Shown: positions 1 to 64,000 of the stretch, piece by piece
Numbering within the stretch: the first letter of the stretch is position 1
Layout of the letters: each line of letters starts with the position of its first letter
Assembly: GCF_900163755.1 (NCBI RefSeq)
Contig: NZ_FUKI01000101.1
Location: forward strand, 1 to 64,000
Length of the DNA stretch: 64,000 bases
DNA from: Crenothrix polyspora
GTDB taxonomy: Bacteria; Pseudomonadota; Gammaproteobacteria; Methylococcales; Methylomonadaceae
Reading direction: 5' to 3'
The notes under the pieces: model-generated
Databases searched by the model: none
Told to the model about the DNA's origin: nothing
What the model saw: only the letters and a program-made list of their open reading frames with translations
Translations under genes and position numbers: made by a program

Positions 1-7
1 GACGTGT

Positions 8-60
8 ATCCCGACTTTCAGTCGATACCTTAAACCCACCGGCCTAGCCGGTGGTTGTTT
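8..60 (+). terminator. Paired hairpins at window edge, possible terminator
   Basis: A perfect 8-bp stem CCACCGGC / GCCGGTGG with a CTA loop (36-54) is followed by TTGTTT, which is the form of a weak intrinsic terminator for a gene lying left of the window. A smaller hairpin, CGAC TTTCA GTCG, precedes it at 12-24. Tandem hairpins of this kind also occur at the right ends of IS200/IS605 elements, and the window edge prevents a decision. Confidence 0.35.
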
Positions 61-190
61 AGTCGGCAGGTCTTAATTGTGATGATGAACGGATGGATTT
101 AGGGCCGATATTGGCGCTTATGCAATAAACTTGTTTGGTATATACTGATTTACCGTGTATGGCAGTTATATTGATTAAGGGGTTTAAGTC

Positions 191-1438
191 ATGGTTAAAA
201 TAAATTTGTTATTTAAGTGTGTTTTGTTTTTTGCCGTGCTAACACGTACAGGGGTGGGTATCGCAGAAACGCTTTATAAATTTCAGATAACCCGTGGTGT
301 AGCCACAACAACGCCCGCCCGTAATCCGGCGAATTTACTACCGACTAAAACAAAGCTTACGGGTAATTTTAGTGCAAAATTATACGATGGAAAAATAAGA
401 TTTTTAAATCAAGGTAATGGACAGCCTGGAATATCGGCATTGTTAGCGGATTATAAAAATGGAAAATTTATCGCCAAACTAGATGCGGCAAATTTTGATA
501 ATGGCTATCAAGGCTATTTTGATGGTAAAAAAATCAGCTTAAATGGAGCAGTTGATCAGCGTCCGTTTGATGGCAGTATGACGGAATATAGCCTGATAGC
601 GAAACTTATCAAGTCTACTGTTGTGACAGAACAGAAAGGCTATTTTAAAATCAGACGTGATATGCGCAAATGCGCGTCGCCAATGTGCGGTGGTTATTTT
701 GTTAAGCAGGTGAATAAAACGAAAACCCAATGCGCTGATAAAGTTACGCGTAATGAATGCTATGTGCCTAGCGTAGATTGGGGAAACATACATGAGCCTG
801 CTGTCGCGTTAGATGCTCTTTTGACTTACGGCTGGTTATCGCCAGAAAACTTTAAGGATTTCGGTTTGCGCGATCAGTTTACCGTCAGTGCCGCTTATGA
901 GGCGGCGGGCGACGCATCGCATAGGGTAGGTAAGTTTTTTGCAGGTTTTAAAGATACTGGAATTCGCTGTATTATGGCACCTTGCCCTTCTATAAAAGAA
1001 TATGTGTTAAACAGTTCTAAGGCTGCAACGTCTGTAGGTGTTAATTTAGATCGCGTTAAAACAGCAAAAATAAAACGCAGTATGGCCGATGATATTTTAA
1101 GCCAAGGTGGTTTATTATTGGCTGAGGGAAATCATCGTACCGAAACCTATACGCTAGCTGTTGGTGGCGAGGTGTCGGAGATTGTGTTTGTAGCCAGACA
1201 GTTTTATCTGCCTATTTTAAGTTGTGCTAGCGGTTATCAGGCCAAAAATGGTCGTTGCGAAACGGATTTTGGCTGTGTTGCGCCCAAATTAGAAAAGATA
1301 ACTTACGGTGGCGCAGCTTTCACTGATCCTGTTACGGGTGAAACAGGCAGTAATATTTCGAGAAGCTGTGTTGACGCTTGTGATCCGCCTGGAAATTTAG
1401 AGCCAATAGGTGGCGTGTGCAGTGTTTATGCACCGTAA
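191..1438 (+). CDS. Exported cysteine-rich DUF6748-like protein
   Basis: A 415-residue protein with an N-terminal signal peptide (hydrophobic residues about 5-25, cleavage probably near GIAET). Its middle part carries the pattern KCASPMCGGYFVKQVN followed by a spaced Cys and CYVPSVDW, which I associate with the DUF6748 family. A second, shorter stretch around IRCIMAPCPSIKEY repeats the same layout. The C-terminal 75 residues hold about six cysteines in spacing that suggests disulfides, so the protein is probably periplasmic or on the surface. It stands alone, 51 bp ahead of the metal exporter gene. No catalytic motif is visible and the function is unknown. The family name is from memory of the motif and has not been searched. 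Confidence 0.7.
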   Translation: MVKINLLFKCVLFFAVLTRTGVGIAETLYKFQITRGVATTTPARNPANLLPTKTKLTGNFSAKLYDGKIRFLNQGNGQPGISALLADYKNGKFIAKLDAANFDNGYQGYFDGKKISLNGAVDQRPFDGSMTEYSLIAKLIKSTVVTEQKGYFKIRRDMRKCASPMCGGYFVKQVNKTKTQCADKVTRNECYVPSVDWGNIHEPAVALDALLTYGWLSPENFKDFGLRDQFTVSAAYEAAGDASHRVGKFFAGFKDTGIRCIMAPCPSIKEYVLNSSKAATSVGVNLDRVKTAKIKRSMADDILSQGGLLLAEGNHRTETYTLAVGGEVSEIVFVARQFYLPILSCASGYQAKNGRCETDFGCVAPKLEKITYGGAAFTDPVTGETGSNISRSCVDACDPPGNLEPIGGVCSVYAP

Positions 1439-1489
1439 TTAGCGCATTTTATTTTAAATGGATTTTATCTTAAAAATACGGGTTTTTAT

Positions 1490-2530
1490 ATGCACGATAA
1501 CGCATTAAATCGTTTACAGCACAGGCATGATTTTGTCGTCAGTAACAAACAAGGCGAGCGCCGTACCAAGCTGATTTTAGTGTTGACAGTTTTTACGATG
1601 TTAGTGGAAATTGGCGCGGGTATTGTATTTGGCTCGCTTGCATTGCTGGCTGATGGTTGGCATATGGCAACGCATATTGCAGCCTTTATGATTACTTTAT
1701 TTGCGTATCGTTATTCGCGTTTGCATACTCACGACAATACCTTTGCTTTTAGTGCCGGTAAAGTAGGTGTTTTAGGCGGGTTTGCAAGCTCTATTGCGCT
1801 GGGTGTTGTTGCGTTAGTTATGTTGGTTGAGTCGGTGGCACGGTTATTTACACCGCATGTTATTCAGTATAACGAAGCTATTTATGTGGCACTATTTGGC
1901 TTGTTGATTAATGTGGTGTGTGCTTTTTTAGTTAAAAATCATGTCCATATTCCTGTTGATACTGACGACACTGATCACAGTGAATCAGATTTTGAACATG
2001 CGTTTGATGCTGAGCATGAAGAAGATCATAATCTGAGAGCGGTGTATTTGCATATACTTGCCGATGCTTTAACGTCAATATTAGCTATCATCGCGTTGGT
2101 TGCTGGCAAGTATTATGGCTTAAGCGGCTTAGATCCTATTATGGGTATTATAGGTGCATTGGTTATTAGCCGCTGGGCGTATGGGTTAATTAAAGAAACC
2201 AGCCCTATTTTATTAGATGAAAATATTTCGGTGCGTTACAAGGCTGCCATACAAGAGACGATTGAAGCCGATGCGGATAATCGCATCTCTGACTTACATA
2301 TTTGGCGAGTTAGTCCTGGGTATTTTGCCGTTATGATGTCCGTAGTGACGCACCATCCTAAACAACCCGATTACTATAAAGCCTTGTTAACACAATTTAA
2401 TTTGCACGGTAGTAAAAATCATTTGGCGCATATAACGGTTGAAGTCAATCTGTGTTCGGACGAAGATTGTCTAGCGTCTGATTTATCGGCTCATAATGCG
2501 TCAACCTTAATCGATGCAGGGCAGGCCTAA
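1490..2530 (+). CDS. dmeF: Cation diffusion facilitator, DmeF-type Co/Ni exporter
   Basis: A 346-residue inner-membrane protein of the cation diffusion facilitator family, which exports divalent metal in exchange for protons. The family signature is clear: six predicted membrane segments, the metal-site motif LADGWHMATH in TM2 and LHILADALTS in TM5 (HxxxD in each), and a His/Asp-rich cytoplasmic loop between TM4 and TM5 with HSESDFEHAF and HEEDH. The GWHMATH form and the His-rich loop resemble DmeF exporters of cobalt and nickel, while ZitB-type zinc exporters usually read ADAxHM. A C-terminal ferredoxin-like domain (about 250-330) follows. The gene ends convergently with the protease gene and the two stop codons overlap by 4 bp. 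The metal specificity is inferred. Confidence 0.85.
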   Translation: MHDNALNRLQHRHDFVVSNKQGERRTKLILVLTVFTMLVEIGAGIVFGSLALLADGWHMATHIAAFMITLFAYRYSRLHTHDNTFAFSAGKVGVLGGFASSIALGVVALVMLVESVARLFTPHVIQYNEAIYVALFGLLINVVCAFLVKNHVHIPVDTDDTDHSESDFEHAFDAEHEEDHNLRAVYLHILADALTSILAIIALVAGKYYGLSGLDPIMGIIGALVISRWAYGLIKETSPILLDENISVRYKAAIQETIEADADNRISDLHIWRVSPGYFAVMMSVVTHHPKQPDYYKALLTQFNLHGSKNHLAHITVEVNLCSDEDCLASDLSAHNASTLIDAGQA

Positions 2531-3570
2531 CGTATTTCAGGCTGCCAATAGAGATCGCGCCAGGTGTTGAAATCAGTGGTGACGCGCCTGCTTCTTTGCA
2601 GGTAATCATTTTGATTGATGACCGCATCGGTATTAATATTGGCACAAGGTTTTTTTGTTGTCCAACATTGTTTAACCCACGTTTGAAATTCTGCTTTTAA
2701 ATCATTATTTTTTTTAGTTTTATCAAGTGAATTAATCACTTTATCTTTGTTAACATCCGCTAAAGCGATGAAATTTGTTTTCATAATGCCATTAATATAA
2801 CTGACATACTTAGATACCCGTGTATAAACCCCGTAATAACCAGGATTAGCACAACCATTGCCCCAGCTAGTAATACCCGCCAAACGCCATTGTTTATTTT
2901 GTTGAATAACTAAAGGTCCACCGCTATCGCCGGTACAGCTGTCTATATTTGCATTGCTAGTGCCTGCACACAACATGGTGTCGACTATTTGTGCGCCATC
3001 AGGCGATTGTTTACATACGGCATTGGAGATAATCGGTAATACTGCATCGTATAAATTCTCTGGGTATATCGAGTGTATGGAATCAAACTCAGATAATGCC
3101 CCCCAGCCAATAATAGCAGCGTTTATACCTACTAGTGGTGAACTTCCGGTGACCAAAGGTAAGGCAGTTACACCGGTAATAGGTTTTTGTAATTGTATTA
3201 GCGCAATATCATTACTGTGGTTTTTAATATTATATTTTGGGTGCAAAATAATGCGCTTAACGGTAAATACTTGGCCGACATCATATTTTAAATTAAGGAC
3301 TTTATAAATAACGTTAATATTTGCTGATTTTTCTTTTTCAAGACAGTGTGCTGCCGTCACTATCCAGGCTGGACTTATAACGCTGCCCCCACAAAATTGG
3401 CCTTGATAATTATCATTGCCTTTTCTTGATAAAGCCACTATCCAGGGCCATTGGTTTGCAGAAGACGCTTTGCCGCCGACAATTTTAGTGGTGATAGCGG
3501 CAGATGTCGTTAATGACCATGTGCTAAATGCGGCCAGAGTAAAGCAGATACAATAGTGTTTTATGCCCAT
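2527..3570 (-). CDS. Secreted trypsin-like serine protease with dockerin-like tail
   Basis: A 347-residue exported protease. After a signal peptide (residues 1-25), the mature enzyme would begin at IVGGK (30-34), the usual activated N-terminus of chymotrypsin-fold enzymes. The catalytic triad is intact: H75 in VTAAHC, D121 in NDIALIQL and S216 in GDSGGPL. D210, six residues before the Ser, predicts trypsin-like cleavage after Lys/Arg. The C-terminal 75 residues contain two calcium-loop patterns of the dockerin kind, DVNKDKVINSLD (272-283) and NINTDAVINQND (311-322). That suggests a calcium-stabilised attachment module, but no cohesin is seen in the window. Serine proteases of this class are uncommon in gammaproteobacteria outside Vibrio-type secreted enzymes. 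Confidence 0.9.
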   Translation of the reverse strand: MGIKHYCICFTLAAFSTWSLTTSAAITTKIVGGKASSANQWPWIVALSRKGNDNYQGQFCGGSVISPAWIVTAAHCLEKEKSANINVIYKVLNLKYDVGQVFTVKRIILHPKYNIKNHSNDIALIQLQKPITGVTALPLVTGSSPLVGINAAIIGWGALSEFDSIHSIYPENLYDAVLPIISNAVCKQSPDGAQIVDTMLCAGTSNANIDSCTGDSGGPLVIQQNKQWRLAGITSWGNGCANPGYYGVYTRVSKYVSYINGIMKTNFIALADVNKDKVINSLDKTKKNNDLKAEFQTWVKQCWTTKKPCANINTDAVINQNDYLQRSRRVTTDFNTWRDLYWQPEIR

Positions 3571-3971
3571 AAAAACGCCTGTCTAGTGTAATAGGAAGGG
3601 GCATAAGTATAGTATATTAAAGGTATTTGTGCTGACGAATACACCGTTTGGCTGAGGTATTATTTTAGGTTTGTAGGGCAGGGTGGTTGTGCAGACAATG
3701 ATGAGCTATTTAAATGAGCGTAAGCGCTAACCATCTAATTGATTGGTAATGAAACTTTATTTTTTCTTTGAATAAATGGGTATGGGTGCCGAGGTTATAG
3801 GTTTTCAGGCAAACAACCTTAGGCTTGATTATATAACATATTGATTTTAAATTATTTTGTACCGATAAAAATACAAGTTATTTATCTAACGATTTGGCGG
3901 GTATTAAAGTAAAACGCAGAACACAAGGCGCTAAGATCTCGTATTCTGCAATTTATACTTAATTCTTGGAA
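3571..3971. other. Intergenic region, no feature recognised
   Basis: About 400 AT-rich bases between two leftward genes. It should contain the promoter of the protease gene at its left edge. I found no convincing RNA gene, terminator or small coding sequence. Confidence 0.5.
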
Positions 3972-4325
3972 TTAATGCTTGCGTTTTTTATTATGTTTTT
4001 TGCTTTTAACAGCGGCTACTTCAGGGGCTTTGGTTTTCACCGCTTCTGTGGTTGATGCAGGGGCGGCTGTTACTGCGCCTGTTGTTGCACCAGGGGCTGT
4101 TACTGTGCTTGTCGCAGGTGCTGCAACGGCGCTTGGTTTGGGAGCTTCTGTTGTGGGAAGCACGCTGGTGGCTGCTTCGGTCACTTGATTTTTAACAGCT
4201 TCAGTGACTTTGTCTTTAGCCACGTTAGTTGCCATGTCAGTAGCCGCGCCCAAAACAGTTGATTCGGCGAATGTTGCGCCAGACACTAATAACAATGAAA
4301 CTAATAATAATGTTTTGTTTTGCAT
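3972..4325 (-). CDS. Small exported Ala/Thr/Pro-rich protein with basic tail
   Basis: A 117-residue low-complexity protein. Residues 1-20 form a clear signal peptide ending in ATFA-ES. A stretch of about 30 residues after it (TDMATNVAKDKVTEAVKNQV) has the spacing of an amphipathic helix. The middle is an Ala/Thr/Pro/Val-rich linker that looks disordered, and the C-terminus is strongly basic (KSKKHNKKRKH). It could bind an acidic surface polymer or peptidoglycan, but nothing shows this. The composition explains the open frame on the opposite strand, which I regard as a shadow. No family is recognised. Confidence 0.7.
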   Translation of the reverse strand: MQNKTLLLVSLLLVSGATFAESTVLGAATDMATNVAKDKVTEAVKNQVTEAATSVLPTTEAPKPSAVAAPATSTVTAPGATTGAVTAAPASTTEAVKTKAPEVAAVKSKKHNKKRKH

Positions 4326-4639
4326 AATAAACCCTCGGTAGTGTGTAAGCGGTAACGGTGGTGTAACCGCAATAATATAATCGTTAGCTTTAAAAAGTGA
4401 CGGTTATCTGGGATGGCCTCCTTAAAATACCTCATTAAAACAAAATAATAAAGTGTAATGCGTGACACCGCTTATTTAGCCAATAATCGTTTAAAACAAT
4501 ACAGTGGCTAATTAATTGCTAAGTATAGAGCAGTTATATTGTTCATGGGTGTAGCTTACGCCTATGAACCTGAACAGATAATGAATCAATTAAATTATTT
4601 ATAAGTTTGGCAGTTGCATCGGTTAATTATTTGATAAGG

Positions 4640-4767
4640 TACAGCGTTTTCAACTTAGGACAGTTACAGCCACCGTTCGTGCTGAGCTTGTCGAAGCATG
4701 AACGGCACACTTCGACAAGCTCAGTGCGAACGGTTACGCTGTAACTATTGAACTGTGAAAACGCTTT
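4640..4767. repeat. MITE-like element, family 1, copy 1
   Basis: Terminal inverted repeats TACAGCGTTTTCA (left) and TGAAAACGCTTTA (right) enclose a second inverted pair, AGTTACAGC and GCTGTAACT. The core holds two facing REP-like palindromes (CTGAGCTTGTCGAA and TTCGACAAGCTCAG). It is about 128 bp long and near-identical to copies at 45075, 49478 and 58921. The TA at both ends suggests TA target duplication, as for IS630/Tc1-type MITEs. The right end touches the stop codon of the gene at 4766. Confidence 0.85.
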
Positions 4768-6598
4768 AATATTCAATAGGATAAGGATAGCTACCTTTGC
4801 GAATATTAAAAAATAGCAGCTCTGGTAAGCTCGCTAACATACCTCTAGCGCCTATTTTTAGTGTTTTACCGTTATCGAATGGCCAGCGTGTCAAGCCGTA
4901 TACACTTTGGCTGGTTGCGGCCAGCATATTTACCGCACCAAATAATGGTCTTAATAAAACGGTGTCGTCGGTAAAAAATACAAACCAGGCATCATCTGGA
5001 TTGTGCTTATAAAGTCGTGAGCTAAATATATTGGCCTCTCGCGTGTACGCCCAACTATCTACTTCCCGTGCATACATTTTGGTTAATGCCTGTTGTCTGT
5101 AGGCAGGCAGTTCTGCTATTTTGATAACATTGTAAGTATTTTGCACCGCAGCAAAGGCTTGAAATGGGATAAACGTTGTTTGAGGATCAATAAATCCACC
5201 TAATAAGCGCACCGATTGTCCAGACACCGCCCTATTGATCTGTTCAAACAGCACTGTGACGCAGTTTTTAGTGATCAAATGATACGCGCTATGTTTACGA
5301 TCGTGTTGCGTTAGGTCATTGTTAGCGATGTGTTGTTGATGCAGTGCCGTGTTTAATTGTATTGTGCTTAACTCGGTCAGTAAAAAATCGTTTAAAGACA
5401 GGCTTTTTCTCGGTACAGCCTGCTGGTTTTTATAAGCTAACACACCGGTTTTGTCACTGTTTAGCCATTGCTGATAACGGTTTGCGGCTATTTCCATCTC
5501 TACGTAATGCGATTCTTGCAGGTCTGGCTCAGACTGTAACGCAAACATCGTGTGTTGTAAGTGCTTTTCATCCTCATGGCGTTGCTGTTGCAAGTGTTGT
5601 GGGTACAGCTTTAGTTTTTGATTGGAAACAGGATGGACGGTTTCGTCATTGTCATCTAAAAATGTCCAGTGGCGTGATTGTAAGCTGTGTTCAATGACGA
5701 TCAGTCTCGCCAATGTGATAAATAAGGCATAACCCCAATCAGGGCGTTTTGACACAATGAGTGTGTGTGCCGAACGCAACAAACTTTGCCGAAATGCTCG
5801 TATTTGTATTATCTGTGCGTGATTAATCGGCATATCGGCACGCTTGATTTGAAAACAGCTGTTGGTGGTCAGTGGTTGAGAAGTTTGCAGGGTTTGTAAG
5901 GCTAATAAAGCGTTCGATAGATCGCTGTAATGTTCGGAATAAGCATAAGGGTAAGACGATAGCTCGCTGATAACTGTCGGCTTGAGTTGGCTCAGTGTAC
6001 TTTTAAGCGCGTTAATTTTTTGTACTAAAAAATCTTTGCCGTATTGATTTGCCAGTTGCCGCTTAAGTTCAGCACTGATGTTGGTGCTTGATTGCTCAGT
6101 CTTACAGTTTGATGTGCTTTTTGGCAATGTGGGACTATTTTTATCAGGATAAAACAGCCCTGCACCCAGTAAGCGTGGCAATAGTTCAGATAGTGCTGGT
6201 GTGATTGGTTTTTGGGCTTTCCATTGCAGTAACGCAGCTAATAAAGCGTGATTAGAATATGCCGCTTGTAATTGTTTAAGTTGTTGCGATTGTTGAAAAT
6301 ATTGGTTTTTAAAATAGTGGCTGACTTGTTCGTAAGTTACATCAGATATTTTAATGTCGGCTGAGCGAATGCTGCGGTTTTGCCGTAACTGGTAGTTGAC
6401 GCGAAACGCATTAGCATCGTGTTTAAATAATCGGATGTGTGCGTTTTTATACTGATAATCGTAAACCGCATCACCCAGCTGAATAGCCACATGACCACCA
6501 CTGGAATTGCCTTCGCTGGCGTTGATGTATAAAAACTCAAAATTCTTCGCCTGAGCGCTACCTGCAAATACCAGTAGTCCGAGTAAGGCTATTTTCAC
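4766..6598 (-). CDS. Exported papain-like-fold protein (DUF4105/NlpC-like)
   Basis: A 610-residue protein with a signal peptide ending at SAQA-KN (residue 17). The N-terminus contains SGGHVAIQLGDAVYDY with H36, and residue 446 is Cys in the context YHLITKNCVTVLFEQIN. A His early and a Cys late in this kind of context is the arrangement of circularly permuted papain-fold hydrolases and of DUF4105 proteins, so I infer a periplasmic or outer-membrane hydrolase or acyltransferase-like enzyme. The middle (about 100-400) is helical and not recognised. The gene lies 12 bp downstream of a lipoprotein gene and they are probably cotranscribed. Its stop codon sits exactly at the end of a MITE-like element, so the C-terminus may have been altered by insertion. 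Confidence 0.7.
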   Translation of the reverse strand: MKIALLGLLVFAGSAQAKNFEFLYINASEGNSSGGHVAIQLGDAVYDYQYKNAHIRLFKHDANAFRVNYQLRQNRSIRSADIKISDVTYEQVSHYFKNQYFQQSQQLKQLQAAYSNHALLAALLQWKAQKPITPALSELLPRLLGAGLFYPDKNSPTLPKSTSNCKTEQSSTNISAELKRQLANQYGKDFLVQKINALKSTLSQLKPTVISELSSYPYAYSEHYSDLSNALLALQTLQTSQPLTTNSCFQIKRADMPINHAQIIQIRAFRQSLLRSAHTLIVSKRPDWGYALFITLARLIVIEHSLQSRHWTFLDDNDETVHPVSNQKLKLYPQHLQQQRHEDEKHLQHTMFALQSEPDLQESHYVEMEIAANRYQQWLNSDKTGVLAYKNQQAVPRKSLSLNDFLLTELSTIQLNTALHQQHIANNDLTQHDRKHSAYHLITKNCVTVLFEQINRAVSGQSVRLLGGFIDPQTTFIPFQAFAAVQNTYNVIKIAELPAYRQQALTKMYAREVDSWAYTREANIFSSRLYKHNPDDAWFVFFTDDTVLLRPLFGAVNMLAATSQSVYGLTRWPFDNGKTLKIGARGMLASLPELLFFNIRKGSYPYPIEY

Positions 6599-6610
6599 AC
6601 TGAGCTTGAT

Positions 6611-7084
6611 TTAGTGTTGATAGCCTTGCTGAATCAGCGCCATCTTGATGTTATCGCTGCGGGTGAATTGTCTTTTGTAAGCCTCGTATTGGTTTTGAGG
6701 TAGATTTATCTTTTTTAACGCCATGCCAATGGCGTGATACGTGTGTGGGTTAGCTTCCCAGTCGACAATGCCATTTTGGGCGGCGACATCGCTGATACCT
6801 GCCATAAATGTGTGTTGGTCGGGCGTATTAGCAGTTGAGCGTAAATAAGTGGCGATGAACTCTTGCGTTTCGTTTTCATAACGACTGGTTTTGCTGTCGT
6901 TTTCGCTGCTTTTACTGGAGGAAGTCGACGATCCTGAAATGCTGTCTGAGCTTTTTGCCATTGAGCCTGCACTATCGGAGGATGAACCTGCGCCGTTGGA
7001 GATGGAGCAGGCGCTCAGTAAAATAATAATGCTGGCGCTGAGCGCTGTGTAGCTAATCGACGTTAAATGATTTACATTAATCAT
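6611..7084 (-). CDS. Small Ser-rich lipoprotein
   Basis: A 157-residue predicted lipoprotein. The lipobox IILLSAC places the acylated Cys near residue 26 from the start chosen here. It is followed by a Ser/Gly/Lys-rich linker of about 50 residues and a folded helical region (TQEFIATYLRS to the end). An in-frame upstream start at 7108 would lengthen the signal peptide by 8 residues, and the start at 7084 gives the more usual length. The folded part resembles short lipoproteins paired with large periplasmic hydrolases, and the adjoining papain-like gene starts 12 bp downstream. No function is assigned. Confidence 0.65.
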   Translation of the reverse strand: MINVNHLTSISYTALSASIIILLSACSISNGAGSSSDSAGSMAKSSDSISGSSTSSSKSSENDSKTSRYENETQEFIATYLRSTANTPDQHTFMAGISDVAAQNGIVDWEANPHTYHAIGMALKKINLPQNQYEAYKRQFTRSDNIKMALIQQGYQH

Positions 7085-7249
7085 GCTATTTCTGCCTATT
7101 AATAACAATAAAGCGCAACAAGTGCGGTTTTGTAAAATAATTATTTGAGGTTTGGGTTTTTTATGGTGGCTTAATGAAAATCAAGGTATAGTGTATTATC
7201 AGTGGTTTACAGTGCTTAACTACGCTATCAACTTCGGGTTTATTTTTAC

Positions 7250-7265
7250 GTAATCTAAAGATTAC
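7250..7265. promoter_or_regulatory. GacA/UvrY-type upstream palindrome
   Basis: A perfect inverted repeat GTAATCT AA AGATTAC. It keeps the GTAA-N8-TTAC core and spacing of the GacA upstream activating sequence (consensus TGTAAG-N6-CTTACA). It is centred about 65 bp before the inferred start of the small RNA at 7322, a position suited to a response-regulator activator. A -10-like CATAAT follows at 7310-7315 and no good -35 is present, as expected for an activator-dependent promoter. Confidence 0.55.
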
Positions 7266-7321
7266 TAATAATTAGGCATTAGCGGGCTTCCCTTTTTTGA
7301 TTTCTTTGCCATAATTAAGTC

Positions 7322-7433
7322 GTCGTCAACAAAAGGATAAGGATGCTTTTTAGCAGGATGCTAAAGAAAGGATGCAGTTTTAATTAAGACGGCTTTAGCC
7401 TCAGAACCCCCTCTGTTGTTCTGAGGCTTTTTT
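7322..7433 (+). ncRNA. Probable CsrA/RsmA-sequestering small RNA (RsmY/Z-like)
   Basis: About 112 nt of rightward transcript with no gene upstream on this strand. It carries four GGA motifs within 40 nt (7335, 7341, 7356, 7370), all as A(A)GGAT. One is displayed in the loop of a perfect 6-bp hairpin, TTTAGC AGGAT GCTAAA (7349-7365), which is the preferred CsrA/RsmA binding form. The RNA ends in a strong intrinsic terminator. Length, GGA density, terminator and the GacA-like palindrome upstream all match the Rsm sRNAs that titrate the translational regulator RsmA/CsrA under GacS/GacA control. The start site is inferred from a CATAAT box. There are fewer GGA motifs than in CsrB and about as many as in RsmY. 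Confidence 0.65.
7397..7433 (+). terminator. Intrinsic terminator of the small RNA
   Basis: A 10-bp perfect stem GCCTCAGAAC / GTTCTGAGGC with a 10-nt loop, followed by six T. The T run lies only on the right, so it serves rightward transcription and not the leftward bipA gene. Confidence 0.9.
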
Positions 7434-7499
7434 ATGCGTGTGTGTTTATCAATAGCAAAGTGGGCTAGCCTGTGCATAGCCCAATCTACCGATGACAAA

Positions 7500-9311
7500 T
7501 TAGCTTTTAGCGGCTCTTTTACGTTCGTTTTCAGTTAATAATTTTTTACGCAAGCGTATTGATTTTGGTGTAACTTCGACTAGCTCATCTTCAGCAATAA
7601 ATTCTAAAGCTTGTTCTAGCGTCATTTTTTGAATTCGCGCCAATACCAAACTTTCATCAGTACCTGAAGCACGCACGTTGGTTAATTGTTTGGGTTTACA
7701 CGGGTTAACGCACAAATCATTGCTGCGTGAATGCAAGCCGACCAACATGCCTTCATAAACTTCATCGGCATTGACTAACAGCAATTCACCGCGTTCTTGC
7801 AAAGGATGCAATGAATAAGTAACGGCTTTGCCAGCGACCATAGAAATCATGACACCACGCAGTCGATTACCGACTTCACCGGCTTTCATGGGGCCGTAAT
7901 GGTCGAAAACATGGTATAGCAAGCCTGAGCCTGACGTGGCGGTCATAAATTCGGTTTGGAAGCCAATCAAGCCGCGTGACGGCATCATATATTCCAAACG
8001 GATACGACCTTTGCCGTCGGGTACCATATTAGTCAAATCGCCTTTACGGTCGCCCAGTTTTTCCATAATGGTGCCTTGGTGGATTTCTTCCACTTCGATG
8101 GTCACCATTTCGAACGGTTCGCATTTTTTACCGTCAATTTCTTTTAGAATAACTTCAGGACGCGATACGCCCATTTCAAAGCCTTCGCGGCGCATGTTTT
8201 CAATTAAAACCGACAAATGCAATTCACCACGGCCAGAGACTTTAAACTTGTCTGGATCGCCAGTATCTTCAACGCGCAGTGCCACGTTGTGTTGCAATTC
8301 TTTATCTAAACGATCGCGGATTTGGCGGGTGGTGACATATTTGCCTTCTCTGCCAGCAAACGGTGAGTTATTCACCTGGAAAGTCATGGTGACCGTGGGT
8401 TCATCCACCATTAATGGCGGCATGATTTCTACTTTATCGGGATGACAGATAGTGTCAGATATTTCCAGTTTTTCAATACCGGCAAACGCAATGATGTCCC
8501 CGGCACGGGCTTCGGCCACTTCAACACGCTCCAGACCATGAAAACCATAGATTTGTAACATGCGGCCTTTACGTTCAACGCCTTCGCGGTTAACGATAGT
8601 CAGTTGTTGATTGGGTTTAATGCTGCCACGTTGAATACGGCCAATACCGATAACGCCCACATAGGTGTTGTAATCCAAGCTTGAAACCTGCATTTGAAAC
8701 GGGCCATCCATATCCACTGGCGGTGGACTGACTTTTTCAATAATGGTTTCAAATAAGGGGGTCATATCGCCACCGGTTACCGTGTGTTCTAAACCGGCGT
8801 AACCGTTGATAGCAGAGGCGTATACGATAGGGAAATCCAATTGTTCATCGGTAGCGCCTAGACGATCAAACAAATCGAAAGTTTGGTCAACCACCCATTC
8901 AGGACGTGCGCCAGGGCGGTCAATTTTATTGATGACGACAATCGGTTTAAGCCCTAAAGCAAAGGCTTTTTGGGTGACAAAACGGGTTTGTGGCATAGGG
9001 CCATCCACCGCGTCAACCAATAATAACACCGAGTCAACCATTGATAACACACGCTCCACTTCGCCACCAAAATCAGCATGGCCAGGGGTGTCAACAATAT
9101 TGATATGGTAGCCGTTCCAATCCAGCGCAGTATTTTTAGCCAGAATAGTGATACCGCGTTCTTTTTCAATATCATTGGAATCCATGATGCGTTCAGTTAC
9201 TTTGGTGTGCGCGGCAAACGTACCCGATTGTTGCAATAATTTATCAACCAAGGTGGTTTTACCGTGGTCAACGTGTGCAATAATTGCAATGTTTCTTAGT
9301 TTTTCAATCAC
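7500..9311 (-). CDS. bipA: Ribosome-associated translational GTPase BipA/TypA
   Basis: A 603-residue translational GTPase that acts in large-subunit assembly and stress or cold adaptation. The G motifs are all present: AHVDHGKTT (G1), RGITI (G2), DTPGHADF (G3), [10 protein letters not shown] (G4) and SAINGYAG (G5). Domain II follows (about 200-300), then EF-G-like domains III and V, and the BipA-specific C-terminal domain (from about residue 490). Length equals that of the family. It is preceded by about 300 bp with no recognised feature and lies downstream of the rhodanese gene on the same strand. Confidence 0.97.
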
Positions 9312-9611
9312 TTGTTGTACTCTACTGTTTTTAAAGGAGGGGTGGTGTGTTTGTCAGCACGGTTGTTATTTAACATTTGAAACGGTTAGATCTATCTAAT
9401 ACAGGGCTTTGTGTACTAAAAACGCACAAGTGTCTATCGATGTTAAATGCGAGGCGAGTGTTGAACCTAGCGTGTTGTCAGTGCAATACAGCATTATCTG
9501 GCCTGCAATGACGCGGGTTATCGATGTATTAGTGGATATATTTCAACATTTTGGACTAAGCCCGATGTTGCATTATTGAGACACAGCTATTATAGCAAAT
9601 AATGCGTGTGA
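9312..9611. other. Upstream region of bipA, no other feature recognised
   Basis: About 300 bp between the rhodanese and bipA genes, presumably holding the bipA promoter. A purine-rich TTTAAAGGAGG-like stretch lies immediately right of the bipA start in the complementary orientation, but no RNA gene or structured leader could be supported. Confidence 0.45.
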
Positions 9612-10004
9612 TTAACTTTGTTGCCAAGGTAAGCCAGAAAATCGCCAGCCCGCTTGGTTGCCACGGCGCTTGTGTGCGTCTAACGGACCTTCAAAACCAT
9701 CAGCGATGTTGATGAGGTGTTTATAACCTATAGCATCTAGCGCCAAAGCTGCATCTAATGAGCGTTGGCCACTGCGGCACAGTAATAAAATAGGGGTGGT
9801 GTAATCGGGCACGGTGTTGCTAACTTCGTTGATAAAATTATTATTGAGTTGCCAGTCGGGAGCTTCTTTCCAGGCAATATGTACAGCGCCGAGCGGATGA
9901 CCGACAAACAGATGTTCCATTTTGGTACGCACGTCGACAATCACTGCCGTAGGGTCACGTTGTAATAAAGCCCAGCATTGTTGTGGTGTTAAATTTTCTA
10001 TCAT
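9612..10004 (-). CDS. Rhodanese-like sulfurtransferase
   Basis: A 130-residue single rhodanese domain. Residues 18-27 give VIVDVRTKMEH, the substrate-side motif of the fold, and the active-site loop CRSGQRS contains the persulfide-forming cysteine with a basic residue following, as in thiosulfate- or polysulfide-handling family members. The tail GFEGPLDAHKRRGNQAGWRFSG is typical of small cytosolic rhodaneses of gammaproteobacteria. It is monocistronic. The acceptor is unknown. Confidence 0.85.
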   Translation of the reverse strand: MIENLTPQQCWALLQRDPTAVIVDVRTKMEHLFVGHPLGAVHIAWKEAPDWQLNNNFINEVSNTVPDYTTPILLLCRSGQRSLDAALALDAIGYKHLINIADGFEGPLDAHKRRGNQAGWRFSGLPWQQS

Positions 10005-10138
10005 AAACAGAAGCCTATGGGTTGTTTTGTCAAGGATATGCGGCGCAAGTGTATTGCACTGTTTGGTCGGCTATTATCGCAGTTATCAAGCACTGGTCAA
10101 GTAATCACAACAGATGTGATACTGCTGTTTTTGTTAGA

Positions 10139-11047
10139 TTATTCAGGCGGCGGCATACTAACGCGATGCTCTAGCCAATCTTGCAAAAAATCCATAAAGC
10201 TTTTTACTTTGGCAGATAAATATTTTCGATGCGGATATACTGCGTAGACATCCAGCGGCGGCAATAAATAATCTTCTAGTACGACTTTTAATTTGCCTTT
10301 TTCAATATCTCTGCCGACCACATAAAATGGCAGCATCACTAAACCTAAGCCATTAATGGCGGCAATGCGCACCGGCTCACCGACATTGGCCCATACCCGA
10401 CCTGAGACATTGATGGTGGTATAACCGGTTTCAGTTTTAAAGCGCCATTTGTCTTTGGGGGCAACTGCCCAGTTTACTAAGCAACTGTGATTCAATAAAT
10501 CTTGCGGTGTTTGCGGTACGCCGTGTTGTGCAAAATATTCAGGTGAGCCACAAGCTACCAGTAAAGACGTGGCGACTTTTCGCGCGACTAAGCTGCTGTC
10601 ATCTAACGCCCCTAAACAAATGGCGACATCAACGCCTTCATCCACCAAATCCATTGGGCCGTTTTGCAAAATCATTTCCACGGTTAAATCGGGGTGGATT
10701 TTTAAAAATTCGGCGACGGCACGGGCAATATGGGTTGAGCCAATGCCGTAGGGCGCACTGATACGTAACAAGCCACGCGGCTCGGTTTGTAAGTGGGTGA
10801 CGGCCGCTTCCATTTCTTCAACTTCGGTGAGTACGTGCTGGCAGCGTTCTAGGTAAGAAACGCCGACATCGGTTAAACTCAAGCTACGGGTGGTGCGATT
10901 AAATAACCGTGTGCCCAAATCGCTTTCCAGCGACATAATATGCTTGGTGGCCATCGCTCTGGAAATATCCAGTTCGCGTGCGCCCGCTGCAAAACTTCCG
11001 GCTTTGGCGACACGGACAAACACATTCATACTGGTTAATTTATCCAT
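10139..11047 (-). CDS. LysR-family transcriptional regulator
   Basis: A 302-residue LysR-type regulator. The winged helix-turn-helix covers residues 1-60 (MNVFVRVAKAGSFAAGAREL then SRAMATKHIMSLE), followed by the linker helix and a periplasmic-binding-protein-like effector domain (about 90-295). The opening DKLTSMNVFVRVAKAGSF places it in the large CrgA/AaeR-like branch, many members of which control quinone or aromatic-acid genes. No divergent target gene is adjacent, since the upstream side is filled by palindromic elements, so the regulon is not evident. Confidence 0.92.
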   Translation of the reverse strand: MDKLTSMNVFVRVAKAGSFAAGARELDISRAMATKHIMSLESDLGTRLFNRTTRSLSLTDVGVSYLERCQHVLTEVEEMEAAVTHLQTEPRGLLRISAPYGIGSTHIARAVAEFLKIHPDLTVEMILQNGPMDLVDEGVDVAICLGALDDSSLVARKVATSLLVACGSPEYFAQHGVPQTPQDLLNHSCLVNWAVAPKDKWRFKTETGYTTINVSGRVWANVGEPVRIAAINGLGLVMLPFYVVGRDIEKGKLKVVLEDYLLPPLDVYAVYPHRKYLSAKVKSFMDFLQDWLEHRVSMPPPE

Positions 11048-11085
11048 TGTGTTCTTATGTTCGGTGAGTTTAGTGTAGAAATATC

Positions 11086-11232
11086 GGCTACCCGTTTAAG
11101 TTGAGACACACTTGTAGGTTGGGGTGAGGTAACGAACCCCAACGATACGATCCATCATTATGTTGGGGGTTCCTAGCGTCACCCCAACCTACAGCGGACA
11201 TTCTTATTTTGTCTCATGTTAAGCGGATAGCC
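11086..11232. repeat. MITE-like element, family 2, copy A
   Basis: A 147-bp element with imperfect 23-bp terminal inverted repeats, GGCTACCCGTTTAAGTTGAG-ACA and its complement TGTCTCATGTTAAGCGGATA-GCC. It encloses a perfect inner pair TGTAGGTTGGGGTGA (11113-11127) and TCACCCCAACCTACA (11179-11193). It lies between the LysR gene and copy B and has no coding potential. Confidence 0.75.
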
Positions 11233-11308
11233 CAAAATACGGAATATATGGTTTTTTGTGCCTTTTGTGCCTTTTGTGTTTTTCGTGGACAACTAAATTG
11301 TAATTGTG

Positions 11309-11442
11309 GGCTATCCACTTAAGACGGGACAATAAACTACAACTACCGTTCGGCCTGAGCTTGTCGAAGGCTGTTATTCATGGTTCGACAAGCTCACCAC
11401 GAACGGCTTAACCTAAAACTGTCCCGCCTTAAGTGGGTAGCC
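11309..11442. repeat. MITE-like element, family 2, copy B
   Basis: A 134-bp element with 23-bp terminal repeats GGCTATCCACTTAAGACGGG-ACA and TGTCCCGCCTTAAGTGGGTA-GCC. The ends match copy A in motif and length, but the core is different: two facing REP-like palindromes (CTGAGCTTGTCGAA and TTCGACAAGCTCA). It is followed at 35 bp by the end of rsmD. Confidence 0.78.
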
Positions 11443-11476
11443 TAATTGTGGAGTTCTTGCGTGGTTTTACCTAACA

Positions 11477-12028
11477 TTAGCCACGCTCAAATAACTGATA
11501 CGCCACTTCTCCGGCTGTTTTATGCTTTAATACCTGCCAATTAGCCGGTAAACCGGATAGCGTGAGTGACCGTTCAGTTTCTATATAAATCTTGGCGTGC
11601 GGATTTAGCCAACCGTTATTTTCCAGTGTCAAGCAGGTCGTTGGCACGAGATCTTTAGTAAACGGGGGGTCAATAAATACCACATCAAAGCCTTGCGCAG
11701 TCGCCGCTAAAAAACGCGACACTTCCGTTTGCGCAATGCTAATCTGCTGAGCCGACAACATCGCCACATTGTTTTTTAACGACAGGCAAACCTGCGCGTT
11801 GCTTTCTACCAGTACAACAGATTTAGCGCCTCTGGAGGCCGCTTCAAATCCCAGTGCGCCGCTGCCTGCGTACAAATCCAAACACGTCTTGCCAGCAATA
11901 TCATAGTGCAGCCAATTAAACAGCGTCTCCCGTACCCGTGCCGGTGTCGGCCTAAGGCCAGGTGCATCGCTAAACGTAATATTACGGCTACGCCATGCCC
12001 CACCAATAATACGTAGCTTATTTTGCAC
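11477..12028 (-). CDS. rsmD: 16S rRNA (guanine-966-N2)-methyltransferase RsmD
   Basis: A 183-residue SAM-dependent methyltransferase that modifies G966 of 16S rRNA. The N-terminal LRIIGGAWRSRNI and RPTPARVRETLFNWL motifs, the SAM-binding DLYAGSGALGFEAASRGA and the catalytic FIDPPF are diagnostic. Its start overlaps the end of the upstream M16 peptidase gene by 11 bp, so it is translated from the same transcript. The rsmD-M16 pairing is common in gammaproteobacteria. Confidence 0.96.
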   Translation of the reverse strand: MQNKLRIIGGAWRSRNITFSDAPGLRPTPARVRETLFNWLHYDIAGKTCLDLYAGSGALGFEAASRGAKSVVLVESNAQVCLSLKNNVAMLSAQQISIAQTEVSRFLAATAQGFDVVFIDPPFTKDLVPTTCLTLENNGWLNPHAKIYIETERSLTLSGLPANWQVLKHKTAGEVAYQLFERG

Positions 12029-13340
12029 TGTCGGTTGTCGCCTGCTTCAGCTGACCTGCGGTCACGGTTTGCAATAATTGTGGATTAACACGGCGCTGAA
12101 ACGCACTGACAATCTCTGCTACAGTCACTTTTTCTATACTTTGCTGAAAGGTATCCAGATAATCCAGTGGCAAGTCGTAAAAGCCGATCATCGCCACATA
12201 ATTGGCCAGTTCCTTATTGGTATCAAAGCGCATGGCAAAACCACCGACGATATTTTGCTTGGCAGCGGTTAATTCCTCTGGGGTTGGGCCTTTGGTAATA
12301 TAGTCGCTTAAGGTTTTATTGAGCACTTCCAAGGCTTGCTGGGTTTGGTCATTACGGGTTTGTAAACCAATGGTAAACGGACCTTGTTTTAACAACGGCG
12401 AAAATGAACTGGACGCGCTATAGGCCAAGCCACGTTTTTCACGTACTTCATCAAATAATTTAGACACCAAACCACTGCCACCTAATACATGATTGCCGAC
12501 GTAGAGCGGGAAATAATCCGGATCTTTCCGGTAACTGCCGGGCAAACCCACCAAAACATGGGTTTGTGAGGAAGGGAATTCGATATGTTGCACACTGGCT
12601 TTACTGGGCATAGTAACATCAGGCAACGCGTCTGGCTTCTGGCCGGTTGGCAAGCCAGCCAGCAATTTTTCAGCAGTTTGTTCCGCTTGTTGTTTGCTTA
12701 AATTACCAACGATCACCACCATTGCATTGGCGGCGACATAGTGTTGTTTATAAAACTCTTTCAGATCTTTCGCTGTCAGCGCCGCAACAGTTTTGATAAC
12801 ACCAGCGGTGGGGTGAGCATACGGGTGTTCGCCGTAGATGGCATTGGAAAACGCGATGCCAGCCAAATCCCCCGGCGATTCTTCGGTTTGCTTGAGCATA
12901 GCCAGCGTGCGTTTTTGTTCGCGGCTAAAATCGTTTTTACTAAAAGCAGGCTTGGTTAAAATAAGCTGTAGGGTGTCCAGGGCTTTATTAAACAAGGCGG
13001 GATCAGTTAAGCTGCGCAAAGACACGGTAGCCAAATCGGTACTGGCACCGGCACTAAAAATAGCACCGACGCTTTCAAAACGCTTGGCGATATCGTCAGC
13101 GTTTAAATCAGCTGCGCCGCTGTCCAGCAAATCTGCGGTAAACGAGGCCACGCCAAATTGCTTGCCATCACGGGCGCTACCCGCATCAAACACCACCTGA
13201 ATGTCCGCCATCGGCAAACCATCGGCTTGTACGTAGTACACACGACTGCCTTGTGCGGTGCGCCAATTTTCAATTTTTGCAGCCGCCCACGCGCTGTTAC
13301 AGGCCAGCAATAACAATAAACACACTAAACGTTTTGGCAT
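12018..13340 (-). CDS. M16-family peptidase homologue, inactive-type partner
   Basis: A 440-residue exported protein (signal peptide ending near NSAWA-AA) of the insulinase/M16 fold. The HxxEH zinc motif is absent. The corresponding segment reads GVASFTADLLDSGA, which is the usual state of the non-catalytic half in two-subunit M16 enzymes. The C-terminal half keeps the substrate-binding signature RGLAYSASSSFSP (R/Y motif). Start and stop overlap its catalytic partner by one base (TAATG), so a heterodimeric periplasmic or membrane-associated protease is likely. The natural substrate is unknown. Confidence 0.9.
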   Translation of the reverse strand: MPKRLVCLLLLLACNSAWAAAKIENWRTAQGSRVYYVQADGLPMADIQVVFDAGSARDGKQFGVASFTADLLDSGAADLNADDIAKRFESVGAIFSAGASTDLATVSLRSLTDPALFNKALDTLQLILTKPAFSKNDFSREQKRTLAMLKQTEESPGDLAGIAFSNAIYGEHPYAHPTAGVIKTVAALTAKDLKEFYKQHYVAANAMVVIVGNLSKQQAEQTAEKLLAGLPTGQKPDALPDVTMPSKASVQHIEFPSSQTHVLVGLPGSYRKDPDYFPLYVGNHVLGGSGLVSKLFDEVREKRGLAYSASSSFSPLLKQGPFTIGLQTRNDQTQQALEVLNKTLSDYITKGPTPEELTAAKQNIVGGFAMRFDTNKELANYVAMIGFYDLPLDYLDTFQQSIEKVTVAEIVSAFQRRVNPQLLQTVTAGQLKQATTDSAK

Positions 13341-14719
13341 TATTTTGCTCCCTTTTTAGCAGCAGGTTTTTCGGTTTTTTCGGTCTTTTCAGAATTATTG
13401 ATGGCTTGCGGTTCCAGATAGGCAATGTTCAAATGATCTTCAATCAGGTATTTTTTGGCCACAGCACGAATTTGCTCAGCGGTGACCTGATTGACTTTTT
13501 CAACGTAGTCATCGGCTTTTTTCCAGCCCAAACCCACGGTTTCCAACATGCCTAGCTGCATAGCCTGATAAAAATTGGAATCTTTTTCGTAGACATTGCT
13601 GGCCAAAACTTGCGCTTTTATGCGCTGCAATTCGTCGCTACTGACCAAGTCTTTTTGCAACTTGGTGATCTCGGCTTTTAAGGCGGTTTCTAAATCGTGT
13701 ACAGTTTTGCCTTCGTTGGGCGTGGCTTGCAGTTCAAACAAGGTTGGTAGTCGATCCGTCATGTTATAGCCTGCACCTGCCGATACAGCAAGCTGCTTGC
13801 CGCGCACTAAACCTGAGGTTAACCTCGCACTGCTGCCACCATCTAACACACCGGCTAATACTTCTAGCGCATAGGCTTCCCATTCGGGATCGGCGGTTTT
13901 TAATACCGGCACTTTATAACCCATGATCAGGTACGGCAGTTTGGCGGGTAATTTTACCGTTATTTTGCGCACACCGAGTTGCTCGACTTCGGTTTGGGGT
14001 TTTAAGGTTTCAATGTCACTGGTTTTTAATGCACCAAAATATTTTTGCGCCAGATCAAATACTTCTTGCGGCTTAACATCGCCCACTACCACCAAGGTGG
14101 CATTATTGGGCGCGTACCAGCGTTGATACCACGCTTGCAAATCTTTCACGGTATACGCGGCAATATCAGCAGGCCAGCCGATGACTGGATTTTTGTACGG
14201 GCTGTTGCTAAACGCCATGGCCATAAAATGCTCCTGCATTTTGGCTTGTGGGTTGTCATCGGTGCGCATACGGCGCTCTTCGGTGACCACTTGTAATTCT
14301 TTTTTCAGCTCTTCGGGCAATAAATGCAAATAGCGCATTCGGTCGGCTTCAAGCTCCAAGCTCACCGATAATTTGTCAGCCGACATGGTTTGAAAAAAAG
14401 CGGTGTAATCTTGGCCGGTAAAGGCATTTTCATCACCGCCGTTGGCGGCAATAATTTTGGAGAATTCACCGGCGGGGTGTTTGTCTGTGCCTTTAAACAT
14501 CATGTGTTCTAACATGTGCGACGCGCCGGTAATGCCACCAGGCTCATAACTGGAGCCGACTTTGTACCACACTTGCGATACCATTACCGGTGAGCGGTGG
14601 TCTTCTTTTACTAAAACTTTAAAGCCGTTACGCAAGGTGTGTTCAGATACTTTGCTAACGGTTGCGCTGGCCAATACCGGCACAGCTAATAACACGAGTC
14701 CTATTAATTGTTTGTACAT
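13340..14719 (-). CDS. M16-family zinc metallopeptidase, catalytic subunit
   Basis: A 459-residue exported protease with signal peptide (residues 1-19). The inverted zinc motif HMLEHMMFKGT supplies HxxEH, and the distal Glu lies in the segment ELQVVTEERRMRTDDNP about 75 residues later, as in PqqL/insulinase enzymes. The last 25 residues are Lys/Glu/Ala-rich and probably disordered. It heads an overlapping three-gene run with the non-catalytic homologue and rsmD. A role in degrading peptides in the periplasm is expected from the family. Confidence 0.93.
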   Translation of the reverse strand: MYKQLIGLVLLAVPVLASATVSKVSEHTLRNGFKVLVKEDHRSPVMVSQVWYKVGSSYEPGGITGASHMLEHMMFKGTDKHPAGEFSKIIAANGGDENAFTGQDYTAFFQTMSADKLSVSLELEADRMRYLHLLPEELKKELQVVTEERRMRTDDNPQAKMQEHFMAMAFSNSPYKNPVIGWPADIAAYTVKDLQAWYQRWYAPNNATLVVVGDVKPQEVFDLAQKYFGALKTSDIETLKPQTEVEQLGVRKITVKLPAKLPYLIMGYKVPVLKTADPEWEAYALEVLAGVLDGGSSARLTSGLVRGKQLAVSAGAGYNMTDRLPTLFELQATPNEGKTVHDLETALKAEITKLQKDLVSSDELQRIKAQVLASNVYEKDSNFYQAMQLGMLETVGLGWKKADDYVEKVNQVTAEQIRAVAKKYLIEDHLNIAYLEPQAINNSEKTEKTEKPAAKKGAK

Positions 14720-14819
14720 AACTCTCCCTTTAGTAAAAAGCTAGTCCTTCGGACTATTTCAATAATCAATGGTTCACTGTATTCTATTGGATAATTAAAA
14801 AGTTGGAAGTTATAAATTA

Positions 14820-15719
14820 ATGCAAAAGCCATCTACCCACAGACCCGCTACCTGGCAATGTTACCTGAATTTGTGTAAATCTAACGTTGTTATCGAAATG
14901 ATTTTCACCTCAACGGTCGGCATGTTATTGGCTGTTCCGCTATTTCCGCCGTGGTCTGCACTTATTTACGGTAATTTGGGGATTGCATTAGCCGCTGCAT
15001 CGGCGGCGGCTATTAACCATTATGTGGACAGAGACATTGATAAAAAACTCAATCCGCATCGCCCGATTCCTATGGGGTATTTAACGCCGCAACAAGTGAT
15101 ACAGTTTGCAGCGGTGGTCGGCGTTTTGGCTATGTTAATACTGTTAATATTGGTTAATACCTTAACTGCGGTACTCACATTATTGTCCATGTTTGGGTAC
15201 GCCATTATCTATACCCAATATTTAAAGCGTATGACCTCGCAAAACATCGTTATTGGCGGTGCGTTTGGTGCAACACCGCCGTTATTGGGCTGGTGTGCGG
15301 TAACCGGTAGCATACATCCGCATGCTATCTTATTGGTATTGATTATTTTTGTGTGGACGCCGCCGCATTTTTGGCCGTTATCCATTGCTCGGCTGGAAAA
15401 ATACCAGCAAATTTTTCTCGACCATAAAATCCCCATGTTACCGGTTACTCACGGGGTTAATCACACCCGTTTACACATTCTTTTATACAGTATATTGCTG
15501 CTGATCGTCACCGTGTTGCCTTATCTTACCCACATGAGTGGTTTGATTTATCTGGCCATTGCTGTGCCGATGGGCTTAGGGTTTATTTATTATGCGTTGT
15601 TAATGATGCGTAACAAAGACGCAAAAACCGCTATGACCACGTTTTGGTATTCAATTGTGTATATTACCGTGTTGTTTGCCGCACTGTTAATCGATCATTA
15701 TTTTCGTATCACCTTATGA
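14820..15719 (+). CDS. cyoE: Protoheme IX farnesyltransferase (heme O synthase)
   Basis: A 299-residue inner-membrane prenyltransferase of the UbiA superfamily that converts heme B to heme O for cytochrome oxidases. The first Asp-rich motif NHYVDRDIDKK is present, with HRPIPMGYLTP after it and the second polar loop at DHKIPMLPV. About nine membrane segments are predicted. The stop overlaps the next start as ATGA, so cyoE and trpD2 are translationally coupled. No cytochrome oxidase subunit genes are adjacent, which leaves open which oxidase it serves. Confidence 0.96.
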   Translation: MQKPSTHRPATWQCYLNLCKSNVVIEMIFTSTVGMLLAVPLFPPWSALIYGNLGIALAAASAAAINHYVDRDIDKKLNPHRPIPMGYLTPQQVIQFAAVVGVLAMLILLILVNTLTAVLTLLSMFGYAIIYTQYLKRMTSQNIVIGGAFGATPPLLGWCAVTGSIHPHAILLVLIIFVWTPPHFWPLSIARLEKYQQIFLDHKIPMLPVTHGVNHTRLHILLYSILLLIVTVLPYLTHMSGLIYLAIAVPMGLGFIYYALLMMRNKDAKTAMTTFWYSIVYITVLFAALLIDHYFRITL

Positions 15720-16723
15720 CCTTTACTCACCACGAACAAACCAATCAGCCTGAGCATGTGTTTGCAGAGTTTATCCGCATACTGGGCAAAGGCAAAAAAG
15801 GCTCGCGGCCTTTAACGCAAGATGAAGCCTACCGCGCCATGCGCCTAATTATGGCTGATAAAGTATTGCCTGTGCAACTGGGCGCATTCTTAATGTTAAT
15901 GCGTGTAAAAGAAGAAACGCCGGAAGAATTAGCTGGTTTTGTCCTGGCGGCCAGAGCCGCTTGTGGCATGGTAGCTGACGAGGTACACATTGATCTGGAC
16001 TGGTCATCTTATGCCGGTAAGCGTCGGCATTTACCGTGGTTTTTATTGTCAGCCTTATTACTGGCTCATAATGGCATTAATGTGTTTATGCACGGTGCTA
16101 AAGGTCCGTCGGCGGATCGTGTGTATACCGAAGACATGTTGTCGTTTTTGGGTTTGCGGGCGGCTACCTCGGTGGCAGAGGCTAAGCAGCAACTGTTAGC
16201 ACAGCATTTTAGCTATCTTTCTTTAGAGCATTTTTGCTCTAAGCTGCATGAGATTATTGAGCTGCGTCCGGTACTGGGTTTACGTTCGCCCGTACATACC
16301 TTGGTGCGTTTGTTAAATCCGTTTAATGCACCGTGCAGTATTCAGGGAATTTTTCATCCGGGTTACCGGCCAGTGCATCAATTGGCTGCACAGTTGTTAA
16401 ACCAACCCCATGCGGCGGTGTTAAAAGGCGATGGCGGTGAAACTGAGTGTAATCCGGATGTGGAATGTTTAGTGCAAAGCGTCCATAACGGCGTATTATC
16501 AGATGAAATCTGGCCCGCGTTATTTGCACGCCGACATGTAAAGCCTGAGCAGCTTGATCCTAAACAATTAGCCTTGGTTTGGCACGGTGAGCTTGTGGAT
16601 GAATATGCCCAAGCGGCGGTGATAGGCACGGCGGCGGTCGCGTTAAAGTTGTTGGGTAAGGCGACTACGCAGCAGGAAGCGCAGGCGTTGGCGGCGGATT
16701 TTTGGCGAGATCGATTAAAATAG
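15716..16723 (+). CDS. ybiB: TrpD2/YbiB-type DNA-binding glycosyltransferase-fold protein
   Basis: A 335-residue protein of the anthranilate phosphoribosyltransferase fold. The N-terminal helical domain (QDEAYRAMRLIMADKVLPVQ) and the C-terminal region (VLKGDGGETECNPD) match the TrpD2/YbiB group, which lost the tryptophan-pathway activity and binds nucleic acid. The phosphoribosyl-pyrophosphate loop is not typical of TrpD (MHGAKGPSADRVYTEDML), which supports the TrpD2 assignment. I chose the ATG that overlaps the cyoE stop. The longer frame starting at 15644 lies inside cyoE. Confidence 0.85.
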   Translation: MTFTHHEQTNQPEHVFAEFIRILGKGKKGSRPLTQDEAYRAMRLIMADKVLPVQLGAFLMLMRVKEETPEELAGFVLAARAACGMVADEVHIDLDWSSYAGKRRHLPWFLLSALLLAHNGINVFMHGAKGPSADRVYTEDMLSFLGLRAATSVAEAKQQLLAQHFSYLSLEHFCSKLHEIIELRPVLGLRSPVHTLVRLLNPFNAPCSIQGIFHPGYRPVHQLAAQLLNQPHAAVLKGDGGETECNPDVECLVQSVHNGVLSDEIWPALFARRHVKPEQLDPKQLALVWHGELVDEYAQAAVIGTAAVALKLLGKATTQQEAQALAADFWRDRLK

Positions 16724-16902
16724 ACCGTGGTTTTACCGCTTAGGAACGCGTACGTCACGGCTGAGTTTAACTCGCGTTGTGCGGATAAATCTGCACCTAC
16801 ACTAAAAAAAATTGTTCAATGGCGCTCAGATGTTTCTAAGCAAAAAATTTGCAACCCTGTGATGCTTTTTCTTCATTTAAAAACTTCAGTAAGCACTTTC
16901 TT

Positions 16903-17391
16903 ATGAAAATATCACTCATTGTTGCGATGGCACGCAATGGCGTTATTGGTCTTGACGGCCAAATGCCGTGGCATTTGTCGGCAGATCTTAAGCATTTTAA
17001 AAAAATAACTTTGGGCTCGCCGATTATTATGGGGCGAAAAACCTTTGAGTCCATCGGCAGGCCGCTACCCGGTCGTAGCAATATTATTATCAGTAGAAAT
17101 CCTGATTATCAACAAGACGGTTGCACGGTGTTTGACAGTATTGACGCGGCGTTAAAGCACTGTTGCACGACGGTATCGCGTGTTTTTATTATTGGTGGTT
17201 CCACGTTGTATCAAACTACATTGGCATATGCAGATACTTTGTATGTGACAGATATACAACAAGATTTTTTAGGAGATAGCTTTTTTCCCGTCTTGGATAA
17301 AGAGCAGTGGTTAGAAACAGCACGCGAAGATGTAAATGATGACCCTGATGTGTCATTTAGTTACAGTTTTATAACTTATCAACGTAAGTAA
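16903..17391 (+). CDS. folA: Dihydrofolate reductase
   Basis: A 162-residue NADPH-dependent reductase that makes tetrahydrofolate. It begins MKISLIVAMARNGVIG, continues with MPWHLSADLKHFKK (Trp and Asp of the active site) and IIMGRKTFESIGRPLPGR (cofactor binding), and has FIIGGSTLYQTTL in the second half. Length is that of chromosomal FolA. The ATG at 16903 aligns with the family start. An upstream in-frame ATG at 16849 would add 18 residues with no family counterpart. Confidence 0.97.
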   Translation: MKISLIVAMARNGVIGLDGQMPWHLSADLKHFKKITLGSPIIMGRKTFESIGRPLPGRSNIIISRNPDYQQDGCTVFDSIDAALKHCCTTVSRVFIIGGSTLYQTTLAYADTLYVTDIQQDFLGDSFFPVLDKEQWLETAREDVNDDPDVSFSYSFITYQRK

Positions 17392-17730
17392 GTGTAGTTG
17401 ACAGTATTGCCAACAAGGGTTAGATGGACTGATAAAAGGCAGTTTGTCTTGCTTGCTACGTGTTTAGAGTTTCGGGAGTCAGTTGCTTATTTTTCTTTAT
17501 AGACTTTCAAATAAATAACGCCACTGATTACTCTGTAACATGCTGATTAAAAATAATTTTATTTTCACAAAATGGAAGTTATTTATCTGAAAAACTATAG
17601 ATAAAGTTTATTGCTGCATTGCTCAGTTAGGTGTATTATCGAATCGAATAGTATAAATAAACGCAATGTCAAGTTTACAGTGATAAAACAGATACACCCT
17701 ATGTAAATAACAGAAAATAAGAAGCTTACG
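17392..17730. other. Intergenic region before the DUF1566 array
   Basis: About 340 AT-rich bases between folA and the first DUF1566 gene. It should contain the promoter of the array, and TAATTTTATTTTCAC-like AT tracts are present, but I cannot assign boxes. No RNA gene or coding sequence was seen. Confidence 0.45.
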
Positions 17731-18528
17731 ATGATTTTTAATCCAAGTCCCCATCAAGGCTTTAAGCCTGTACTCATCGTTGCCGGATTACTGTTGGCCT
17801 TGCCCTTTAGCCATATGGCCTTAAGTGCCGCCGTTGTTAAACTCGCTCCAAAACCCGTTTACAAAATACCGCTTAACGACACCGGTATTGCTACTTGTTC
17901 AAATGAATCTAAAAGTGGCTTGCCTTGCCCAGTCGTGGGTTTTCCTGGCCAAGATGCCCAATACGGCCGCGATAAAACGCACAACAACAATGCTGACGGC
18001 CACGCCGGTTTTAGTTTTACCAAAATCAGCAACACGGGCAAGGCGTTAGCGGCCAGTGCCAAGAACTGGAATTGTGTAAAAGACAACGTAACGCGCCTGA
18101 TGTGGGAAGTTAAGGCCAATGACAAAAGTTTGCACGATATGAACTGGACCTACAGTTGGTATAACCCCGATAACAAAACTAATGGTGGTGCTGAAGGTTA
18201 TCAAAACGCGGGTAAGTGTGTAAATACTATAAGCTGCGATACCGATGCCTATGTAAAAGCGGTTAACAAGGCCGGTTGGTGTGGCTATAAAGACTGGCGC
18301 ATGCCCACTCGAATGGAATTAATAGTTTTGGCCTCATTAAATGGGATGGATCCAGCACTGGATAAAAAGTACTTCCCTGAGTCCAATATTTTGATGTTTT
18401 GGTCGTCGTCTCCTTCTGTCGACACTGTCATCCGAGCATGGCTCTTCGTCTTCAACAACGGCGGCTACAGTGATAACGACTTCAAGGGTTACGGCCATCA
18501 GGTGCGGTTAGTGCGTAGCGGACAGTGA
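17731..18528 (+). CDS. Exported DUF1566 protein, long type, unit 1 (A1)
   Basis: A 265-residue protein with a signal peptide ending around HMALSA. Its N-terminal part carries PLNDTGIATCSN and GFPGQDAQYGRD, unique to the long type. From about residue 110 onward is the DUF1566/Lcl_C domain: VTRLMWEVK, GYKDWRMPTRMELIVL, KKYFPES, FWSSSPS and the terminal VRLVRSGQ. This domain has a C-type-lectin-like fold and usually binds ligands on the cell surface. The segment between FWSSSP and the terminal VRLVR (about residues 230-257) differs from all sister genes. It is the first gene of the array and the ligand is unknown. Confidence 0.85.
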   Translation: MIFNPSPHQGFKPVLIVAGLLLALPFSHMALSAAVVKLAPKPVYKIPLNDTGIATCSNESKSGLPCPVVGFPGQDAQYGRDKTHNNNADGHAGFSFTKISNTGKALAASAKNWNCVKDNVTRLMWEVKANDKSLHDMNWTYSWYNPDNKTNGGAEGYQNAGKCVNTISCDTDAYVKAVNKAGWCGYKDWRMPTRMELIVLASLNGMDPALDKKYFPESNILMFWSSSPSVDTVIRAWLFVFNNGGYSDNDFKGYGHQVRLVRSGQ

Positions 18529-18701
18529 TTCTGTCTTTTGCTGATGCCAAGAATCAATAGCTCTATCTGTTGGGCGGGATATCATGACTGTTGAGCCAAA
18601 ATATTGTCGACTATAGTAAGGTAACCGGCTTTGTATGCTGCTAAACAGGCTTAAAATACCACTTTGTTTACCGTTAAATCTTTAAAATCGGAGTAACGTT
18701 A

Positions 18702-19241
18702 ATGACGAAAACCTGCCAAACCACACTAAGCTGCTTGTTGGTATTGCCACTACCATTGCTAGGCAACGACCAAGTCTGCAACACCCAAGTAACCGCCACC
18801 ACGCCAACGGCTCGCTTTACCAGTTTTAATAACGGTACGGTGTTAGATAAGTATACCGGCCTGATGTGGAAAAAATGCAGCGAAGGCCAGAAGTGGAATG
18901 TCGCCCGCCACACATGCAATTTATTTGCCGCCACCTATACCTGGCAACAAGCCTTGCGACGAGCGCAAGCGTTAAATAGCAAAGCGGGCTTTGCTGGTTA
19001 TAAAGACTGGCGCGTACCCAATATAAAGGAGTTGAATACGTTGGTAGAAGAGCAATGCGCCCATCCAGCCATTAATCTGAGGGTGTTTCCAACAACTTCA
19101 ATTCAAGGTTTTTGGTCGTCGTCTCCTACTGACTACGATAACTACGATGTCGCATGGAATGTCAACTTCAACAACGGCAGTTCCGGGGGCAACGGCGATA
19201 TCGACGAAGGTCAGGTGCGGTTAGTGCGCCGCAGACAGTGA
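18702..19241 (+). CDS. Exported DUF1566 protein, short type, unit 1 (B1)
   Basis: A 179-residue DUF1566 protein with a signal peptide (TTLSCLLVLPLPLLGN). It starts the domain directly with ATTPTARFTSFNNGTV and DKYTGLMWKKCSEGQ, then GYKDWRVPNIKELNTL, PAINLRVFPTT, FWSSSP and VRLVRRRQ. It lacks the Asp/Asn-rich N-terminal region of the long type. Its terminal RRRQ differs from the SGQ of most sisters. The variable tip contains several Asn and Gly codons ending in C. A Shine-Dalgarno-like CGGAG lies 11 bp before the start. Confidence 0.85.
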   Translation: MTKTCQTTLSCLLVLPLPLLGNDQVCNTQVTATTPTARFTSFNNGTVLDKYTGLMWKKCSEGQKWNVARHTCNLFAATYTWQQALRRAQALNSKAGFAGYKDWRVPNIKELNTLVEEQCAHPAINLRVFPTTSIQGFWSSSPTDYDNYDVAWNVNFNNGSSGGNGDIDEGQVRLVRRRQ

Positions 19242-19314
19242 TTTTGTGTTTTGTTGGCTTGGAGACAGAAAACAATACAGATACGCCATTTATACCTAGC
19301 ATAAGGAGCTTACG

Positions 19315-20127
19315 ATGACTTCTAGTCTCAGCACCAGGCAACGCTTTAAGCCTGTACCCATCATTGTCGGAATATTGTTTGCCTTGCCCTTTAGCCATAT
19401 GGCCTTAAGTGCCACCGTTGTTAATCCCGCTCCAAAACCTGCTTATAAAATGCCGCTTAACGACACCGGCATTGCTACTTGCTCAAATAACTCTATAAAT
19501 AATTTTCCTTGCCCAGTAGCTGGCTTTCCTGGCCAAGATGCCCAATACGGCCGCGATAAAAAGTACAACAACAATACCGACGGCCATGCCGGTTTTAGTT
19601 TTACCAAAATCAGCAACACGGGCAAAGCGTTACCGGCTAGCTCCCAAACGTGGAATTGTGTAAAAGACAACGTAACGCACCTGATGTGGGAAGTTAAAAC
19701 CAATGATAACGGTTTGCACGATATGGACTGGACCTACAGTTGGTATAACCCCAATAAGAAAACCAATGGCGGTTATGCAGGCTATCAAAACGGTGGTGAA
19801 TGTGTGAATACTACAAGCTGCGATACCGATGCCTATGTCAAAGCGGTTAACAAGGCCGGCTGGTGTGGCTATAAAGACTGGCGTATGCCCACTCTCATGG
19901 AATTAATGGGGTTACTTTCACTGGATCGTTTCAAGCCGGCACTGGATCAAAAGTATTTCCCTGAATACAATATCGGGGTATTTTGGTCGTCGGCTCCTTA
20001 TGCCAACAACAGTACCCCCCCTGGATGGGCATGGGACATCGACTTCAGCGAGGGCTTCGTTGCCTGGGGAGAGTACGGCGTTGACGATGAAGGTCGTCAG
20101 GTGCGGTTAGTGCGTAGCGGACAGTGA
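19315..20127 (+). CDS. Exported DUF1566 protein, long type, unit 2 (A2)
   Basis: A 270-residue sister of A1. The body is almost the same (PLNDTGIATCSN, GYKDWRMPTLMEL, KYFPEYNIGVFWSSAP), and the variable tip is a few residues longer than in A1 and ends RQVRLVRSGQ. A good ribosome site (AAGGAG) lies 7 bp before the ATG. The length difference in the tip means insertions or deletions as well as substitutions have occurred. Confidence 0.85.
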   Translation: MTSSLSTRQRFKPVPIIVGILFALPFSHMALSATVVNPAPKPAYKMPLNDTGIATCSNNSINNFPCPVAGFPGQDAQYGRDKKYNNNTDGHAGFSFTKISNTGKALPASSQTWNCVKDNVTHLMWEVKTNDNGLHDMDWTYSWYNPNKKTNGGYAGYQNGGECVNTTSCDTDAYVKAVNKAGWCGYKDWRMPTLMELMGLLSLDRFKPALDQKYFPEYNIGVFWSSAPYANNSTPPGWAWDIDFSEGFVAWGEYGVDDEGRQVRLVRSGQ

Positions 20128-20309
20128 TACTGCTTTTTGCTGATGCCCAGAATCAATCTACCTATTTTGCGGGATCGACCGCCTGTTGCTGGCTGGTTAA
20201 CCAAAATATTGGCGACTATATAGCAAAACACTCGACTGTGCGTGTTGCCGAACAGGCTTGAAATGCCGCTTTGTTTTACCATTAAATCTTTAAAGCCGGA
20301 GTAGAGTTA

Positions 20310-20852
20310 ATGACCAAAATCTGCCAAACCACACTCAGCTGTTTATTGGTGTTGCTGCCACTGCTAGGCAATACTCAAACCTGCAAGACCCAAACCATAA
20401 CCGCCACCACGCCAACGGCTCGCTTTACCCGTTTTAACAACGGTACAGTGTTTGACAAGTATACCGGCCTGATGTGGAAAAAATGCAGCGAAGGCCAGCA
20501 ATGGAATGCCGCCAACCATACCTGCAATTTATTGGCCACGACCTACGACAACTGGCAACAAGCCTTGCAGCAAGCGCAAACAATAAATAGTAGCACTGGC
20601 TTTGCTGGTTATAAAGACTGGCGCGTACCTAATATAAAGGAGCTGATTACCTTGGTAGAAGGGCAATGCCACCATCCAGCCATTAATTTAAGTGTGTTTC
20701 CAACAACTTCGGGTAGTGCGTTTTGGTCATCGTCTTCTCTTGCTAGCGATCGCGACGTCGCGTGGTTAGTCGACTTCGCCTCCGGCGGCACTTCCAAGAG
20801 TTCCAAGACCAACGGTGAGGCGCAGGTGCGGTTAGTACGTAGCGAACAGTGA
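20310..20852 (+). CDS. Exported DUF1566 protein, short type, unit 2 (B2)
   Basis: A 180-residue sister of B1, with signal peptide, DKYTGLMWKKCSEGQQWN and GYKDWRVPNIKEL. The variable tip between FWSSSS and QVRLVRSEQ is rich in Ser, Lys and Thr, while other copies are rich in Asn, Tyr or Gly, so the predicted ligand-facing surface differs in charge. It ends RSEQ in place of RSGQ. Confidence 0.85.
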   Translation: MTKICQTTLSCLLVLLPLLGNTQTCKTQTITATTPTARFTRFNNGTVFDKYTGLMWKKCSEGQQWNAANHTCNLLATTYDNWQQALQQAQTINSSTGFAGYKDWRVPNIKELITLVEGQCHHPAINLSVFPTTSGSAFWSSSSLASDRDVAWLVDFASGGTSKSSKTNGEAQVRLVRSEQ

Positions 20853-20963
20853 TTTTGTGTGTTGTTGGCTAGCCAGAAAGAAAACAACAGCACGGTCAGC
20901 CAGCCGATAAGTGCATCGTTAGACTGCGGTTTTTTAAAAATACCTCTGTTGTGACTGCAATAA

Positions 20964-21207
20964 CCGACATTCCGCACCCCTATTCATAATTTTATGATTA
21001 AATTTAATTTAATAGTTTCAGTATGTTATAAATTTTTCGAATTTTTGGCGTATTTTCAAAGTCATTTATATCAGCTTATATTTAACAAAAAACAAACGAG
21101 AGATGAATTTTTCTTGTTTTAACTCGAAAGTCTAAAATACTAAAATTCATTAAATATCAATATGTTGCTTAAATGCTGAATTTTTATTTAGGGGTGCGGA
21201 ATGTCGG
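20964..21207. mobile_element. MITE-like insertion with 6-bp target duplication
   Basis: A 244-bp AT-rich non-coding element with perfect 19-bp terminal inverted repeats CCGACATTCCGCACCCCTA (20964-20982) and TAGGGGTGCGGAATGTCGG (21189-21207). It is flanked by the direct repeat CAATAA (20958-20963 and 21208-21213). The unit-4 upstream sequence lacks the element and shows the empty-site form. It accounts for the longer spacing before unit 3. The matching transposase is not in the window. Confidence 0.88.
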
Positions 21208-21259
21208 CAATAACAAAACAGATATGCCATTTATACCTAGCAGAAACAAGGAACTTACA

Positions 21260-22048
21260 ATGATTTCTAATCTCAGCATCAGGCAACGCTTTAAGCATGT
21301 CCCGCTAATTACCGGATTACTATTCGCCTTGCCCTTTAGCCATATGGCCTTAAGTGCCGACGTTGTTAAACCCGCCCCAAAACCTGTTTATAAAATGCCG
21401 CTTAACGATACCGGCATTGCTACTTGCTCAAATAATTCTAAAAATAGTTTACCTTGCCCAGTAGCAGGTTTTTCTGGCCAAGATGCCCAATATGGCCGCG
21501 ATAAAAAGTACAACAAAAATGCCGACGGCCATGCCGGTTTTAGTTTTACCAAAATCAGTAACACGGGTAAAGCGTTACCGGTCAGCGCCAAGAGTTGGAA
21601 TTGTGTAAAAGACAACGTAACGCGCCTGATGTGGGAAGTTAAAACCAATGACAACGGTTTGCACGACATGGACTGGACTTATACTTGGTCTAACGCCAAT
21701 ATCCAACCCAGAAACGGTGGCCCCGATCCTGCCAAGTGCATGACAACTACAAATTGCAATATCACTGCCTACATCAAAGCGGTTAACAAGACCAGCTGGT
21801 GTGGCTATAAAGACTGGCGCATGGCCACTCGAACGGAATTAATGGGCTTGGCCTCATTGGATCGCGTTGAGCCGACATTGGATAAAAAGTATTTCCCTGA
21901 AACCAATATTGGGGTGTTTTGGTCGTCGTCTCCTAGTGTTTACAATGGCGGCATCTACTTATGGTACGTCGACTTGAGCGATGGTTACGTTTTCTGGTCC
22001 AACCCAGACTATGCCTTTCATGTGCGGTTAGTGCGTAGTGGACAGTGA
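21260..22048 (+). CDS. Exported DUF1566 protein, long type, unit 3 (A3)
   Basis: A 262-residue sister of A1. The frame is open further upstream to 21173, but that part lies in and just after the inserted element. The ATG at 21260 with AAGGAACTTACA upstream matches the starts of the other long genes. The body is conserved. The segment around residues 150-165 (NIQPRNGGPDPAKC) also departs from the sisters, giving a second divergent patch. The tip ends FHVRLVRSGQ. Confidence 0.85.
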   Translation: MISNLSIRQRFKHVPLITGLLFALPFSHMALSADVVKPAPKPVYKMPLNDTGIATCSNNSKNSLPCPVAGFSGQDAQYGRDKKYNKNADGHAGFSFTKISNTGKALPVSAKSWNCVKDNVTRLMWEVKTNDNGLHDMDWTYTWSNANIQPRNGGPDPAKCMTTTNCNITAYIKAVNKTSWCGYKDWRMATRTELMGLASLDRVEPTLDKKYFPETNIGVFWSSSPSVYNGGIYLWYVDLSDGYVFWSNPDYAFHVRLVRSGQ

Positions 22049-22211
22049 TTCTGCCTTTTGCTGATGCCAAGAATCAATAACCTTCTGGCGGAATATCAAT
22101 CGCCTGTTGCTGGCAAATGTTGTCGATTATAGCAAGGCATCTGGCTGTTGCCGAACAGGCTTGAAATACCGCCTTGTTTACTGTTAAATCTTTAAAACCG
22201 GAGTAGAGTTA

Positions 22212-22754
22212 ATGTCCAGAACCTGCCAAACCACAGTATGCTGTCTGCTGGTGTTGCTGCCACTGTCAGGCAACGCCCAAACCTGCTGGATCAAAACTAT
22301 AACCGCCACCACGCCAACGGCTCGCTTCACCAGTTTTAACAACGGTACGGTGTTAGACAAATATACCGGCCTGATATGGAAAAAGTGCAGCGAAGGCCAG
22401 CAGTGGAATGCTGCCAGCCACACTTGCCATTTTTTTGCCACTGCCTACAACTGGCAAGAAGCCTTGCAGCAAGCGCAAACGGTAAATAGCAGCACTGGCT
22501 TTGCGGGTTATAAAGACTGGCGCGTACCCAATATAAAAGAGCTGAATACGTTATTAGAAGAGCAATGCGAAGATCCAGCCATTAATTTGACTGTGTTTCC
22601 AACGACTCCGGGGAAGGTGTTCTGGTCGTCGTCTCCTCATGCCGGCAGTGGCACCAACGCATGGGGCGTCGACTTCTACTACGGTTACCCCAGCGGGCAG
22701 AACCCTAAGGACAACTACTACACTCAGGTGCGGTTAGTGCGCGGCGGACAATGA
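22212..22754 (+). CDS. Exported DUF1566 protein, short type, unit 3 (B3)
   Basis: A 180-residue sister of B1, with GLIWKKCSEGQQWN, GYKDWRVPNIKELNTL and PAINLTVFPTT. The variable tip after FWSSSP is Tyr/Gly/Asn-rich and ends TQVRLVRGGQ. A conserved spacer of about 165 bp links it to A3. Confidence 0.85.
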   Translation: MSRTCQTTVCCLLVLLPLSGNAQTCWIKTITATTPTARFTSFNNGTVLDKYTGLIWKKCSEGQQWNAASHTCHFFATAYNWQEALQQAQTVNSSTGFAGYKDWRVPNIKELNTLLEEQCEDPAINLTVFPTTPGKVFWSSSPHAGSGTNAWGVDFYYGYPSGQNPKDNYYTQVRLVRGGQ

Positions 22755-22913
22755 TTTTGTGTGTTGTTGGCTTTGGAGACAGAAAACAACAGCACTGTCA
22801 GCCAGCCGGTTAAGGCAACGTTATGCTACGGTGTTTTGTAAAAATACCCATGTTGTGATTGCACAAACAAAATAGATGCGCCATTTATACCTAGCAGAAA
22901 CAAGGAATTTACG

Positions 22914-23732
22914 ATGATTTCTAATCCAAGCATCAGACAAAGCATTAAGTATGTACCAATAATTGCCGGATTACTGTTTGCCTTGCCCGTTAGCAATATA
23001 GCCTTAAGTGCCACAGCTGTTAAACCTGCCCCAAAACCTGTTTATAAAATGCCGCTTAACGACACCGGCATTACTACTTGCTCAAATGGCTCTAAAAGAA
23101 ATTTACCTTGCCCGTTAGCGGGTTTTCCTGGCCAAGATGCTCAATATGGCCGCGATAAAAAGTACAACAAAAATACCGACGGCCGTGCTGGTTTTAGTTT
23201 TACCAAAATCAGTAACACTGGCAAAGCGTTACCTGCCAGCGCTGAGATTTGGAATTGTGTAAAAGACAACGTAACCCACTTAATGTGGGAAGGTAAAACC
23301 AATGACAACGGTTTGCACGACATGAATTGGACCTACAGTTGGTATAACCCCGATAGCAAAACCAATGGCGGTAGTGCGGGCTATAAAAACGGTGGTGAGT
23401 GCGTGAATACTACAAGCTGCGATACCTATGCCTATGTAAAAGCGGTTAACAAGGCCGGCTGGTGTGGCTATAAAGACTGGCGCATGCCCACTCGAATGGA
23501 ATTAATGGGGTTAGCCTCATTGCATAGTATCGAGCCGGCACTGGATCGGAAGTATTTCCCTGAATCCGATATTACGATGTTTTGGTCGTCGTCTCCTAGT
23601 GCCTACGATGCTTTCTTTGGCGGCAACCGCGTATGGGTCGTCGACTTCCGCTTCCACTACGGCTTCGTTTACTGGTGGTACAACGAGAACAACTACGGGC
23701 ATCAAGTACGGTTAGTGCGTAGCGGACAATGA
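22914..23732 (+). CDS. Exported DUF1566 protein, long type, unit 4 (A4)
   Basis: A 272-residue sister of A1 with the longest variable tip. Between FWSSSPSA and HQVRLVRSGQ about two thirds of the codons end in C, many of them TTC, TAC, AAC, GGC and CAC, against a body that prefers T- and A-ending codons. Aromatic residues dominate this tip. Signal peptide and body motifs are as in A1, with LMWEGK in place of LMWEVK. Confidence 0.85.
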   Translation: MISNPSIRQSIKYVPIIAGLLFALPVSNIALSATAVKPAPKPVYKMPLNDTGITTCSNGSKRNLPCPLAGFPGQDAQYGRDKKYNKNTDGRAGFSFTKISNTGKALPASAEIWNCVKDNVTHLMWEGKTNDNGLHDMNWTYSWYNPDSKTNGGSAGYKNGGECVNTTSCDTYAYVKAVNKAGWCGYKDWRMPTRMELMGLASLHSIEPALDRKYFPESDITMFWSSSPSAYDAFFGGNRVWVVDFRFHYGFVYWWYNENNYGHQVRLVRSGQ

Positions 23733-23912
23733 TTCTGCCTTTTGCTGATGCCAAGAATCAATAGCCCTCTGGCGGAATATCAAACGCCTGTTACTGGCTG
23801 ACGAGCCAAAATATTGTCGATTATAGCAAGGCCGCTCGGTTGTGCGTGTTGCCGAACAGGCTTGAAATGCCGCTTTGTTTACCGTTAAATTTTTAAAACC
23901 GGAGTAGAGTTA

Positions 23913-24440
23913 ATGCCTAAAACCTGCCAAACCATACTAAGCTGCCTGTTGGTAGTGTTACCGCTGCTAGGCAACGCCCAAACCTGCCAAACCCAGATAA
24001 CCGCCACCACGCCAACGGCTCGCTTTACCAGTTATAACAACGGTACGGTGTCAGACAAGTATACCGGCCTGATGTGGAAAAAATGCAGTGAAGGCCAGCA
24101 ATGGAATGCCTCCAGCCACACTTGCCATTTTTTTGCCACTGCCTACAACTGGCAAGAAGCCTTGCAACAAGCGCAAACGGTAAATAGCAGCGCTGGCTTT
24201 GCTGGTTATAAAGACTGGCGCGTACCCAATATAAAAGAGCTGGGTACGTTGGTAGAAGAGCAATGCGTCCATCCAGCCATTAATCTGAGTGTGTTTCCAA
24301 CGACGCTGGGTAATGGGTTTTGGTCGTCTTCTCTTGCTGGCGATGACGGCTTCGCATTGATCGTCGAGTTCGACTACGGCATCGCTGGCCACAGCCAGAA
24401 CAACTCCAATCAATTGCGGTTAGTGCGTAGCGGACAGTGA
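23913..24440 (+). CDS. Exported DUF1566 protein, short type, unit 4 (B4)
   Basis: A 175-residue protein, the shortest of the B genes and the last of the array. Body motifs are as in B1. After FWSSSLAGDD the tip is short and ends NQLRLVRSGQ, so the usual QV pair before RLVR is altered. No transcription terminator could be identified after it. Confidence 0.84.
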   Translation: MPKTCQTILSCLLVVLPLLGNAQTCQTQITATTPTARFTSYNNGTVSDKYTGLMWKKCSEGQQWNASSHTCHFFATAYNWQEALQQAQTVNSSAGFAGYKDWRVPNIKELGTLVEEQCVHPAINLSVFPTTLGNGFWSSSLAGDDGFALIVEFDYGIAGHSQNNSNQLRLVRSGQ

Positions 24441-24510
24441 TTTTATGTTTTTGGCTTAGCTGGGTGGCTGATAAATGAAGTACGCGGTATGCTTGTGTAC
24501 AAAGAAGATG

Positions 24511-24633
24511 TTATGTTGATTGTGCAGTATTTATTTGCGGCGCTGACAGCTCCAAAAGCTTTATGGTATCAAACGGTTGCGCCATTGCTATAAATACGCT
24601 AACCACAACTAACAATCCCATAATCCGTATCAT
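24511..24633 (-). CDS. 40-residue predicted membrane-anchored small protein
   Basis: A short frame on the complementary strand encoding 40 residues. It starts MIRIMGLLVVVSVFIAMA, a strong transmembrane or signal segment, and ends in a hydrophilic tail of about 20 residues. The ATG is preceded by AGAGAGGA at a spacing of 6, a very good ribosome site, in a region otherwise empty. It lies 111 bp downstream of the unknown gene at 24745 on the same strand. There is no homology information, and expression is inferred only from the ribosome site and composition. Confidence 0.5.
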   Translation of the reverse strand: MIRIMGLLVVVSVFIAMAQPFDTIKLLELSAPQINTAQST

Positions 24634-24744
24634 ACTGATTCCTCTCTGTTTTAATATTGATTGGTGCGTAACAACATAAGCAAGCTACACTTAAAAAGTA
24701 CGTATTGCTTGGTGTTGTTACAGCACTAATTTTAAAAACGCCAA

Positions 24745-25419
24745 TTACGCGTGTCTTTTTTGATAAAACGCGCTTAACTCAACATTACCTAAGCCTAATA
24801 AATTTAAAATAGCGGGATTAGGTGCTTTTCTGTGCTCATCAAGATGGGTAATTTGTGCGCTTATCGATTGGGATTGCTCCACCTTAAAATCTAAACGCAA
24901 GCGGGTAACACAATTAAACTGGGTTTTATCACCGCTAAAAGCCGAATAAGACTGAAAAAATTGCGTCCCCGTACACAGCTGAAATCCGGTACTGGCAAGA
25001 CCGTCATTAATTGAGATATTTACAGAAAAATCAAAATCAACATCGAGTGCCTGTAACAAAATGCCATGACCTAAAGCATTAAAATCGGCAGCCTCAAAGC
25101 TGTACTCTATAAAACAAGTCCCGTTCGAGCCACCAGAATTATTAATTTTTAAGAATGAACCACCAATAATCACTGTTTCAAATTCGTAAATACCGCCAGT
25201 GGCTAATGCAGAGACATTGCGCGTTACTTGCTTAAGCGCAGTCGCTGAGGTTAGTTTTTCTAAAGAATTGGTGGCGCTATAGTCAACACCGTTGTCACCA
25301 ACATGTTGATCGAGGGTGAAGTCATCAATTAATAAGCGTGAGATTTTGTTTTCACCTGCAAAGCCAAGTGAATTAAAAACCATAATTTTAGCGGCGGTAG
25401 ATTTTATACTGGCAGTCAT
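24745..25419 (-). CDS. Hypothetical protein of 224 residues
   Basis: I do not recognise this family. The protein has no signal peptide and no membrane segment. It has alternating hydrophobic residues throughout (FLKINNSGGSNGTCFIEYSF, ALDVDFDFSVNISI), which suggests a beta-sandwich such as a lectin- or jelly-roll-like fold. Three cysteines are spread through the middle. The ATG at 25419 is preceded by AAGGA at a spacing of 8, better than the in-frame TTG at 25425. It lies between the DUF1566 array and ilvC and may be monocistronic or paired with the small protein downstream. Confidence 0.65.
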   Translation of the reverse strand: MTASIKSTAAKIMVFNSLGFAGENKISRLLIDDFTLDQHVGDNGVDYSATNSLEKLTSATALKQVTRNVSALATGGIYEFETVIIGGSFLKINNSGGSNGTCFIEYSFEAADFNALGHGILLQALDVDFDFSVNISINDGLASTGFQLCTGTQFFQSYSAFSGDKTQFNCVTRLRLDFKVEQSQSISAQITHLDEHRKAPNPAILNLLGLGNVELSAFYQKRHA

Positions 25420-25572
25420 GAGCAATATCCTTATGTATTCAAAATTACGAAAGCGTATATTTTAAATAAAGCAAATCGTATGCCAATTTATAAGGTATTG
25501 ATTGTAGTATTATATATAATTAAATTGCTAAATTACTCACTAGGGCATCAGCAAAAAATGTCACTTTTTAAC

Positions 25573-25604
25573 AAAAAAAGCCCATCGTAGAGATGGGCTT
25601 TTTT
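25573..25604 (-). terminator. Bidirectional intrinsic terminator after ilvC
   Basis: The stem AAAAAAGCCCATC / GATGGGCTTTTTT with loop GTAGA is followed by a T run on both strands. It sits about 50 bp beyond the ilvC stop codon. Confidence 0.88.
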
Positions 25605-25653
25605 GACAATCGGTTAGCCGCGTTAAAACACGCTGCGCAGTAACTGCTAAGAT

Positions 25654-26685
<1,032 letters not shown>

Positions 26686-26755
26686 TCAATAAAAGTAAAA
26701 TAATGAGTAGAGTAGACTGGGTTTAAATTTTGAGCCTTGCTTGTCGTACTAATAA

Positions 26756-27247
26756 TTAAATGTGCAAACCTTTTTCGCCGCGTGAAATACCGGTTGCGCC
26801 AGAGCGCACTACTTCAACAATGCTTTTCGCATCAATAGCGGCCAAAAATGAATCCAGCTTATCCGATGGCCCCGTAATTTCAACAACATAAGAAACTGGC
26901 GTGACATCAATGATTTTGCCGCGAAAAATATCCGCCACATTTTTGATTTCTTCACGGGTTTTTTCATTGGTATGGACTTTAACCAACATCAGTTCGCGCT
27001 CTATATGCGGGCAATCCATCAGATCGATCAATTTGACCACATCAATCAACTTATTCAATTGCTTAACAATCTGATCAACCACTTCTTCGCTGCCGCTGGT
27101 GACCAAGGTCATCCGTGACAAGCTGGTATCTTCGGTGGCGGCAACGGTTAATGATTCAATATTGTAGCCTCGCGCCGAAAATAAGCCCGCCACCCGCGAT
27201 AACGCGCCCGATTCATTTTCAATCAGAATAGAAATAATGTGTTTCAT
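26756..27247 (-). CDS. ilvH: Acetolactate synthase small (regulatory) subunit
   Basis: A 163-residue regulatory subunit. The N-terminal ACT domain (HIISILIENESGALSRVAGLFSARGYNIESL) binds valine and confers feedback inhibition. The C-terminal domain follows from about residue 80. Length equals IlvH/IlvN of the 160-residue class. Its start overlaps the ilvB stop by one base, so the subunits are coupled in translation. Confidence 0.97.
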   Translation of the reverse strand: MKHIISILIENESGALSRVAGLFSARGYNIESLTVAATEDTSLSRMTLVTSGSEEVVDQIVKQLNKLIDVVKLIDLMDCPHIERELMLVKVHTNEKTREEIKNVADIFRGKIIDVTPVSYVVEITGPSDKLDSFLAAIDAKSIVEVVRSGATGISRGEKGLHI

Positions 27248-28983
27248 TACGCCAATTCCCTATCCGTTGTTGTGCCTAGGGCAACTCTTAATTTCATATC
27301 GTGATGGCCTTTGCCCGCTTCTATCATCGGGTAGACATTTTCAGTGCGGTCGGTGATAAAGTCTAAAAATACCGTGCGATCTTTTAACGCAAAAGCCTCT
27401 TCCAAGGCAGGGCGCACATCTTCCGGTTTTTCAATACGCATCCCGACATGACCATAGGCTTCGGCCAGTTTCACAAACTCAGGGATGGTATCCATATACG
27501 AGTGTGAATAACGGCATTCATAGGTAAACTCTTGCCATTGCCTGACCATACCCATGTAACGGTTGTTCAGGTTAATAATCTTAACCGGTGTTTTGTACTG
27601 CAAAGCGGTCGATAATTCTTGGATACACATTTGTATACTGGCTTCGCCGGTAATACAGGCCACATCGGAATCAGGAAACGCCAGCTTAACGCCAATAGCC
27701 GCAGGTAAACCAAAACCCATCGTGCCCAAACCACCGGAATTAATCCAACGGCGTGGCTTATTAAAGTGATAATACTGTGCCGCCCACATTTGGTGCTGGC
27801 CGACATCAGACGTAACATAGGCATTGCCTTTGGTCACTTCGTATAATTGCTCCACCACGTACTGCGGCTTAATCAACGGGCTGTTACGGTCATAAGCCAA
27901 GCAATCAATAGAGCGCCAGTCTTCAACTTGTTTCCACCAAATTTCCAAGGCTTTCTTGCTGGGCTTTTTCTCGCTGTCTTTAATCAAGTCAATCATCTGC
28001 TCCAGCGCTGGCACAACATCGCTGACAATAGCGACATCTACTTTCACGGTTTTGGAAATAGACGCAGGATCGACATCGAAATGAATGATTTTGGCATACG
28101 GGCAAAATAAATCCAGCTTGCCCGTAACGCGGTCGTCAAAACGCGCACCAATCGCGATAATCAAATCACTCTCGTGCATGGCCATATTGGCTTCATAAGT
28201 TCCGTGCATACCCAACATACCAATAAACTGCTTGTCGGTCGCAGGAAATGAGCCCAAGCCCATTAAAGTATTGGTAATAGGAAAACCCAGTAAACGTGTC
28301 AGCTCGGTTAATTGCTTGCTGCCATTGCCCAATACCACGCCACCACCGGAATAAATAATAGGCCGCTGTGCTGCCAATATTAATTCCAGGGCTTTTTTGT
28401 ATTGGCCTTTATCCGCAGTTACTGTCGGCTCGTAAGAACGGATACTGACTTTTTTAGGGTATTTATACGGCACTTTAATGTGCGGTGCGGTAATGTCTTT
28501 CGGCACATCAACCACTACAGGCCCAGGACGACCGGTAGTGGCCACATAAAAGGCTTTTTTAATGGTTTCAGCTAACTTGGTAACGTCTTTTACCAAGTAG
28601 TTGTGTTTAACACACGGGCGGGTAATGCCGATCATATCGACTTCCTGGAACGCATCGCTGCCGATAACCGGCAATGATACCTGACCAGAAATAATTACCA
28701 TCGGAATAGAATCCATATAGGCTGTGGCAATACCAGTGACGGCATTGGTCGCACCAGGGCCTGAGGTGACCAGTACCACACCGGGTTTTCCCGTCGCGCG
28801 GGCATAGCCATCTGCCGCATGGGTTGCACCTTGCTCGTGCCGAACCAATATGTGTTTGATATCTTCCTGTTGATACAGTGCATCATAAATATGCAACACT
28901 GCCCCGCCAGGATAGCCAAAAATGAATTCTACACCTTCGTCTTTCAGACTTTGAATCAGAATTTCCGCGCCGCTTAGCTCCAC
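27247..28983 (-). CDS. ilvB: Acetolactate synthase large (catalytic) subunit
   Basis: A 578-residue thiamine-diphosphate enzyme. The N-terminal domain has GYPGGAVLHIYDAL and the catalytic Glu in VRHEQGATHAADGYAR. The central FAD-binding domain follows, and the C-terminal domain has the ThDP/Mg site GEASIQMCIQEL and NLNNRYMGMV. In the motif the first residue usually reads GDGSF, and here GEASI occupies the position: a Glu replaces the Asp and the Ala replaces the Gly, which is also found in some authentic ilvI/ilvB genes. It is first in the operon. Confidence 0.96.
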   Translation of the reverse strand: MELSGAEILIQSLKDEGVEFIFGYPGGAVLHIYDALYQQEDIKHILVRHEQGATHAADGYARATGKPGVVLVTSGPGATNAVTGIATAYMDSIPMVIISGQVSLPVIGSDAFQEVDMIGITRPCVKHNYLVKDVTKLAETIKKAFYVATTGRPGPVVVDVPKDITAPHIKVPYKYPKKVSIRSYEPTVTADKGQYKKALELILAAQRPIIYSGGGVVLGNGSKQLTELTRLLGFPITNTLMGLGSFPATDKQFIGMLGMHGTYEANMAMHESDLIIAIGARFDDRVTGKLDLFCPYAKIIHFDVDPASISKTVKVDVAIVSDVVPALEQMIDLIKDSEKKPSKKALEIWWKQVEDWRSIDCLAYDRNSPLIKPQYVVEQLYEVTKGNAYVTSDVGQHQMWAAQYYHFNKPRRWINSGGLGTMGFGLPAAIGVKLAFPDSDVACITGEASIQMCIQELSTALQYKTPVKIINLNNRYMGMVRQWQEFTYECRYSHSYMDTIPEFVKLAEAYGHVGMRIEKPEDVRPALEEAFALKDRTVFLDFITDRTENVYPMIEAGKGHHDMKLRVALGTTTDRELA

Positions 28984-29343
28984 GCTAATACCTCGTAAAC
29001 GTAAGATGATTTTTGCGATGTCATTAAATTATAAGTGTTTTTGGGTCGCTCTGTGCTTACGCACGGCTAAAAACAAGTGAATACACGACAGCAAAATAAA
29101 GTTAATGCTATTACCTAACCGGACATTTTACTGGATTTTGGTTGAAATTGTAACGGCGATATGTATTGTTAAGATAAAAAAGCACAATTTTTATAAAAAT
29201 CAGGCATTTTTCGGCAATGTAGAGGGGATTTAAATAATCTGACTAAAACTGGTTAGCTAAAATATTTAATTGAAGCGTATTGGGGCGGAGATGTTCATGG
29301 TGTAATCTTAACGGTGCTAAAAACCGTCAACAAAATAAAAAGT
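28984..29343. other. Region upstream of ilvB, no leader recognised
   Basis: About 360 bp separates ilvB from the 6S RNA gene. I looked for a leader peptide rich in Val/Ile/Leu codons with an attenuator and saw none. A hairpin ACGGT-loop-ACCGT at 29310-29330 lies just beyond the 3' end of the 6S gene on the complementary strand and could contribute to its termination. Confidence 0.45.
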
Positions 29344-29522
29344 GTATCTCCCACCGATGCCGTTATACACTTTCGTCCTTGAACCGATGGTTCAAGTGGG
29401 GATGCGGGCGATAAATCAGGCTTCCCGTCGAGACGGGCATGCTCACATTATCGGAATTCACCCCCGGGGGTAATATAGGTTCAGGAAACACCCAGCGCAC
29501 TGTCGAACACTGTAGGAGATAC
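29344..29522 (-). ncRNA. ssrS: 6S RNA
   Basis: About 179 nt on the complementary strand that fold as 6S RNA, the abundant RNA that binds sigma-70 RNA polymerase in stationary phase. The ends pair as GTATCTCC with GGGAGATAC. Recognisable conserved blocks read GTGAGCATGCCCGTC, GACGGGAAGCC and CTTGAACCATCGGTTCAAGG, which match the E. coli gene closely, and the single-stranded bubble is between them. It lies 12 bp downstream of zapA, the arrangement usual in gammaproteobacteria. Confidence 0.93.
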
Positions 29523-29533
29523 CGGTTAATAGT

Positions 29534-29842
29534 TTACTCTGTTTGTGGATTATCCAAAACGTTTTCTATTTTATTGCGGATATGATCTAAGCACTCACCA
29601 AGTTGCTGGCTTAGCAAGGCATTTTGATTTTTAACTATTTCTAACTCATGAGACAGGTTTAAAGCGGCCATTACCGCAATTCTATCGGAGCCATTAATTT
29701 TTCCGGTATCACGCATTTTACGCATTTGCTGATCCAACAATTGCGCAGAGCGAACCAATGTATCTCGCTCGTCAGGGTCACAGGCAATTTTATACTCCTT
29801 GCTCATAATAGTCAGTGATATGGGTTGAAATTTCTGTGTCAT
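29534..29842 (-). CDS. zapA: Cell division protein ZapA
   Basis: A 102-residue FtsZ-associated protein that cross-links filaments of the Z ring. The opening PISLTIMSKEYKIACDPDER and the following helix LVRSAQLLDQQMRKMRD are family-specific, and the C-terminal half is a coiled coil. The start overlaps the stop of the upstream coiled-coil gene (ATGA), and the 6S RNA gene follows. Confidence 0.94.
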   Translation of the reverse strand: MTQKFQPISLTIMSKEYKIACDPDERDTLVRSAQLLDQQMRKMRDTGKINGSDRIAVMAALNLSHELEIVKNQNALLSQQLGECLDHIRNKIENVLDNPQTE

Positions 29843-30060
29843 GAGCCATACTCCATTGCTTTTAATCGATTAATCATGGCCTCAACCCGTAATTTGGCAA
29901 GATTGGTTTTTTCCAGGAGACTGTCTTTTTCTTTGACCAACATTTCTTGTTTGGATTTGAGAGAGTTATTTTCGTTTTTAACGGCTGTATACTGCTCAAT
30001 GAGCTGATCAAGCTTATTTTCAAGGTTTTTCAATTCTAGGATGTATTCTGTCTGTGTCAT
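29839..30060 (-). CDS. Small coiled-coil protein (ZapB-like, TIGR02449 type)
   Basis: A 73-residue protein that is a single coiled coil with heptad-spaced Leu (KNLENKLDQLIEQYTAV). This short protein precedes zapA in many gammaproteobacteria and is thought to work with the division ring. I chose MTQTEY as start. An in-frame ATG 15 bp upstream has no ribosome site. It overlaps zapA by 4 bp. Confidence 0.82.
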   Translation of the reverse strand: MTQTEYILELKNLENKLDQLIEQYTAVKNENNSLKSKQEMLVKEKDSLLEKTNLAKLRVEAMINRLKAMEYGS

Positions 30061-30408
30061 GTCGTTAACTAACATTGCAAGTAAGCGCAGCCAATTTTTA
30101 GTAAATTTTACAGTGTGATGCCTAATTAGGATTTATTTTTGTTACATTATGGCGTGATACAGTTATTGTTAGCGATTTGACTTTAATGCCAAAAACAAGG
30201 CTGTAGAGTCCGCTAGTAATCGTAGTCAACTACCTTTCCGTAGGTATTAAAACATTGGTTGCAATGCCACGCTAACCCACAGCATTATTATTTTGCCCCA
30301 TCCTAACTGGGAAGCCACAACGTTTAACAAATTTCAGTCTGCTTAGAACTTCAATGGTAGCATAGGCGCTGATTTTTTTTTAGCTATCGTAACCAATTGG
30401 ACACAATC
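30061..30408. other. Divergent promoter region between zapB-like and ygfB
   Basis: About 350 bp separates two divergent genes and should hold both promoters. It contains CGCTAGTAATCGT and AATGCCACG, two short strings known from the 3' part of 16S rRNA, at the wrong spacing. I treat this as chance. No RNA gene was found. Confidence 0.4.
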
Positions 30409-30933
30409 ATGGCCTACGCCGAGATCAATAGCCTGCTGCTACAAAGTGAAATTGAGTACTGTGCTGCCGAAGCACACGGCTTAGCTACCGGATTGCTGTG
30501 CGCTAATCAACACGCTAACAGCGCACACTGGTTAAAAGAGCTATTATCTGCTGAGCAATCTTTGTCGCACTCACACAGCGATGTACTGGTAAAATTTTTC
30601 AATATCACTCGCACAACGTTGACCAGTGATGATTATACTTTTAATCTGTTTTTACCTGACGATAGCCAAGCCTTGATTAAGCAAGCGGAAGCGTTACAAA
30701 GTTGGTGTCGCGGTTTTTTATTTGGCATCAGTCTAACGGGCACATCGGTTATTAGTAGCGTAAAAAATGGCCGCGAAATACTCAAAGATATTGCCGAATT
30801 TACCAAACTCGATACCGATGTCGAAGGTGAAGAGGATGAGCAGGCTTTTATGGAAATTACCGAATATTTACGCGCTGCTGTTTTATTACTGCGTGATGAG
30901 CTTGCTGTCAGTCATACCGATACTGTCCATTAA
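30409..30933 (+). CDS. ygfB: UPF0149 family protein YgfB
   Basis: A 174-residue protein of the YgfB/YecA (UPF0149) helical family, with the EAHGLATGLLCA motif and QSWCRGFLFGISL in the middle. In Pseudomonas YgfB is linked to control of a self-lysis and antibiotic-susceptibility pathway, but no such target is seen here. The ATG at 30409 is preferred to the in-frame TTG 12 bp upstream. It is followed by pepP and ubiH, the usual order in gammaproteobacteria. Confidence 0.92.
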   Translation: MAYAEINSLLLQSEIEYCAAEAHGLATGLLCANQHANSAHWLKELLSAEQSLSHSHSDVLVKFFNITRTTLTSDDYTFNLFLPDDSQALIKQAEALQSWCRGFLFGISLTGTSVISSVKNGREILKDIAEFTKLDTDVEGEEDEQAFMEITEYLRAAVLLLRDELAVSHTDTVH

Positions 30934-31003
30934 CTAGCCACTGTGACATACGTTATTGCAAGTCAGTATTTACGAAAATATCACTATAAAAATAAATACA
31001 ACT

Positions 31004-32323
31004 ATGAAACACAGCGAATTTAAAAAACGTCGCAAACAACTCATGCAGCGACTGGGCCAAGGTAATATTGCTTTAATCAGCAGCGCTTCAATACGTTCGC
31101 GTAATCGGGATGTCAATTATGCGTTTCGACAAGACAGCGATTTTTACTACCTCACCGGTTTTAATGAGCCCAACGCAATGGCGGTTTTCATTCCAGGGCG
31201 TGAGCAAGGTGAATACATATTATTCTGCCAGGAATACGATGAGAAAAAAGCTATTTGGGAGGGCGCTCATGCAGGGCTAGAAGGTGCTACCGGCAACTAC
31301 GGTGCTGACGATGCTTTTCCTATTGACGATTTAGACGATATTTTACCCGGCATGCTGGAAAATAAAACCCGTGTGTTTTACCCCATGGGACGCAATTCCG
31401 ATCTTGATCACAGTTTACTTGATTGGATTAACCACATTAAAAGCCACTCGCGATCCGGTGCAGTAGCGCCAGGTGAGTTAATTTCTTTAGATCACCTTGT
31501 CCATGACATGCGGCTTTATAAAAGCGCTGAAGAAATCAAGCTAATGCGCCGTGCTGCCGAAGTATCAGCCAGTGCGCATATTAGAGCCATGCAAACCTGC
31601 AAACCCGGCCTGTACGAATACCAAATAGAAGCCGGATTAGTGCATCATTTTATGCAAAATGGTTTGCGTTACACGGCGTATCCTTCTATTGTCGCTGGCG
31701 GTAAAAACGCTTGCGTACTGCATTATGTTAACAACACCGATAAATTAAAAAGCGGTGATTTATTACTGATTGATGCTGGAGCAGAATGCGATCATTACGC
31801 GGCGGATATTACCCGCACCTTTCCTGTTTCTGGTCGTTTTAGTGAGCCGCAAAAGCTGCTTTATCAACTGGTGTTAGATGCGCAATACGCTGCTTTAGAG
31901 CAAGTTAAGCCTGGGCAGCCGTGGCTTGCGCCACATGATGCCGCTGTTGAAGTGCTAACGCGTGGCTTGGTAGCACTAGGACTTTTGAAAGGTAAAATCA
32001 AAAAATTGATTAAAGACGAAAAATACAAAGCCTTTTATATGCACAAAACCGGCCACTGGCTGGGTATGGATGTACACGATGTCGGCGATTATAAAATCAA
32101 TCAGGAATGGCGGTTGTTAGAACCTGGCATGGTATTAACTGTAGAACCTGGTTTGTATATTCCCGTTAACTGTAAACAAGTGGATGAAAAATGGCGCGGC
32201 ATTGGTATCCGCATTGAAGACGATGTCTTGGTTACCACACAAGGTCATGAAGTCTTAAGTAGCGGCGTGCCTAAAACCATACTGGAAATTGAAACTTTAA
32301 TGCAGGCTATCAATGTCAGCTGA
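31004..32323 (+). CDS. pepP: Xaa-Pro aminopeptidase
   Basis: A 439-residue metalloaminopeptidase that removes an N-terminal residue before proline. The creatinase-like N-terminal domain (FKKRRKQLMQRLG) is followed by the pita-bread domain with its metal ligands (DAGAECDHYAADITRTF, HKTGHWLGMDVHDVG, EPGLYI and IRIEDDVLV). The ATG at 31004 is the family start. The frame is open from a TTG upstream that has no ribosome site. It overlaps ubiH by 11 bp. Confidence 0.95.
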   Translation: MKHSEFKKRRKQLMQRLGQGNIALISSASIRSRNRDVNYAFRQDSDFYYLTGFNEPNAMAVFIPGREQGEYILFCQEYDEKKAIWEGAHAGLEGATGNYGADDAFPIDDLDDILPGMLENKTRVFYPMGRNSDLDHSLLDWINHIKSHSRSGAVAPGELISLDHLVHDMRLYKSAEEIKLMRRAAEVSASAHIRAMQTCKPGLYEYQIEAGLVHHFMQNGLRYTAYPSIVAGGKNACVLHYVNNTDKLKSGDLLLIDAGAECDHYAADITRTFPVSGRFSEPQKLLYQLVLDAQYAALEQVKPGQPWLAPHDAAVEVLTRGLVALGLLKGKIKKLIKDEKYKAFYMHKTGHWLGMDVHDVGDYKINQEWRLLEPGMVLTVEPGLYIPVNCKQVDEKWRGIGIRIEDDVLVTTQGHEVLSSGVPKTILEIETLMQAINVS

Positions 32324-33515
32324 ATATGATGTGTTAATTGTTGGTGGCGGCTTAGCCGGTAATTGCTTGGCTTTAGCGCTGCATGATAGCGGTCTGCATA
32401 TTGCTGTCGTTGAGGCCAATACTCCCGAACAATTGCACAATCATCCCGCAGGCAGTCGCGCTTTGGCTTTAGCCGCTGGCACGATACAGCGCCTGGAAGA
32501 CCTTGGGGTTTGGCAAGACATACAGCATCATGCGACTGCGATTAAAACCATCCATGTGTCTGATCGCGGTCATTTTGGTAAAACACGCTTGTCGGCACAC
32601 AAAGAAAACGTCGATGCTTTGGGTTATGTTATTGCTGCCCGCGACATTGAAAGCTACGTTGCCAAGCGGGTTGCTGAAAGTGCAATTGAGTGTATTAATC
32701 CGGCGCGTGTTGTTGGCTTAATGTCCGGCATCAGTGAGATGAATATCAGCTTAAAACGCCACAATGACAGCTTTAGTGCGGCGGCTAAATTGGTGGTGGG
32801 GGCGGATGGCGGTCAGTCTTCGGTACGCAAGCTGCTGGAAATTGATCAACACGTCCGTGCTTATGATCAAACCGCACTTATCACCACGGTAAAAACATCG
32901 CGCCCTAACCTGAATACCGCTTACGAACGTTTTACCAGTACAGGGCCTTTGGCGCTATTGCCCATTGGCAACCACCACAGCGCGGTTATTTGGACGCATT
33001 CTCCTGAAAACGCCGAAGCTTTAATGTCCGGTAGCGAAGCTGATTTTCTGGCAGAATTGCAATTGTGTTTTGGCTTTAAGCTGGGCGAACTGACGCTGGC
33101 CGCACCACGCCACGCCTTCCCATTATCATTGATCCGCGCAAAGGCCATGATCAGTGATCGTGCGGTGATTATTGGTAACGCCGTGCATCAATTGCATCCG
33201 GTGGCTGGGCAAGGTTTTAATTTAGGTATCAGAGATGTGATTCAATTGGCAGACAGTATTAAAGCGCAGTCTAGCCGGGGTGAAGATATTGGCGCAAGCG
33301 ACTTTTTGCAAAATTACGCCACAAGCAGACAGCGTGACCATGATCGCACGGTGGCTTTCACTGACAACTTAATCCGCATTTTTTCCAATGATTGGTTACC
33401 AGTGGCCGCCGCCAGAAATGTGAGTCTAACGCTATTGGATCACATTCCTTTTGCCAAATCGTTGTTAACACGTCATGCCATGGGATTAGCAGTGTCGTTA
33501 TTGCCCAAAAATTAA
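32313..33515 (+). CDS. ubiH: FAD-dependent ubiquinone-biosynthesis hydroxylase UbiH
   Basis: A 400-residue flavoprotein monooxygenase. The FAD-binding motif at the N-terminus is VLIVGGGLAGNCLALAL, the second motif LVVGADGGQSSVRKL, and the third VIIGNAVHQLHPVAGQGFNLG with GDA replaced by GNA. These are shared by UbiH, UbiF and VisC. The position after ygfB-pepP favours UbiH (hydroxylation of the ring at C4 in the ubiquinone pathway). The exact position of hydroxylation cannot be told from sequence alone. Confidence 0.92.
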   Translation: MSAEYDVLIVGGGLAGNCLALALHDSGLHIAVVEANTPEQLHNHPAGSRALALAAGTIQRLEDLGVWQDIQHHATAIKTIHVSDRGHFGKTRLSAHKENVDALGYVIAARDIESYVAKRVAESAIECINPARVVGLMSGISEMNISLKRHNDSFSAAAKLVVGADGGQSSVRKLLEIDQHVRAYDQTALITTVKTSRPNLNTAYERFTSTGPLALLPIGNHHSAVIWTHSPENAEALMSGSEADFLAELQLCFGFKLGELTLAAPRHAFPLSLIRAKAMISDRAVIIGNAVHQLHPVAGQGFNLGIRDVIQLADSIKAQSSRGEDIGASDFLQNYATSRQRDHDRTVAFTDNLIRIFSNDWLPVAAARNVSLTLLDHIPFAKSLLTRHAMGLAVSLLPKN

Positions 33516-33577
33516 GCTGAGTTGCCTGTGGTCGATAAAAGGCAACCAGATCTCAGTATGCAACAAAATCGCTCGCG

Positions 33578-33871
33578 TTATGATTTACTTTTAAGGGCGT
33601 ATGCTGCTAATTGCTCTGGCGTAGCCTCGTGCTGAAATTTATCGCGCCATTCACTGTATGGCATACCATAGACAATTTCTCTGGCTTGTTCGTAATCCAC
33701 ATCGATAGCTTTGTCTTGTGCAGCGGCGGTATACCATTTTGCCAAACAGTTTCTGCAAAAATCCGCTAAGATCATTAAATCAATATTTTGCACGTCGCTG
33801 TGTTGCTGTAAATGTGCTATTAAGCGCCGGAATGCAGCGGCTTCTAATTCTAATTGGGTAGTTTTATCCAT
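33578..33871 (-). CDS. DUF1244 protein
   Basis: A 97-residue protein with FRRLIAHLQQHSDVQNIDLM, LADFCRNCLAKWY (two cysteines) and YEQAREIVYGMPYSEW, the signature of the DUF1244 family. Structures in this family are small helical proteins. The function is not known. It ends convergently, 62 bp from ubiH. The start MDKTTQ was chosen over a longer frame without a ribosome site. Confidence 0.9.
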   Translation of the reverse strand: MDKTTQLELEAAAFRRLIAHLQQHSDVQNIDLMILADFCRNCLAKWYTAAAQDKAIDVDYEQAREIVYGMPYSEWRDKFQHEATPEQLAAYALKSKS

Positions 33872-34220
33872 AATAATAAGGTTTGTAATTGATAGCACAT
33901 TTTAGCAGGAACTGTCATATCATCATGTACATTTAGACACAAAGATTTTACAATGACCACATTAAGCTCATAGTTTTAATGCAATAATCGAACTCTGTGC
34001 AAAAATAGGCTGTTAAGTAGTAAAAAATGAACTATTCTTTATTCGGTAGAACTTTTGCTTAACTGCCGATAATGCGGCGTTTTGCCAGCGATACAAAAAA
34101 TAACGCAACAACCGATGTAAATCAAACACCCTGGCAACGCTTAAATAATCAACACGCGCTCTTAAAATCGACTTTTCAGTGGATTACAATCGTGCATCTT
34201 ATTCCTCCACGCTAACGATT
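33872..34220. other. Intergenic, presumed promoter of the yciB operon
   Basis: About 350 bp between the DUF1244 gene and yciB, divergent. AT-rich tracts occur near 34010-34060. I could not support any specific promoter box or RNA. Confidence 0.4.
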
Positions 34221-34757
34221 ATGAAACAAATTTTCGAGTTTTTTCCCGTACTGTTGTTTTTTGCAGCCTATAAGTTTTACGATATTTACGTTGGCACAAT
34301 GGTTATGATTGCGGCCACCATAATACAGGTTGCGATTGATTTGGTATTACACCGTAAAGTTGCAGCCATGCGCTGGATTACCTTGGCGCTGGTGGTGGTT
34401 ATGGGCGGTGCCACTATTTATTTACATGATGAGCAATATTTAAAATGGAAGCTGTCGATTATTGAATGGCTGTTTGGTTTGGCCTTTTTAGGCAGCCAGT
34501 TTATTGGCGAAAAACCTTTTGTTCAGCGCATGATGTCGGGCAGCCTGACCTTGCCAGCTAACATCTGGAAGCGTTTAAACCTACTGTGGGCAGGTTTTTT
34601 TACCAGTGTGGGTTTTATTAACTTATATGTTATGTTCCATTACAGCACTGACGACTGGGTCAACTTTAAAACGTTTGGTGTGCCGGTGTTAATGTTGGTT
34701 TTTATTGCGTTACAAATGGTTTTTTTATATAAATACGTATCTGATACCGAGGAATAA
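34221..34757 (+). CDS. yciB: Inner-membrane septation protein YciB
   Basis: A 178-residue membrane protein with about five hydrophobic segments and the family opening [19 protein letters not shown]. It is involved in septum and envelope synthesis. The ATG at 34221 is the family start, while the track start at 34179 is longer and unsupported. It heads a run with yciI, bolA and the PPIase at spacings of 2, -1 and 0 bp. Confidence 0.95.
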
Positions 34758-34759
34758 CC

Positions 34760-35059
34760 GTGTTATACGCCATTATTAGCGAAGATGTTCCACACAGCCT
34801 GGAAAAAAGATTAGCTGCACGACCCGCTCACCTTGCCCGTTTACAAGCACTGCAAGATGACGGACGCTTAATACTGGCAGGGTCACATCCCGCTATTGAC
34901 ACTGAAAATCCAGGTGATGCAGGTTTTACCGGCAGTCTTATTGTGGCCGAATTTGATAACCTGCAAGCCGCACAGCAATGGACAGTAGCTGATCCCTATA
35001 TCGACGCTGGTGTTTATGCCAGAGTCTCTGTTAAACCCTTTAAAAAAGTTTTACCATAA
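34760..35059 (+). CDS. yciI: YciI family protein
   Basis: A 99-residue ferredoxin-like protein. The N-terminus [10 protein letters not shown], the His-Leu pair in [18 protein letters not shown] and the C-terminal [11 protein letters not shown] are typical. Members include plug-like and dehydrochlorinase-related proteins, but a reaction has not been set for the chromosomal YciI. It follows yciB as in enterobacteria. Confidence 0.93.
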
Positions 35060-35337
35060 TGACCTCAAACTTAATTAAAAAATCATTAACCGATGCGCTT
35101 AAACCACAACTGTTAGAGGTACTGGATAACAGTGCTGCACATGCCGGCCATGCGGGTGCAAGAAGTGGCGGCGGTCATTATCATGTCACTATTGTGGCAG
35201 ATGTATTTGAAGGAAAATCGCTCGTCGAACGCCATCAACTTGTTTACAAGGCGCTGGGCGATCTCATGAAGCAAGAAATTCACGCGTTAGGTATTAATGC
35301 CATTTCACCCTCAGAAGAAACCAAAGGAAGTTTATAA
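35059..35337 (+). CDS. bolA: BolA family protein
   Basis: A 92-residue protein of the BolA family, which partners monothiol glutaredoxins in iron-sulfur cluster handling. It carries SGGGHYHVTIVADVFEGKSLVERHQLVYKA, in which the HYHV and RHQLVY residues are conserved, and HALGINAISPSE at the end. It overlaps yciI by one base and touches the next gene. Confidence 0.93.
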   Translation: MTSNLIKKSLTDALKPQLLEVLDNSAAHAGHAGARSGGGHYHVTIVADVFEGKSLVERHQLVYKALGDLMKQEIHALGINAISPSEETKGSL

Positions 35338-36414
35338 ATGAATAAGAAACTTATCCCCTTATTAGTTGCTGGTACTGCGCTGCTCGCAGGTTGTGATCAA
35401 CAAATGAATAGTACCACTGGCAGCAATACTGCCGCGCCCGCAGCGGTCATTAAAAAAGAAGATGCCATTGCCAGCGTTAATGGTCAATTTATCAGCAAAG
35501 CCACCTTGGCTGAGTTAGAAAAAGAAATTGCTGAAAAAGCCCATGGCCAAGCTTTTCCTAAAGAAAAGTTAATTGAAGAATTGGTACAGCGCGAATTGTT
35601 AATTCAAGATGCGGTTAAAAAGCAGTTGGATAAATCACCTGACATGCAAAAACAACTGGATTTGGCGAGAAAATCGTTGTTAACACAGGCGGATCTGCAA
35701 GATTTCGTTAAGAAAAATCCTGTTACGGACGCAGAAATTAAAGCGGAATACGATGCCAAAGTAGGTGGAACAAATGCTACCGAATACAAAGCGCGCCACA
35801 TTCTGGTAAAAACTGAAGACGAAGCGAAAAAATTGATCGCAGCTCTGGATAAAGGGGGTGACTTTGCGAAGTTGGCTAACCAAAATTCATTGGATGCTAA
35901 AGAGTCGAAAAACGGCGGCGATTTAGGCTGGTTTAATCCTGGCCAAATGGTAGCACCGTTCTCGGAAGCAGTTGCTAAACTTGAAAAAGGCAAATACTCC
36001 AAAGTACCGGTTAAAACCCAATTTGGTTTTCATATTATTTTAAGAGAAGATTCTCGCGCTCAAACACCCCCCCCGTTTGACTCGGTTAAAGATCAAATAA
36101 CACCGTCTTTGCAACGTCAAAAGATTCAAAAAATGCTTGAAGGTTTACGTACCCAAGCAAAAGTTGAGATTTTGATACCGGTTACCGATGACAAAGCCAA
36201 AGTCGTTGCGCCTGCCACCGTTCCTGGCGCTAACCCTGCTGCCACAGCACCCACACCTGCCGCAGGATCAGCACTAGGTGCAGAAGTTGCACCTGTCGAA
36301 CAGCCAGCAACTATTGAGCCTGCGCCAGATGCTGCACCGGTTCCGACAGCAGCGCCTGCTGCTGTACCTGCGCCCGCAGCGCCCGCACCAAAGCCTGAGC
36401 CTGCAAAAAAATAA
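35338..36414 (+). CDS. Lipoprotein peptidyl-prolyl isomerase, parvulin type
   Basis: A 358-residue predicted lipoprotein (lipobox LLAGC at residues 15-19). A SurA/PrsA-like N-terminal helical domain (residues 40-130) is followed by a parvulin domain with KARHILVKTEDEAKKLI, GGDLGWFNPGQMVAPF and FGFHIILRED. It ends with about 75 residues rich in Pro and Ala that are probably a flexible tether. The expected role is folding of exported proteins at the periplasmic face. It shares the yciB-yciI-bolA transcript and ends in an intrinsic terminator. Confidence 0.92.
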   Translation: MNKKLIPLLVAGTALLAGCDQQMNSTTGSNTAAPAAVIKKEDAIASVNGQFISKATLAELEKEIAEKAHGQAFPKEKLIEELVQRELLIQDAVKKQLDKSPDMQKQLDLARKSLLTQADLQDFVKKNPVTDAEIKAEYDAKVGGTNATEYKARHILVKTEDEAKKLIAALDKGGDFAKLANQNSLDAKESKNGGDLGWFNPGQMVAPFSEAVAKLEKGKYSKVPVKTQFGFHIILREDSRAQTPPPFDSVKDQITPSLQRQKIQKMLEGLRTQAKVEILIPVTDDKAKVVAPATVPGANPAATAPTPAAGSALGAEVAPVEQPATIEPAPDAAPVPTAAPAAVPAPAAPAPKPEPAKK

Positions 36415-36432
36415 GGTTTTATTGGCACGACT

Positions 36433-36458
36433 AAAGGGCGGTTATGCCGCCCTTTTTT
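36433..36458. terminator. Convergent intrinsic terminator between PPIase gene and recJ
   Basis: The stem AAAGGGCGG / CCGCCCTTT with loop TTATG is followed by a T run to the right and an A run to the left. It can end both converging transcripts. Confidence 0.9.
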
Positions 36459-38199
36459 ACAGGGTTTTTTCCATATACTGCACCATTAATTGCAGCGAAC
36501 GATTACCTCTAAATTCATTGATATTAAGGGTGTAAACAGCAGTACACGCACGCATTCCTTGCCAGTGTTCGGGTTTATCAATAAAAAATGCAATCGCATC
36601 GATTAATAGATCGCCGTTGAGTTTTCTAAGTAACAGCTTTAAATGCCGTTGCCCCACAATTTTTACTTGTACCACCTCAAACTGGCCACTGAACACAGGC
36701 TCAGGACAGCCTTGCCCCCAGACGCAAGCGTTTTGTAACATATCAGCAAATTCAATGTTCATATCGTGTTCGCTAAGTTCACCATCAACCAGTAATTTTT
36801 GCGCTAGATCGACCTGTGCTAGGCGTTTTTTAACCATTGCATCAAATAGCAGGGCAAAGGCTGGGTAATCGTGCATGGCAATCGTTAATCCTGCTGCCAT
36901 TGCATGGCCACCAAACATATACAATAATTTAGGCTGTGCGATGGCGATATCGGCTAATACATCACGAATGTGTACACCTGGAATTGATCGTGCCGAGCCT
37001 TTAATTAGATCTTTACCGGCAGAAGCAAAGGCAATCACGGGACGATGCAGTTGATCTTTAATACGTGATGCCAAAATACCAATAACACCTTGATGCCAGT
37101 TAGCTTCATACAAGCAAACGCCTGCGAGCGCTTGTTTGCCATCCAGCATTTTCATTTCGCTTATCAAATGCTGGGCTTCTTGTTTCATTTGGCCTTCAAC
37201 TTCTTTGCGGTCATTATTTAACGCATCTAATTGATCAGCCATTTTTTTAGCAGTGATCAAATCGGTCGCTAACAAGCATTGTATGCCTAGCGACATATCG
37301 TCCATACGGCCTGCGGCATTTAAACGTGGCCCCAATGCAAAGCCTAAATCGGATGCTTGAATGGTGTGTGGACTTTTACCGGCCACCGCAATTAATGCAT
37401 TAATGCCAGGCTGCGCTGCGCCTGCGCGAATACGCAATAAGCCATGATGCACCAAAATACGATTCACCGCATCTAACGCTACAACATCGGCCACTGTGCC
37501 CAAGGCGACGTAATCCAGTAAGCTGGCCAAATTGGGTTCAGGGCGTTGTTCTGTAAACCAAGCGATTTCTCGTAAACGGCTGCGTAAGGCCAGTAATACA
37601 TAAAACATCGTACCCACACCGGCAATTGCCTTGCTTGGAAATTCATCACCAACCAAAGCCGGATTAACAATAGCTGCCGCAGCCGGTAATTGCTTACCAG
37701 GTAAATGGTGATCGGTAATTAAAACTTTAATGCCCAGTGCATTGGCTGCATCAACGCCTTCAATACTGGAAATGCCATTATCAACGGTCAGAATAATATC
37801 CGGCTGTTGTAACTTAACCAGCTCAACGAGTTCCGGTGTTAAACCGTAGGCATATTCAAAGCGATTTGGCACAACAAAGCGCACTTGCTGCAAGCCGAGT
37901 AACTGCAAGCCTTTAATGGCTAACGCACAACTGGTTGCGCCATCGGCATCAAAATCTGCTACCACGGTGATGCGTTGTTGCTGCAAAAATGCGGTGATAA
38001 GATGATTCACCATAGTCTGCATGTTTGACAATAACCAGGGCGAAGGTAGCTTAGCGAATGATCTGTCCAGATCAGCAGCTGATGTTAAATCACGACTTAA
38101 AAACACCCGTTCCAAAACGGGATGTATATCACCCAAGCTATTGGATTTTTTAGCAACTTGTCGAGTAACAATGGTTTTTTTAACGCCTTGGGAATACAT
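36457..38199 (-). CDS. recJ: Single-stranded-DNA-specific exonuclease RecJ
   Basis: A 580-residue 5'-3' exonuclease in RecF-pathway repair and mismatch repair. The DHH domain motifs are present: VADFDADGATSCAL, TVDNGISS, ITDHHLPG and LDYVALGTVADVVAL. The DHHA1 part contains GGHAMAAGLTI, and an OB-like C-terminus follows. Length matches the E. coli enzyme (577). I chose the ATG at 38199 with AGCAGG upstream. The longer frame to 38250 has no family counterpart. Confidence 0.96.
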   Translation of the reverse strand: MYSQGVKKTIVTRQVAKKSNSLGDIHPVLERVFLSRDLTSAADLDRSFAKLPSPWLLSNMQTMVNHLITAFLQQQRITVVADFDADGATSCALAIKGLQLLGLQQVRFVVPNRFEYAYGLTPELVELVKLQQPDIILTVDNGISSIEGVDAANALGIKVLITDHHLPGKQLPAAAAIVNPALVGDEFPSKAIAGVGTMFYVLLALRSRLREIAWFTEQRPEPNLASLLDYVALGTVADVVALDAVNRILVHHGLLRIRAGAAQPGINALIAVAGKSPHTIQASDLGFALGPRLNAAGRMDDMSLGIQCLLATDLITAKKMADQLDALNNDRKEVEGQMKQEAQHLISEMKMLDGKQALAGVCLYEANWHQGVIGILASRIKDQLHRPVIAFASAGKDLIKGSARSIPGVHIRDVLADIAIAQPKLLYMFGGHAMAAGLTIAMHDYPAFALLFDAMVKKRLAQVDLAQKLLVDGELSEHDMNIEFADMLQNACVWGQGCPEPVFSGQFEVVQVKIVGQRHLKLLLRKLNGDLLIDAIAFFIDKPEHWQGMRACTAVYTLNINEFRGNRSLQLMVQYMEKTL

Positions 38200-39136
38200 A
38201 ATGCCTGCTGGGTAAGTAGTTGTAAATGTAGCGGATGTTGTATAGTGCAAAAAATTATATGTGTCGCATAAAAGCTTACGCTAGATTTTTTAAAACGGTA
38301 CTGTTTTAGCAGTTATTGAAAAATTTAATGGCTTTATTTGTGACGCGATTCACGTTATTTTCGGTATAACTAATGTATGCTAAACGAGCTTAAAGGTGTG
38401 GTAAAAACAATAGCAATCGCAGCTCGATAGTGTCGGTTTAATTTACAAATATATTCTTAAAAACAAAAAATATAAACACTAAGTTAGCCTAAATACGCTA
38501 TCGGCAAAGCCAGAGAGCTTGTTGACTGTATGCTTTACAGTGATGTGGAAATATTCAAGCTATGGTGGAATAGCACAGGTTTTTATTTATCACTAACTAT
38601 GTCGTATTAATTTACAACTTAGCGAATATTTTTCAACTAAAATACCGAGTGATACTAATAATAGACTGATTTTGTGAGTATAGTTTTTTATGGCACAACT
38701 ATTGCATTTTATTGTTCTATGAATCGGGTTAAATTTAGCCATATGCCTGCACAACACGTTTAGGTAACAAATGACAGGCGCACTCATCTTTGTTAAAAAC
38801 GTAATACAGCGCTTTTGAAAATTTAAAATAATTTTTATGCGCCTCACCTGTTGATTCCTAAAACATTATAGCCAGTGTCTCGTGTCGTATACAAAAATTG
38901 TCATCTTTGATTGTATTTGTTTTTTAAAAAGAAAGAAGAAAGGAGTAAGTATTCAAGGTAAGCCCTTAAGGATTAATCTTAGCGTACTTATGTTAAGTTT
39001 TTAGTCGAAAATATTGGTTAACACGTAATCAATATTGGTTAGTAATACGTTGTTTGATAGCTTTTAGATTGCTTAAATTCTTATTTGTGAAAAGGAAAAT
39101 AAGCGTTTTTTCATTAATTTTATATAGGTTTTTTCC
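38200..39136. other. Long AT-rich region upstream of the CotH-like gene
   Basis: Over 900 bp without a supportable gene. The one frame of useful length (38593-38847, complementary strand) has no ribosome site and a composition that does not look coding. The right part is very AT-rich and probably contains a promoter for the CotH-like gene. I saw no repeats or hairpins of note. Confidence 0.4.
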
Positions 39137-40705
39137 ATGCGCAATAAATTTGGATCGTATTTGATACAAGGTCTGGCTATCAATATGTTAATTTTTTCCG
39201 GCTCAAGTCACGCCATCTCTTTAGCACGATTTAACGTGCGACTAAACGACATTGCTGTCGGTTCTGAGACGGCAAACCTTGCTAATAAACGTGCATTTGT
39301 GTCTTTAGGTAAAGGTTTTACTGCCGCAAAAGCCTTTGATCCCATATTTAAATTTGATACCGCCGGTAGTTTTTCGTTTGAATGTGGTGGTGAAAAAATG
39401 AAAAGTGGCCAACCTTGCCATTTTAAAGCGGTAAAATACGGTGATAGCTCAGAAGTTATTAAAGTTTTTAACGGCAGTGCGTTGGTTGATACCTATACAG
39501 TGGTGTTCACTAATCTTCCGGTTATACAAATTACAACCACAGGCCCCATTATTAATACCCCTAAAGTTCGTGGTGATTTTCGCTTAATGAGTGGCGAATT
39601 TAACCAAGACACCGGAAAATTACCTATGGGTATAGAAACCCGTGGCCAAACAACGCAAGACTTTGATAAAAAATCTTTGGGCTTAAAATTGGGTACAGCC
39701 GCTACACCTAACAAGGTTAAATTACTTGACATGAAGGCGGGCGATGACTGGATTTTGGATGCGTCTTACGCAGACACCAGTTTTGCCCGTAATAATATTA
39801 GTATGGATGTGTTTAATGAAATCCATCCTAATAAAGACAAGGCACGCCCTAATGGGCAAAATGCCATACAAGGACAGCCAGTAGAAGCCATTGTAAACAA
39901 CAAGTACCAAGGTGTTTATATTTTAAATCAGCATGTAGGGCCAACATTGCTGGGTTTAAAGCTTGCAGCCGGTAGTAGCATATATAAGGCAGATTTTTCT
40001 GTATGGCACGGAAAAACGGTGGCGACATCTGAGCTGTTCTTCCCTTATAAAAAAGGCGATATTGAATTTAATTTTTCTCAGGTATACCCCAATACCAAAG
40101 CAGACTTTGCACCGCTTAAAAAATTGATTGATTTTGTTGCCAATTCGAGTGAGCTTGATTTTCTTGTTGGTATAGAAAAACGCATTGATTTTAACAGTCT
40201 TGCTGACTGGTACTTGCTATCAAAAGCCACCCAGTCGTCAGATACAACCTCCAAGAATTTTTTCCTTGCACAAAATGCTGGCAGTAGTAAGTTTTTTGTT
40301 GTGCCTTGGGATCACAACGCTACCTTCGGTTTAGCGTGGGATGGTAAGGCAGATCCGACATCTACTTTTTTTGCAACGGTAGATAATAATTTAATTAACC
40401 GATTGTTAGCTGATCCTGATACCGGCTTTAGTGAATTATTGAAAAAGCGTTGGGCGGTACTCAGCAAAACCAGTTTATCTGAAAAAGCCTTACTGGCACG
40501 TTTTAGTCAAAAACAAGCTATTTTAGTACGCGGTGGTGCAGCTAAAAGAAATGCTGCGTTATGGCCGCAACCAGGTACTGGTACACTTACCAGTGGCCAA
40601 CCTAAAGGTATTTCTAACCCTACATTGAGCACAACTAAGTATTTAACCGCGTTCTTAAAAATACGTTTGCCTGCTATGACTAATTACATTAACACGTTGC
40701 CATAA
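39137..40705 (+). CDS. Exported CotH-family kinase-like protein
   Basis: A 522-residue protein with a signal peptide (residues 1-25). The N-terminal 140 residues are a beta-rich domain. The CotH domain begins at VRGDFRLMSGEF and continues with MGIETRGQTTQDFDKKSLGL, DWILDASYADTSFARN, GVYILNQHVG, and the Asp-containing VVPWDHNATFGLAW. CotH of Bacillus is an atypical protein kinase that phosphorylates spore-coat proteins. A secreted CotH in a non-spore-former could phosphorylate exported or surface proteins, but the substrate is unknown. It stands alone and is followed by an intrinsic terminator. Confidence 0.88.
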   Translation: MRNKFGSYLIQGLAINMLIFSGSSHAISLARFNVRLNDIAVGSETANLANKRAFVSLGKGFTAAKAFDPIFKFDTAGSFSFECGGEKMKSGQPCHFKAVKYGDSSEVIKVFNGSALVDTYTVVFTNLPVIQITTTGPIINTPKVRGDFRLMSGEFNQDTGKLPMGIETRGQTTQDFDKKSLGLKLGTAATPNKVKLLDMKAGDDWILDASYADTSFARNNISMDVFNEIHPNKDKARPNGQNAIQGQPVEAIVNNKYQGVYILNQHVGPTLLGLKLAAGSSIYKADFSVWHGKTVATSELFFPYKKGDIEFNFSQVYPNTKADFAPLKKLIDFVANSSELDFLVGIEKRIDFNSLADWYLLSKATQSSDTTSKNFFLAQNAGSSKFFVVPWDHNATFGLAWDGKADPTSTFFATVDNNLINRLLADPDTGFSELLKKRWAVLSKTSLSEKALLARFSQKQAILVRGGAAKRNAALWPQPGTGTLTSGQPKGISNPTLSTTKYLTAFLKIRLPAMTNYINTLP

Positions 40706-40770
40706 CCAATAACAACAGCGTATTATGTGCGCTGAGCAGGTTATAAGCTAAAGTCTTAGTTCCATAATAA

Positions 40771-40803
40771 CCCTCGCCGGAGTTTTCCGAGCGGGGGTTT
40801 TTT
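40771..40803 (+). terminator. Intrinsic terminator after the CotH-like gene
   Basis: The imperfect stem CCCTCGC...GCGGGGG is followed by six T, 65 bp after the CotH-like stop codon. Confidence 0.75.
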
Positions 40804-40892
40804 ATGCCTACTGACAACAGCACCGGTTTTGATTAAAATAGCCGCTTTTACGCGGTGGATTTACGATCCAACCTGCACCAGGAAAATTAGTT

Positions 40893-41867
40893 ATGTCTCA
40901 AATCGTTGTGTGTGCGCTGTATAAATTTGTTACCTTGGATGATTATCAAGACTTACGTCAACCCTTACAAAACCTAATGGAAGCACACGCTATTCGCGGT
41001 ACTTTACTGCTGGCGCGTGAAGGTATTAATGGCACAGTATCAGGAACGCGGCACGCTATAGATGCGTTATTACAAGGTTTACGTAACGATGCGCGTTTGG
41101 CAGACCTTAATGGCAAAGAATCTTACACCGACACCGTTCCGTTTAATCGTGCTAAAGTTAAGCTGAAAAAAGAAATTGTTACGATGGGGGTTGCCGGTAT
41201 TGATCCGCAATTTGTTGTGGGTACTTACGTTAATCCGCATGATTGGAATGCCCTGATCAGTCAACCTGATGTATTACTTATTGATACCCGTAACGATTAC
41301 GAAGTAAAAATTGGCACGTTTAAAAATGCGGTTAACCCACACACCGAGTCTTTTCGCGAGTTTCCGCAGTATGTGAAAGATCATCTTGATCCTAAAAAAC
41401 ATACCAAAATTGCCATGTTTTGTACGGGCGGCATTCGCTGTGAAAAATCCACGGCGTTTCTAAAAGAACAAGGCTTTGATAATGTTTACCATTTAAAAGG
41501 TGGTATCTTAAAATACCTGGAAGACGTACCCACACAAGACACGTTATGGGAAGGTGAGTGTTTTGTATTTGATGAACGGGTGACGGTTAATCATCAGCTT
41601 AAGCAAGGTCAATATGACCAATGTAATGCGTGCCGGATACCGATTACCGAAGCAGAAAAACAAGATCCACGCTATCAACAAGGGGTTAGCTGTGTTTATT
41701 GTTACGACAAAAATACCCCTGACCAAAAAGCACGTTTTACAGAGCGCGAAAAACAAATGGCATTAGCCAAGCAACGCGGTGAGGCACATATAGGTTCTGA
41801 TGCGGCTAAAGCCCTGCTAGCCAAACGTGTAGCTAAGTTAAATCGAGCCGTTACCGCGCAGTCATAA
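40893..41867 (+). CDS. trhO: tRNA uridine(34) hydroxylase TrhO (rhodanese-related)
   Basis: A 324-residue protein of the YceA/TrhO family, which hydroxylates U34 of certain tRNAs. The N-terminal ferredoxin-like domain (residues 1-100) is followed by a rhodanese domain with [14 protein letters not shown] and the cysteine loop [12 protein letters not shown]. The C-terminus has a CNAC-x(20)-CVYC pair that can bind a metal. All parts are of normal length. Confidence 0.95.
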
Positions 41868-41869
41868 TC

Positions 41870-42023
41870 TTGGCTACCAACGTAGGCTGGGACAAAATGT
41901 AGCTTGGGTTGAGTGCTTTTTTCAACCTAACATGATTTAATAGGTGTTAATGTGGTTGACAAACAGCAGATCGCCCAACTTTCAGTATCATTATTTTTTG
42001 CCCCGCTTTACGTTGGTAGCCAA
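41870..42023. repeat. MITE-like element, family 2, copy C
   Basis: A 154-bp element with perfect 15-bp ends TTGGCTACCAACGTA (41870-41884) and TACGTTGGTAGCCAA (42009-42023), extended imperfectly inwards by GGCTGGGACA. The GGCTACC start and the GGGACA at the same distance match copies A and B near 11.1-11.4 kb. It lies between trhO (3 bp after its stop) and the ATG of the next gene, only 14 bp away. Confidence 0.78.
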
Positions 42024-42037
42024 ATTTTGGAGAAAGC

Positions 42038-42457
42038 ATGCACTGGATATTAATTGGCATTGGATTGTTAATTTTACGGTTGACTGAACCGATGTTTGGT
42101 ATGTTTTTAAGCGAAATCAGTTGGTTTGTTTTTTCCGGGCTTTTTATCTATCTTGGTTTTGCTTTAAACAGCTTGCAAACGGCTATTCGAGAATTACAAA
42201 TCAGACAGCGCGAATTATTGTTAGAGATCAAACGGGTATCAAAAACCACACTACGTGCTGTACAAACACTGGATTACGGTTTAGAGCAAGACGTTAAGCC
42301 CTTTGAAACCAGCTCTTGGCTAGAGGAATATGATAGACACGAGGACTCTGTTGCTGATATATCGTCCTCATTAACTGACCAAGATTGGCAAAATTGGCTA
42401 GCTGAGCAAACGGGCACTGTATTACGTCATCAGCAACATATGCCACCCAATGTATAA
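42038..42457 (+). CDS. Hypothetical membrane protein with coiled-coil tail
   Basis: A 139-residue protein with two N-terminal membrane segments (WILIGIGLLILRL and ISWFVFSGLFIYLGF) and a charged helical region (QTAIRELQIRQRELLLEIKR) that looks like a coiled coil, ending in an acidic stretch. The start has a good ribosome site (GGAGAAAGC). No family is recognised. Its upstream DNA is almost entirely a MITE-like element, so its promoter may come from that element or from trhO read-through. Confidence 0.65.
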   Translation: MHWILIGIGLLILRLTEPMFGMFLSEISWFVFSGLFIYLGFALNSLQTAIRELQIRQRELLLEIKRVSKTTLRAVQTLDYGLEQDVKPFETSSWLEEYDRHEDSVADISSSLTDQDWQNWLAEQTGTVLRHQQHMPPNV

Positions 42458-42579
42458 TTATAGCTAATCGGTCTAACTGGACTGGCCAGTTGTCCACCTC
42501 AAAAGTTACTGCCATCAAAAACTGTCTTTCTTAAGTAAAGAAAGGCATGTCTTGTTAAATATGTAATGGCAGCAACTGT

Positions 42580-42609
42580 AAAAATGGCTTGCTTCTTTAT
42601 CAAGCCATT
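42580..42609 (-). terminator. Intrinsic terminator for the gene at 42626
   Basis: The stem AATGGCTTG / CAAGCCATT is followed, on the complementary strand, by TTTTTAC. It lies 17 bp beyond the stop codon of the leftward gene. Confidence 0.7.
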
Positions 42610-42625
42610 CGCTCCAATTTAATAT

Positions 42626-43027
42626 TTATGGCATAGGTTTTTTACTGATTAAAACCTTATCGTCAATAATTAACTCAGTAATACCGCCAACAATTGTACG
42701 CACTGTGCAACTGGCTTTTTTAAAGCCACCGGTTTTAGCATTTTCGCCCACCCATTTTAGTGTGAGATAGGTCTCCTTATCACTGTCTGTTTCTGAGGTA
42801 AAATACACCTGCTCCTTAGTGGCTTCCATAATGGCGGCAGGGCATTTTTGGCTAGCCATTGTATGCAGCGCCGCATAGCCGGAAACCTGTGCCGCGCCTT
42901 GTTTTTGCTCATTTGTTGAAGTATCCATTTTGCTAAGCCCTACCACTATAAAGCCTATAACAAAAACACCCACAATACCGAACAGCATTTTGCTGGTTTC
43001 AGACATTTTTTCATTTTCTTCAGACAT
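42626..43027 (-). CDS. Hypothetical membrane-anchored protein
   Basis: A 133-residue protein with one N-terminal membrane segment (MLFGIVGVFVIGFIVVGL, residues 14-31) and a small exported domain with two cysteines. An AGAGAGGAT ribosome site precedes the ATG. The domain has alternating beta-like strands (KETYLTLKWVGENAKTG, CTVRTIVGGITELIIDD). No family is recognised. It is leftward and 76 bp downstream of the cobO gene, so it may share its transcript. Confidence 0.65.
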   Translation of the reverse strand: MSEENEKMSETSKMLFGIVGVFVIGFIVVGLSKMDTSTNEQKQGAAQVSGYAALHTMASQKCPAAIMEATKEQVYFTSETDSDKETYLTLKWVGENAKTGGFKKASCTVRTIVGGITELIIDDKVLISKKPMP

Positions 43028-43103
43028 ATCGATCCTCTCTCATTGCTATTAACACGCCTCTTTTGAGGCAAAATCTTACGTTTTTAGCGTACTGGCAAGT
43101 ACA

Positions 43104-43640
43104 TTAAAACTCAATCCCCTGCTCTGCTTTAATGCCTTGTTCATACGCATGTTTTACTTTGGTCATGTCGGTTACCGTATGTGCGATGGCAATTACTTCC
43201 GGTGCTGCATTACGTCCCGTCATAATCAAGTGTAGCCATGCGGGCTTATCATGGGTAATAAAATCAGCAATTTCTTGCCCAGAAATCCAGTTATACCCGC
43301 AACAGTAATTAATTTCATCCAGCAAAACCACATCAAACTCACCGGACAGTATTTTTTGCTTGCTGAATTCCCATATTTCTCGACTGGTCTTGATATCCTG
43401 TTCCGGATTTTTAGTATCCCACGTAAAACCATCGCCCAAGGCATGCCATTCAATATTATCAAATTGCTGCGCTGCTTTTTGTTCGCCAGTTTGCCACTGG
43501 CCTTTAATAAATTGGATGACACATACCTTCATATTCCAGCCTGCCGCACGAAATACCATGCCTAAAGCGCTGGATGATTTGCCCTTACCTTCGCCGGTAT
43601 TAACCACTACCAGCCCTTGTCGCCGCTCTCTGGTTTTCAT
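43104..43640 (-). CDS. cobO: Cob(I)yrinic acid a,c-diamide adenosyltransferase
   Basis: A 178-residue ATP:corrinoid adenosyltransferase of the CobA/CobO/BtuR group. The P-loop [15 protein letters not shown] and [22 protein letters not shown] and [11 protein letters not shown] are diagnostic. It adds the upper adenosyl ligand to cobalamin precursors for B12 synthesis or salvage. No cobalamin riboswitch fits in the 103 bp to the divergent hemL gene. Confidence 0.95.
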
Positions 43641-43743
43641 TACCTATCCTGTTATTGGAATTAGCCAAAGCCAGCATTCTACCGCATACAGCACCTGTAT
43701 TCATGGTAAAGTTATAACACTATTACTTACTTATAATTTGATT

Positions 43744-45024
43744 ATGATCAACTCTTCTACATTATTTTCCGATGCTAAACACGTTATTCCTGGCGGTGTA
43801 AATTCACCCGTCCGATCATTCAGCGGTGTAGGCGGCACACCGGTTTTTATTGATCATGCCTTAGGTGCGCATATTTTTGACAGCACCGGAAAACGTTATA
43901 TTGATTATGTCGGTTCCTGGGGGCCGATGATACTGGGGCACGCGCACCCCGACGTGATTGCTGCCGTTAAAGCCGCTGTTGACAAAGGCTTAAGTTTTGG
44001 CGCTCCCACAGAGATTGAAACCCTTATGGCACAACGTATTTGTGCCTTATTACCATCAATTGATCTGGTAAGAATGGTCAGCTCTGGCACAGAAGCTACC
44101 ATGAGTGCCATCCGTTTGGCCAGAGGCTATACGGGTCGCGATAAAATTGTTAAATTTGAAGGCTGTTACCACGGTCATTCCGATTCTTTATTAGTGAAAG
44201 CAGGTTCAGGTGCGTTAACGCTGGGCGTACCCAGTTCGCCTGGGGTTACTGCGGCAGTTGCCGAAAATACCATCACCCTGCCTTACAACGACAGCGCTGC
44301 CGTTAAAGCTCTGTTTGCCGAAATTGGCGAGCAAATTGCTTGCATCATTGTAGAACCCGTGGCAGGCAATATGAATTGTATTCCGCCCGTGGCAGGCTTT
44401 CTTGAAACACTGCGCCAAGTCTGTGACCAATATCACAGTGTACTGATTTTTGACGAAGTGATGACCGGCTTTAGGGTGGCGTTAAACGGCGCACAAGGTT
44501 TATACAACATTACCCCAGATTTAACGACACTGGGTAAAATCATTGGCGGCGGTGTGCCGGTAGGTGCGTTTGGTGGGCGACGTGACATTATGGAATGTTT
44601 AGCACCGCTAGGCCCTGTTTATCAGGCGGGTACGTTGTCTGGTAATCCGGTGGCGATGGCCGCTGGCCTAAAAACCCTGGACTTGTTAATGCAGCCGGAT
44701 TTTTACCCAACACTGGCGGCAAAAGCCAAATTATTGACTGAAGGTTTAAAAGCCCGCGCCCAACAAGCAGGTGTTGCCTTTACCACCACGCAAGTTGGCG
44801 GTATGTTTGGCTTGTATTTTAATGCACAAGACAATATGACGTGCTTTGCACAGGTGATGCAATCGGATCAGGTGCTGTTTAAACGCTTTTTTCATGCCAT
44901 GCTGGAAGCTGGGGTTTATTTAGCACCGTCTGCTTTTGAGGCGGGATTTGTATCTATGGCGCATAGCGATGATGACTTAGCTCAGACACTGGCCAGTGCT
45001 GAGCGTGTATTCAAAAGCTTATAA
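43744..45024 (+). CDS. hemL: Glutamate-1-semialdehyde 2,1-aminomutase
   Basis: A 426-residue PLP enzyme that makes 5-aminolevulinate for heme and corrin. It starts [25 protein letters not shown], has [18 protein letters not shown] in the N-terminal half, and the PLP-binding lysine lies in [17 protein letters not shown]. Length is as expected. The ATG at 43744 matches the family start; the long open frame beginning at 43360 overlaps cobO on the other strand and is not used. Confidence 0.97.
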
Positions 45025-45074
45025 AACTCTTCAGCTAAGTTGATTTGCACGGAAGAATATCCCCGATAAAATTT

Positions 45075-45306
45075 TACAGCGTTTTCAACTTAGGAACGCG
45101 CACGAAATAACTTGAGCAAGTTCATGCTTCGACAGGCTCAGCACGAACGGTGGTGGCGTTTAAGTTGTTCAAGTTATTTCATGCACGTTCCTTAGGACAG
45201 TTACAGCCACCGCTCGTGCTGAGCTTGTCGAAGCATGAATGGCACACTTCGACAAGCTCAGTGCGGAACGGTTACGCTGTAACTATTGAACTGTGAAAAC
45301 GCTGTA
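45075..45306. repeat. MITE-like element, family 1, copy 2, with nested insertion
   Basis: The copy has ends TACAGCGTTTTCA and TGAAAACGCTGTA as in the other family-1 copies. It is interrupted at its CTTAGG site by a 99-bp element (45093-45191), whose ends read GGAACGCGCACGAAATAACT and, at the right, AGTTATTTCATGCACGTTCC. The duplicated TTA flanks (45090-45092, 45192-45194) show a transposition-like event into the older element. Confidence 0.85.
45093..45191. mobile_element. Short palindromic element (family 3) nested in a family-1 copy
   Basis: A 99-bp non-coding element with imperfect 23-bp inverted ends beginning GGAACG and a REP-like core (TTCGACAGGCTCAGCACGAA). TTA duplication at its borders was read directly by comparing with the uninterrupted copies. 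The same element occurs at 49379-49477. Confidence 0.8.
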
Positions 45307-45855
45307 TATGTTTACGAAAGACACGAAAAATATGAAGAAGCATTTATATTTTCTGTTTTTCGTGGATAATTTTTTTGGTCGCTTTTGGGTGGCCTAATTT
45401 CAATTGAAATGATACGTATGACACACCCTACTGATTCAGTAAGCTAGGATTTTTTTTGATCGTACCGGTCATTTTTTTTGTAGCTTTATTTTAATTAAAC
45501 TATGTCTTTTAACGCACTAAAATTGTGTCATATCACCTAGTTGTTATAAGTTGTTTATAAATAATAACTTTTTTAAAATAAAACTGTGTCATATCACCTG
45601 TTTTTTTAGATCGAATATAATAATGAAATTTTTTTGCTCGCTTTTATTGTTATCGGCATGACAAATTCCAAAAATCGCCAGAAAATATATTGTTTAAATT
45701 CAATTAATTATCTTTTTAAGAGTAAAAGTTAGTATAGTGTGGTTAGCTCGATGATGGCATAGATAATGCTGTACTTAGGCACTAGTGGCTAAAATCACTG
45801 GCATAAAAAGAATTTTAAAAAAATCCGAATAATAAAATACCCTGAGGAATATTCA
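45307..45855. promoter_or_regulatory. Long AT-rich upstream region with 15-bp direct repeats
   Basis: About 550 bp upstream of the exported-protein gene at 45856. It contains the perfect 15-bp direct repeat TGTGTCATATCACCT at 45524-45538 and 45585-45599, 61 bp apart. A related inverted ATGACACA lies near 45419. The spacing is close to six helical turns, which would place both copies on one face of the DNA, as for a regulator site. The TTTTTCGTGGA tract near 45355 resembles the tract ahead of element B at 11281. Confidence 0.45.
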
Positions 45856-46809
45856 ATGATTCATTCATCTTTTAAAAAACTAGCGCTGTGTTCATTCGTT
45901 AGCCTGTTTGCAAGCCAAGCTTACGCACACACCGGTGTAAGAGACCAAGTTGACGAAGGTAAGCCCAGTTTCAATGGCTTTACTATTGGCCATGGTTGCT
46001 CAGGCTCTGAAGGCGCGGCCTATGCGGAGCAATACCCTGTGCTTGGGCAATCTGCTGTATTTCCTTTGTTAGATAACGTGGTGTGGCGAAAAAATGGTGC
46101 AAAAACAATCGGTGGTGATGGTGGCAACGTCATTGAGGCGGGTACAACATTAAAATTAGGTGTAACAGGTTTTGCAGGCTTAAGTTCGGCTTTTCGCACT
46201 AGCCAAGAAATCGTCGATAGACTAGGCAATGTTCATGCTTTGCATTGGAGTAAAGGGGCAATGGAACCTAAATTAAACACGGTTACACCGTTTAAAATAA
46301 CTGCGCCACTGATTGCTGATAACTGTGTAAAAAGCTTAAAAGTGCGCATTGGGGTTATCAATTGGTGTGATTTGGGTAGAAATGCGGCTACTGATGCAAA
46401 AGGGCCGTATTTACAACCCAAAGATGCCTTTGGCGATACAGTACCCAGAGTGACAGGCTTTGATAACGGCGGAATACAGCGTAATGTACCGGGTGCAAGT
46501 GTGTATACCAAAATGCCAGCGGGTAATGGCGATAATAACCGTGCAGATTGGTGGTTCCCAGTGCTAGAAGGTGGCAGCAAATTGTATAACGATGTAGATT
46601 TATTGCAAAAAGATACTCCTGCAACAGCCACTGCCGCCGCCAGCCCTGCTTTTTGGACAACAATGACGATTAATAATAGTGCTGCTGATATTGCTAAGTG
46701 TACAGGTACGCCGGTGGATGTAAGCGTTGAGCCTTTGGGGGTAGATTTTGATACTTACTTAACCGCGCGCAACACACAACCCTTTACCAAAGGCAGTATA
46801 AATTTCTAA
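45856..46809 (+). CDS. Exported protein, predicted mature N-terminal His (YcnI-like)
   Basis: A 317-residue secreted protein. The signal peptide ends SQAYA and the predicted mature chain begins HTGVRDQ, so the first mature residue is His. The segment FNGFTIGHGCSGSEG resembles the HGC motif of YcnI/DUF1775 copper-binding proteins, whose N-terminal His binds copper. A second part has WCDLGRN and the C-terminal half is not recognised. It is followed, after 129 bp, by another small exported protein that also begins with His. Copper binding is inferred from the N-terminus and is unproven. Confidence 0.7.
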   Translation: MIHSSFKKLALCSFVSLFASQAYAHTGVRDQVDEGKPSFNGFTIGHGCSGSEGAAYAEQYPVLGQSAVFPLLDNVVWRKNGAKTIGGDGGNVIEAGTTLKLGVTGFAGLSSAFRTSQEIVDRLGNVHALHWSKGAMEPKLNTVTPFKITAPLIADNCVKSLKVRIGVINWCDLGRNAATDAKGPYLQPKDAFGDTVPRVTGFDNGGIQRNVPGASVYTKMPAGNGDNNRADWWFPVLEGGSKLYNDVDLLQKDTPATATAAASPAFWTTMTINNSAADIAKCTGTPVDVSVEPLGVDFDTYLTARNTQPFTKGSINF

Positions 46810-46938
46810 TATTTTTGAGATTTACACCAAATTAGTAACAGACGGTATTTAAATCAGGCCTGTCAGATTTTAAAAGTTTGCCAGGTCTATCGCCGTTATT
46901 CACGGCGATTGAAATAGTGTTTCAACCAAGAGATTAGT

Positions 46939-47400
46939 ATGAAAAACTTTTTTAAAAGCGTAATGTTAATTATGGGGCTGATGACTGTTGCCGACTGTGT
47001 ATTAGCGCATAGCCAAACCGGTAGCCTGGGTAAAAAAACCACAGGTGCAGCGGCAACAGATGTTTATCTCATTAATTGTTTTGATGATGAAAGTGGTGCA
47101 GGGATACCTAACAAAATTTTTGTTCATGTTAAAGACAATGCGCCTAAGTTAGCTTCAGAAATAAGTGTGCAGATTATTAAAAGTGGATTAGCCAGTGTAC
47201 CGAGTATTGATAAAGTTGATGCTGATGCCGGTTACAGTCCGGCTGCCAGTTTGACAAAAGGTGCAGGGGATTACACTGTTTTAGTCAATAAATCTGCCAC
47301 CACCGCAAAAGGGCTAGAGAACTATGCGCTTGAGTTTCATTGTCAATCCGCTAGTGGGGTACATACCGGTACAGAATGGACGATGACACAAAACCAATAG
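46939..47400 (+). CDS. Small exported protein, predicted mature N-terminal His
   Basis: A 153-residue protein with a signal peptide ending DCVLA and a mature chain beginning HSQTGSLG. Two cysteines (INCFDDE and LEFHCQS) may pair, and the late FHC...VHTGTEW adds further His. The fold looks like a small beta-sandwich. No family is recognised. It lies directly downstream of the protein at 45856 and may be cotranscribed. Confidence 0.7.
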   Translation: MKNFFKSVMLIMGLMTVADCVLAHSQTGSLGKKTTGAAATDVYLINCFDDESGAGIPNKIFVHVKDNAPKLASEISVQIIKSGLASVPSIDKVDADAGYSPAASLTKGAGDYTVLVNKSATTAKGLENYALEFHCQSASGVHTGTEWTMTQNQ

Positions 47401-47439
47401 CGGGTTTATTGGCTTGTTGCGTAATTAACTATCTGACCG

Positions 47440-47856
47440 TTAAGGTTTTTTGGCGATCACCAAAAGCCCTGCAATAATTAACAAAGCGCCCATAATGACA
47501 CGGACGCTAATGGTTTCTTTTAGCAACAGCCAAGCCAGGATAATCGCCACGACAACACTGCCTTTATCAATCAGAGCAACAGTAGCCACATCACCCAGTT
47601 TTAGTGCTTTGTAATAAAAAATCCATGACAATGTTGTGGTTAAGCCAGATGCTCCCAACCACGTTATATTACTGCGGGTGAGCGTAGACCACTCGTGCAA
47701 TGGCACGGCAACCGCAGCAAAGCCCAATACCAACACACTGACGAATAAAGTACGAACGCTTAAGCCCAGTTCGCCGGAGATGCCGGTTAAGCCCACTTTT
47801 GCAATGACTGAGGTAAAGCCAGCAAAAAACATCGACAGCACTGCGAACTTTAGCAT
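47440..47856 (-). CDS. Single-domain EamA-type transporter
   Basis: A 138-residue membrane protein with about five predicted membrane segments and the EamA-like WIFYYKALKLGDVATVALIDKGSVVV. It matches the COG2510 short-form proteins of one EamA domain, so it is probably complete and acts as a dimer in drug/metabolite transport. The start is leftward and 49 bp from the RNase T2 gene. Confidence 0.88.
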   Translation of the reverse strand: MLKFAVLSMFFAGFTSVIAKVGLTGISGELGLSVRTLFVSVLVLGFAAVAVPLHEWSTLTRSNITWLGASGLTTTLSWIFYYKALKLGDVATVALIDKGSVVVAIILAWLLLKETISVRVIMGALLIIAGLLVIAKKP

Positions 47857-47904
47857 TTCAGAACTGTGTCTGTGTGTTGTAAGGCAAAGATAAAGCGCGT
47901 TAAC

Positions 47905-48543
47905 TTAACGCACATTACGTATCAAAAAATTAGCACGGCCACAACTTAACCGGCTACGACGCTGTATATCAATACCGCAAGTTTTGGCGGTTTGGCCTTT
48001 TTTGTCAAAACAAACATAGATTTCTTGTAAAAAACGCCCCCCGTCTACACAAGAAAAGGCAATCGCATTTTTAGTTAGCTTTGGGTTGTCGACCAATATT
48101 AATTCATTGAGCTGTGCGCTGGTTACGCGTAGGGGTTTGGTCAAATTTTGCAAAACACGGGGTATCAGCACCGATTGTTTCAAATTTTGGGATAGATCTA
48201 AATAATCGCGTGGAGACAATTCTGAACATGTGCCGTGTTTTAGCCATTCGTGTACGGCTAATTTGGCGCTGGGGTAAAGTGTTGCAAAACTATCCAGTAA
48301 GCTTTTAGGCAATAATTCTTTACTGCACGATTGTGGATAGCCTTTATCATATTGTGGCCATAAGCCATGCAGTACCGCGCCATAGTTGCGCATACATTGA
48401 TTATCTTTAGGGTGTGTAGAGCAAAATTCCGGTGACCAAGACAGACTTAACACGTAATAATCAAATGGTTTTTTGGCGGCGGCATTTGTGGTTGGTATGC
48501 ACAGTGTTGCTAAAATCAATAAGCTATTCAGTAGGTATTTCAT
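47905..48543 (-). CDS. Secreted ribonuclease T2 family enzyme
   Basis: A 212-residue exported RNase with a signal peptide (residues 1-23). Both catalytic segments are intact: HGLWPQYDKGYP and EWLKHGTCSEL, which supply the His, Glu and Lys of the CAS motifs. Six or more cysteines are positioned for disulfides. RNase T2 cleaves single-stranded RNA in the periplasm or outside and may supply phosphate or nucleotides. Confidence 0.94.
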   Translation of the reverse strand: MKYLLNSLLILATLCIPTTNAAAKKPFDYYVLSLSWSPEFCSTHPKDNQCMRNYGAVLHGLWPQYDKGYPQSCSKELLPKSLLDSFATLYPSAKLAVHEWLKHGTCSELSPRDYLDLSQNLKQSVLIPRVLQNLTKPLRVTSAQLNELILVDNPKLTKNAIAFSCVDGGRFLQEIYVCFDKKGQTAKTCGIDIQRRSRLSCGRANFLIRNVR

Positions 48544-48795
48544 GGTTAATCTCTTGGGTTATTGGGCTACCAATTTAATACGCGAAAAAATGTAGGTTGA
48601 GCTGCCTGCGTGAGGGGTATTGTTTTTTCAGCTTTAAGTCATCGCGGGTTATTGCGTATTTATCGTTAATTTCTACGGTTAAAAGCTAAAGTATGCAGCC
48701 AAGAAAAATAGTTTTATGGTGGTGTGTTGATTAATTCAGCAAGTCAGCAAAAACTATAATAAGATAGCAACTGTTTCATTTTAACAGAGCTTACT

Positions 48796-49137
48796 ATGTA
48801 TCGCTTTATTCTCCTTAGTCTTTTGGCATTCCCTGTGTTTGCAGATGAAGAACAACCCCCCGTGCTTGAGGCCGTGCCTGAGGAGGCACCGGAGTCGCCC
48901 GCAGTGGTAGAAAGTGGCGAAGAAATGGAGCCAGACATTACTATCGTACGTAAGGCCAAGAAAACTATACAGGAATATCGTAGGGGCGGTAAGCTGTATA
49001 TGATAAAGGTGATACCTGACATTGGTCCGCCGTATTATTTTATGGATACCAATGGGGATGGCAAGATGGATGTGCGGCGCAGCGAATTAGACAGAGACAG
49101 TAATATTAATATGTGGAAACTGCTGGAGTGGCATTAA
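48796..49137 (+). CDS. DUF2782 protein
   Basis: A 113-residue exported protein with an N-terminal signal peptide ending VFA-DEE, an acidic Pro/Glu linker, and the DUF2782 domain (ITIVRKAKKTIQEYRRGGKL, DIGPPYYFMDTNGDGKMD and WKLLEW). The DTNGDGKMD segment resembles a calcium loop. This family usually lies near DNA polymerase I genes in gammaproteobacteria, which are not in the window. Confidence 0.88.
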   Translation: MYRFILLSLLAFPVFADEEQPPVLEAVPEEAPESPAVVESGEEMEPDITIVRKAKKTIQEYRRGGKLYMIKVIPDIGPPYYFMDTNGDGKMDVRRSELDRDSNINMWKLLEWH

Positions 49138-49378
49138 GTCAGTGACGCTCACATAGCCGTTATGCCTTGTTTTACTGCGATTACCTCGCGTATGTTTTCG
49201 CTCCAAAGGTTTGTATTTTTTCCTTAGCGAGTTAGTAAACAGCCGTACGCCGTTGAAGAATAGCCATTGCTCACTTGATGCCGATCTGGCGTGACATTGT
49301 GCTTATGACCTGCTGGTAGCAAATCACAAAATCCCGCGCCAAACTTTGAACACCCTCCCAATATTTAAAATCTACTAA

Positions 49379-49569
49379 GGAACGCGCACGAAATAACTTG
49401 AGCAAGTTCATGCTTCGACAGGCTCAGCACGAACGGTGGTGGCGTTTAAGTTGTTCAAGTTATTTCATGCACGTTCCTTAGGGCAGTTACAGCCACCGTT
49501 CGTGCTGAGTTTGTCGAAGCATGAACGGCACACTTCGACAAGCTCAGTGCGAACGGTTACGCTGTAACT
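49379..49569. repeat. Truncated family-1 element with family-3 insertion
   Basis: 49379-49477 is the 99-bp family-3 palindrome, and 49478-49569 is the TTAGGGCAGTTACAGC...GCTGTAACT core of family 1 without its outer ends. The left flank (TCTACTAA) is not the family-1 start, so the outer left end was lost or never present. It is 98 bp shorter than the copy at 45075. Confidence 0.8.
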
Positions 49570-50136
49570 AACGGTAACTCAGAGGTTTTTCACGCAAAAT
49601 TTCATATCAAAAAATAACAATAATGTCAATAGTAATAATGCACTTTATTTGAGGTAATAATACCATTGACTTTATTTTTGTATGCTCTAACATCTAAAAT
49701 AACGTACTTATTTACTTACAGGTATAAAAAATGTAAACTGAATTTACACAAATTAGCTGAACAGTCGTATTAATCATTAAAATATATTAATTTAATGTCA
49801 AATTGTTAATGGTTAGCAGGGTTTTTTTGTGTACATAGTTTAAATTAGCGACTAAGCGTTCTTTAGTTTCCTGTAATAGCCTCGTATAATCGGGAGTAGT
49901 TTATATAAAAATATTATTTATTTGTTAAATTTATTTACTAAGTGTAGTAATTAGCATGTTTTATGTTAAGTAAAACACTGATCCTTATAGGGGAGTTAGT
50001 GCATAAATACAGCGTTTTCACTATTAATACATACGCTCTAGGTTTTAAGATCAGTCTCTGCCTGATCCTCATTTAGGTGTAATCAACTTGATATAAAAAT
50101 GCTGTATAAAAATTAAGCCAAACAATAGGGAGATGT
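49570..50136. other. AT-rich upstream region of the diaminobutyrate cluster
   Basis: About 570 very AT-rich bases. It contains no recognisable gene and, near 50009-50024, the tract ACAGCGTTTTCAC, which matches one end of the family-1 MITE and may be a solo remnant. The cluster promoter is expected here but no boxes can be supported. Confidence 0.45.
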
Positions 50137-50163
50137 ATGAGTACTAAAAAACCTAACGTATAG
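50137..50163 (+). CDS. Possible 8-residue leader peptide
   Basis: The frame MSTKKPNV followed by TAG has a very good ribosome site (GGGAG, spacing 4-5) and stops 23 bp before the aminotransferase start. It could be a translated leader, or a relic of a longer frame. There is no evidence beyond the ribosome site. Confidence 0.3.
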   Translation: MSTKKPNV

Positions 50164-50186
50164 TTAACTAAATTTTGGAGAAGATC

Positions 50187-51530
50187 ATGGCTGTTTCTAT
50201 CAAGTTGGTAAGCAATGAAATCATAATACCCTACAAAACAAAATTAGAACCTGTCTCAGCAGTAACTGAGTTAAGCGCATTCCATTTGGAGTCTCAGGCA
50301 CGCAGCTATTGCCGTCACTTCGACACGACATTTGTTAGCGCCTCTGGCAGCTACATGACAGATGCAACAGGCCGCCACTTTATTGATTTCTTAGGTGGAG
50401 CTTCCGCTCTCAACTACGGCCACAATGACCCCGACATGGTTCAAGGGCTTATTAACTATCTTGTTGCAGGGGGCGTAGCGCATAGCCTAGACTTGCACAC
50501 TTGGGCTAAAGCACGCTTTATTGATGCCTTTAATCACCTTATACTCGCCCCCCGTTCGTTATCGTACCGACTTCAATTTACAGGACCTACAGGTACGAAC
50601 GCTGTTGAAGCCGCGCTCAAGCTGGCTCGAAAGGTAACAGGCCGCACCGAAATCATTGCTTTCACCCAGGGGTTTCATGGTATGTCACTGGGGGCGCTCG
50701 CCGCCACCGGAAACCGCCATCACCGGATGGGCTCTTCTATCCAGCTTCCAGGAGTCATGCGGGCTTTTTACGATGGCTATTTTGGTGCCGAAATAGACAC
50801 GGCGGCCATGTTGGATAAAGCCCTCAGCGACCCATCAAGCGGCTTTGATGCCCCAGCGGCTATCTTGCTGGAAACTGTGCAAGGAGAAGGTGGGCTGAAT
50901 ACGGCTTCCGCCGCGTGGATGAAGAAGATTGCCGATATTGCAAAACGGCACGGTGCCTTGCTTATTATTGATGATATCCAGGCTGGCTGTGGTCGCACCG
51001 GCAGCTTCTTCAGCTTCGAGCCACTGGGCATAGACCCCGATATTGTCGTGCTGTCCAAGTCTTTGTCTGGCTTTGGCTTACCGCTGTCGCTGGTGTTGAT
51101 TCGTCCGGAACACGACCAATGGTTACCCGGCGAACACAATGGCACTTTCCGGGGCAACAATCACGCATTTGTGACAGCGACTGTCGCATTAGAAAAGTTC
51201 TGGGCTAACAATGCACTGATGTCTGATGTACAAAGACGCGGCACTTTGATCGTCGATGCGCTTGAAGAAATGGCAAACTATGTTCCAGGTTCACGTATTA
51301 AAGGACGCGGTATGATGCTGGGTCTCGATGTGGGTGATGGCGCACTGGCTGCAAAAATCTCAAAACGTTGTTTTGCTGATGGTCTTATTATTGAGACAGC
51401 AGGCGCTCGTGGTCAAGTCGTCAAAATTTTGGCACCTTTAACAACACCTGACGCAGTACTTGCCGAAGGCTTGTCGATTGTAAATGTCGCCATCGCCAAG
51501 GAGATGTCCAAGCTAGGAGCGAAGTCATGA
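50187..51530 (+). CDS. L-2,4-diaminobutyrate:2-oxoglutarate aminotransferase
   Basis: A 447-residue class III PLP aminotransferase of the EctB/Dat type, which makes L-2,4-diaminobutyrate from aspartate semialdehyde. The PLP lysine K291 lies in LSKSLSGFGLPLSLVL, and PGEHNGTFRGNNHAFVTA near residue 315-330 is the signature of EctB/Dat. The ATG at 50187 has GGAG upstream. The gene overlaps the NRPS gene by 4 bp. No ectA or ectC (ectoine) genes are present, so I infer that it supplies monomer to the synthetase. Confidence 0.9.
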   Translation: MAVSIKLVSNEIIIPYKTKLEPVSAVTELSAFHLESQARSYCRHFDTTFVSASGSYMTDATGRHFIDFLGGASALNYGHNDPDMVQGLINYLVAGGVAHSLDLHTWAKARFIDAFNHLILAPRSLSYRLQFTGPTGTNAVEAALKLARKVTGRTEIIAFTQGFHGMSLGALAATGNRHHRMGSSIQLPGVMRAFYDGYFGAEIDTAAMLDKALSDPSSGFDAPAAILLETVQGEGGLNTASAAWMKKIADIAKRHGALLIIDDIQAGCGRTGSFFSFEPLGIDPDIVVLSKSLSGFGLPLSLVLIRPEHDQWLPGEHNGTFRGNNHAFVTATVALEKFWANNALMSDVQRRGTLIVDALEEMANYVPGSRIKGRGMMLGLDVGDGALAAKISKRCFADGLIIETAGARGQVVKILAPLTTPDAVLAEGLSIVNVAIAKEMSKLGAKS

Positions 51531-54500
51531 GCCGCGCCTATGAGAGAACTCGCAGTGCAAACATCCAGATAGAGGGTGAGTCGGCAAACTATTCACCTTC
51601 TTGGCAACTGAAGCACGTCCCTATTCGCGGCCCTGTGGAAGCGGATAATTGCCAAGAAGCCGCCGTATTAGTCAGTGCTCGTCATTGGAACAACGTCTAT
51701 CCAGTGGGCGAACGTTTCCACGATGTGTTTGAGCGTAGGTGTTTGCAATTTGGGGAGGCGGCTTACCGTCATCTTGCAATAGATTATGGTGAGGTCGCGG
51801 TTACTTACTCCGAAGTGCTTGATAGAGCCAATCGTCTTGCGCGATTCTTCGAAGCGCACGGTGTCACCGCTGGCGCACGCATTGCTCTGTTGCTTGATAG
51901 ATCTATTGATTCTTATGCGGCCGTGCTGGCGGCATCAAAAATCGGCGCAGCCTATGTGCCGCTAGACACCTCATTTCCGACCGACCGCATCCACTTTATG
52001 CTGGAGGATAGTACCGTCAGCGTGGTTATCACCTTGCGTGGTTTCGCCAATCGATTCACAGGAGTCAATGCGACAGTTTTATCATTGGATGCGTGTTATG
52101 ATGACATAGACGCACTTTCAGCAGCGCCGTTTAAACCGGTCATCAATCAAATAGCCACTGATCCGCTGGCCTATATTATTTATACGTCGGGTTCGACTGG
52201 CCGTCCTAAGGGTGTGCCTATCCGGCATTCAAGCATTTGTAATTTCATCCACATCGCATCGGCACTTTATGGCTATGTGCCATCGGATCGAGTCTATCAG
52301 GGCATGACGATTGCATTCGATTTCTCGTTTGAGGAATTGTGGGTTCCCCTTGCCGCAGGGGCTACGCTGGTGCCCGCGCCGTCACAAGCCAAGTTGATCG
52401 GTAGCGACTTGACGGATTTTCTTACCACCCGTAATGTAACAGCGCTGTGCTGCGTCCCTACTTTGTTGGCAACCCTTGAACCCGTTCTACCACAACTGCG
52501 TTTCCTGCTGGTTTCCGGCGAAGCGTGCCCTAGCGATGTTGTCGCCAAGTGGCTTATACCTGGGCGACGTGTGTTGAATGCCTATGGGCCAACCGAGACC
52601 ACAGTTACCGCTACTTGGTCGTTACTTGAACCGAACAAACCTATTACCATCGGCGGGCCATTGCCCACTTATTCCGTGGTCATTATTGATCCCGATACAC
52701 GACAGGCGCTTGAAGCTGGGGAAGCCGGTGAGATTTGCATAGCGGGTGTTGCATTATGTGACGATTATGTGAACCGGCCAGATCAGACGGCGCGGGCTTT
52801 CATCCCTGACTTTTTAGGTTTACCAGACAACCCTTGTGGGCGGCTGTACCGCACCGGAGATTTGGGGCGCATTAATGCCAGCAACGAAATTGAATACCTT
52901 GGCCGGATAGACACCCAGGTGAAAATTCGCGGTTACCGTATCGAACTGTCCGAGATAGAATCAGTAGCGCGGGGTGTACACGGTGTTGATCAAGTGGTCG
53001 TACAACCGTTCGATCCCGATGGTACTGGCACAATACTTGCCGCTTATCTCACCGCAATGCGAGCTGACGAACAACTCGACATGGCTCATATTGATGCTGC
53101 GCTGCGTGCGGCACTGCCAACTTACATGGTGCCGGCTTACTACAGCCAGTTAGATGAGATTCCGCTTTTAGCCAGTGGCAAGGCTGACCGGAACGCATTA
53201 CAACCGCCGTCAGGTAGCAAATTTTCCGCAACCAGCGCTGAATTAGTCGAGCCGCGAACGGCACGGGAAGGTGAACTTGCCTTGTTGTTAGCCGATGTTT
53301 TAAAACGCGAGCAGGTTTCTGTGACGGCCAATTTTTTTGATGAACTGGGTGCCGATTCCTTGAGCATGGCAGCTTACGCCACGGTTATTCGCAAACAACT
53401 GGGTTTGCGCCGGGTTTCTATGCGGCAGCTTTATGAACACCCGTCGATAGCTGATCTTGCCATCGCCTTGGATAAGCTATCGATAGTGGCTAAGGTTAGC
53501 CCCTCCCCTGAGGCAGAGGTAACCAAGCCAGATGCGGTCAAGCCAGAGGAAGCCGTATCCGCAGAACCCTTCAGGCCAGCAGGTGTAAAGCGCGCCGCCG
53601 AACGTCACGGTGTAGCGCCGCACATAGCCTCGAATGCCGCACGTTTCGCAACGGCTATTGCCCAGATTGCCGTCTATGCCATCGCATTGTTTTTAAGCGA
53701 GTTGGCGATAGTGGCGGCTTTCCATTGGGTTAGCGCCGGTGTAGGCTTTGTTGATATCTACCTGCGTACGGTTTTGTCAACAAGCAGTATTTTTTTTGGC
53801 ACAGCCGCCATATTGATTGCCACCAAGTGGCTGGTCATGGGCCGGTTTACTACCGAACCTATTCCGCTGTGGAGCTTGAAATACCTGCGCTTTTGGATTG
53901 CGCGGATGGCTATTCAGGGAAATCCGTTAATCCTTTTTGTCGGTACATCCATCTATTCAGATTACTTACGCTTGCTCGGTGTGCGGGTTGGCAAGGGGGC
54001 TATTATTCTCACCCCTACACCGCCTATTTGTACTGACCTTGTCAGTATCGGCGCGCACAGTGTTATCCGGCAAGATGCCTTGCTCCCAGGTTATACCGCC
54101 TGTAATGGCTACCTGTATCCTGGCACTATCAGTATCGGTTCCAATGTCCTCATTTGTGAAGCCACCTTACTTGATATCTTCACCGCCATCGGTGACGGCA
54201 GCCAGCTTGGCACTACATCGGCGCTACTTGAGGGACAGGCTGTTCCGGCAGGTTGTGTTTACCAGGGGGCACCCGCAGAACCGTCAAAATCTAATTTTGA
54301 CCGTGTTGCGTCTTGTCCGGTGTCAAAGTCGCGTGAGATTTTTTATACAACCTTGCAACTTCTTACCCATTGCCTTGTTGCAGTGCCTGCTACAGTAATG
54401 GTTGTGTCACTGTTGTTTTATGCAATCATTGCGGCAGTCGGCCTGAATATACATTTGAGTGGATGGATGTTACTTGAGAATGCGGCCATTAGCGCAGGTG

Positions 54501-55840
54501 TAATCTACTTCGGTAATTTGCTTCTGCTCATAATCGTAGTCCTTACTGTGCCCCGTGTCTTAAATTTGTTTGTTAAGCCGGAGGTGGCACACCCGCTTTA
54601 CGGGTTACAGTATGAGCTAGCAAAGCTCATCGCACGCTTCAGCAACAACCAACTGCTTAACAAAGTATTCGGCGACAGCTCGATGATCATTTACTGGCTG
54701 TCCGCCGTTGGTTACGATTTGTCACGCAGCACCCAGACCGGCTCTAACTTTGGTATCGAACAAAGCCATCACAACCCGTTTCTGTGTGAGTTCAATCGTA
54801 ACACGCTGATATCAGACGGCTTGAAAATGTTGAATATGGAGGTATCGTCCACGTCGTTTATTATGCGTAAGGTTGCCATGCCAGCGGATACTTACGTAGG
54901 TAACTCAATCCACTATCCGGCCGATGCCCGCTTGGGTGCTAATTGCCTGATAGCCACAAAAGCCGCCCTGCCGATTGATGGCGAGTTGCGTACCAATATT
55001 GGCCTGCTGGGTTCACCGTCTTTCGAGATACCACGCACCGTAGCGCGTGATCATTGCTTTGATCACTTTAAACAGCCCGCCATTCTTAAACGGCAATTGG
55101 TAAAAAAACTGCGCTCGAATCTGGTTACCCTGGGGTTATATTTTCTAAGCTCTTGCATGATTGTCAGCTTGGGTCTATTGTTGAGTTATGGCTGTTTTAA
55201 ACTGTTCGGTGTATCTGGCGCGGACGGTTCAGGTTCGACCATCCTAATAACCACGCTGGCATTAACCGTTGCATCCCTGGCTTTTATTTTTCTAACGGTA
55301 GTGTTCGCTATTTTTTGTGAACGTTTGGTGTGCAAATTTCGTCGTCTACAACCGTTGTATTGCTCATTGTACGATCCTTTATTTTGGGCGCACGAACGCT
55401 TCTGGAAATTTCACTACACTGATGGTTTGCTGACCTTATTCAATGGTACGCCTATGAAGCCATTTTTCCGTAGATTGCAAGGCGCTAAGATTGGCCGCGG
55501 TGTCTTTGACGACGGCGCAGGACTTTCTGAGCCTAGCATGGTGGAAATTGGCGACAATTGTACATTGAATTTCTCCTCTCATTTTCAGCCCCATTCACTT
55601 GAGGACGGTACGTTCAAGTCCGACCTGATTAAAATGGGCGCACGCTGTACGTTGGGGACTGGCGCTTTCGTGCATTACGCAACGGTGATACATGACGACA
55701 CCGTGCTTGAAGCCGATGCTTTCCTGATGAAAGGCTCGGTGATGGAGCAAGGCACGCGCTGGCTCGGAAATCCTGCGCGCGAAGCTTCCACGACACGGGA
55801 CATCACATTAATCATTAAAAATGGAGCAAAGAAATGGTAA
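51527..55840 (+). CDS. Pls-like single-module membrane NRPS, homopolyamino-acid synthetase
   Basis: A 1437-residue protein. The adenylation domain (about residues 60-560) has YTSGSTGRPKG (219-229), FDFSFEE (264-270) and NAYGPTETT. The carrier domain has the phosphopantetheine serine S611 in LGADSLSMA. There is no ordinary condensation or thioesterase domain. From residue 705 come three pairs of membrane segments (about 706-770, 945-1011, 1205-1268), each followed by a soluble domain, of which the first (about 805-930) and third (about 1285-1425) show hexapeptide left-handed-beta-helix repeats. This A-T-(TM2-domain)x3 layout is that of epsilon-poly-lysine synthetase Pls. With diaminobutyrate aminotransferase next to it, I infer poly-diaminobutyrate. 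The product is unproven. Confidence 0.88.
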   Translation: MSRAYERTRSANIQIEGESANYSPSWQLKHVPIRGPVEADNCQEAAVLVSARHWNNVYPVGERFHDVFERRCLQFGEAAYRHLAIDYGEVAVTYSEVLDRANRLARFFEAHGVTAGARIALLLDRSIDSYAAVLAASKIGAAYVPLDTSFPTDRIHFMLEDSTVSVVITLRGFANRFTGVNATVLSLDACYDDIDALSAAPFKPVINQIATDPLAYIIYTSGSTGRPKGVPIRHSSICNFIHIASALYGYVPSDRVYQGMTIAFDFSFEELWVPLAAGATLVPAPSQAKLIGSDLTDFLTTRNVTALCCVPTLLATLEPVLPQLRFLLVSGEACPSDVVAKWLIPGRRVLNAYGPTETTVTATWSLLEPNKPITIGGPLPTYSVVIIDPDTRQALEAGEAGEICIAGVALCDDYVNRPDQTARAFIPDFLGLPDNPCGRLYRTGDLGRINASNEIEYLGRIDTQVKIRGYRIELSEIESVARGVHGVDQVVVQPFDPDGTGTILAAYLTAMRADEQLDMAHIDAALRAALPTYMVPAYYSQLDEIPLLASGKADRNALQPPSGSKFSATSAELVEPRTAREGELALLLADVLKREQVSVTANFFDELGADSLSMAAYATVIRKQLGLRRVSMRQLYEHPSIADLAIALDKLSIVAKVSPSPEAEVTKPDAVKPEEAVSAEPFRPAGVKRAAERHGVAPHIASNAARFATAIAQIAVYAIALFLSELAIVAAFHWVSAGVGFVDIYLRTVLSTSSIFFGTAAILIATKWLVMGRFTTEPIPLWSLKYLRFWIARMAIQGNPLILFVGTSIYSDYLRLLGVRVGKGAIILTPTPPICTDLVSIGAHSVIRQDALLPGYTACNGYLYPGTISIGSNVLICEATLLDIFTAIGDGSQLGTTSALLEGQAVPAGCVYQGAPAEPSKSNFDRVASCPVSKSREIFYTTLQLLTHCLVAVPATVMVVSLLFYAIIAAVGLNIHLSGWMLLENAAISAGVIYFGNLLLLIIVVLTVPRVLNLFVKPEVAHPLYGLQYELAKLIARFSNNQLLNKVFGDSSMIIYWLSAVGYDLSRSTQTGSNFGIEQSHHNPFLCEFNRNTLISDGLKMLNMEVSSTSFIMRKVAMPADTYVGNSIHYPADARLGANCLIATKAALPIDGELRTNIGLLGSPSFEIPRTVARDHCFDHFKQPAILKRQLVKKLRSNLVTLGLYFLSSCMIVSLGLLLSYGCFKLFGVSGADGSGSTILITTLALTVASLAFIFLTVVFAIFCERLVCKFRRLQPLYCSLYDPLFWAHERFWKFHYTDGLLTLFNGTPMKPFFRRLQGAKIGRGVFDDGAGLSEPSMVEIGDNCTLNFSSHFQPHSLEDGTFKSDLIKMGARCTLGTGAFVHYATVIHDDTVLEADAFLMKGSVMEQGTRWLGNPAREASTTRDITLIIKNGAKKW

Positions 55841-56748
55841 GCCAATCCATTACTGCTATCGACATGCCATCGGCTGATGAGTTCGTCGAAAATTACATCG
55901 CGAAGAATCAACCCGTTATTGTAAAAGGCCTGGATTTTGATGCCGACCAATTGAAGCCGGAGGCCTTAAAAGCCAGTCTTGGCGACTTAACAGCACTGCT
56001 GTACGGTAGCCTGTTTGATCTGGAGGATATCCTTAGCCTCAGCGACTATATGGACGATTGGTTCAACTTAACGGGCGCGATGGAAGAAAACGTGCCCTAT
56101 GTGCGCTGGTATAACAAGCTAAAAGATGTTGACTTTGCCTGGGGCGATGAAGCCTTTCAGCGTTTGGCTGCCGTCTGGCGGACACCGCACTGTCTGCCCA
56201 AGGCTGATTTTTTGGTGCCGGTTAGTGCAGCGGGCGCGGGTACAAATCCGGTATGCGATGCGTTTCCGTACCGTGGCCTGCTGGTTGCAGCGCGGGGGGC
56301 GCGTACCCGCTTGCACCGGGATCCGTTTTGCAGTGATGCCGTGGTTTGCCAGTTTTATGGCACTAAAGAAGTCGCCTTGTACCGGCCAGAACGTGCGGAT
56401 GAACTGACTAAGGCATCCGATGGTACGTCTTTTGGTGGCTTTGTTGATGTCCGCGAGGACAAGCTGGATAGTCTTTCGGCAATACCGGACTATCATGGCT
56501 TTTTGCGCCCAGGGGAGATGGTTTACATTCCGCACGGTTGGTTGCATGATGTCATCGTGACCGAAGATTCCGTTTCTATCACCTGGAACTTCGTGCATCG
56601 TCAGGGCGCTAAAGAGTTCTCCCGCTATTTGGCCAGTCAATCAAACGGTGATCCTGAGTTTGAAATATTGCAGTATTTCCATCGGCCTGTAGGTTCGACG
56701 AAGCTTACCGCGAGTGAGATTTCTAACTACCATTTTGCAGCGAGTTAG
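55834..56748 (+). CDS. Cupin/JmjC-type Fe(II) oxygenase of the cluster
   Basis: A 304-residue protein of the cupin-8/JmjC fold. The metal triad appears to be H161 and D163 in TRLHRDPF, with distal H238 in IPHGWLHDV. The rest of the jelly-roll (QFYGTKEVALYRP, FLRPGEMVYIPHGW, VSITWNFV) follows. Such enzymes hydroxylate amino-acid side chains or proteins. The gene overlaps the synthetase by 7 bp, so the likely substrate is the carrier-bound monomer or the polymer. It could instead act on a protein of the system. Confidence 0.8.
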   Translation: MVSQSITAIDMPSADEFVENYIAKNQPVIVKGLDFDADQLKPEALKASLGDLTALLYGSLFDLEDILSLSDYMDDWFNLTGAMEENVPYVRWYNKLKDVDFAWGDEAFQRLAAVWRTPHCLPKADFLVPVSAAGAGTNPVCDAFPYRGLLVAARGARTRLHRDPFCSDAVVCQFYGTKEVALYRPERADELTKASDGTSFGGFVDVREDKLDSLSAIPDYHGFLRPGEMVYIPHGWLHDVIVTEDSVSITWNFVHRQGAKEFSRYLASQSNGDPEFEILQYFHRPVGSTKLTASEISNYHFAAS

Positions 56749-57451
56749 ATTTGGCAAGGGCGACCGCACCCGTCACGACGATAGTTCCTAGATAATAATA
56801 GAAAACCGAAAAATGAAACGGATCAAGCTCTTTTATGTCATGTTCGATCCGCAACCAATCTGTGCGGCAATCCACGGTCGTTGGCGCAGGTATCCGCAGC
56901 GTAATTTCCTCGAACTCGATAAAGCGGCGGGTGAGAGGGAATTGGGCTTTATAGACAGCCTCTTTAGCGCTGAACAGACAGGTTGCCATTTGATCTCTTA
57001 CCAATGGGGATTGTTGGTTAAGGTATTCAATTTCTGGTGTCGTGAATACAGTTGGCCAAATAGCAGGATTGCGTCTTCCGCACTGCTCGGCATCAATGCC
57101 TATTCCGGCTGGGTGTTGCCCTGTTTTCGGCAGCCATACGACAGCGGCGGCAAACTTACCCGTGTGTGTCATCGACCCCATTACACCCTCAGGCCAAAGG
57201 GGTTCACGATCAATGCCGCATGCAATGGGCGTAGGCAGTTGCTTGAGATTAACCAGGCCACGCTGAGCCAAAATTCGACCAACGATGAATTCCTGGCGAC
57301 GAGCTGTATTACCGGTATAAAATTTCATGTCGTTATGGCTTTGACTATCAACAGTTTCGATATCTAAAGCCCAATGTACGGCAATCAAACGATCGCAACC
57401 GGCAACGATAAATTGCTGTTCAAGCTCTGGAAAGCGCGTATCAGTGGTCAT
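56723..57451 (-). CDS. 4'-phosphopantetheinyl transferase, EntD/Sfp type
   Basis: A 242-residue transferase that activates carrier domains. It has GIGIDAEQC (Mg-binding Asp and Glu) and FSAKEAVYKAQFPL. It reads leftward, overlapping the 3' end of the oxygenase gene by 26 bp and sharing its 5' end with the barrel protein gene on the other strand. Its natural target is presumably S611 of the synthetase. Its start has TAGG 6 bp upstream. Confidence 0.92.
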   Translation of the reverse strand: MTTDTRFPELEQQFIVAGCDRLIAVHWALDIETVDSQSHNDMKFYTGNTARRQEFIVGRILAQRGLVNLKQLPTPIACGIDREPLWPEGVMGSMTHTGKFAAAVVWLPKTGQHPAGIGIDAEQCGRRNPAIWPTVFTTPEIEYLNQQSPLVRDQMATCLFSAKEAVYKAQFPLTRRFIEFEEITLRIPAPTTVDCRTDWLRIEHDIKELDPFHFSVFYYYLGTIVVTGAVALAKSNSLQNGS

Positions 57452-58885
57452 CGTTTACCTACACGTAGCAATCTTATTTATTACCTTTTGGCGTTTTTTA
57501 TTCTCTATGGCAACACTACTTTAGAGGTAAATGCAGCTGATAAGTATAATAAAATGGGTACTAAATCCCAAGAAAACAGCCATAAAATCGACGATGACGA
57601 TGACGATGATGACAGTGACGATGATGACAGTGACGATGATGACGACAGCAAAGACAGCAAAGACAGCAAAGACAGTAAAATCGATAAAGTAGACAAAGCA
57701 GGTAAAGTAAGCAAGGGCAATACGGATAACAAAGTTGCTGGTGGCGGCAAGGATGATAAAAAAACAGAAGATGGTAATGATGATGACGATGAATCAGCAG
57801 AGCCAGGTCAGCTTTCAGGTTTTATCAATAGTGAGGTTGAGGCGGCACAAGATTGGTTAAGTGACAGCGAGGGAGATTCTCAAGCGGGATTGTCTGCCAA
57901 TATGTATGGCTTGGTAAATCTGCAACTAACTGCCGGTTTAAAACTCGGTACGGAATTAAGTTTTGAAACTGAGGGGGATGGTGAGTATCTCGCGCTTGAA
58001 AGCCCTTCGTTATTTTTAAAAACCCTGAATTTTTCATACTCTGGCGAATTAGGTGGCATTGGCTTCGGGAAAGTAAATCACTTCAATGAAGACAATCTTG
58101 TCGATTCGATTTGGGAAAGATCTGTCAATTTATTTATCAGTTTCCCTGGCAGTGATTTAGACCTTAGCGAAACCATAGGTGTGCGTGCGTGGCTGAATCT
58201 TGGCCATTTTCTGGATATTGATCACACCCTTTATGGTGGCGTGTTCTTTCAAGATACTACACTCAATCGTTCTGTTTTTACCCAGCGTGCCCCATCGAAT
58301 ACTAATGATAATAATCTCTCCATCACCGGCAAACCCAATAATTGGGTGATTAGCCTACACGGTGATGAGCTACCTTATTTACCCGATTGGGAATACAGTG
58401 TCGGCGTTGTCAAACAATTACCCGGTATTGATGATTTAAATAGCGAACTGAGTGTTTTCTCCGGTATATACGGGGAATTCGAGCTGGACAATGACATGGA
58501 AATTTCACCTTTCGGTGAATTTGTGTATCGGGATGGCGCAAATGGCCAAAACCAAAGCGCGGCATCTGTTTTGCTGAGTTTGTCCGTTGACACTAAACCG
58601 TGGATATTTGGCATCTCTTATTCGCACCGCCACCTTATCGACCATGATAACGATAATGCAGTCACTGATGACAGTGATGCGCAATTGTTCGCCAGTTATT
58701 ATTTTGAATCAGGCCTTTCTGTCGATGTAGGCTATCAGTTTCTAAAACAAGACAGCGAAACAGCGCACGCCATTAACCTCGCTGTCAGTATTCCTTTTGA
58801 ATTCATGACAAATCTTTATGGAACAGACCAAGCCGCCGCAAAAGGACTTACCCGCAATAGCATGAAAAGAAAAATTCGTCGTTAA
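57374..58885 (+). CDS. Outer-membrane barrel protein with poly-aspartate stretch
   Basis: Up to 503 residues. A hydrophobic segment (about 34-55) serves as signal sequence. Residues 73-92 are almost all Asp (runs of 8, 4 and 5 Asp separated by Ser), then come four SKD repeats and a Lys/Gly-rich linker to about 150. The rest is a series of amphipathic beta strands ending AINLAVSIPFEF, as in porin-like channels. The frame starts inside the divergent transferase gene, by 78 bp from this ATG or 39 bp from the in-frame TTG at 57413, so the true start is uncertain. I infer an export channel for the polycation, with the acidic stretch as a binding patch. The barrel fold is supported by composition only. 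Confidence 0.7.
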   Translation: MYGNQTIATGNDKLLFKLWKARISGHRLPTRSNLIYYLLAFFILYGNTTLEVNAADKYNKMGTKSQENSHKIDDDDDDDDSDDDDSDDDDDSKDSKDSKDSKIDKVDKAGKVSKGNTDNKVAGGGKDDKKTEDGNDDDDESAEPGQLSGFINSEVEAAQDWLSDSEGDSQAGLSANMYGLVNLQLTAGLKLGTELSFETEGDGEYLALESPSLFLKTLNFSYSGELGGIGFGKVNHFNEDNLVDSIWERSVNLFISFPGSDLDLSETIGVRAWLNLGHFLDIDHTLYGGVFFQDTTLNRSVFTQRAPSNTNDNNLSITGKPNNWVISLHGDELPYLPDWEYSVGVVKQLPGIDDLNSELSVFSGIYGEFELDNDMEISPFGEFVYRDGANGQNQSAASVLLSLSVDTKPWIFGISYSHRHLIDHDNDNAVTDDSDAQLFASYYFESGLSVDVGYQFLKQDSETAHAINLAVSIPFEFMTNLYGTDQAAAKGLTRNSMKRKIRR

Positions 58886-58920
58886 AAGCTACGTGTCTAT
58901 GGGCTGAAGTGATATTGACA

Positions 58921-59049
58921 TACAGCGTTTTCAATTTAGGACAGTTACAGCCACCGTTCGTGCTGAGCTTGTTGAAGCATGAACGGCACACTTCGACAAG
59001 CTCAGTGCGAACGGTTACGCTGTAACTATTGAGCTGTGAAAACGCTGTA
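58921..59049. repeat. MITE-like element, family 1, copy 4
   Basis: A 129-bp copy with ends TACAGCGTTTTCA and TGAAAACGCTGTA and intact core, the most complete uninterrupted copy. The TA at both ends is the likely target duplication. It lies between the barrel gene and the end of pilE. Confidence 0.88.
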
Positions 59050-59109
59050 GGTTTTAGCCATCAATTAAGACACATAAACACCATAACGCGGGTTTTGTGA
59101 TTGAATGCA

Positions 59110-59586
59110 TTACCAACAATCTGCTCTGGTTGTATCATCTGATTTTAAGGGCGGATCAAGACTTCTCTTACCGGTATGATCCAAGATAAATGTACCACAT
59201 TCGTCTTCTTTATTAAGGGGCTTTGCCCATAAGGTGTAGCGGGTTATATCGGCTTCCTTAATGCTTAAATCATAGTAGCGATCATTACCATCTACCGGAC
59301 TTTTATTAGAATAAATGGCTGGCGCACCGGTGTCTTTTTTATTGTTATCACCACAAATATTAGCCTCGGTACTGGTATCGATAGCAGCATCGCAATAGCT
59401 GTTGGTTTCGCTGTAGTGTCTTTCCATTGCATTAGCAAACGATAGCAAAGCAGCCTTGGCATCTTCTCGACGGGCTTTTTTAATATGATTTTGGTAATTA
59501 GGCACAGCAATGCTGGCCAAAATACCAACAATTGCCACAGAAATCATCAACTCAATCAATGTAAAACCGTGTTGTTTTTGTGTCAT
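59110..59586 (-). CDS. pilE: Type IV pilin, PilE class
   Basis: A 158-residue pilin. The prepilin signature QKQHG-FTLIELMISVAIV has the peptidase cleavage site before Phe and Glu at position 5 of the mature protein. The N-terminal helix (IGILASIAVPNYQNHIKKARR) is followed by a globular head with four cysteines. MTQKQHG is the start with AGGA upstream. Frames starting further up are unlikely. The gene follows pilY1 by 55 bp, as in minor-pilin operons. Confidence 0.93.
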   Translation of the reverse strand: MTQKQHGFTLIELMISVAIVGILASIAVPNYQNHIKKARREDAKAALLSFANAMERHYSETNSYCDAAIDTSTEANICGDNNKKDTGAPAIYSNKSPVDGNDRYYDLSIKEADITRYTLWAKPLNKEDECGTFILDHTGKRSLDPPLKSDDTTRADCW

Positions 59587-59641
59587 GGTGTGCATCCTGA
59601 ATGGCTTATACATAGTGAATAACTCGGTGTGTTGGTGCAGG

Positions 59642-62600
59642 TTACTGCAATTGTCGCCAAGATTTACGAGTGCCTTTTGCATTAGTGCTAGCGGCTAAAC
59701 CACTAAGCCGTATTATTTTAGCCGCAGAGTTATTAATATATTTAAAGCTAACGCGGCTGTCACTGCCTTCAATAACAAGCGGTGTTTTAATCAACCCCAT
59801 ATCAAGATCAATGCCCGCTGCAAAATGTTCAAGACTGTCTTTTGCGCCGTGTTGATTGTCATCGGGTATTGTTAGTTTATCGTGTGCATCCACGGTGTTA
59901 TCGTTATTGACATCAAGCACTGCCGCATTAAATTCGCCGCCGGTTAAGGCATCAAGCTGCATTAAAAATGCTTTGCCGCCAAACTGGCAGGAATCGGGGT
60001 TGGGGATAGTCGTGGAAAACATAATGCTGCCTTTGTGCAGTAACGGCGAACTGATAACCCGCTCACCTTGTGCCAGTGTGTAAGGCTCTGCAACTAAATT
60101 TAATGCCCAACCGTTTTTATGCACACTGCTGGCTGTACACGCTGGGCTGGCAGCGCTGTAACAGACGGTATTTTTTGACAGCACACGAATTGATTGGGTG
60201 GTGGCGCATGCACCCGTGCCGGACGCACAGCGTGTGTTGGCAAAGCCTTGGTAGCTTATACTTTGCTCTTGTAAGCTAGCGCGATCAGCAATAGTTGTGC
60301 CTTGATCCCAGATACCGTAAAACGTTTGTAGTTGTGGCTGTGTGCCGATACTATTATCGCTGGTATCAATATATTTGCCGGTGCCAAAGTAAACCATAAG
60401 GCCGGTGTTATTTTGATCTAAGCCGACTTTGCCTAGCGTGGGTTTGCCGGTAATTGCTTGCCGATTGCTAGAATTACAGGCGGTGCCCGCTGCGGTGCAT
60501 GCTACAAATAAAGGTTTGATCGGCACTGGCCAGTTGCCAGCACTGGCAGATAAATCGAATTTCCACAGATTGCCGTATAAATCGCCGGCATATACGCTAT
60601 CAACACCGTGATCATTATTGGTATCGACCGCGACGGGAGAAGACAGACCATTTTTACGCGCTGTTGTACCCGCGTCAGTATCAAGTTTTTGTAATACCGC
60701 GCCGGTCAGTGCATCTAAAATAAACAATACCGCGTGGCCATTGTCACTGTCATAACCATTACTGACAAGCACCGCCCAGTGGCCGTCTTGCAGCCTAACC
60801 ACGCTGGGCTGTGCTAAGGTGTAGCCTAAGTCGGTATCGTCAGTATTGCTAAACTCCCACAAAACTTGCTGGCTGCTAAAGCTATCAGGATAGGTAATAT
60901 CCAGTGCAAAAACCGCGCGTGCGCCAGCGCCGGTTGTACCTGCTAGTAGGCTGTGCCACTGTGATCCATCATAGACATCGCCCACACCTAATGCACCATC
61001 GACATAATATTGATGGCTGTAGTTGGCTTCTGGGAGTTTGCTGAGTTCGGGGAATAGGGCATTGGGAACGTAGGCAAATGTTTCTTTACCCCCCTTTACG
61101 GCACTGGCATCAAAGCCATGCAACATACCGTCGTTAGCACCCGCGTATAGCATAGGCCGACGGGTGCTATAATCGATATTGTGTCGAAAGTTATTATAGC
61201 TGCCGCCTATACTGGCTAACGTGCCGTAACCATAGTCTTGTGTACCGACAAATACCGGTTCAGAATTTACAATATCACCGAGTAGTCGATTTCTTTTTCT
61301 AAAAACAGGGCTACGGGTGTTGTCGGTATTATTGGTTTTTTCGATATCAGTAAGGCCGCGTAACCAGTTTAATCGGAGCGCACCGGTGTGGGATTTCACA
61401 GCCGTATTCAAGGTATTTAAATAATGTTGCTGTGAAAATGGCACGGGTGCGGGTGTGTCGGTGTCTTTACTCAGTGCCTCCCATTGAAAAACAATGCCGT
61501 GTGCGCCAGCTTTGGCAGTGGGGTTATAAGTATAAATAGCCCGTTCGTTTGGCGCTGGAATCCACGCCTCCCAAGTTGGTGTTAGTGTGCCGCTGTTATC
61601 AACAGCGAATGCCTTTAATGCGCCACTCCAGTCTTGACTATTGAAGGTTGCCTGAAAAATTTGGGTTTCGTCAGTTAAATGAGCCGTGTTGCTGGTAACG
61701 GCGCTTGCGGAAGCCGCTGGTTGTGCTAAAGAAGTAGACGCTGTGTTTAATGCGCTGATTAATGTTAAGGGTTCGCTGAGCTGTAAATAATGATCGGGTT
61801 CGCCGTCCGTGTTGTTGTCCCACTCACTGTTTGTCGTAGCTACTGTATTGGGGTTGTTGTCGGCATTACTGTCTATAAAACCGCCGTATTTTGCAGTGAG
61901 CCACAACGGGTTATTGGGGCCTGTATTCGGGGAGGTGTTGCCAATCACGTAGGTGTTAATAGTTTGTGCGCCTGTTAGGTCGGTGCGTAAGTCTTGGCTA
62001 TTGGCATACCACGCTAAACCTGCAAGAAGGTATGGATTATCGTGTGTTTCAAAGCTTTGTTCGGCACTGTTAGTACAACTGTTGATAACGCTACCAAGAC
62101 CCGTGTCAACAATGTTTTTACGGATACAAATTGCCTTGTCGGCACTGTCAGTAGTGGTAAAATTAGTCAGATCAAAGCTATAAGCCGCTGATTTTTCTGG
62201 TTGGTAACGTTGGCCATTTTCCAGTGCGCCAACTTGGTCGGTGAGGGCTTTGACGTTAATATCGCTATCAGCGGGTGTGAGTATAGCCCCGTTGCTGTTA
62301 GCGTTTTCAGCGGTATTATTGATAACAGGGCTTGAAAGCTCGATACTGGTTTGTGATTTATTTTGCCAAGGATACCCAGCGTTGACAGCAATGATAGTAT
62401 TTTTCTGGCAGGCATATTGGATAGGATCTTGCCATTCGTGCGCCTTATAAAACCAGAAACCGTCTGTTTTGTTGTCTGTGGCTGTGCGGCGAATGCCGGT
62501 GTGTGTTTCAGGTGTTGGATCTTGATTTTTAAAGTAGCGAATGCCCTGATAGAACAAGTCAACAGTAGGTGAAAAGTGTGGATAACCGCTGTTGCTAAAT

Positions 62601-63709
62601 TGGTTAAGGTAATTAATGATGCCGCTGTTTAAGCCATCTGTGCCGCCATCAGGGTTATGAACCAGCAGGCCATCGCTACTAAATTCTGCGTTGGGGTTGG
62701 TAATAACAGCGCCGCTGGCATCAGGTTTTAGCGGGCCGATATATTTCATGTTTGCGCGTAATACTCCCCCTTGCTGACGGGCTGTGTTATCTGCTGGGTA
62801 ACTGTTTAAGGCGAAGCGTTTAGCGCTGGCATTTTTTTGTAATAAACCTTCGGGTTTATAATACCTGTTACCGTTAGTAGTGTAGGCGGTGCAATTGGCT
62901 TCTTTGTTGTGGGGGTTTTCACACAATTTAATATGGATGTTGAATATACCTTTATCCGGTGTGCGGCTACTTGCATTGGCGTAGCCAGTGCCTACGTGCA
63001 TAACAAAAGCCCCTTGCCGCGTATTATTTGTGCTGGGCGGCGCGTTATCAAAATATAAGCTGCTATTGGTATAAGGTGTAACGCTAGCGGGTGCAACATT
63101 AAGGCGGTGATTAATCACTTTAACCGGAAACCATGACGGGTGGCTTAATGCTCGTTGCACCACGGTGTTGGCTGGGGTGTCGCTTATCCGGTTACCGCCG
63201 GTCATAGCCCAGATAAATTCGTCGATGGCGGTCATGCTGACCCAGTTGAGGAAATTGCCGCTCCAACGTCCGTTTATACTGGCTGAGCAGGTATGCTTAA
63301 TCGCCATGTCGCCAGGATTAAAGTGATCTGTGCTGTAGTCATAACATTTTTTAGCATCGAAATAACCCAAATAGTCGTTATCAGGAAAATAACAGCTACC
63401 GACATTATCCGCAGCACTATCCCCCAGTACGTTATCAATACGACCTTTACAGCCTGCCGGATTGCCTGGCTGATCACTGTAAGCTGCACCGCCCATTGGT
63501 TCTTGTGCAGAGAAATTAATTAACACGTTAGGATCGGGGCTTAGTGTTAAAAACAGCGGCGATTGTGCTAATGCGGCAGCACTGGTATTGGGTAATAATA
63601 CGGCTATTAAGTACAGACTTGGTACGGGGCGAAAATTTTTTGCAATGGGGTGGGTGTGCTGTTTAAACGCGTTAAATGCAACGTGATATCGTGCTAATCG
63701 CCTAGACAT
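59642..63709 (-). CDS. pilY1: Type IV pilus tip adhesin PilY1
   Basis: A 1355-residue exported protein. After a signal peptide (about residues 28-48) the N-terminal half is an adhesin-like region with many Asn. The C-terminal half (about 880-1250) has the PilC/PilY1 beta-propeller: RNRLLGDIVNSEPVFVG, LYAGANDGMLHGFDA and YYVDGALGVGDVYDG, with a calcium loop in DTNNDHGVDSVYAGD. The von Willebrand MIDAS motif (DxSxS) is missing at the N-terminus, where LTLSPDPNVLINFSAQEP stands instead. It works with PilX, PilE and minor pilins in pilus assembly and surface sensing. Confidence 0.94.
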   Translation of the reverse strand: MSRRLARYHVAFNAFKQHTHPIAKNFRPVPSLYLIAVLLPNTSAAALAQSPLFLTLSPDPNVLINFSAQEPMGGAAYSDQPGNPAGCKGRIDNVLGDSAADNVGSCYFPDNDYLGYFDAKKCYDYSTDHFNPGDMAIKHTCSASINGRWSGNFLNWVSMTAIDEFIWAMTGGNRISDTPANTVVQRALSHPSWFPVKVINHRLNVAPASVTPYTNSSLYFDNAPPSTNNTRQGAFVMHVGTGYANASSRTPDKGIFNIHIKLCENPHNKEANCTAYTTNGNRYYKPEGLLQKNASAKRFALNSYPADNTARQQGGVLRANMKYIGPLKPDASGAVITNPNAEFSSDGLLVHNPDGGTDGLNSGIINYLNQFSNSGYPHFSPTVDLFYQGIRYFKNQDPTPETHTGIRRTATDNKTDGFWFYKAHEWQDPIQYACQKNTIIAVNAGYPWQNKSQTSIELSSPVINNTAENANSNGAILTPADSDINVKALTDQVGALENGQRYQPEKSAAYSFDLTNFTTTDSADKAICIRKNIVDTGLGSVINSCTNSAEQSFETHDNPYLLAGLAWYANSQDLRTDLTGAQTINTYVIGNTSPNTGPNNPLWLTAKYGGFIDSNADNNPNTVATTNSEWDNNTDGEPDHYLQLSEPLTLISALNTASTSLAQPAASASAVTSNTAHLTDETQIFQATFNSQDWSGALKAFAVDNSGTLTPTWEAWIPAPNERAIYTYNPTAKAGAHGIVFQWEALSKDTDTPAPVPFSQQHYLNTLNTAVKSHTGALRLNWLRGLTDIEKTNNTDNTRSPVFRKRNRLLGDIVNSEPVFVGTQDYGYGTLASIGGSYNNFRHNIDYSTRRPMLYAGANDGMLHGFDASAVKGGKETFAYVPNALFPELSKLPEANYSHQYYVDGALGVGDVYDGSQWHSLLAGTTGAGARAVFALDITYPDSFSSQQVLWEFSNTDDTDLGYTLAQPSVVRLQDGHWAVLVSNGYDSDNGHAVLFILDALTGAVLQKLDTDAGTTARKNGLSSPVAVDTNNDHGVDSVYAGDLYGNLWKFDLSASAGNWPVPIKPLFVACTAAGTACNSSNRQAITGKPTLGKVGLDQNNTGLMVYFGTGKYIDTSDNSIGTQPQLQTFYGIWDQGTTIADRASLQEQSISYQGFANTRCASGTGACATTQSIRVLSKNTVCYSAASPACTASSVHKNGWALNLVAEPYTLAQGERVISSPLLHKGSIMFSTTIPNPDSCQFGGKAFLMQLDALTGGEFNAAVLDVNNDNTVDAHDKLTIPDDNQHGAKDSLEHFAAGIDLDMGLIKTPLVIEGSDSRVSFKYINNSAAKIIRLSGLAASTNAKGTRKSWRQLQ

Positions 63710-63726
63710 AATAGCGCTCCATCTAT

Positions 63727-64000
63727 TAAAGCAGTGAATAAATAGATTGCAACATCACTACGGAATCAACTGAGCTACCGGTTGCGCGCGCGGTAACGCG
63801 GTAGTTTTTTTGTTGATCGGCAATAGGGCAAGGTCGTGCTGGCGTTGTGCATACGGTGTTTATTATTTCTATGATGTAACGGGGGTATGCACTGCGCTGT
63901 GCTAAGTCAGTGGATGGGGGCGTATTCTTGTCAGCAATGTAGGCTATAGATTGGCTATTGTCGCTCCAAATAGCTGGATTTTCCCAGATGTCGATGGCTT
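63727..64000 (-). CDS. pilX: PilX-like minor pilus assembly protein, C-terminal end (partial)
   Basis: Translation of the complementary strand near the window edge gives PIADQQKNYRVTARATG and then SSVDSVVMLQSIYSLL with a stop 17 bp before pilY1. The pattern YRVTAR and the final LQSIY are typical of PilX C-termini. In my manual reading the two segments are one base out of frame around 63780. That could be a counting error, a sequencing or assembly error, or a real frameshift. The gene continues beyond the window. Confidence 0.65.

Follow-up and report, generated by a model that had tools for sequence, protein, structure and literature searches.

A Crenothrix polyspora locus for a putative poly-diaminobutyrate with a linked oxygenase and an acid-tailed, barrel-like protein

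A locus of the methane-oxidizing bacterium Crenothrix polyspora (positions 50187-58885 of the window, the stretch of 64,000 nucleotides that was analysed) contains five open reading frames encoding an ectB-type aminotransferase, a synthetase, an oxygenase, a phosphopantetheinyl transferase (PPTase) and a secreted, strand-rich protein (Table 1). On balance, this locus probably makes gamma-linked poly-L-2,4-diaminobutyrate (poly-Dab), which would be hydroxylated by the oxygenase and exported via the tailed, barrel-like protein. The gene set, the completeness of the domains, the pocket type, the conservation of the linkage and the charge pattern come directly from the analysis. In the proposed pathway, the EctB-type enzyme would convert aspartate semialdehyde to Dab, which the synthetase would adenylate and load onto its own carrier, primed by the neighboring PPTase. 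By analogy with Pls and PosA, the membrane-bound C-terminal domain would then join the residues by isopeptide bonds, and the JmjC-type oxygenase may hydroxylate Dab residues during or after polymerization, probably at C3. Finally, the poly-aspartate tail would capture the polycation in the periplasm and pass it to the pore of the barrel-like protein, through which it would leave across the outer membrane.

The locus bears on how Gram-negative bacteria move membrane-active polycations across two membranes without harming themselves. As a tentative generalization, it is possible that polyanion-tailed porins are dedicated outer-membrane exits for cationic homopolymers in these organisms, conserved in charge and not in sequence and recruited from several mutually dissimilar barrel families, and that the oxygenase clade makes an undescribed hydroxylated poly-Dab. 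If the acidic-porin pattern holds, it would open the export mechanism to test, allow poly-Dab producers to be picked out by genome mining and give access to hydroxylated poly-Dab, a natural polymer that would be new.

Locus layout and synthetase architecture

All five adjacent reading frames described in an earlier note on this DNA were found at the positions given there, and the overlaps of 4 bp between the aminotransferase and synthetase genes (51527-51530) and of 7 bp between the synthetase and oxygenase genes (55834-55840) are real. The remaining two genes call for qualification. The PPTase gene has the opposite (minus) orientation and meets the oxygenase gene tail to tail, with a 26 bp overlap; the barrel-like gene overlaps the 5' end of the PPTase gene and therefore does not simply extend the operon. 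RNA folding 5' of the aminotransferase gene revealed nothing notable (z = 1.07), a promoter scan gave a chance-level result, and a terminator scan stayed below chance. A flanking 93-nt direct repeat was considered as the edges of a mobile element and rejected; at least 40 full-length copies with at least 96% identity were found (40 of 290 candidates scored), and the repeat is therefore dispersed and no mark of an insertion.

Table 1. Genes and domains of the locus, in window coordinates
Feature	Position	Strand	Basis
P0001, EctB-type diaminobutyrate--2-oxoglutarate aminotransferase (predicted monomer supply)	50187..51530	+	TIGR02407, 577.2 bits (cut-off 552.2)
P0002, Pls/PosA-family single-module synthetase (A - carrier - C-terminal polymerization domain)	51527..55840	+	TIGR02353, AMP-binding, PP-binding
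P0002 adenylation domain, pocket code DFECLSAVTK	51770..53200	+	AMP-binding match and code extraction
P0002 carrier domain, LGADSLS phosphopantetheine site	53282..53464	+	PP-binding match and motif
P0002 C-terminal polymerization domain, hydrophobic segments in three pairs	53657..55777	+	TIGR02353 and hydropathy
P0003, JmjC/cupin_8 Fe(II)/2-oxoglutarate-type oxygenase	55834..56748	+	Cupin_8, 62 bits (cut-off 27.4); alignment of 5 linked homologues
P0004, Sfp-type 4'-phosphopantetheinyl transferase	56723..57451	-	4PPT_N (62 bits), ACPS (53 bits); motifs GIGIDAE, FSAKEAVYKA
P0005, secreted barrel-like protein, N-terminal acidic tail	57374..58885	+	Similarity to Methylomonas MAG protein; co-occurrence with synthetase
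P0005 poly-Asp region, aa 66-140	57569..57793	+	Net charge down to -17 within 25 residues

The C-terminal half of the synthetase is a full Pls/PosA domain (TIGR02353, 523.4 bits against a curated cut-off of 423.1, residues 711-1417) and accompanies AMP-binding (251 bits) and PP-binding (44 bits) matches in Pfam, which bears out the Pls-like architecture proposed in the earlier note. Hydropathy, assessed by a crude method, gave eight peaks in six regions near residues 714/748, 950/998 and 1199/1244, corresponding to three pairs. Furthermore, the single adenylation and single carrier domains and the Asp/Glu at code positions 1 and 3 are as in the Pls/PosA cationic homopolymer synthetases. An ordinary multimodular NRPS was rejected by the domain order.

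The expectation that a gammaproteobacterial version would be new is wrong in general. In fact, PosA of Acinetobacter baumannii, a delta-poly-L-ornithine synthetase, is also gammaproteobacterial and single-module and bears the same kind of C-terminal domain (PMC10522769), and TIGR02353 is over its cut-off in eight of 369 genomes of a class sample and in 26 of 398 Pseudomonadota genomes of a phylum sample, both including this genome. PosA differs in its code (DMEHNGTVSK as opposed to DFECLSAVTK in the window) and its substrate, ornithine. Similarly, Pls, the epsilon-poly-L-lysine synthetase, has the same sequence of adenylation, carrier and membrane polymerization domains, and the adenylation domain matches entry 7wew (E 1e-64); it differs in its substrate, lysine, and in the Ala that occupies position 2 of its code (PMC10522769). 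The features that look new here are the hydroxylase and the candidate outer-membrane component with its poly-aspartate tail; a limited literature search found no outer-membrane partner or hydroxylase of Pls/PosA-family synthetases.

Pocket code and monomer supply

The pocket code is of the type for short cationic diamino acids and not for an unrelated amino acid, in agreement with the substrate class presumed in the earlier note. Its ten residues were placed by eye from GrsA motifs, and the same extraction yields the published PosA code for two PosA-like loci (L059, L060). A first set of 53 rows comprised 23 D[FY]E codes with Ser at position 6 (Ser6), nine Gly6 codes and 21 rows left out of the Ser6 count, namely one duplicate (L080), three misaligned Actinomycetospora rows, seven other codes and ten rows with DIWQSTADDK, which is unlike a Pls/PosA-family code (eight Streptomyces ORFs, L075 and L115); a second set of 27 loci, five of which gave no code, added six Gly6 rows. 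An EctB-like gene lies within 5 kb of 17 of the 23 Ser6-type synthetases and of none of the 15 Gly6-type ones. Three plasmid records outside this count (L193-L195) also carry Ser6 codes, two of them with ectB, while the third, from an actinomycete, has no ectB annotated within 6 kb. As a rule, Ser6 offers a simple guess at the monomer.

Besides the window aminotransferase, the genome holds no other close EctB-type copy; the next best is 33% identical. A role of this enzyme in ectoine synthesis was rejected because EctA is absent, nothing passing the EctA profile (12.4 bits, cut-off 120.6). The context of the Streptomyces gamma-poly-L-diaminobutanoate synthetase (pldA, dat, ask) likewise combines the Dab transaminase gene dat with a Pls-family synthetase (PMC8117764). 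The locus described here differs in having no aspartate kinase among its five genes, in adding an oxygenase, a PPTase and a barrel-like protein, and in its Gram-negative host.

The code alone does not separate Dab from 2,3-diaminopropionate, since Phe at position 2 fits either and has been reported from PDAP as well as PDAB synthetases (PMC10522769). A polymer of 2,3-diaminopropionate or another diamino acid, with the EctB-type enzyme serving elsewhere, would also suit the six Ser6-type synthetases that lack an EctB-like neighbor within reach, some of them on short contigs. We nevertheless regard this as quite improbable in view of the overlap of the EctB-type and synthetase genes, the occurrence of EctB-like neighbors beside Ser6-type but not Gly6-type synthetases in the counts above, the missing EctA and the published association of dat with a poly-Dab synthetase gene. 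Poly-Dab, which the earlier note had deduced from the monomer gene, is the likely product of the locus; it is the assignment of Dab as the monomer that is strengthened by the single EctB, the lack of EctA and the linkage of Ser6 to EctB, and the product is still predicted from the genes.

The oxygenase and its synthetase clade

As a linked gene of the synthetase, the oxygenase is well supported. Aminotransferase, synthetase, oxygenase and PPTase genes follow each other in the same order and on the same strands in Roseovarius aestuarii (70, 58, 68, and 38% identity, respectively) and in an alphaproteobacterial MAG. In a quick tree, in which 10 of 50 rows, including L089 and L056, have unusual composition, the five synthetases linked to an oxygenase group as a single clade (SH-aLRT 100). 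The oxygenase of L074 and of L089 and, for L089, also the aminotransferase were absent from the mechanical ORF lists and came to light by tblastn; a plasmid search with the oxygenase gave no match. An alignment of the five linked homologues revealed that H161, D163, and H238, the HxD...H metal triad, are invariant. The clade of five loci suggests a hydroxylated poly-Dab, a product that looks new.

The oxygenase resembles JmjC hydroxylases of the JMJD5/JMJD6/JMJD7 type in a weak sequence match (JMJD5, E 2e-4), in the metal triad and in fold matches, and differs from them in being bacterial and linked to a homopolymer synthetase. The fold matches derive from an unreliable AlphaFold model (5-row alignment, mean pLDDT 43.6) and reach TM-scores of at most 0.41 by query length, with rmsd above 12 Å, among the first 48 of 50 matches listed; the fold result therefore adds nothing beyond the sequence match. 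Among solved structures, the nearest relatives have Arg or Lys residues within proteins as substrates, judging in part by the entry names. This argues against an oxygenase that acts on free Dab prior to loading, in which case the synthetase would polymerize 3-hydroxy-Dab. Such a sequence of events would suit the association of the oxygenase with a single synthetase clade, three of whose five members carry Leu at code position 7; however, the codes of the window and of L074 are identical to those of L093, L098, L105, and L106, where no oxygenase was found. Hydroxylation of free Dab thus appears fairly unlikely, and modification of Dab residues during or after polymerization is preferred.

Acid-tailed barrel-like proteins beside Dab-type loci

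P0005 is a putative outer-membrane barrel with many predicted strands. A Pfam search at E 0.01 gave no match, a relative at L056 scores 17.6 bits against Porin_4 (cut-off 27), and the AlphaFold model (2-row alignment, mean pLDDT 39.8) is unreliable, so that the dedicated outer-membrane component claimed in the earlier note is supported by pattern and not by structure. In a Methylomonas MAG, the gene directly following that of the synthetase encodes a protein 44% identical to P0005. Among 237 genomes of the family, relatives of P0005 are present in two, the same two that have the synthetase, and the two accompanied synthetases fall in different clades. The N-terminal extension has a net charge of -25 to -36 in three homologues from synthetase genomes as opposed to -4 to -9 in four from genomes without it; three of these four are close kin (75-84% identical to each other), as are the Skermanella porins described below (78-93%), and independent cases are therefore fewer than the counts.

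Both this co-occurrence, across two synthetase clades, and the restriction of the long acidic tail to synthetase genomes among the seven homologues compared speak against an ordinary native porin that merely neighbors an inserted cassette. We consider that reading unlikely, even though the G+C content of the barrel-like gene (42.5%) is near that of the whole window (44.5%) and the cassette has 49-52%, the P0005 family is absent from the parts of the alphaproteobacterial clusters that were retrieved, and relatives occur in genomes without the synthetase, next to genes taken by eye for transporters. Barrels of family A are likewise present where there is no synthetase.

Acidic secreted proteins adjoin five of 15 aminotransferase-linked Gram-negative loci compared with one of 49 others, under acidity thresholds (two cut-offs) set after the charge patterns had been inspected, with signal peptides called by a crude hydrophobicity rule and Fisher values that ignore relatedness; at the stricter cut-off, 10 of the 15 have no such neighbor. 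The count excludes 20 loci taken as actinobacterial (including L089, with its EctB-like gene) and the duplicates L080 (of L062) and L092 (of L056), and since the contigs of L056, L085, L091, and L116 end near the synthetase, a missing neighbor there means little. Two positive loci are less clear regarding the barrel: the acidic neighbor at L084 is SseB-like, without a barrel, and the barrel match at L098 (17.4 bits) is below the cut-off of 28.7.

Beside further Dab-type loci lie acid-tract porins or barrel-like proteins from other families. The barrel-like proteins of Thiotrichales showed no homology to P0005 (BLASTP with L062; all-against-all BLASTP and phmmer), the porins of Skermanella showed no BLASTP similarity to it at E 0.01, and a plasmid search with the barrel region gave no match. 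Plasmid contexts rest on seven of 21 matching records, two of the seven being without gene annotation and unscored, and on a gene table that is incomplete by its own description. Two related Skermanella plasmids carry the row ectB - Pls - hypothetical - S41 peptidase - porin, in which, as in the window, an acid-tract porin joins ectB and Pls genes; these Porin_4 proteins belong to another sequence family than P0005 and resemble L102 (BLASTP E 1e-7). Over 25 residues, their net charge reaches -22 and -24.

Charge complementarity fits binding of the polycation as well as its transport, and none of the five genes of the locus is an evident immunity gene. The acidic tail could hence be a safety sponge by which the barrel-like protein keeps the toxic polymer off the envelope of its producer, release taking another route. 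We give this reading a limited weight and favor export through a tailed porin: a sponge needs no pore, whereas the firm cases (L102, L193, and L194) are annotated or Pfam-supported porins, and in those of Skermanella another acidic region lies deep within the porin itself, beyond the first matched stretch.

Gene layout and synthetase family

The genes of the cluster lie where the earlier note had placed them (see table), and overlaps of 4 and 7 bp join the first three. The phosphopantetheinyl transferase (PPTase) gene runs in the opposite direction, and the fifth gene, encoding the barrel-like protein P0005, begins inside the PPTase 5′ part; the overlapping operon is therefore limited to three genes. 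The G+C content is 49–52% in the cassette, 44.5% in the window and 42.5% in the barrel-like gene, which fits a horizontally acquired cassette next to a gene of native composition. The particulate methane/ammonia monooxygenase family PF02461 has two matches in the host genome (3.92 Mb, 180 contigs), and we infer that the host is a methanotroph of the Methylomonas family.

Features of the window and of related loci
Locus	Position	Strand	Feature
Window	45856-46809		Secreted-looking protein, no Pfam/NCBIfam match at E 0.01
Window	46939-47400		Adjacent secreted-looking protein, likewise without match
Window	49478-49570		93-nt palindromic element, a dispersed repeat (at least 40 genome copies)
Window	50187-51530	+	Aminotransferase
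Window	51527-55840	+	Synthetase
Window	55834-56748	+	Oxygenase
Window	56723-57451	-	PPTase
Window	57374-58885	+	P0005
Window	58811-58885		Basic C-terminal tail (KIRR) beyond the last strand-like segment, conserved in both methanotroph barrel-like proteins
Window	58936-59028		Palindromic element on the other side of the cluster, 97% identical
L062 (Thiotrichales)	8836-10062		S41-family peptidase adjoining barrel/porin, Dab-type locus
L193 (Skermanella)	8588-9994		As L062
L194 (Skermanella)	8636-10015		As L062
L073 (Roseovarius)	1106-2467		Alginate_exp-family protein (3e-28), ~3 kb upstream of the cluster, two-component-like genes in between
L131	8527-10134		Second, acidic-tailed P0005-family barrel, on another contig of the Thiotrichales genome with the ectB-Pls locus (L062 = L080)
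L134	8909-10060		Short-tailed P0005 relative, His/Asp-rich N-terminus, downstream of znuCB-like zinc-uptake genes (by eye)

The synthetase and the aminotransferase belong to an already known kind. The aminotransferase exceeds the cut-off of the model for EctB, the 2,4-diaminobutyrate (Dab) aminotransferase (577 vs 552 bits), and the PPTase carries the usual Sfp motifs, with two further superfamily members elsewhere in the host genome. The poly-lysine-synthetase-like architecture proposed earlier is borne out in the C-terminal part of the synthetase, where residues 711-1417 exceed the Pls/PosA (poly-lysine/poly-ornithine synthetase) cut-off (523 vs 423 bits); the adenylation and carrier domains are both complete. 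Its hydrophobic segments, located by a crude method, are arranged as three pairs, as are those described for Pls in PMC10522769.

The synthetase domain is found at E <= 1e-40 in two of 237 genomes of the host's family and above the curated cut-off in 8/369 genomes of the class sample and 26/398 of the phylum sample (host included in both); one of 14 control genomes, Corynebacterium glutamicum, also passes. The scan of named genomes yielded 46 synthetase loci. A quick tree built from 50 C-terminal domains places the window synthetase in one clade (support 100) with those of Roseovarius aestuarii (L073), an actinobacterial MAG (L089) and two alphaproteobacterial MAGs (L074 and L107). Among 57 loci scored, an oxygenase homologue is present at exactly these five, the other four being 52–69% identical to that of the window. 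At L073 and L074, aminotransferase, synthetase, oxygenase and PPTase are arranged as in the window, with the same order and strands; L089 has the first three and L107 synthetase and oxygenase.

Predicted monomer and linked oxygenase

Ten pocket positions, placed from GrsA motifs plus alignment, give the code DFECLSAVTK for the window synthetase; as a check of the mapping, the class-sample loci L059 and L060 read DMEHNGTVSK, the published PosA code. Phe at position 2 is assigned to diaminopropionate and diaminobutyrate synthetases in PMC10522769. Among D[FY]E codes, an EctB-like gene (>45% identity) lies within 5 kb in 17 of the 23 rows with Ser at position 6 (Ser6) and in none of the 15 with Gly6 (9 and 6 from two extractions). 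The window EctB is the sole close copy in the host genome, where a search for the ectoine-pathway enzyme EctA found none (best 12.4 bits vs cut-off 120.6). Taken together, the Ser6/EctB association, the single EctB and the missing EctA make Dab the likely monomer on sequence grounds; they agree with the monomer proposed in the earlier note.

Nine same-phylum loci (L176-L179, L181, L182, L184, L186, L188) read DLEDIGSVVK or DLEDLGTVVK, similar to a code that appears in PMC10522769. By eye, a GNAT-like gene directly follows the synthetase at L087, L093, L096, L100 and the plasmid loci L196 and L197 (annotated GNAT on both plasmids), possibly for polymer acetylation or resistance.

The oxygenase exceeds the Cupin_8 cut-off (62 bits), and its HxD...H triad is invariant in the alignment of all five linked homologues. 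Sequence comparison gives JMJD5 and JMJD6 as the closest solved structures (E ~2e-4 to 2e-3), while a fold search with a model of mean pLDDT only 43.6 returns JMJD6, JMJD5, TYW5 and JMJD7. Since JMJD5, JMJD6 and JMJD7 modify arginine or lysine residues in proteins (partly according to entry names), a cationic residue within the polymer is by analogy a sensible guess for the target. The window pocket code is identical to those of L093, L098, L105 and L106, at none of which the oxygenase was found, which argues that plain Dab would be loaded and hydroxylated afterwards.

Acidic barrel-like partners

P0005 combines a hydrophobic stretch at its N-terminus with a poly-Asp region (net charge -17 in 25 residues) and a C-terminal part rich in strands; no Pfam family matches it, and its structure model is poor (pLDDT 39.8). 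Its nearest relative (44% identity, with a poly-Glu/Asp tract) follows the synthetase of a Methylomonas MAG (L056), and the family occurs in the same two of 237 host-family genomes as the synthetase. Because the Methylomonas synthetase falls in a Thiotrichaceae clade, apart from that of the window, a partner of one kind accompanies two different synthetases in the host's family.

When 318 mechanical ORFs of at least 200 aa around 37 Gram-negative loci were ranked by net negative charge per 25-residue window, the top values were found at L056 (25), the window (17), L102 (16), L062 (12), L084 (12) and L098 (11). Apart from the SseB-like protein of L084, each of these is a neighbour of the synthetase block that is barrel-like or a porin: the L102 protein belongs to Pfam Porin_4 (2e-32), the L098 protein gives a barrel match short of the cut-off, and the L062 protein, without a match, was read as a barrel by eye. 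Of 64 Gram-negative loci, 15 have an EctB-like gene; 5 of these 15, vs 1 of the 49 others, have a secreted ORF of 11 or more net negative charges no further than 3 kb away (Fisher 0.002, ignoring relatedness). The one case among the 49 is L056, whose contig ends upstream, where an aminotransferase could lie unseen. Setting L084 aside leaves 4/15 barrel-like cases, and a looser cut-off of 9 gives 6/15 vs 3/49. Neither an EctB-like neighbour nor an acidic secreted ORF was found in 26 new phylum-sample genomes (27 loci), and two order-level relatives with Gly6 codes (G051, G054) encode a 264-aa secreted protein without acidic tract directly after the synthetase.

In a later test of this pattern, both Skermanella plasmids carry, in this order, ectB, a Pls/PosA synthetase, a hypothetical gene, an S41 peptidase and a porin (Porin_4 at 4e-32 and 2e-31) whose Glu/Asp tracts reach net charges of -22 and -24 within 25 residues. 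These porins are 78–93% identical to each other and similar to that of L102 (E 1e-7), not to P0005; Phyllobacterium and Aureimonas plasmid loci have neither ectB nor a porin annotated within 6 kb. The pattern is one of conserved charge and differing barrel families, which is what binding of a polycation by the tail would predict. In the proposed mechanism, Dab would be polymerised at the inner membrane, the polymer hydroxylated in the oxygenase clade of the window, and the acidic tail would capture it electrostatically and lead it into an outer-membrane pore. The main rival reading accepts capture on the acidic tail and assigns it to self-protection. Neither the oxygenase link nor the acidic-porin link has a precedent in the literature searched, mostly outside subscription journals, which is weak evidence of absence.

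The P0005 family is present in 6/369 class-sample genomes. With the Methylomonas relative added, seven members were compared after residue 30. Three from synthetase genomes have N-terminal parts of 115–197 aa with net charges of -25 to -36, one of them (G191) with barrel and synthetase on separate contigs; four from genomes without a synthetase over cut-off have 31–37 aa and -4 to -9, three of which count for little more than one because they are 75–84% identical. One of these four (L134), with its His/Asp-rich N-terminus, lies beside znu-like genes; in this family, the tail may match the cargo.
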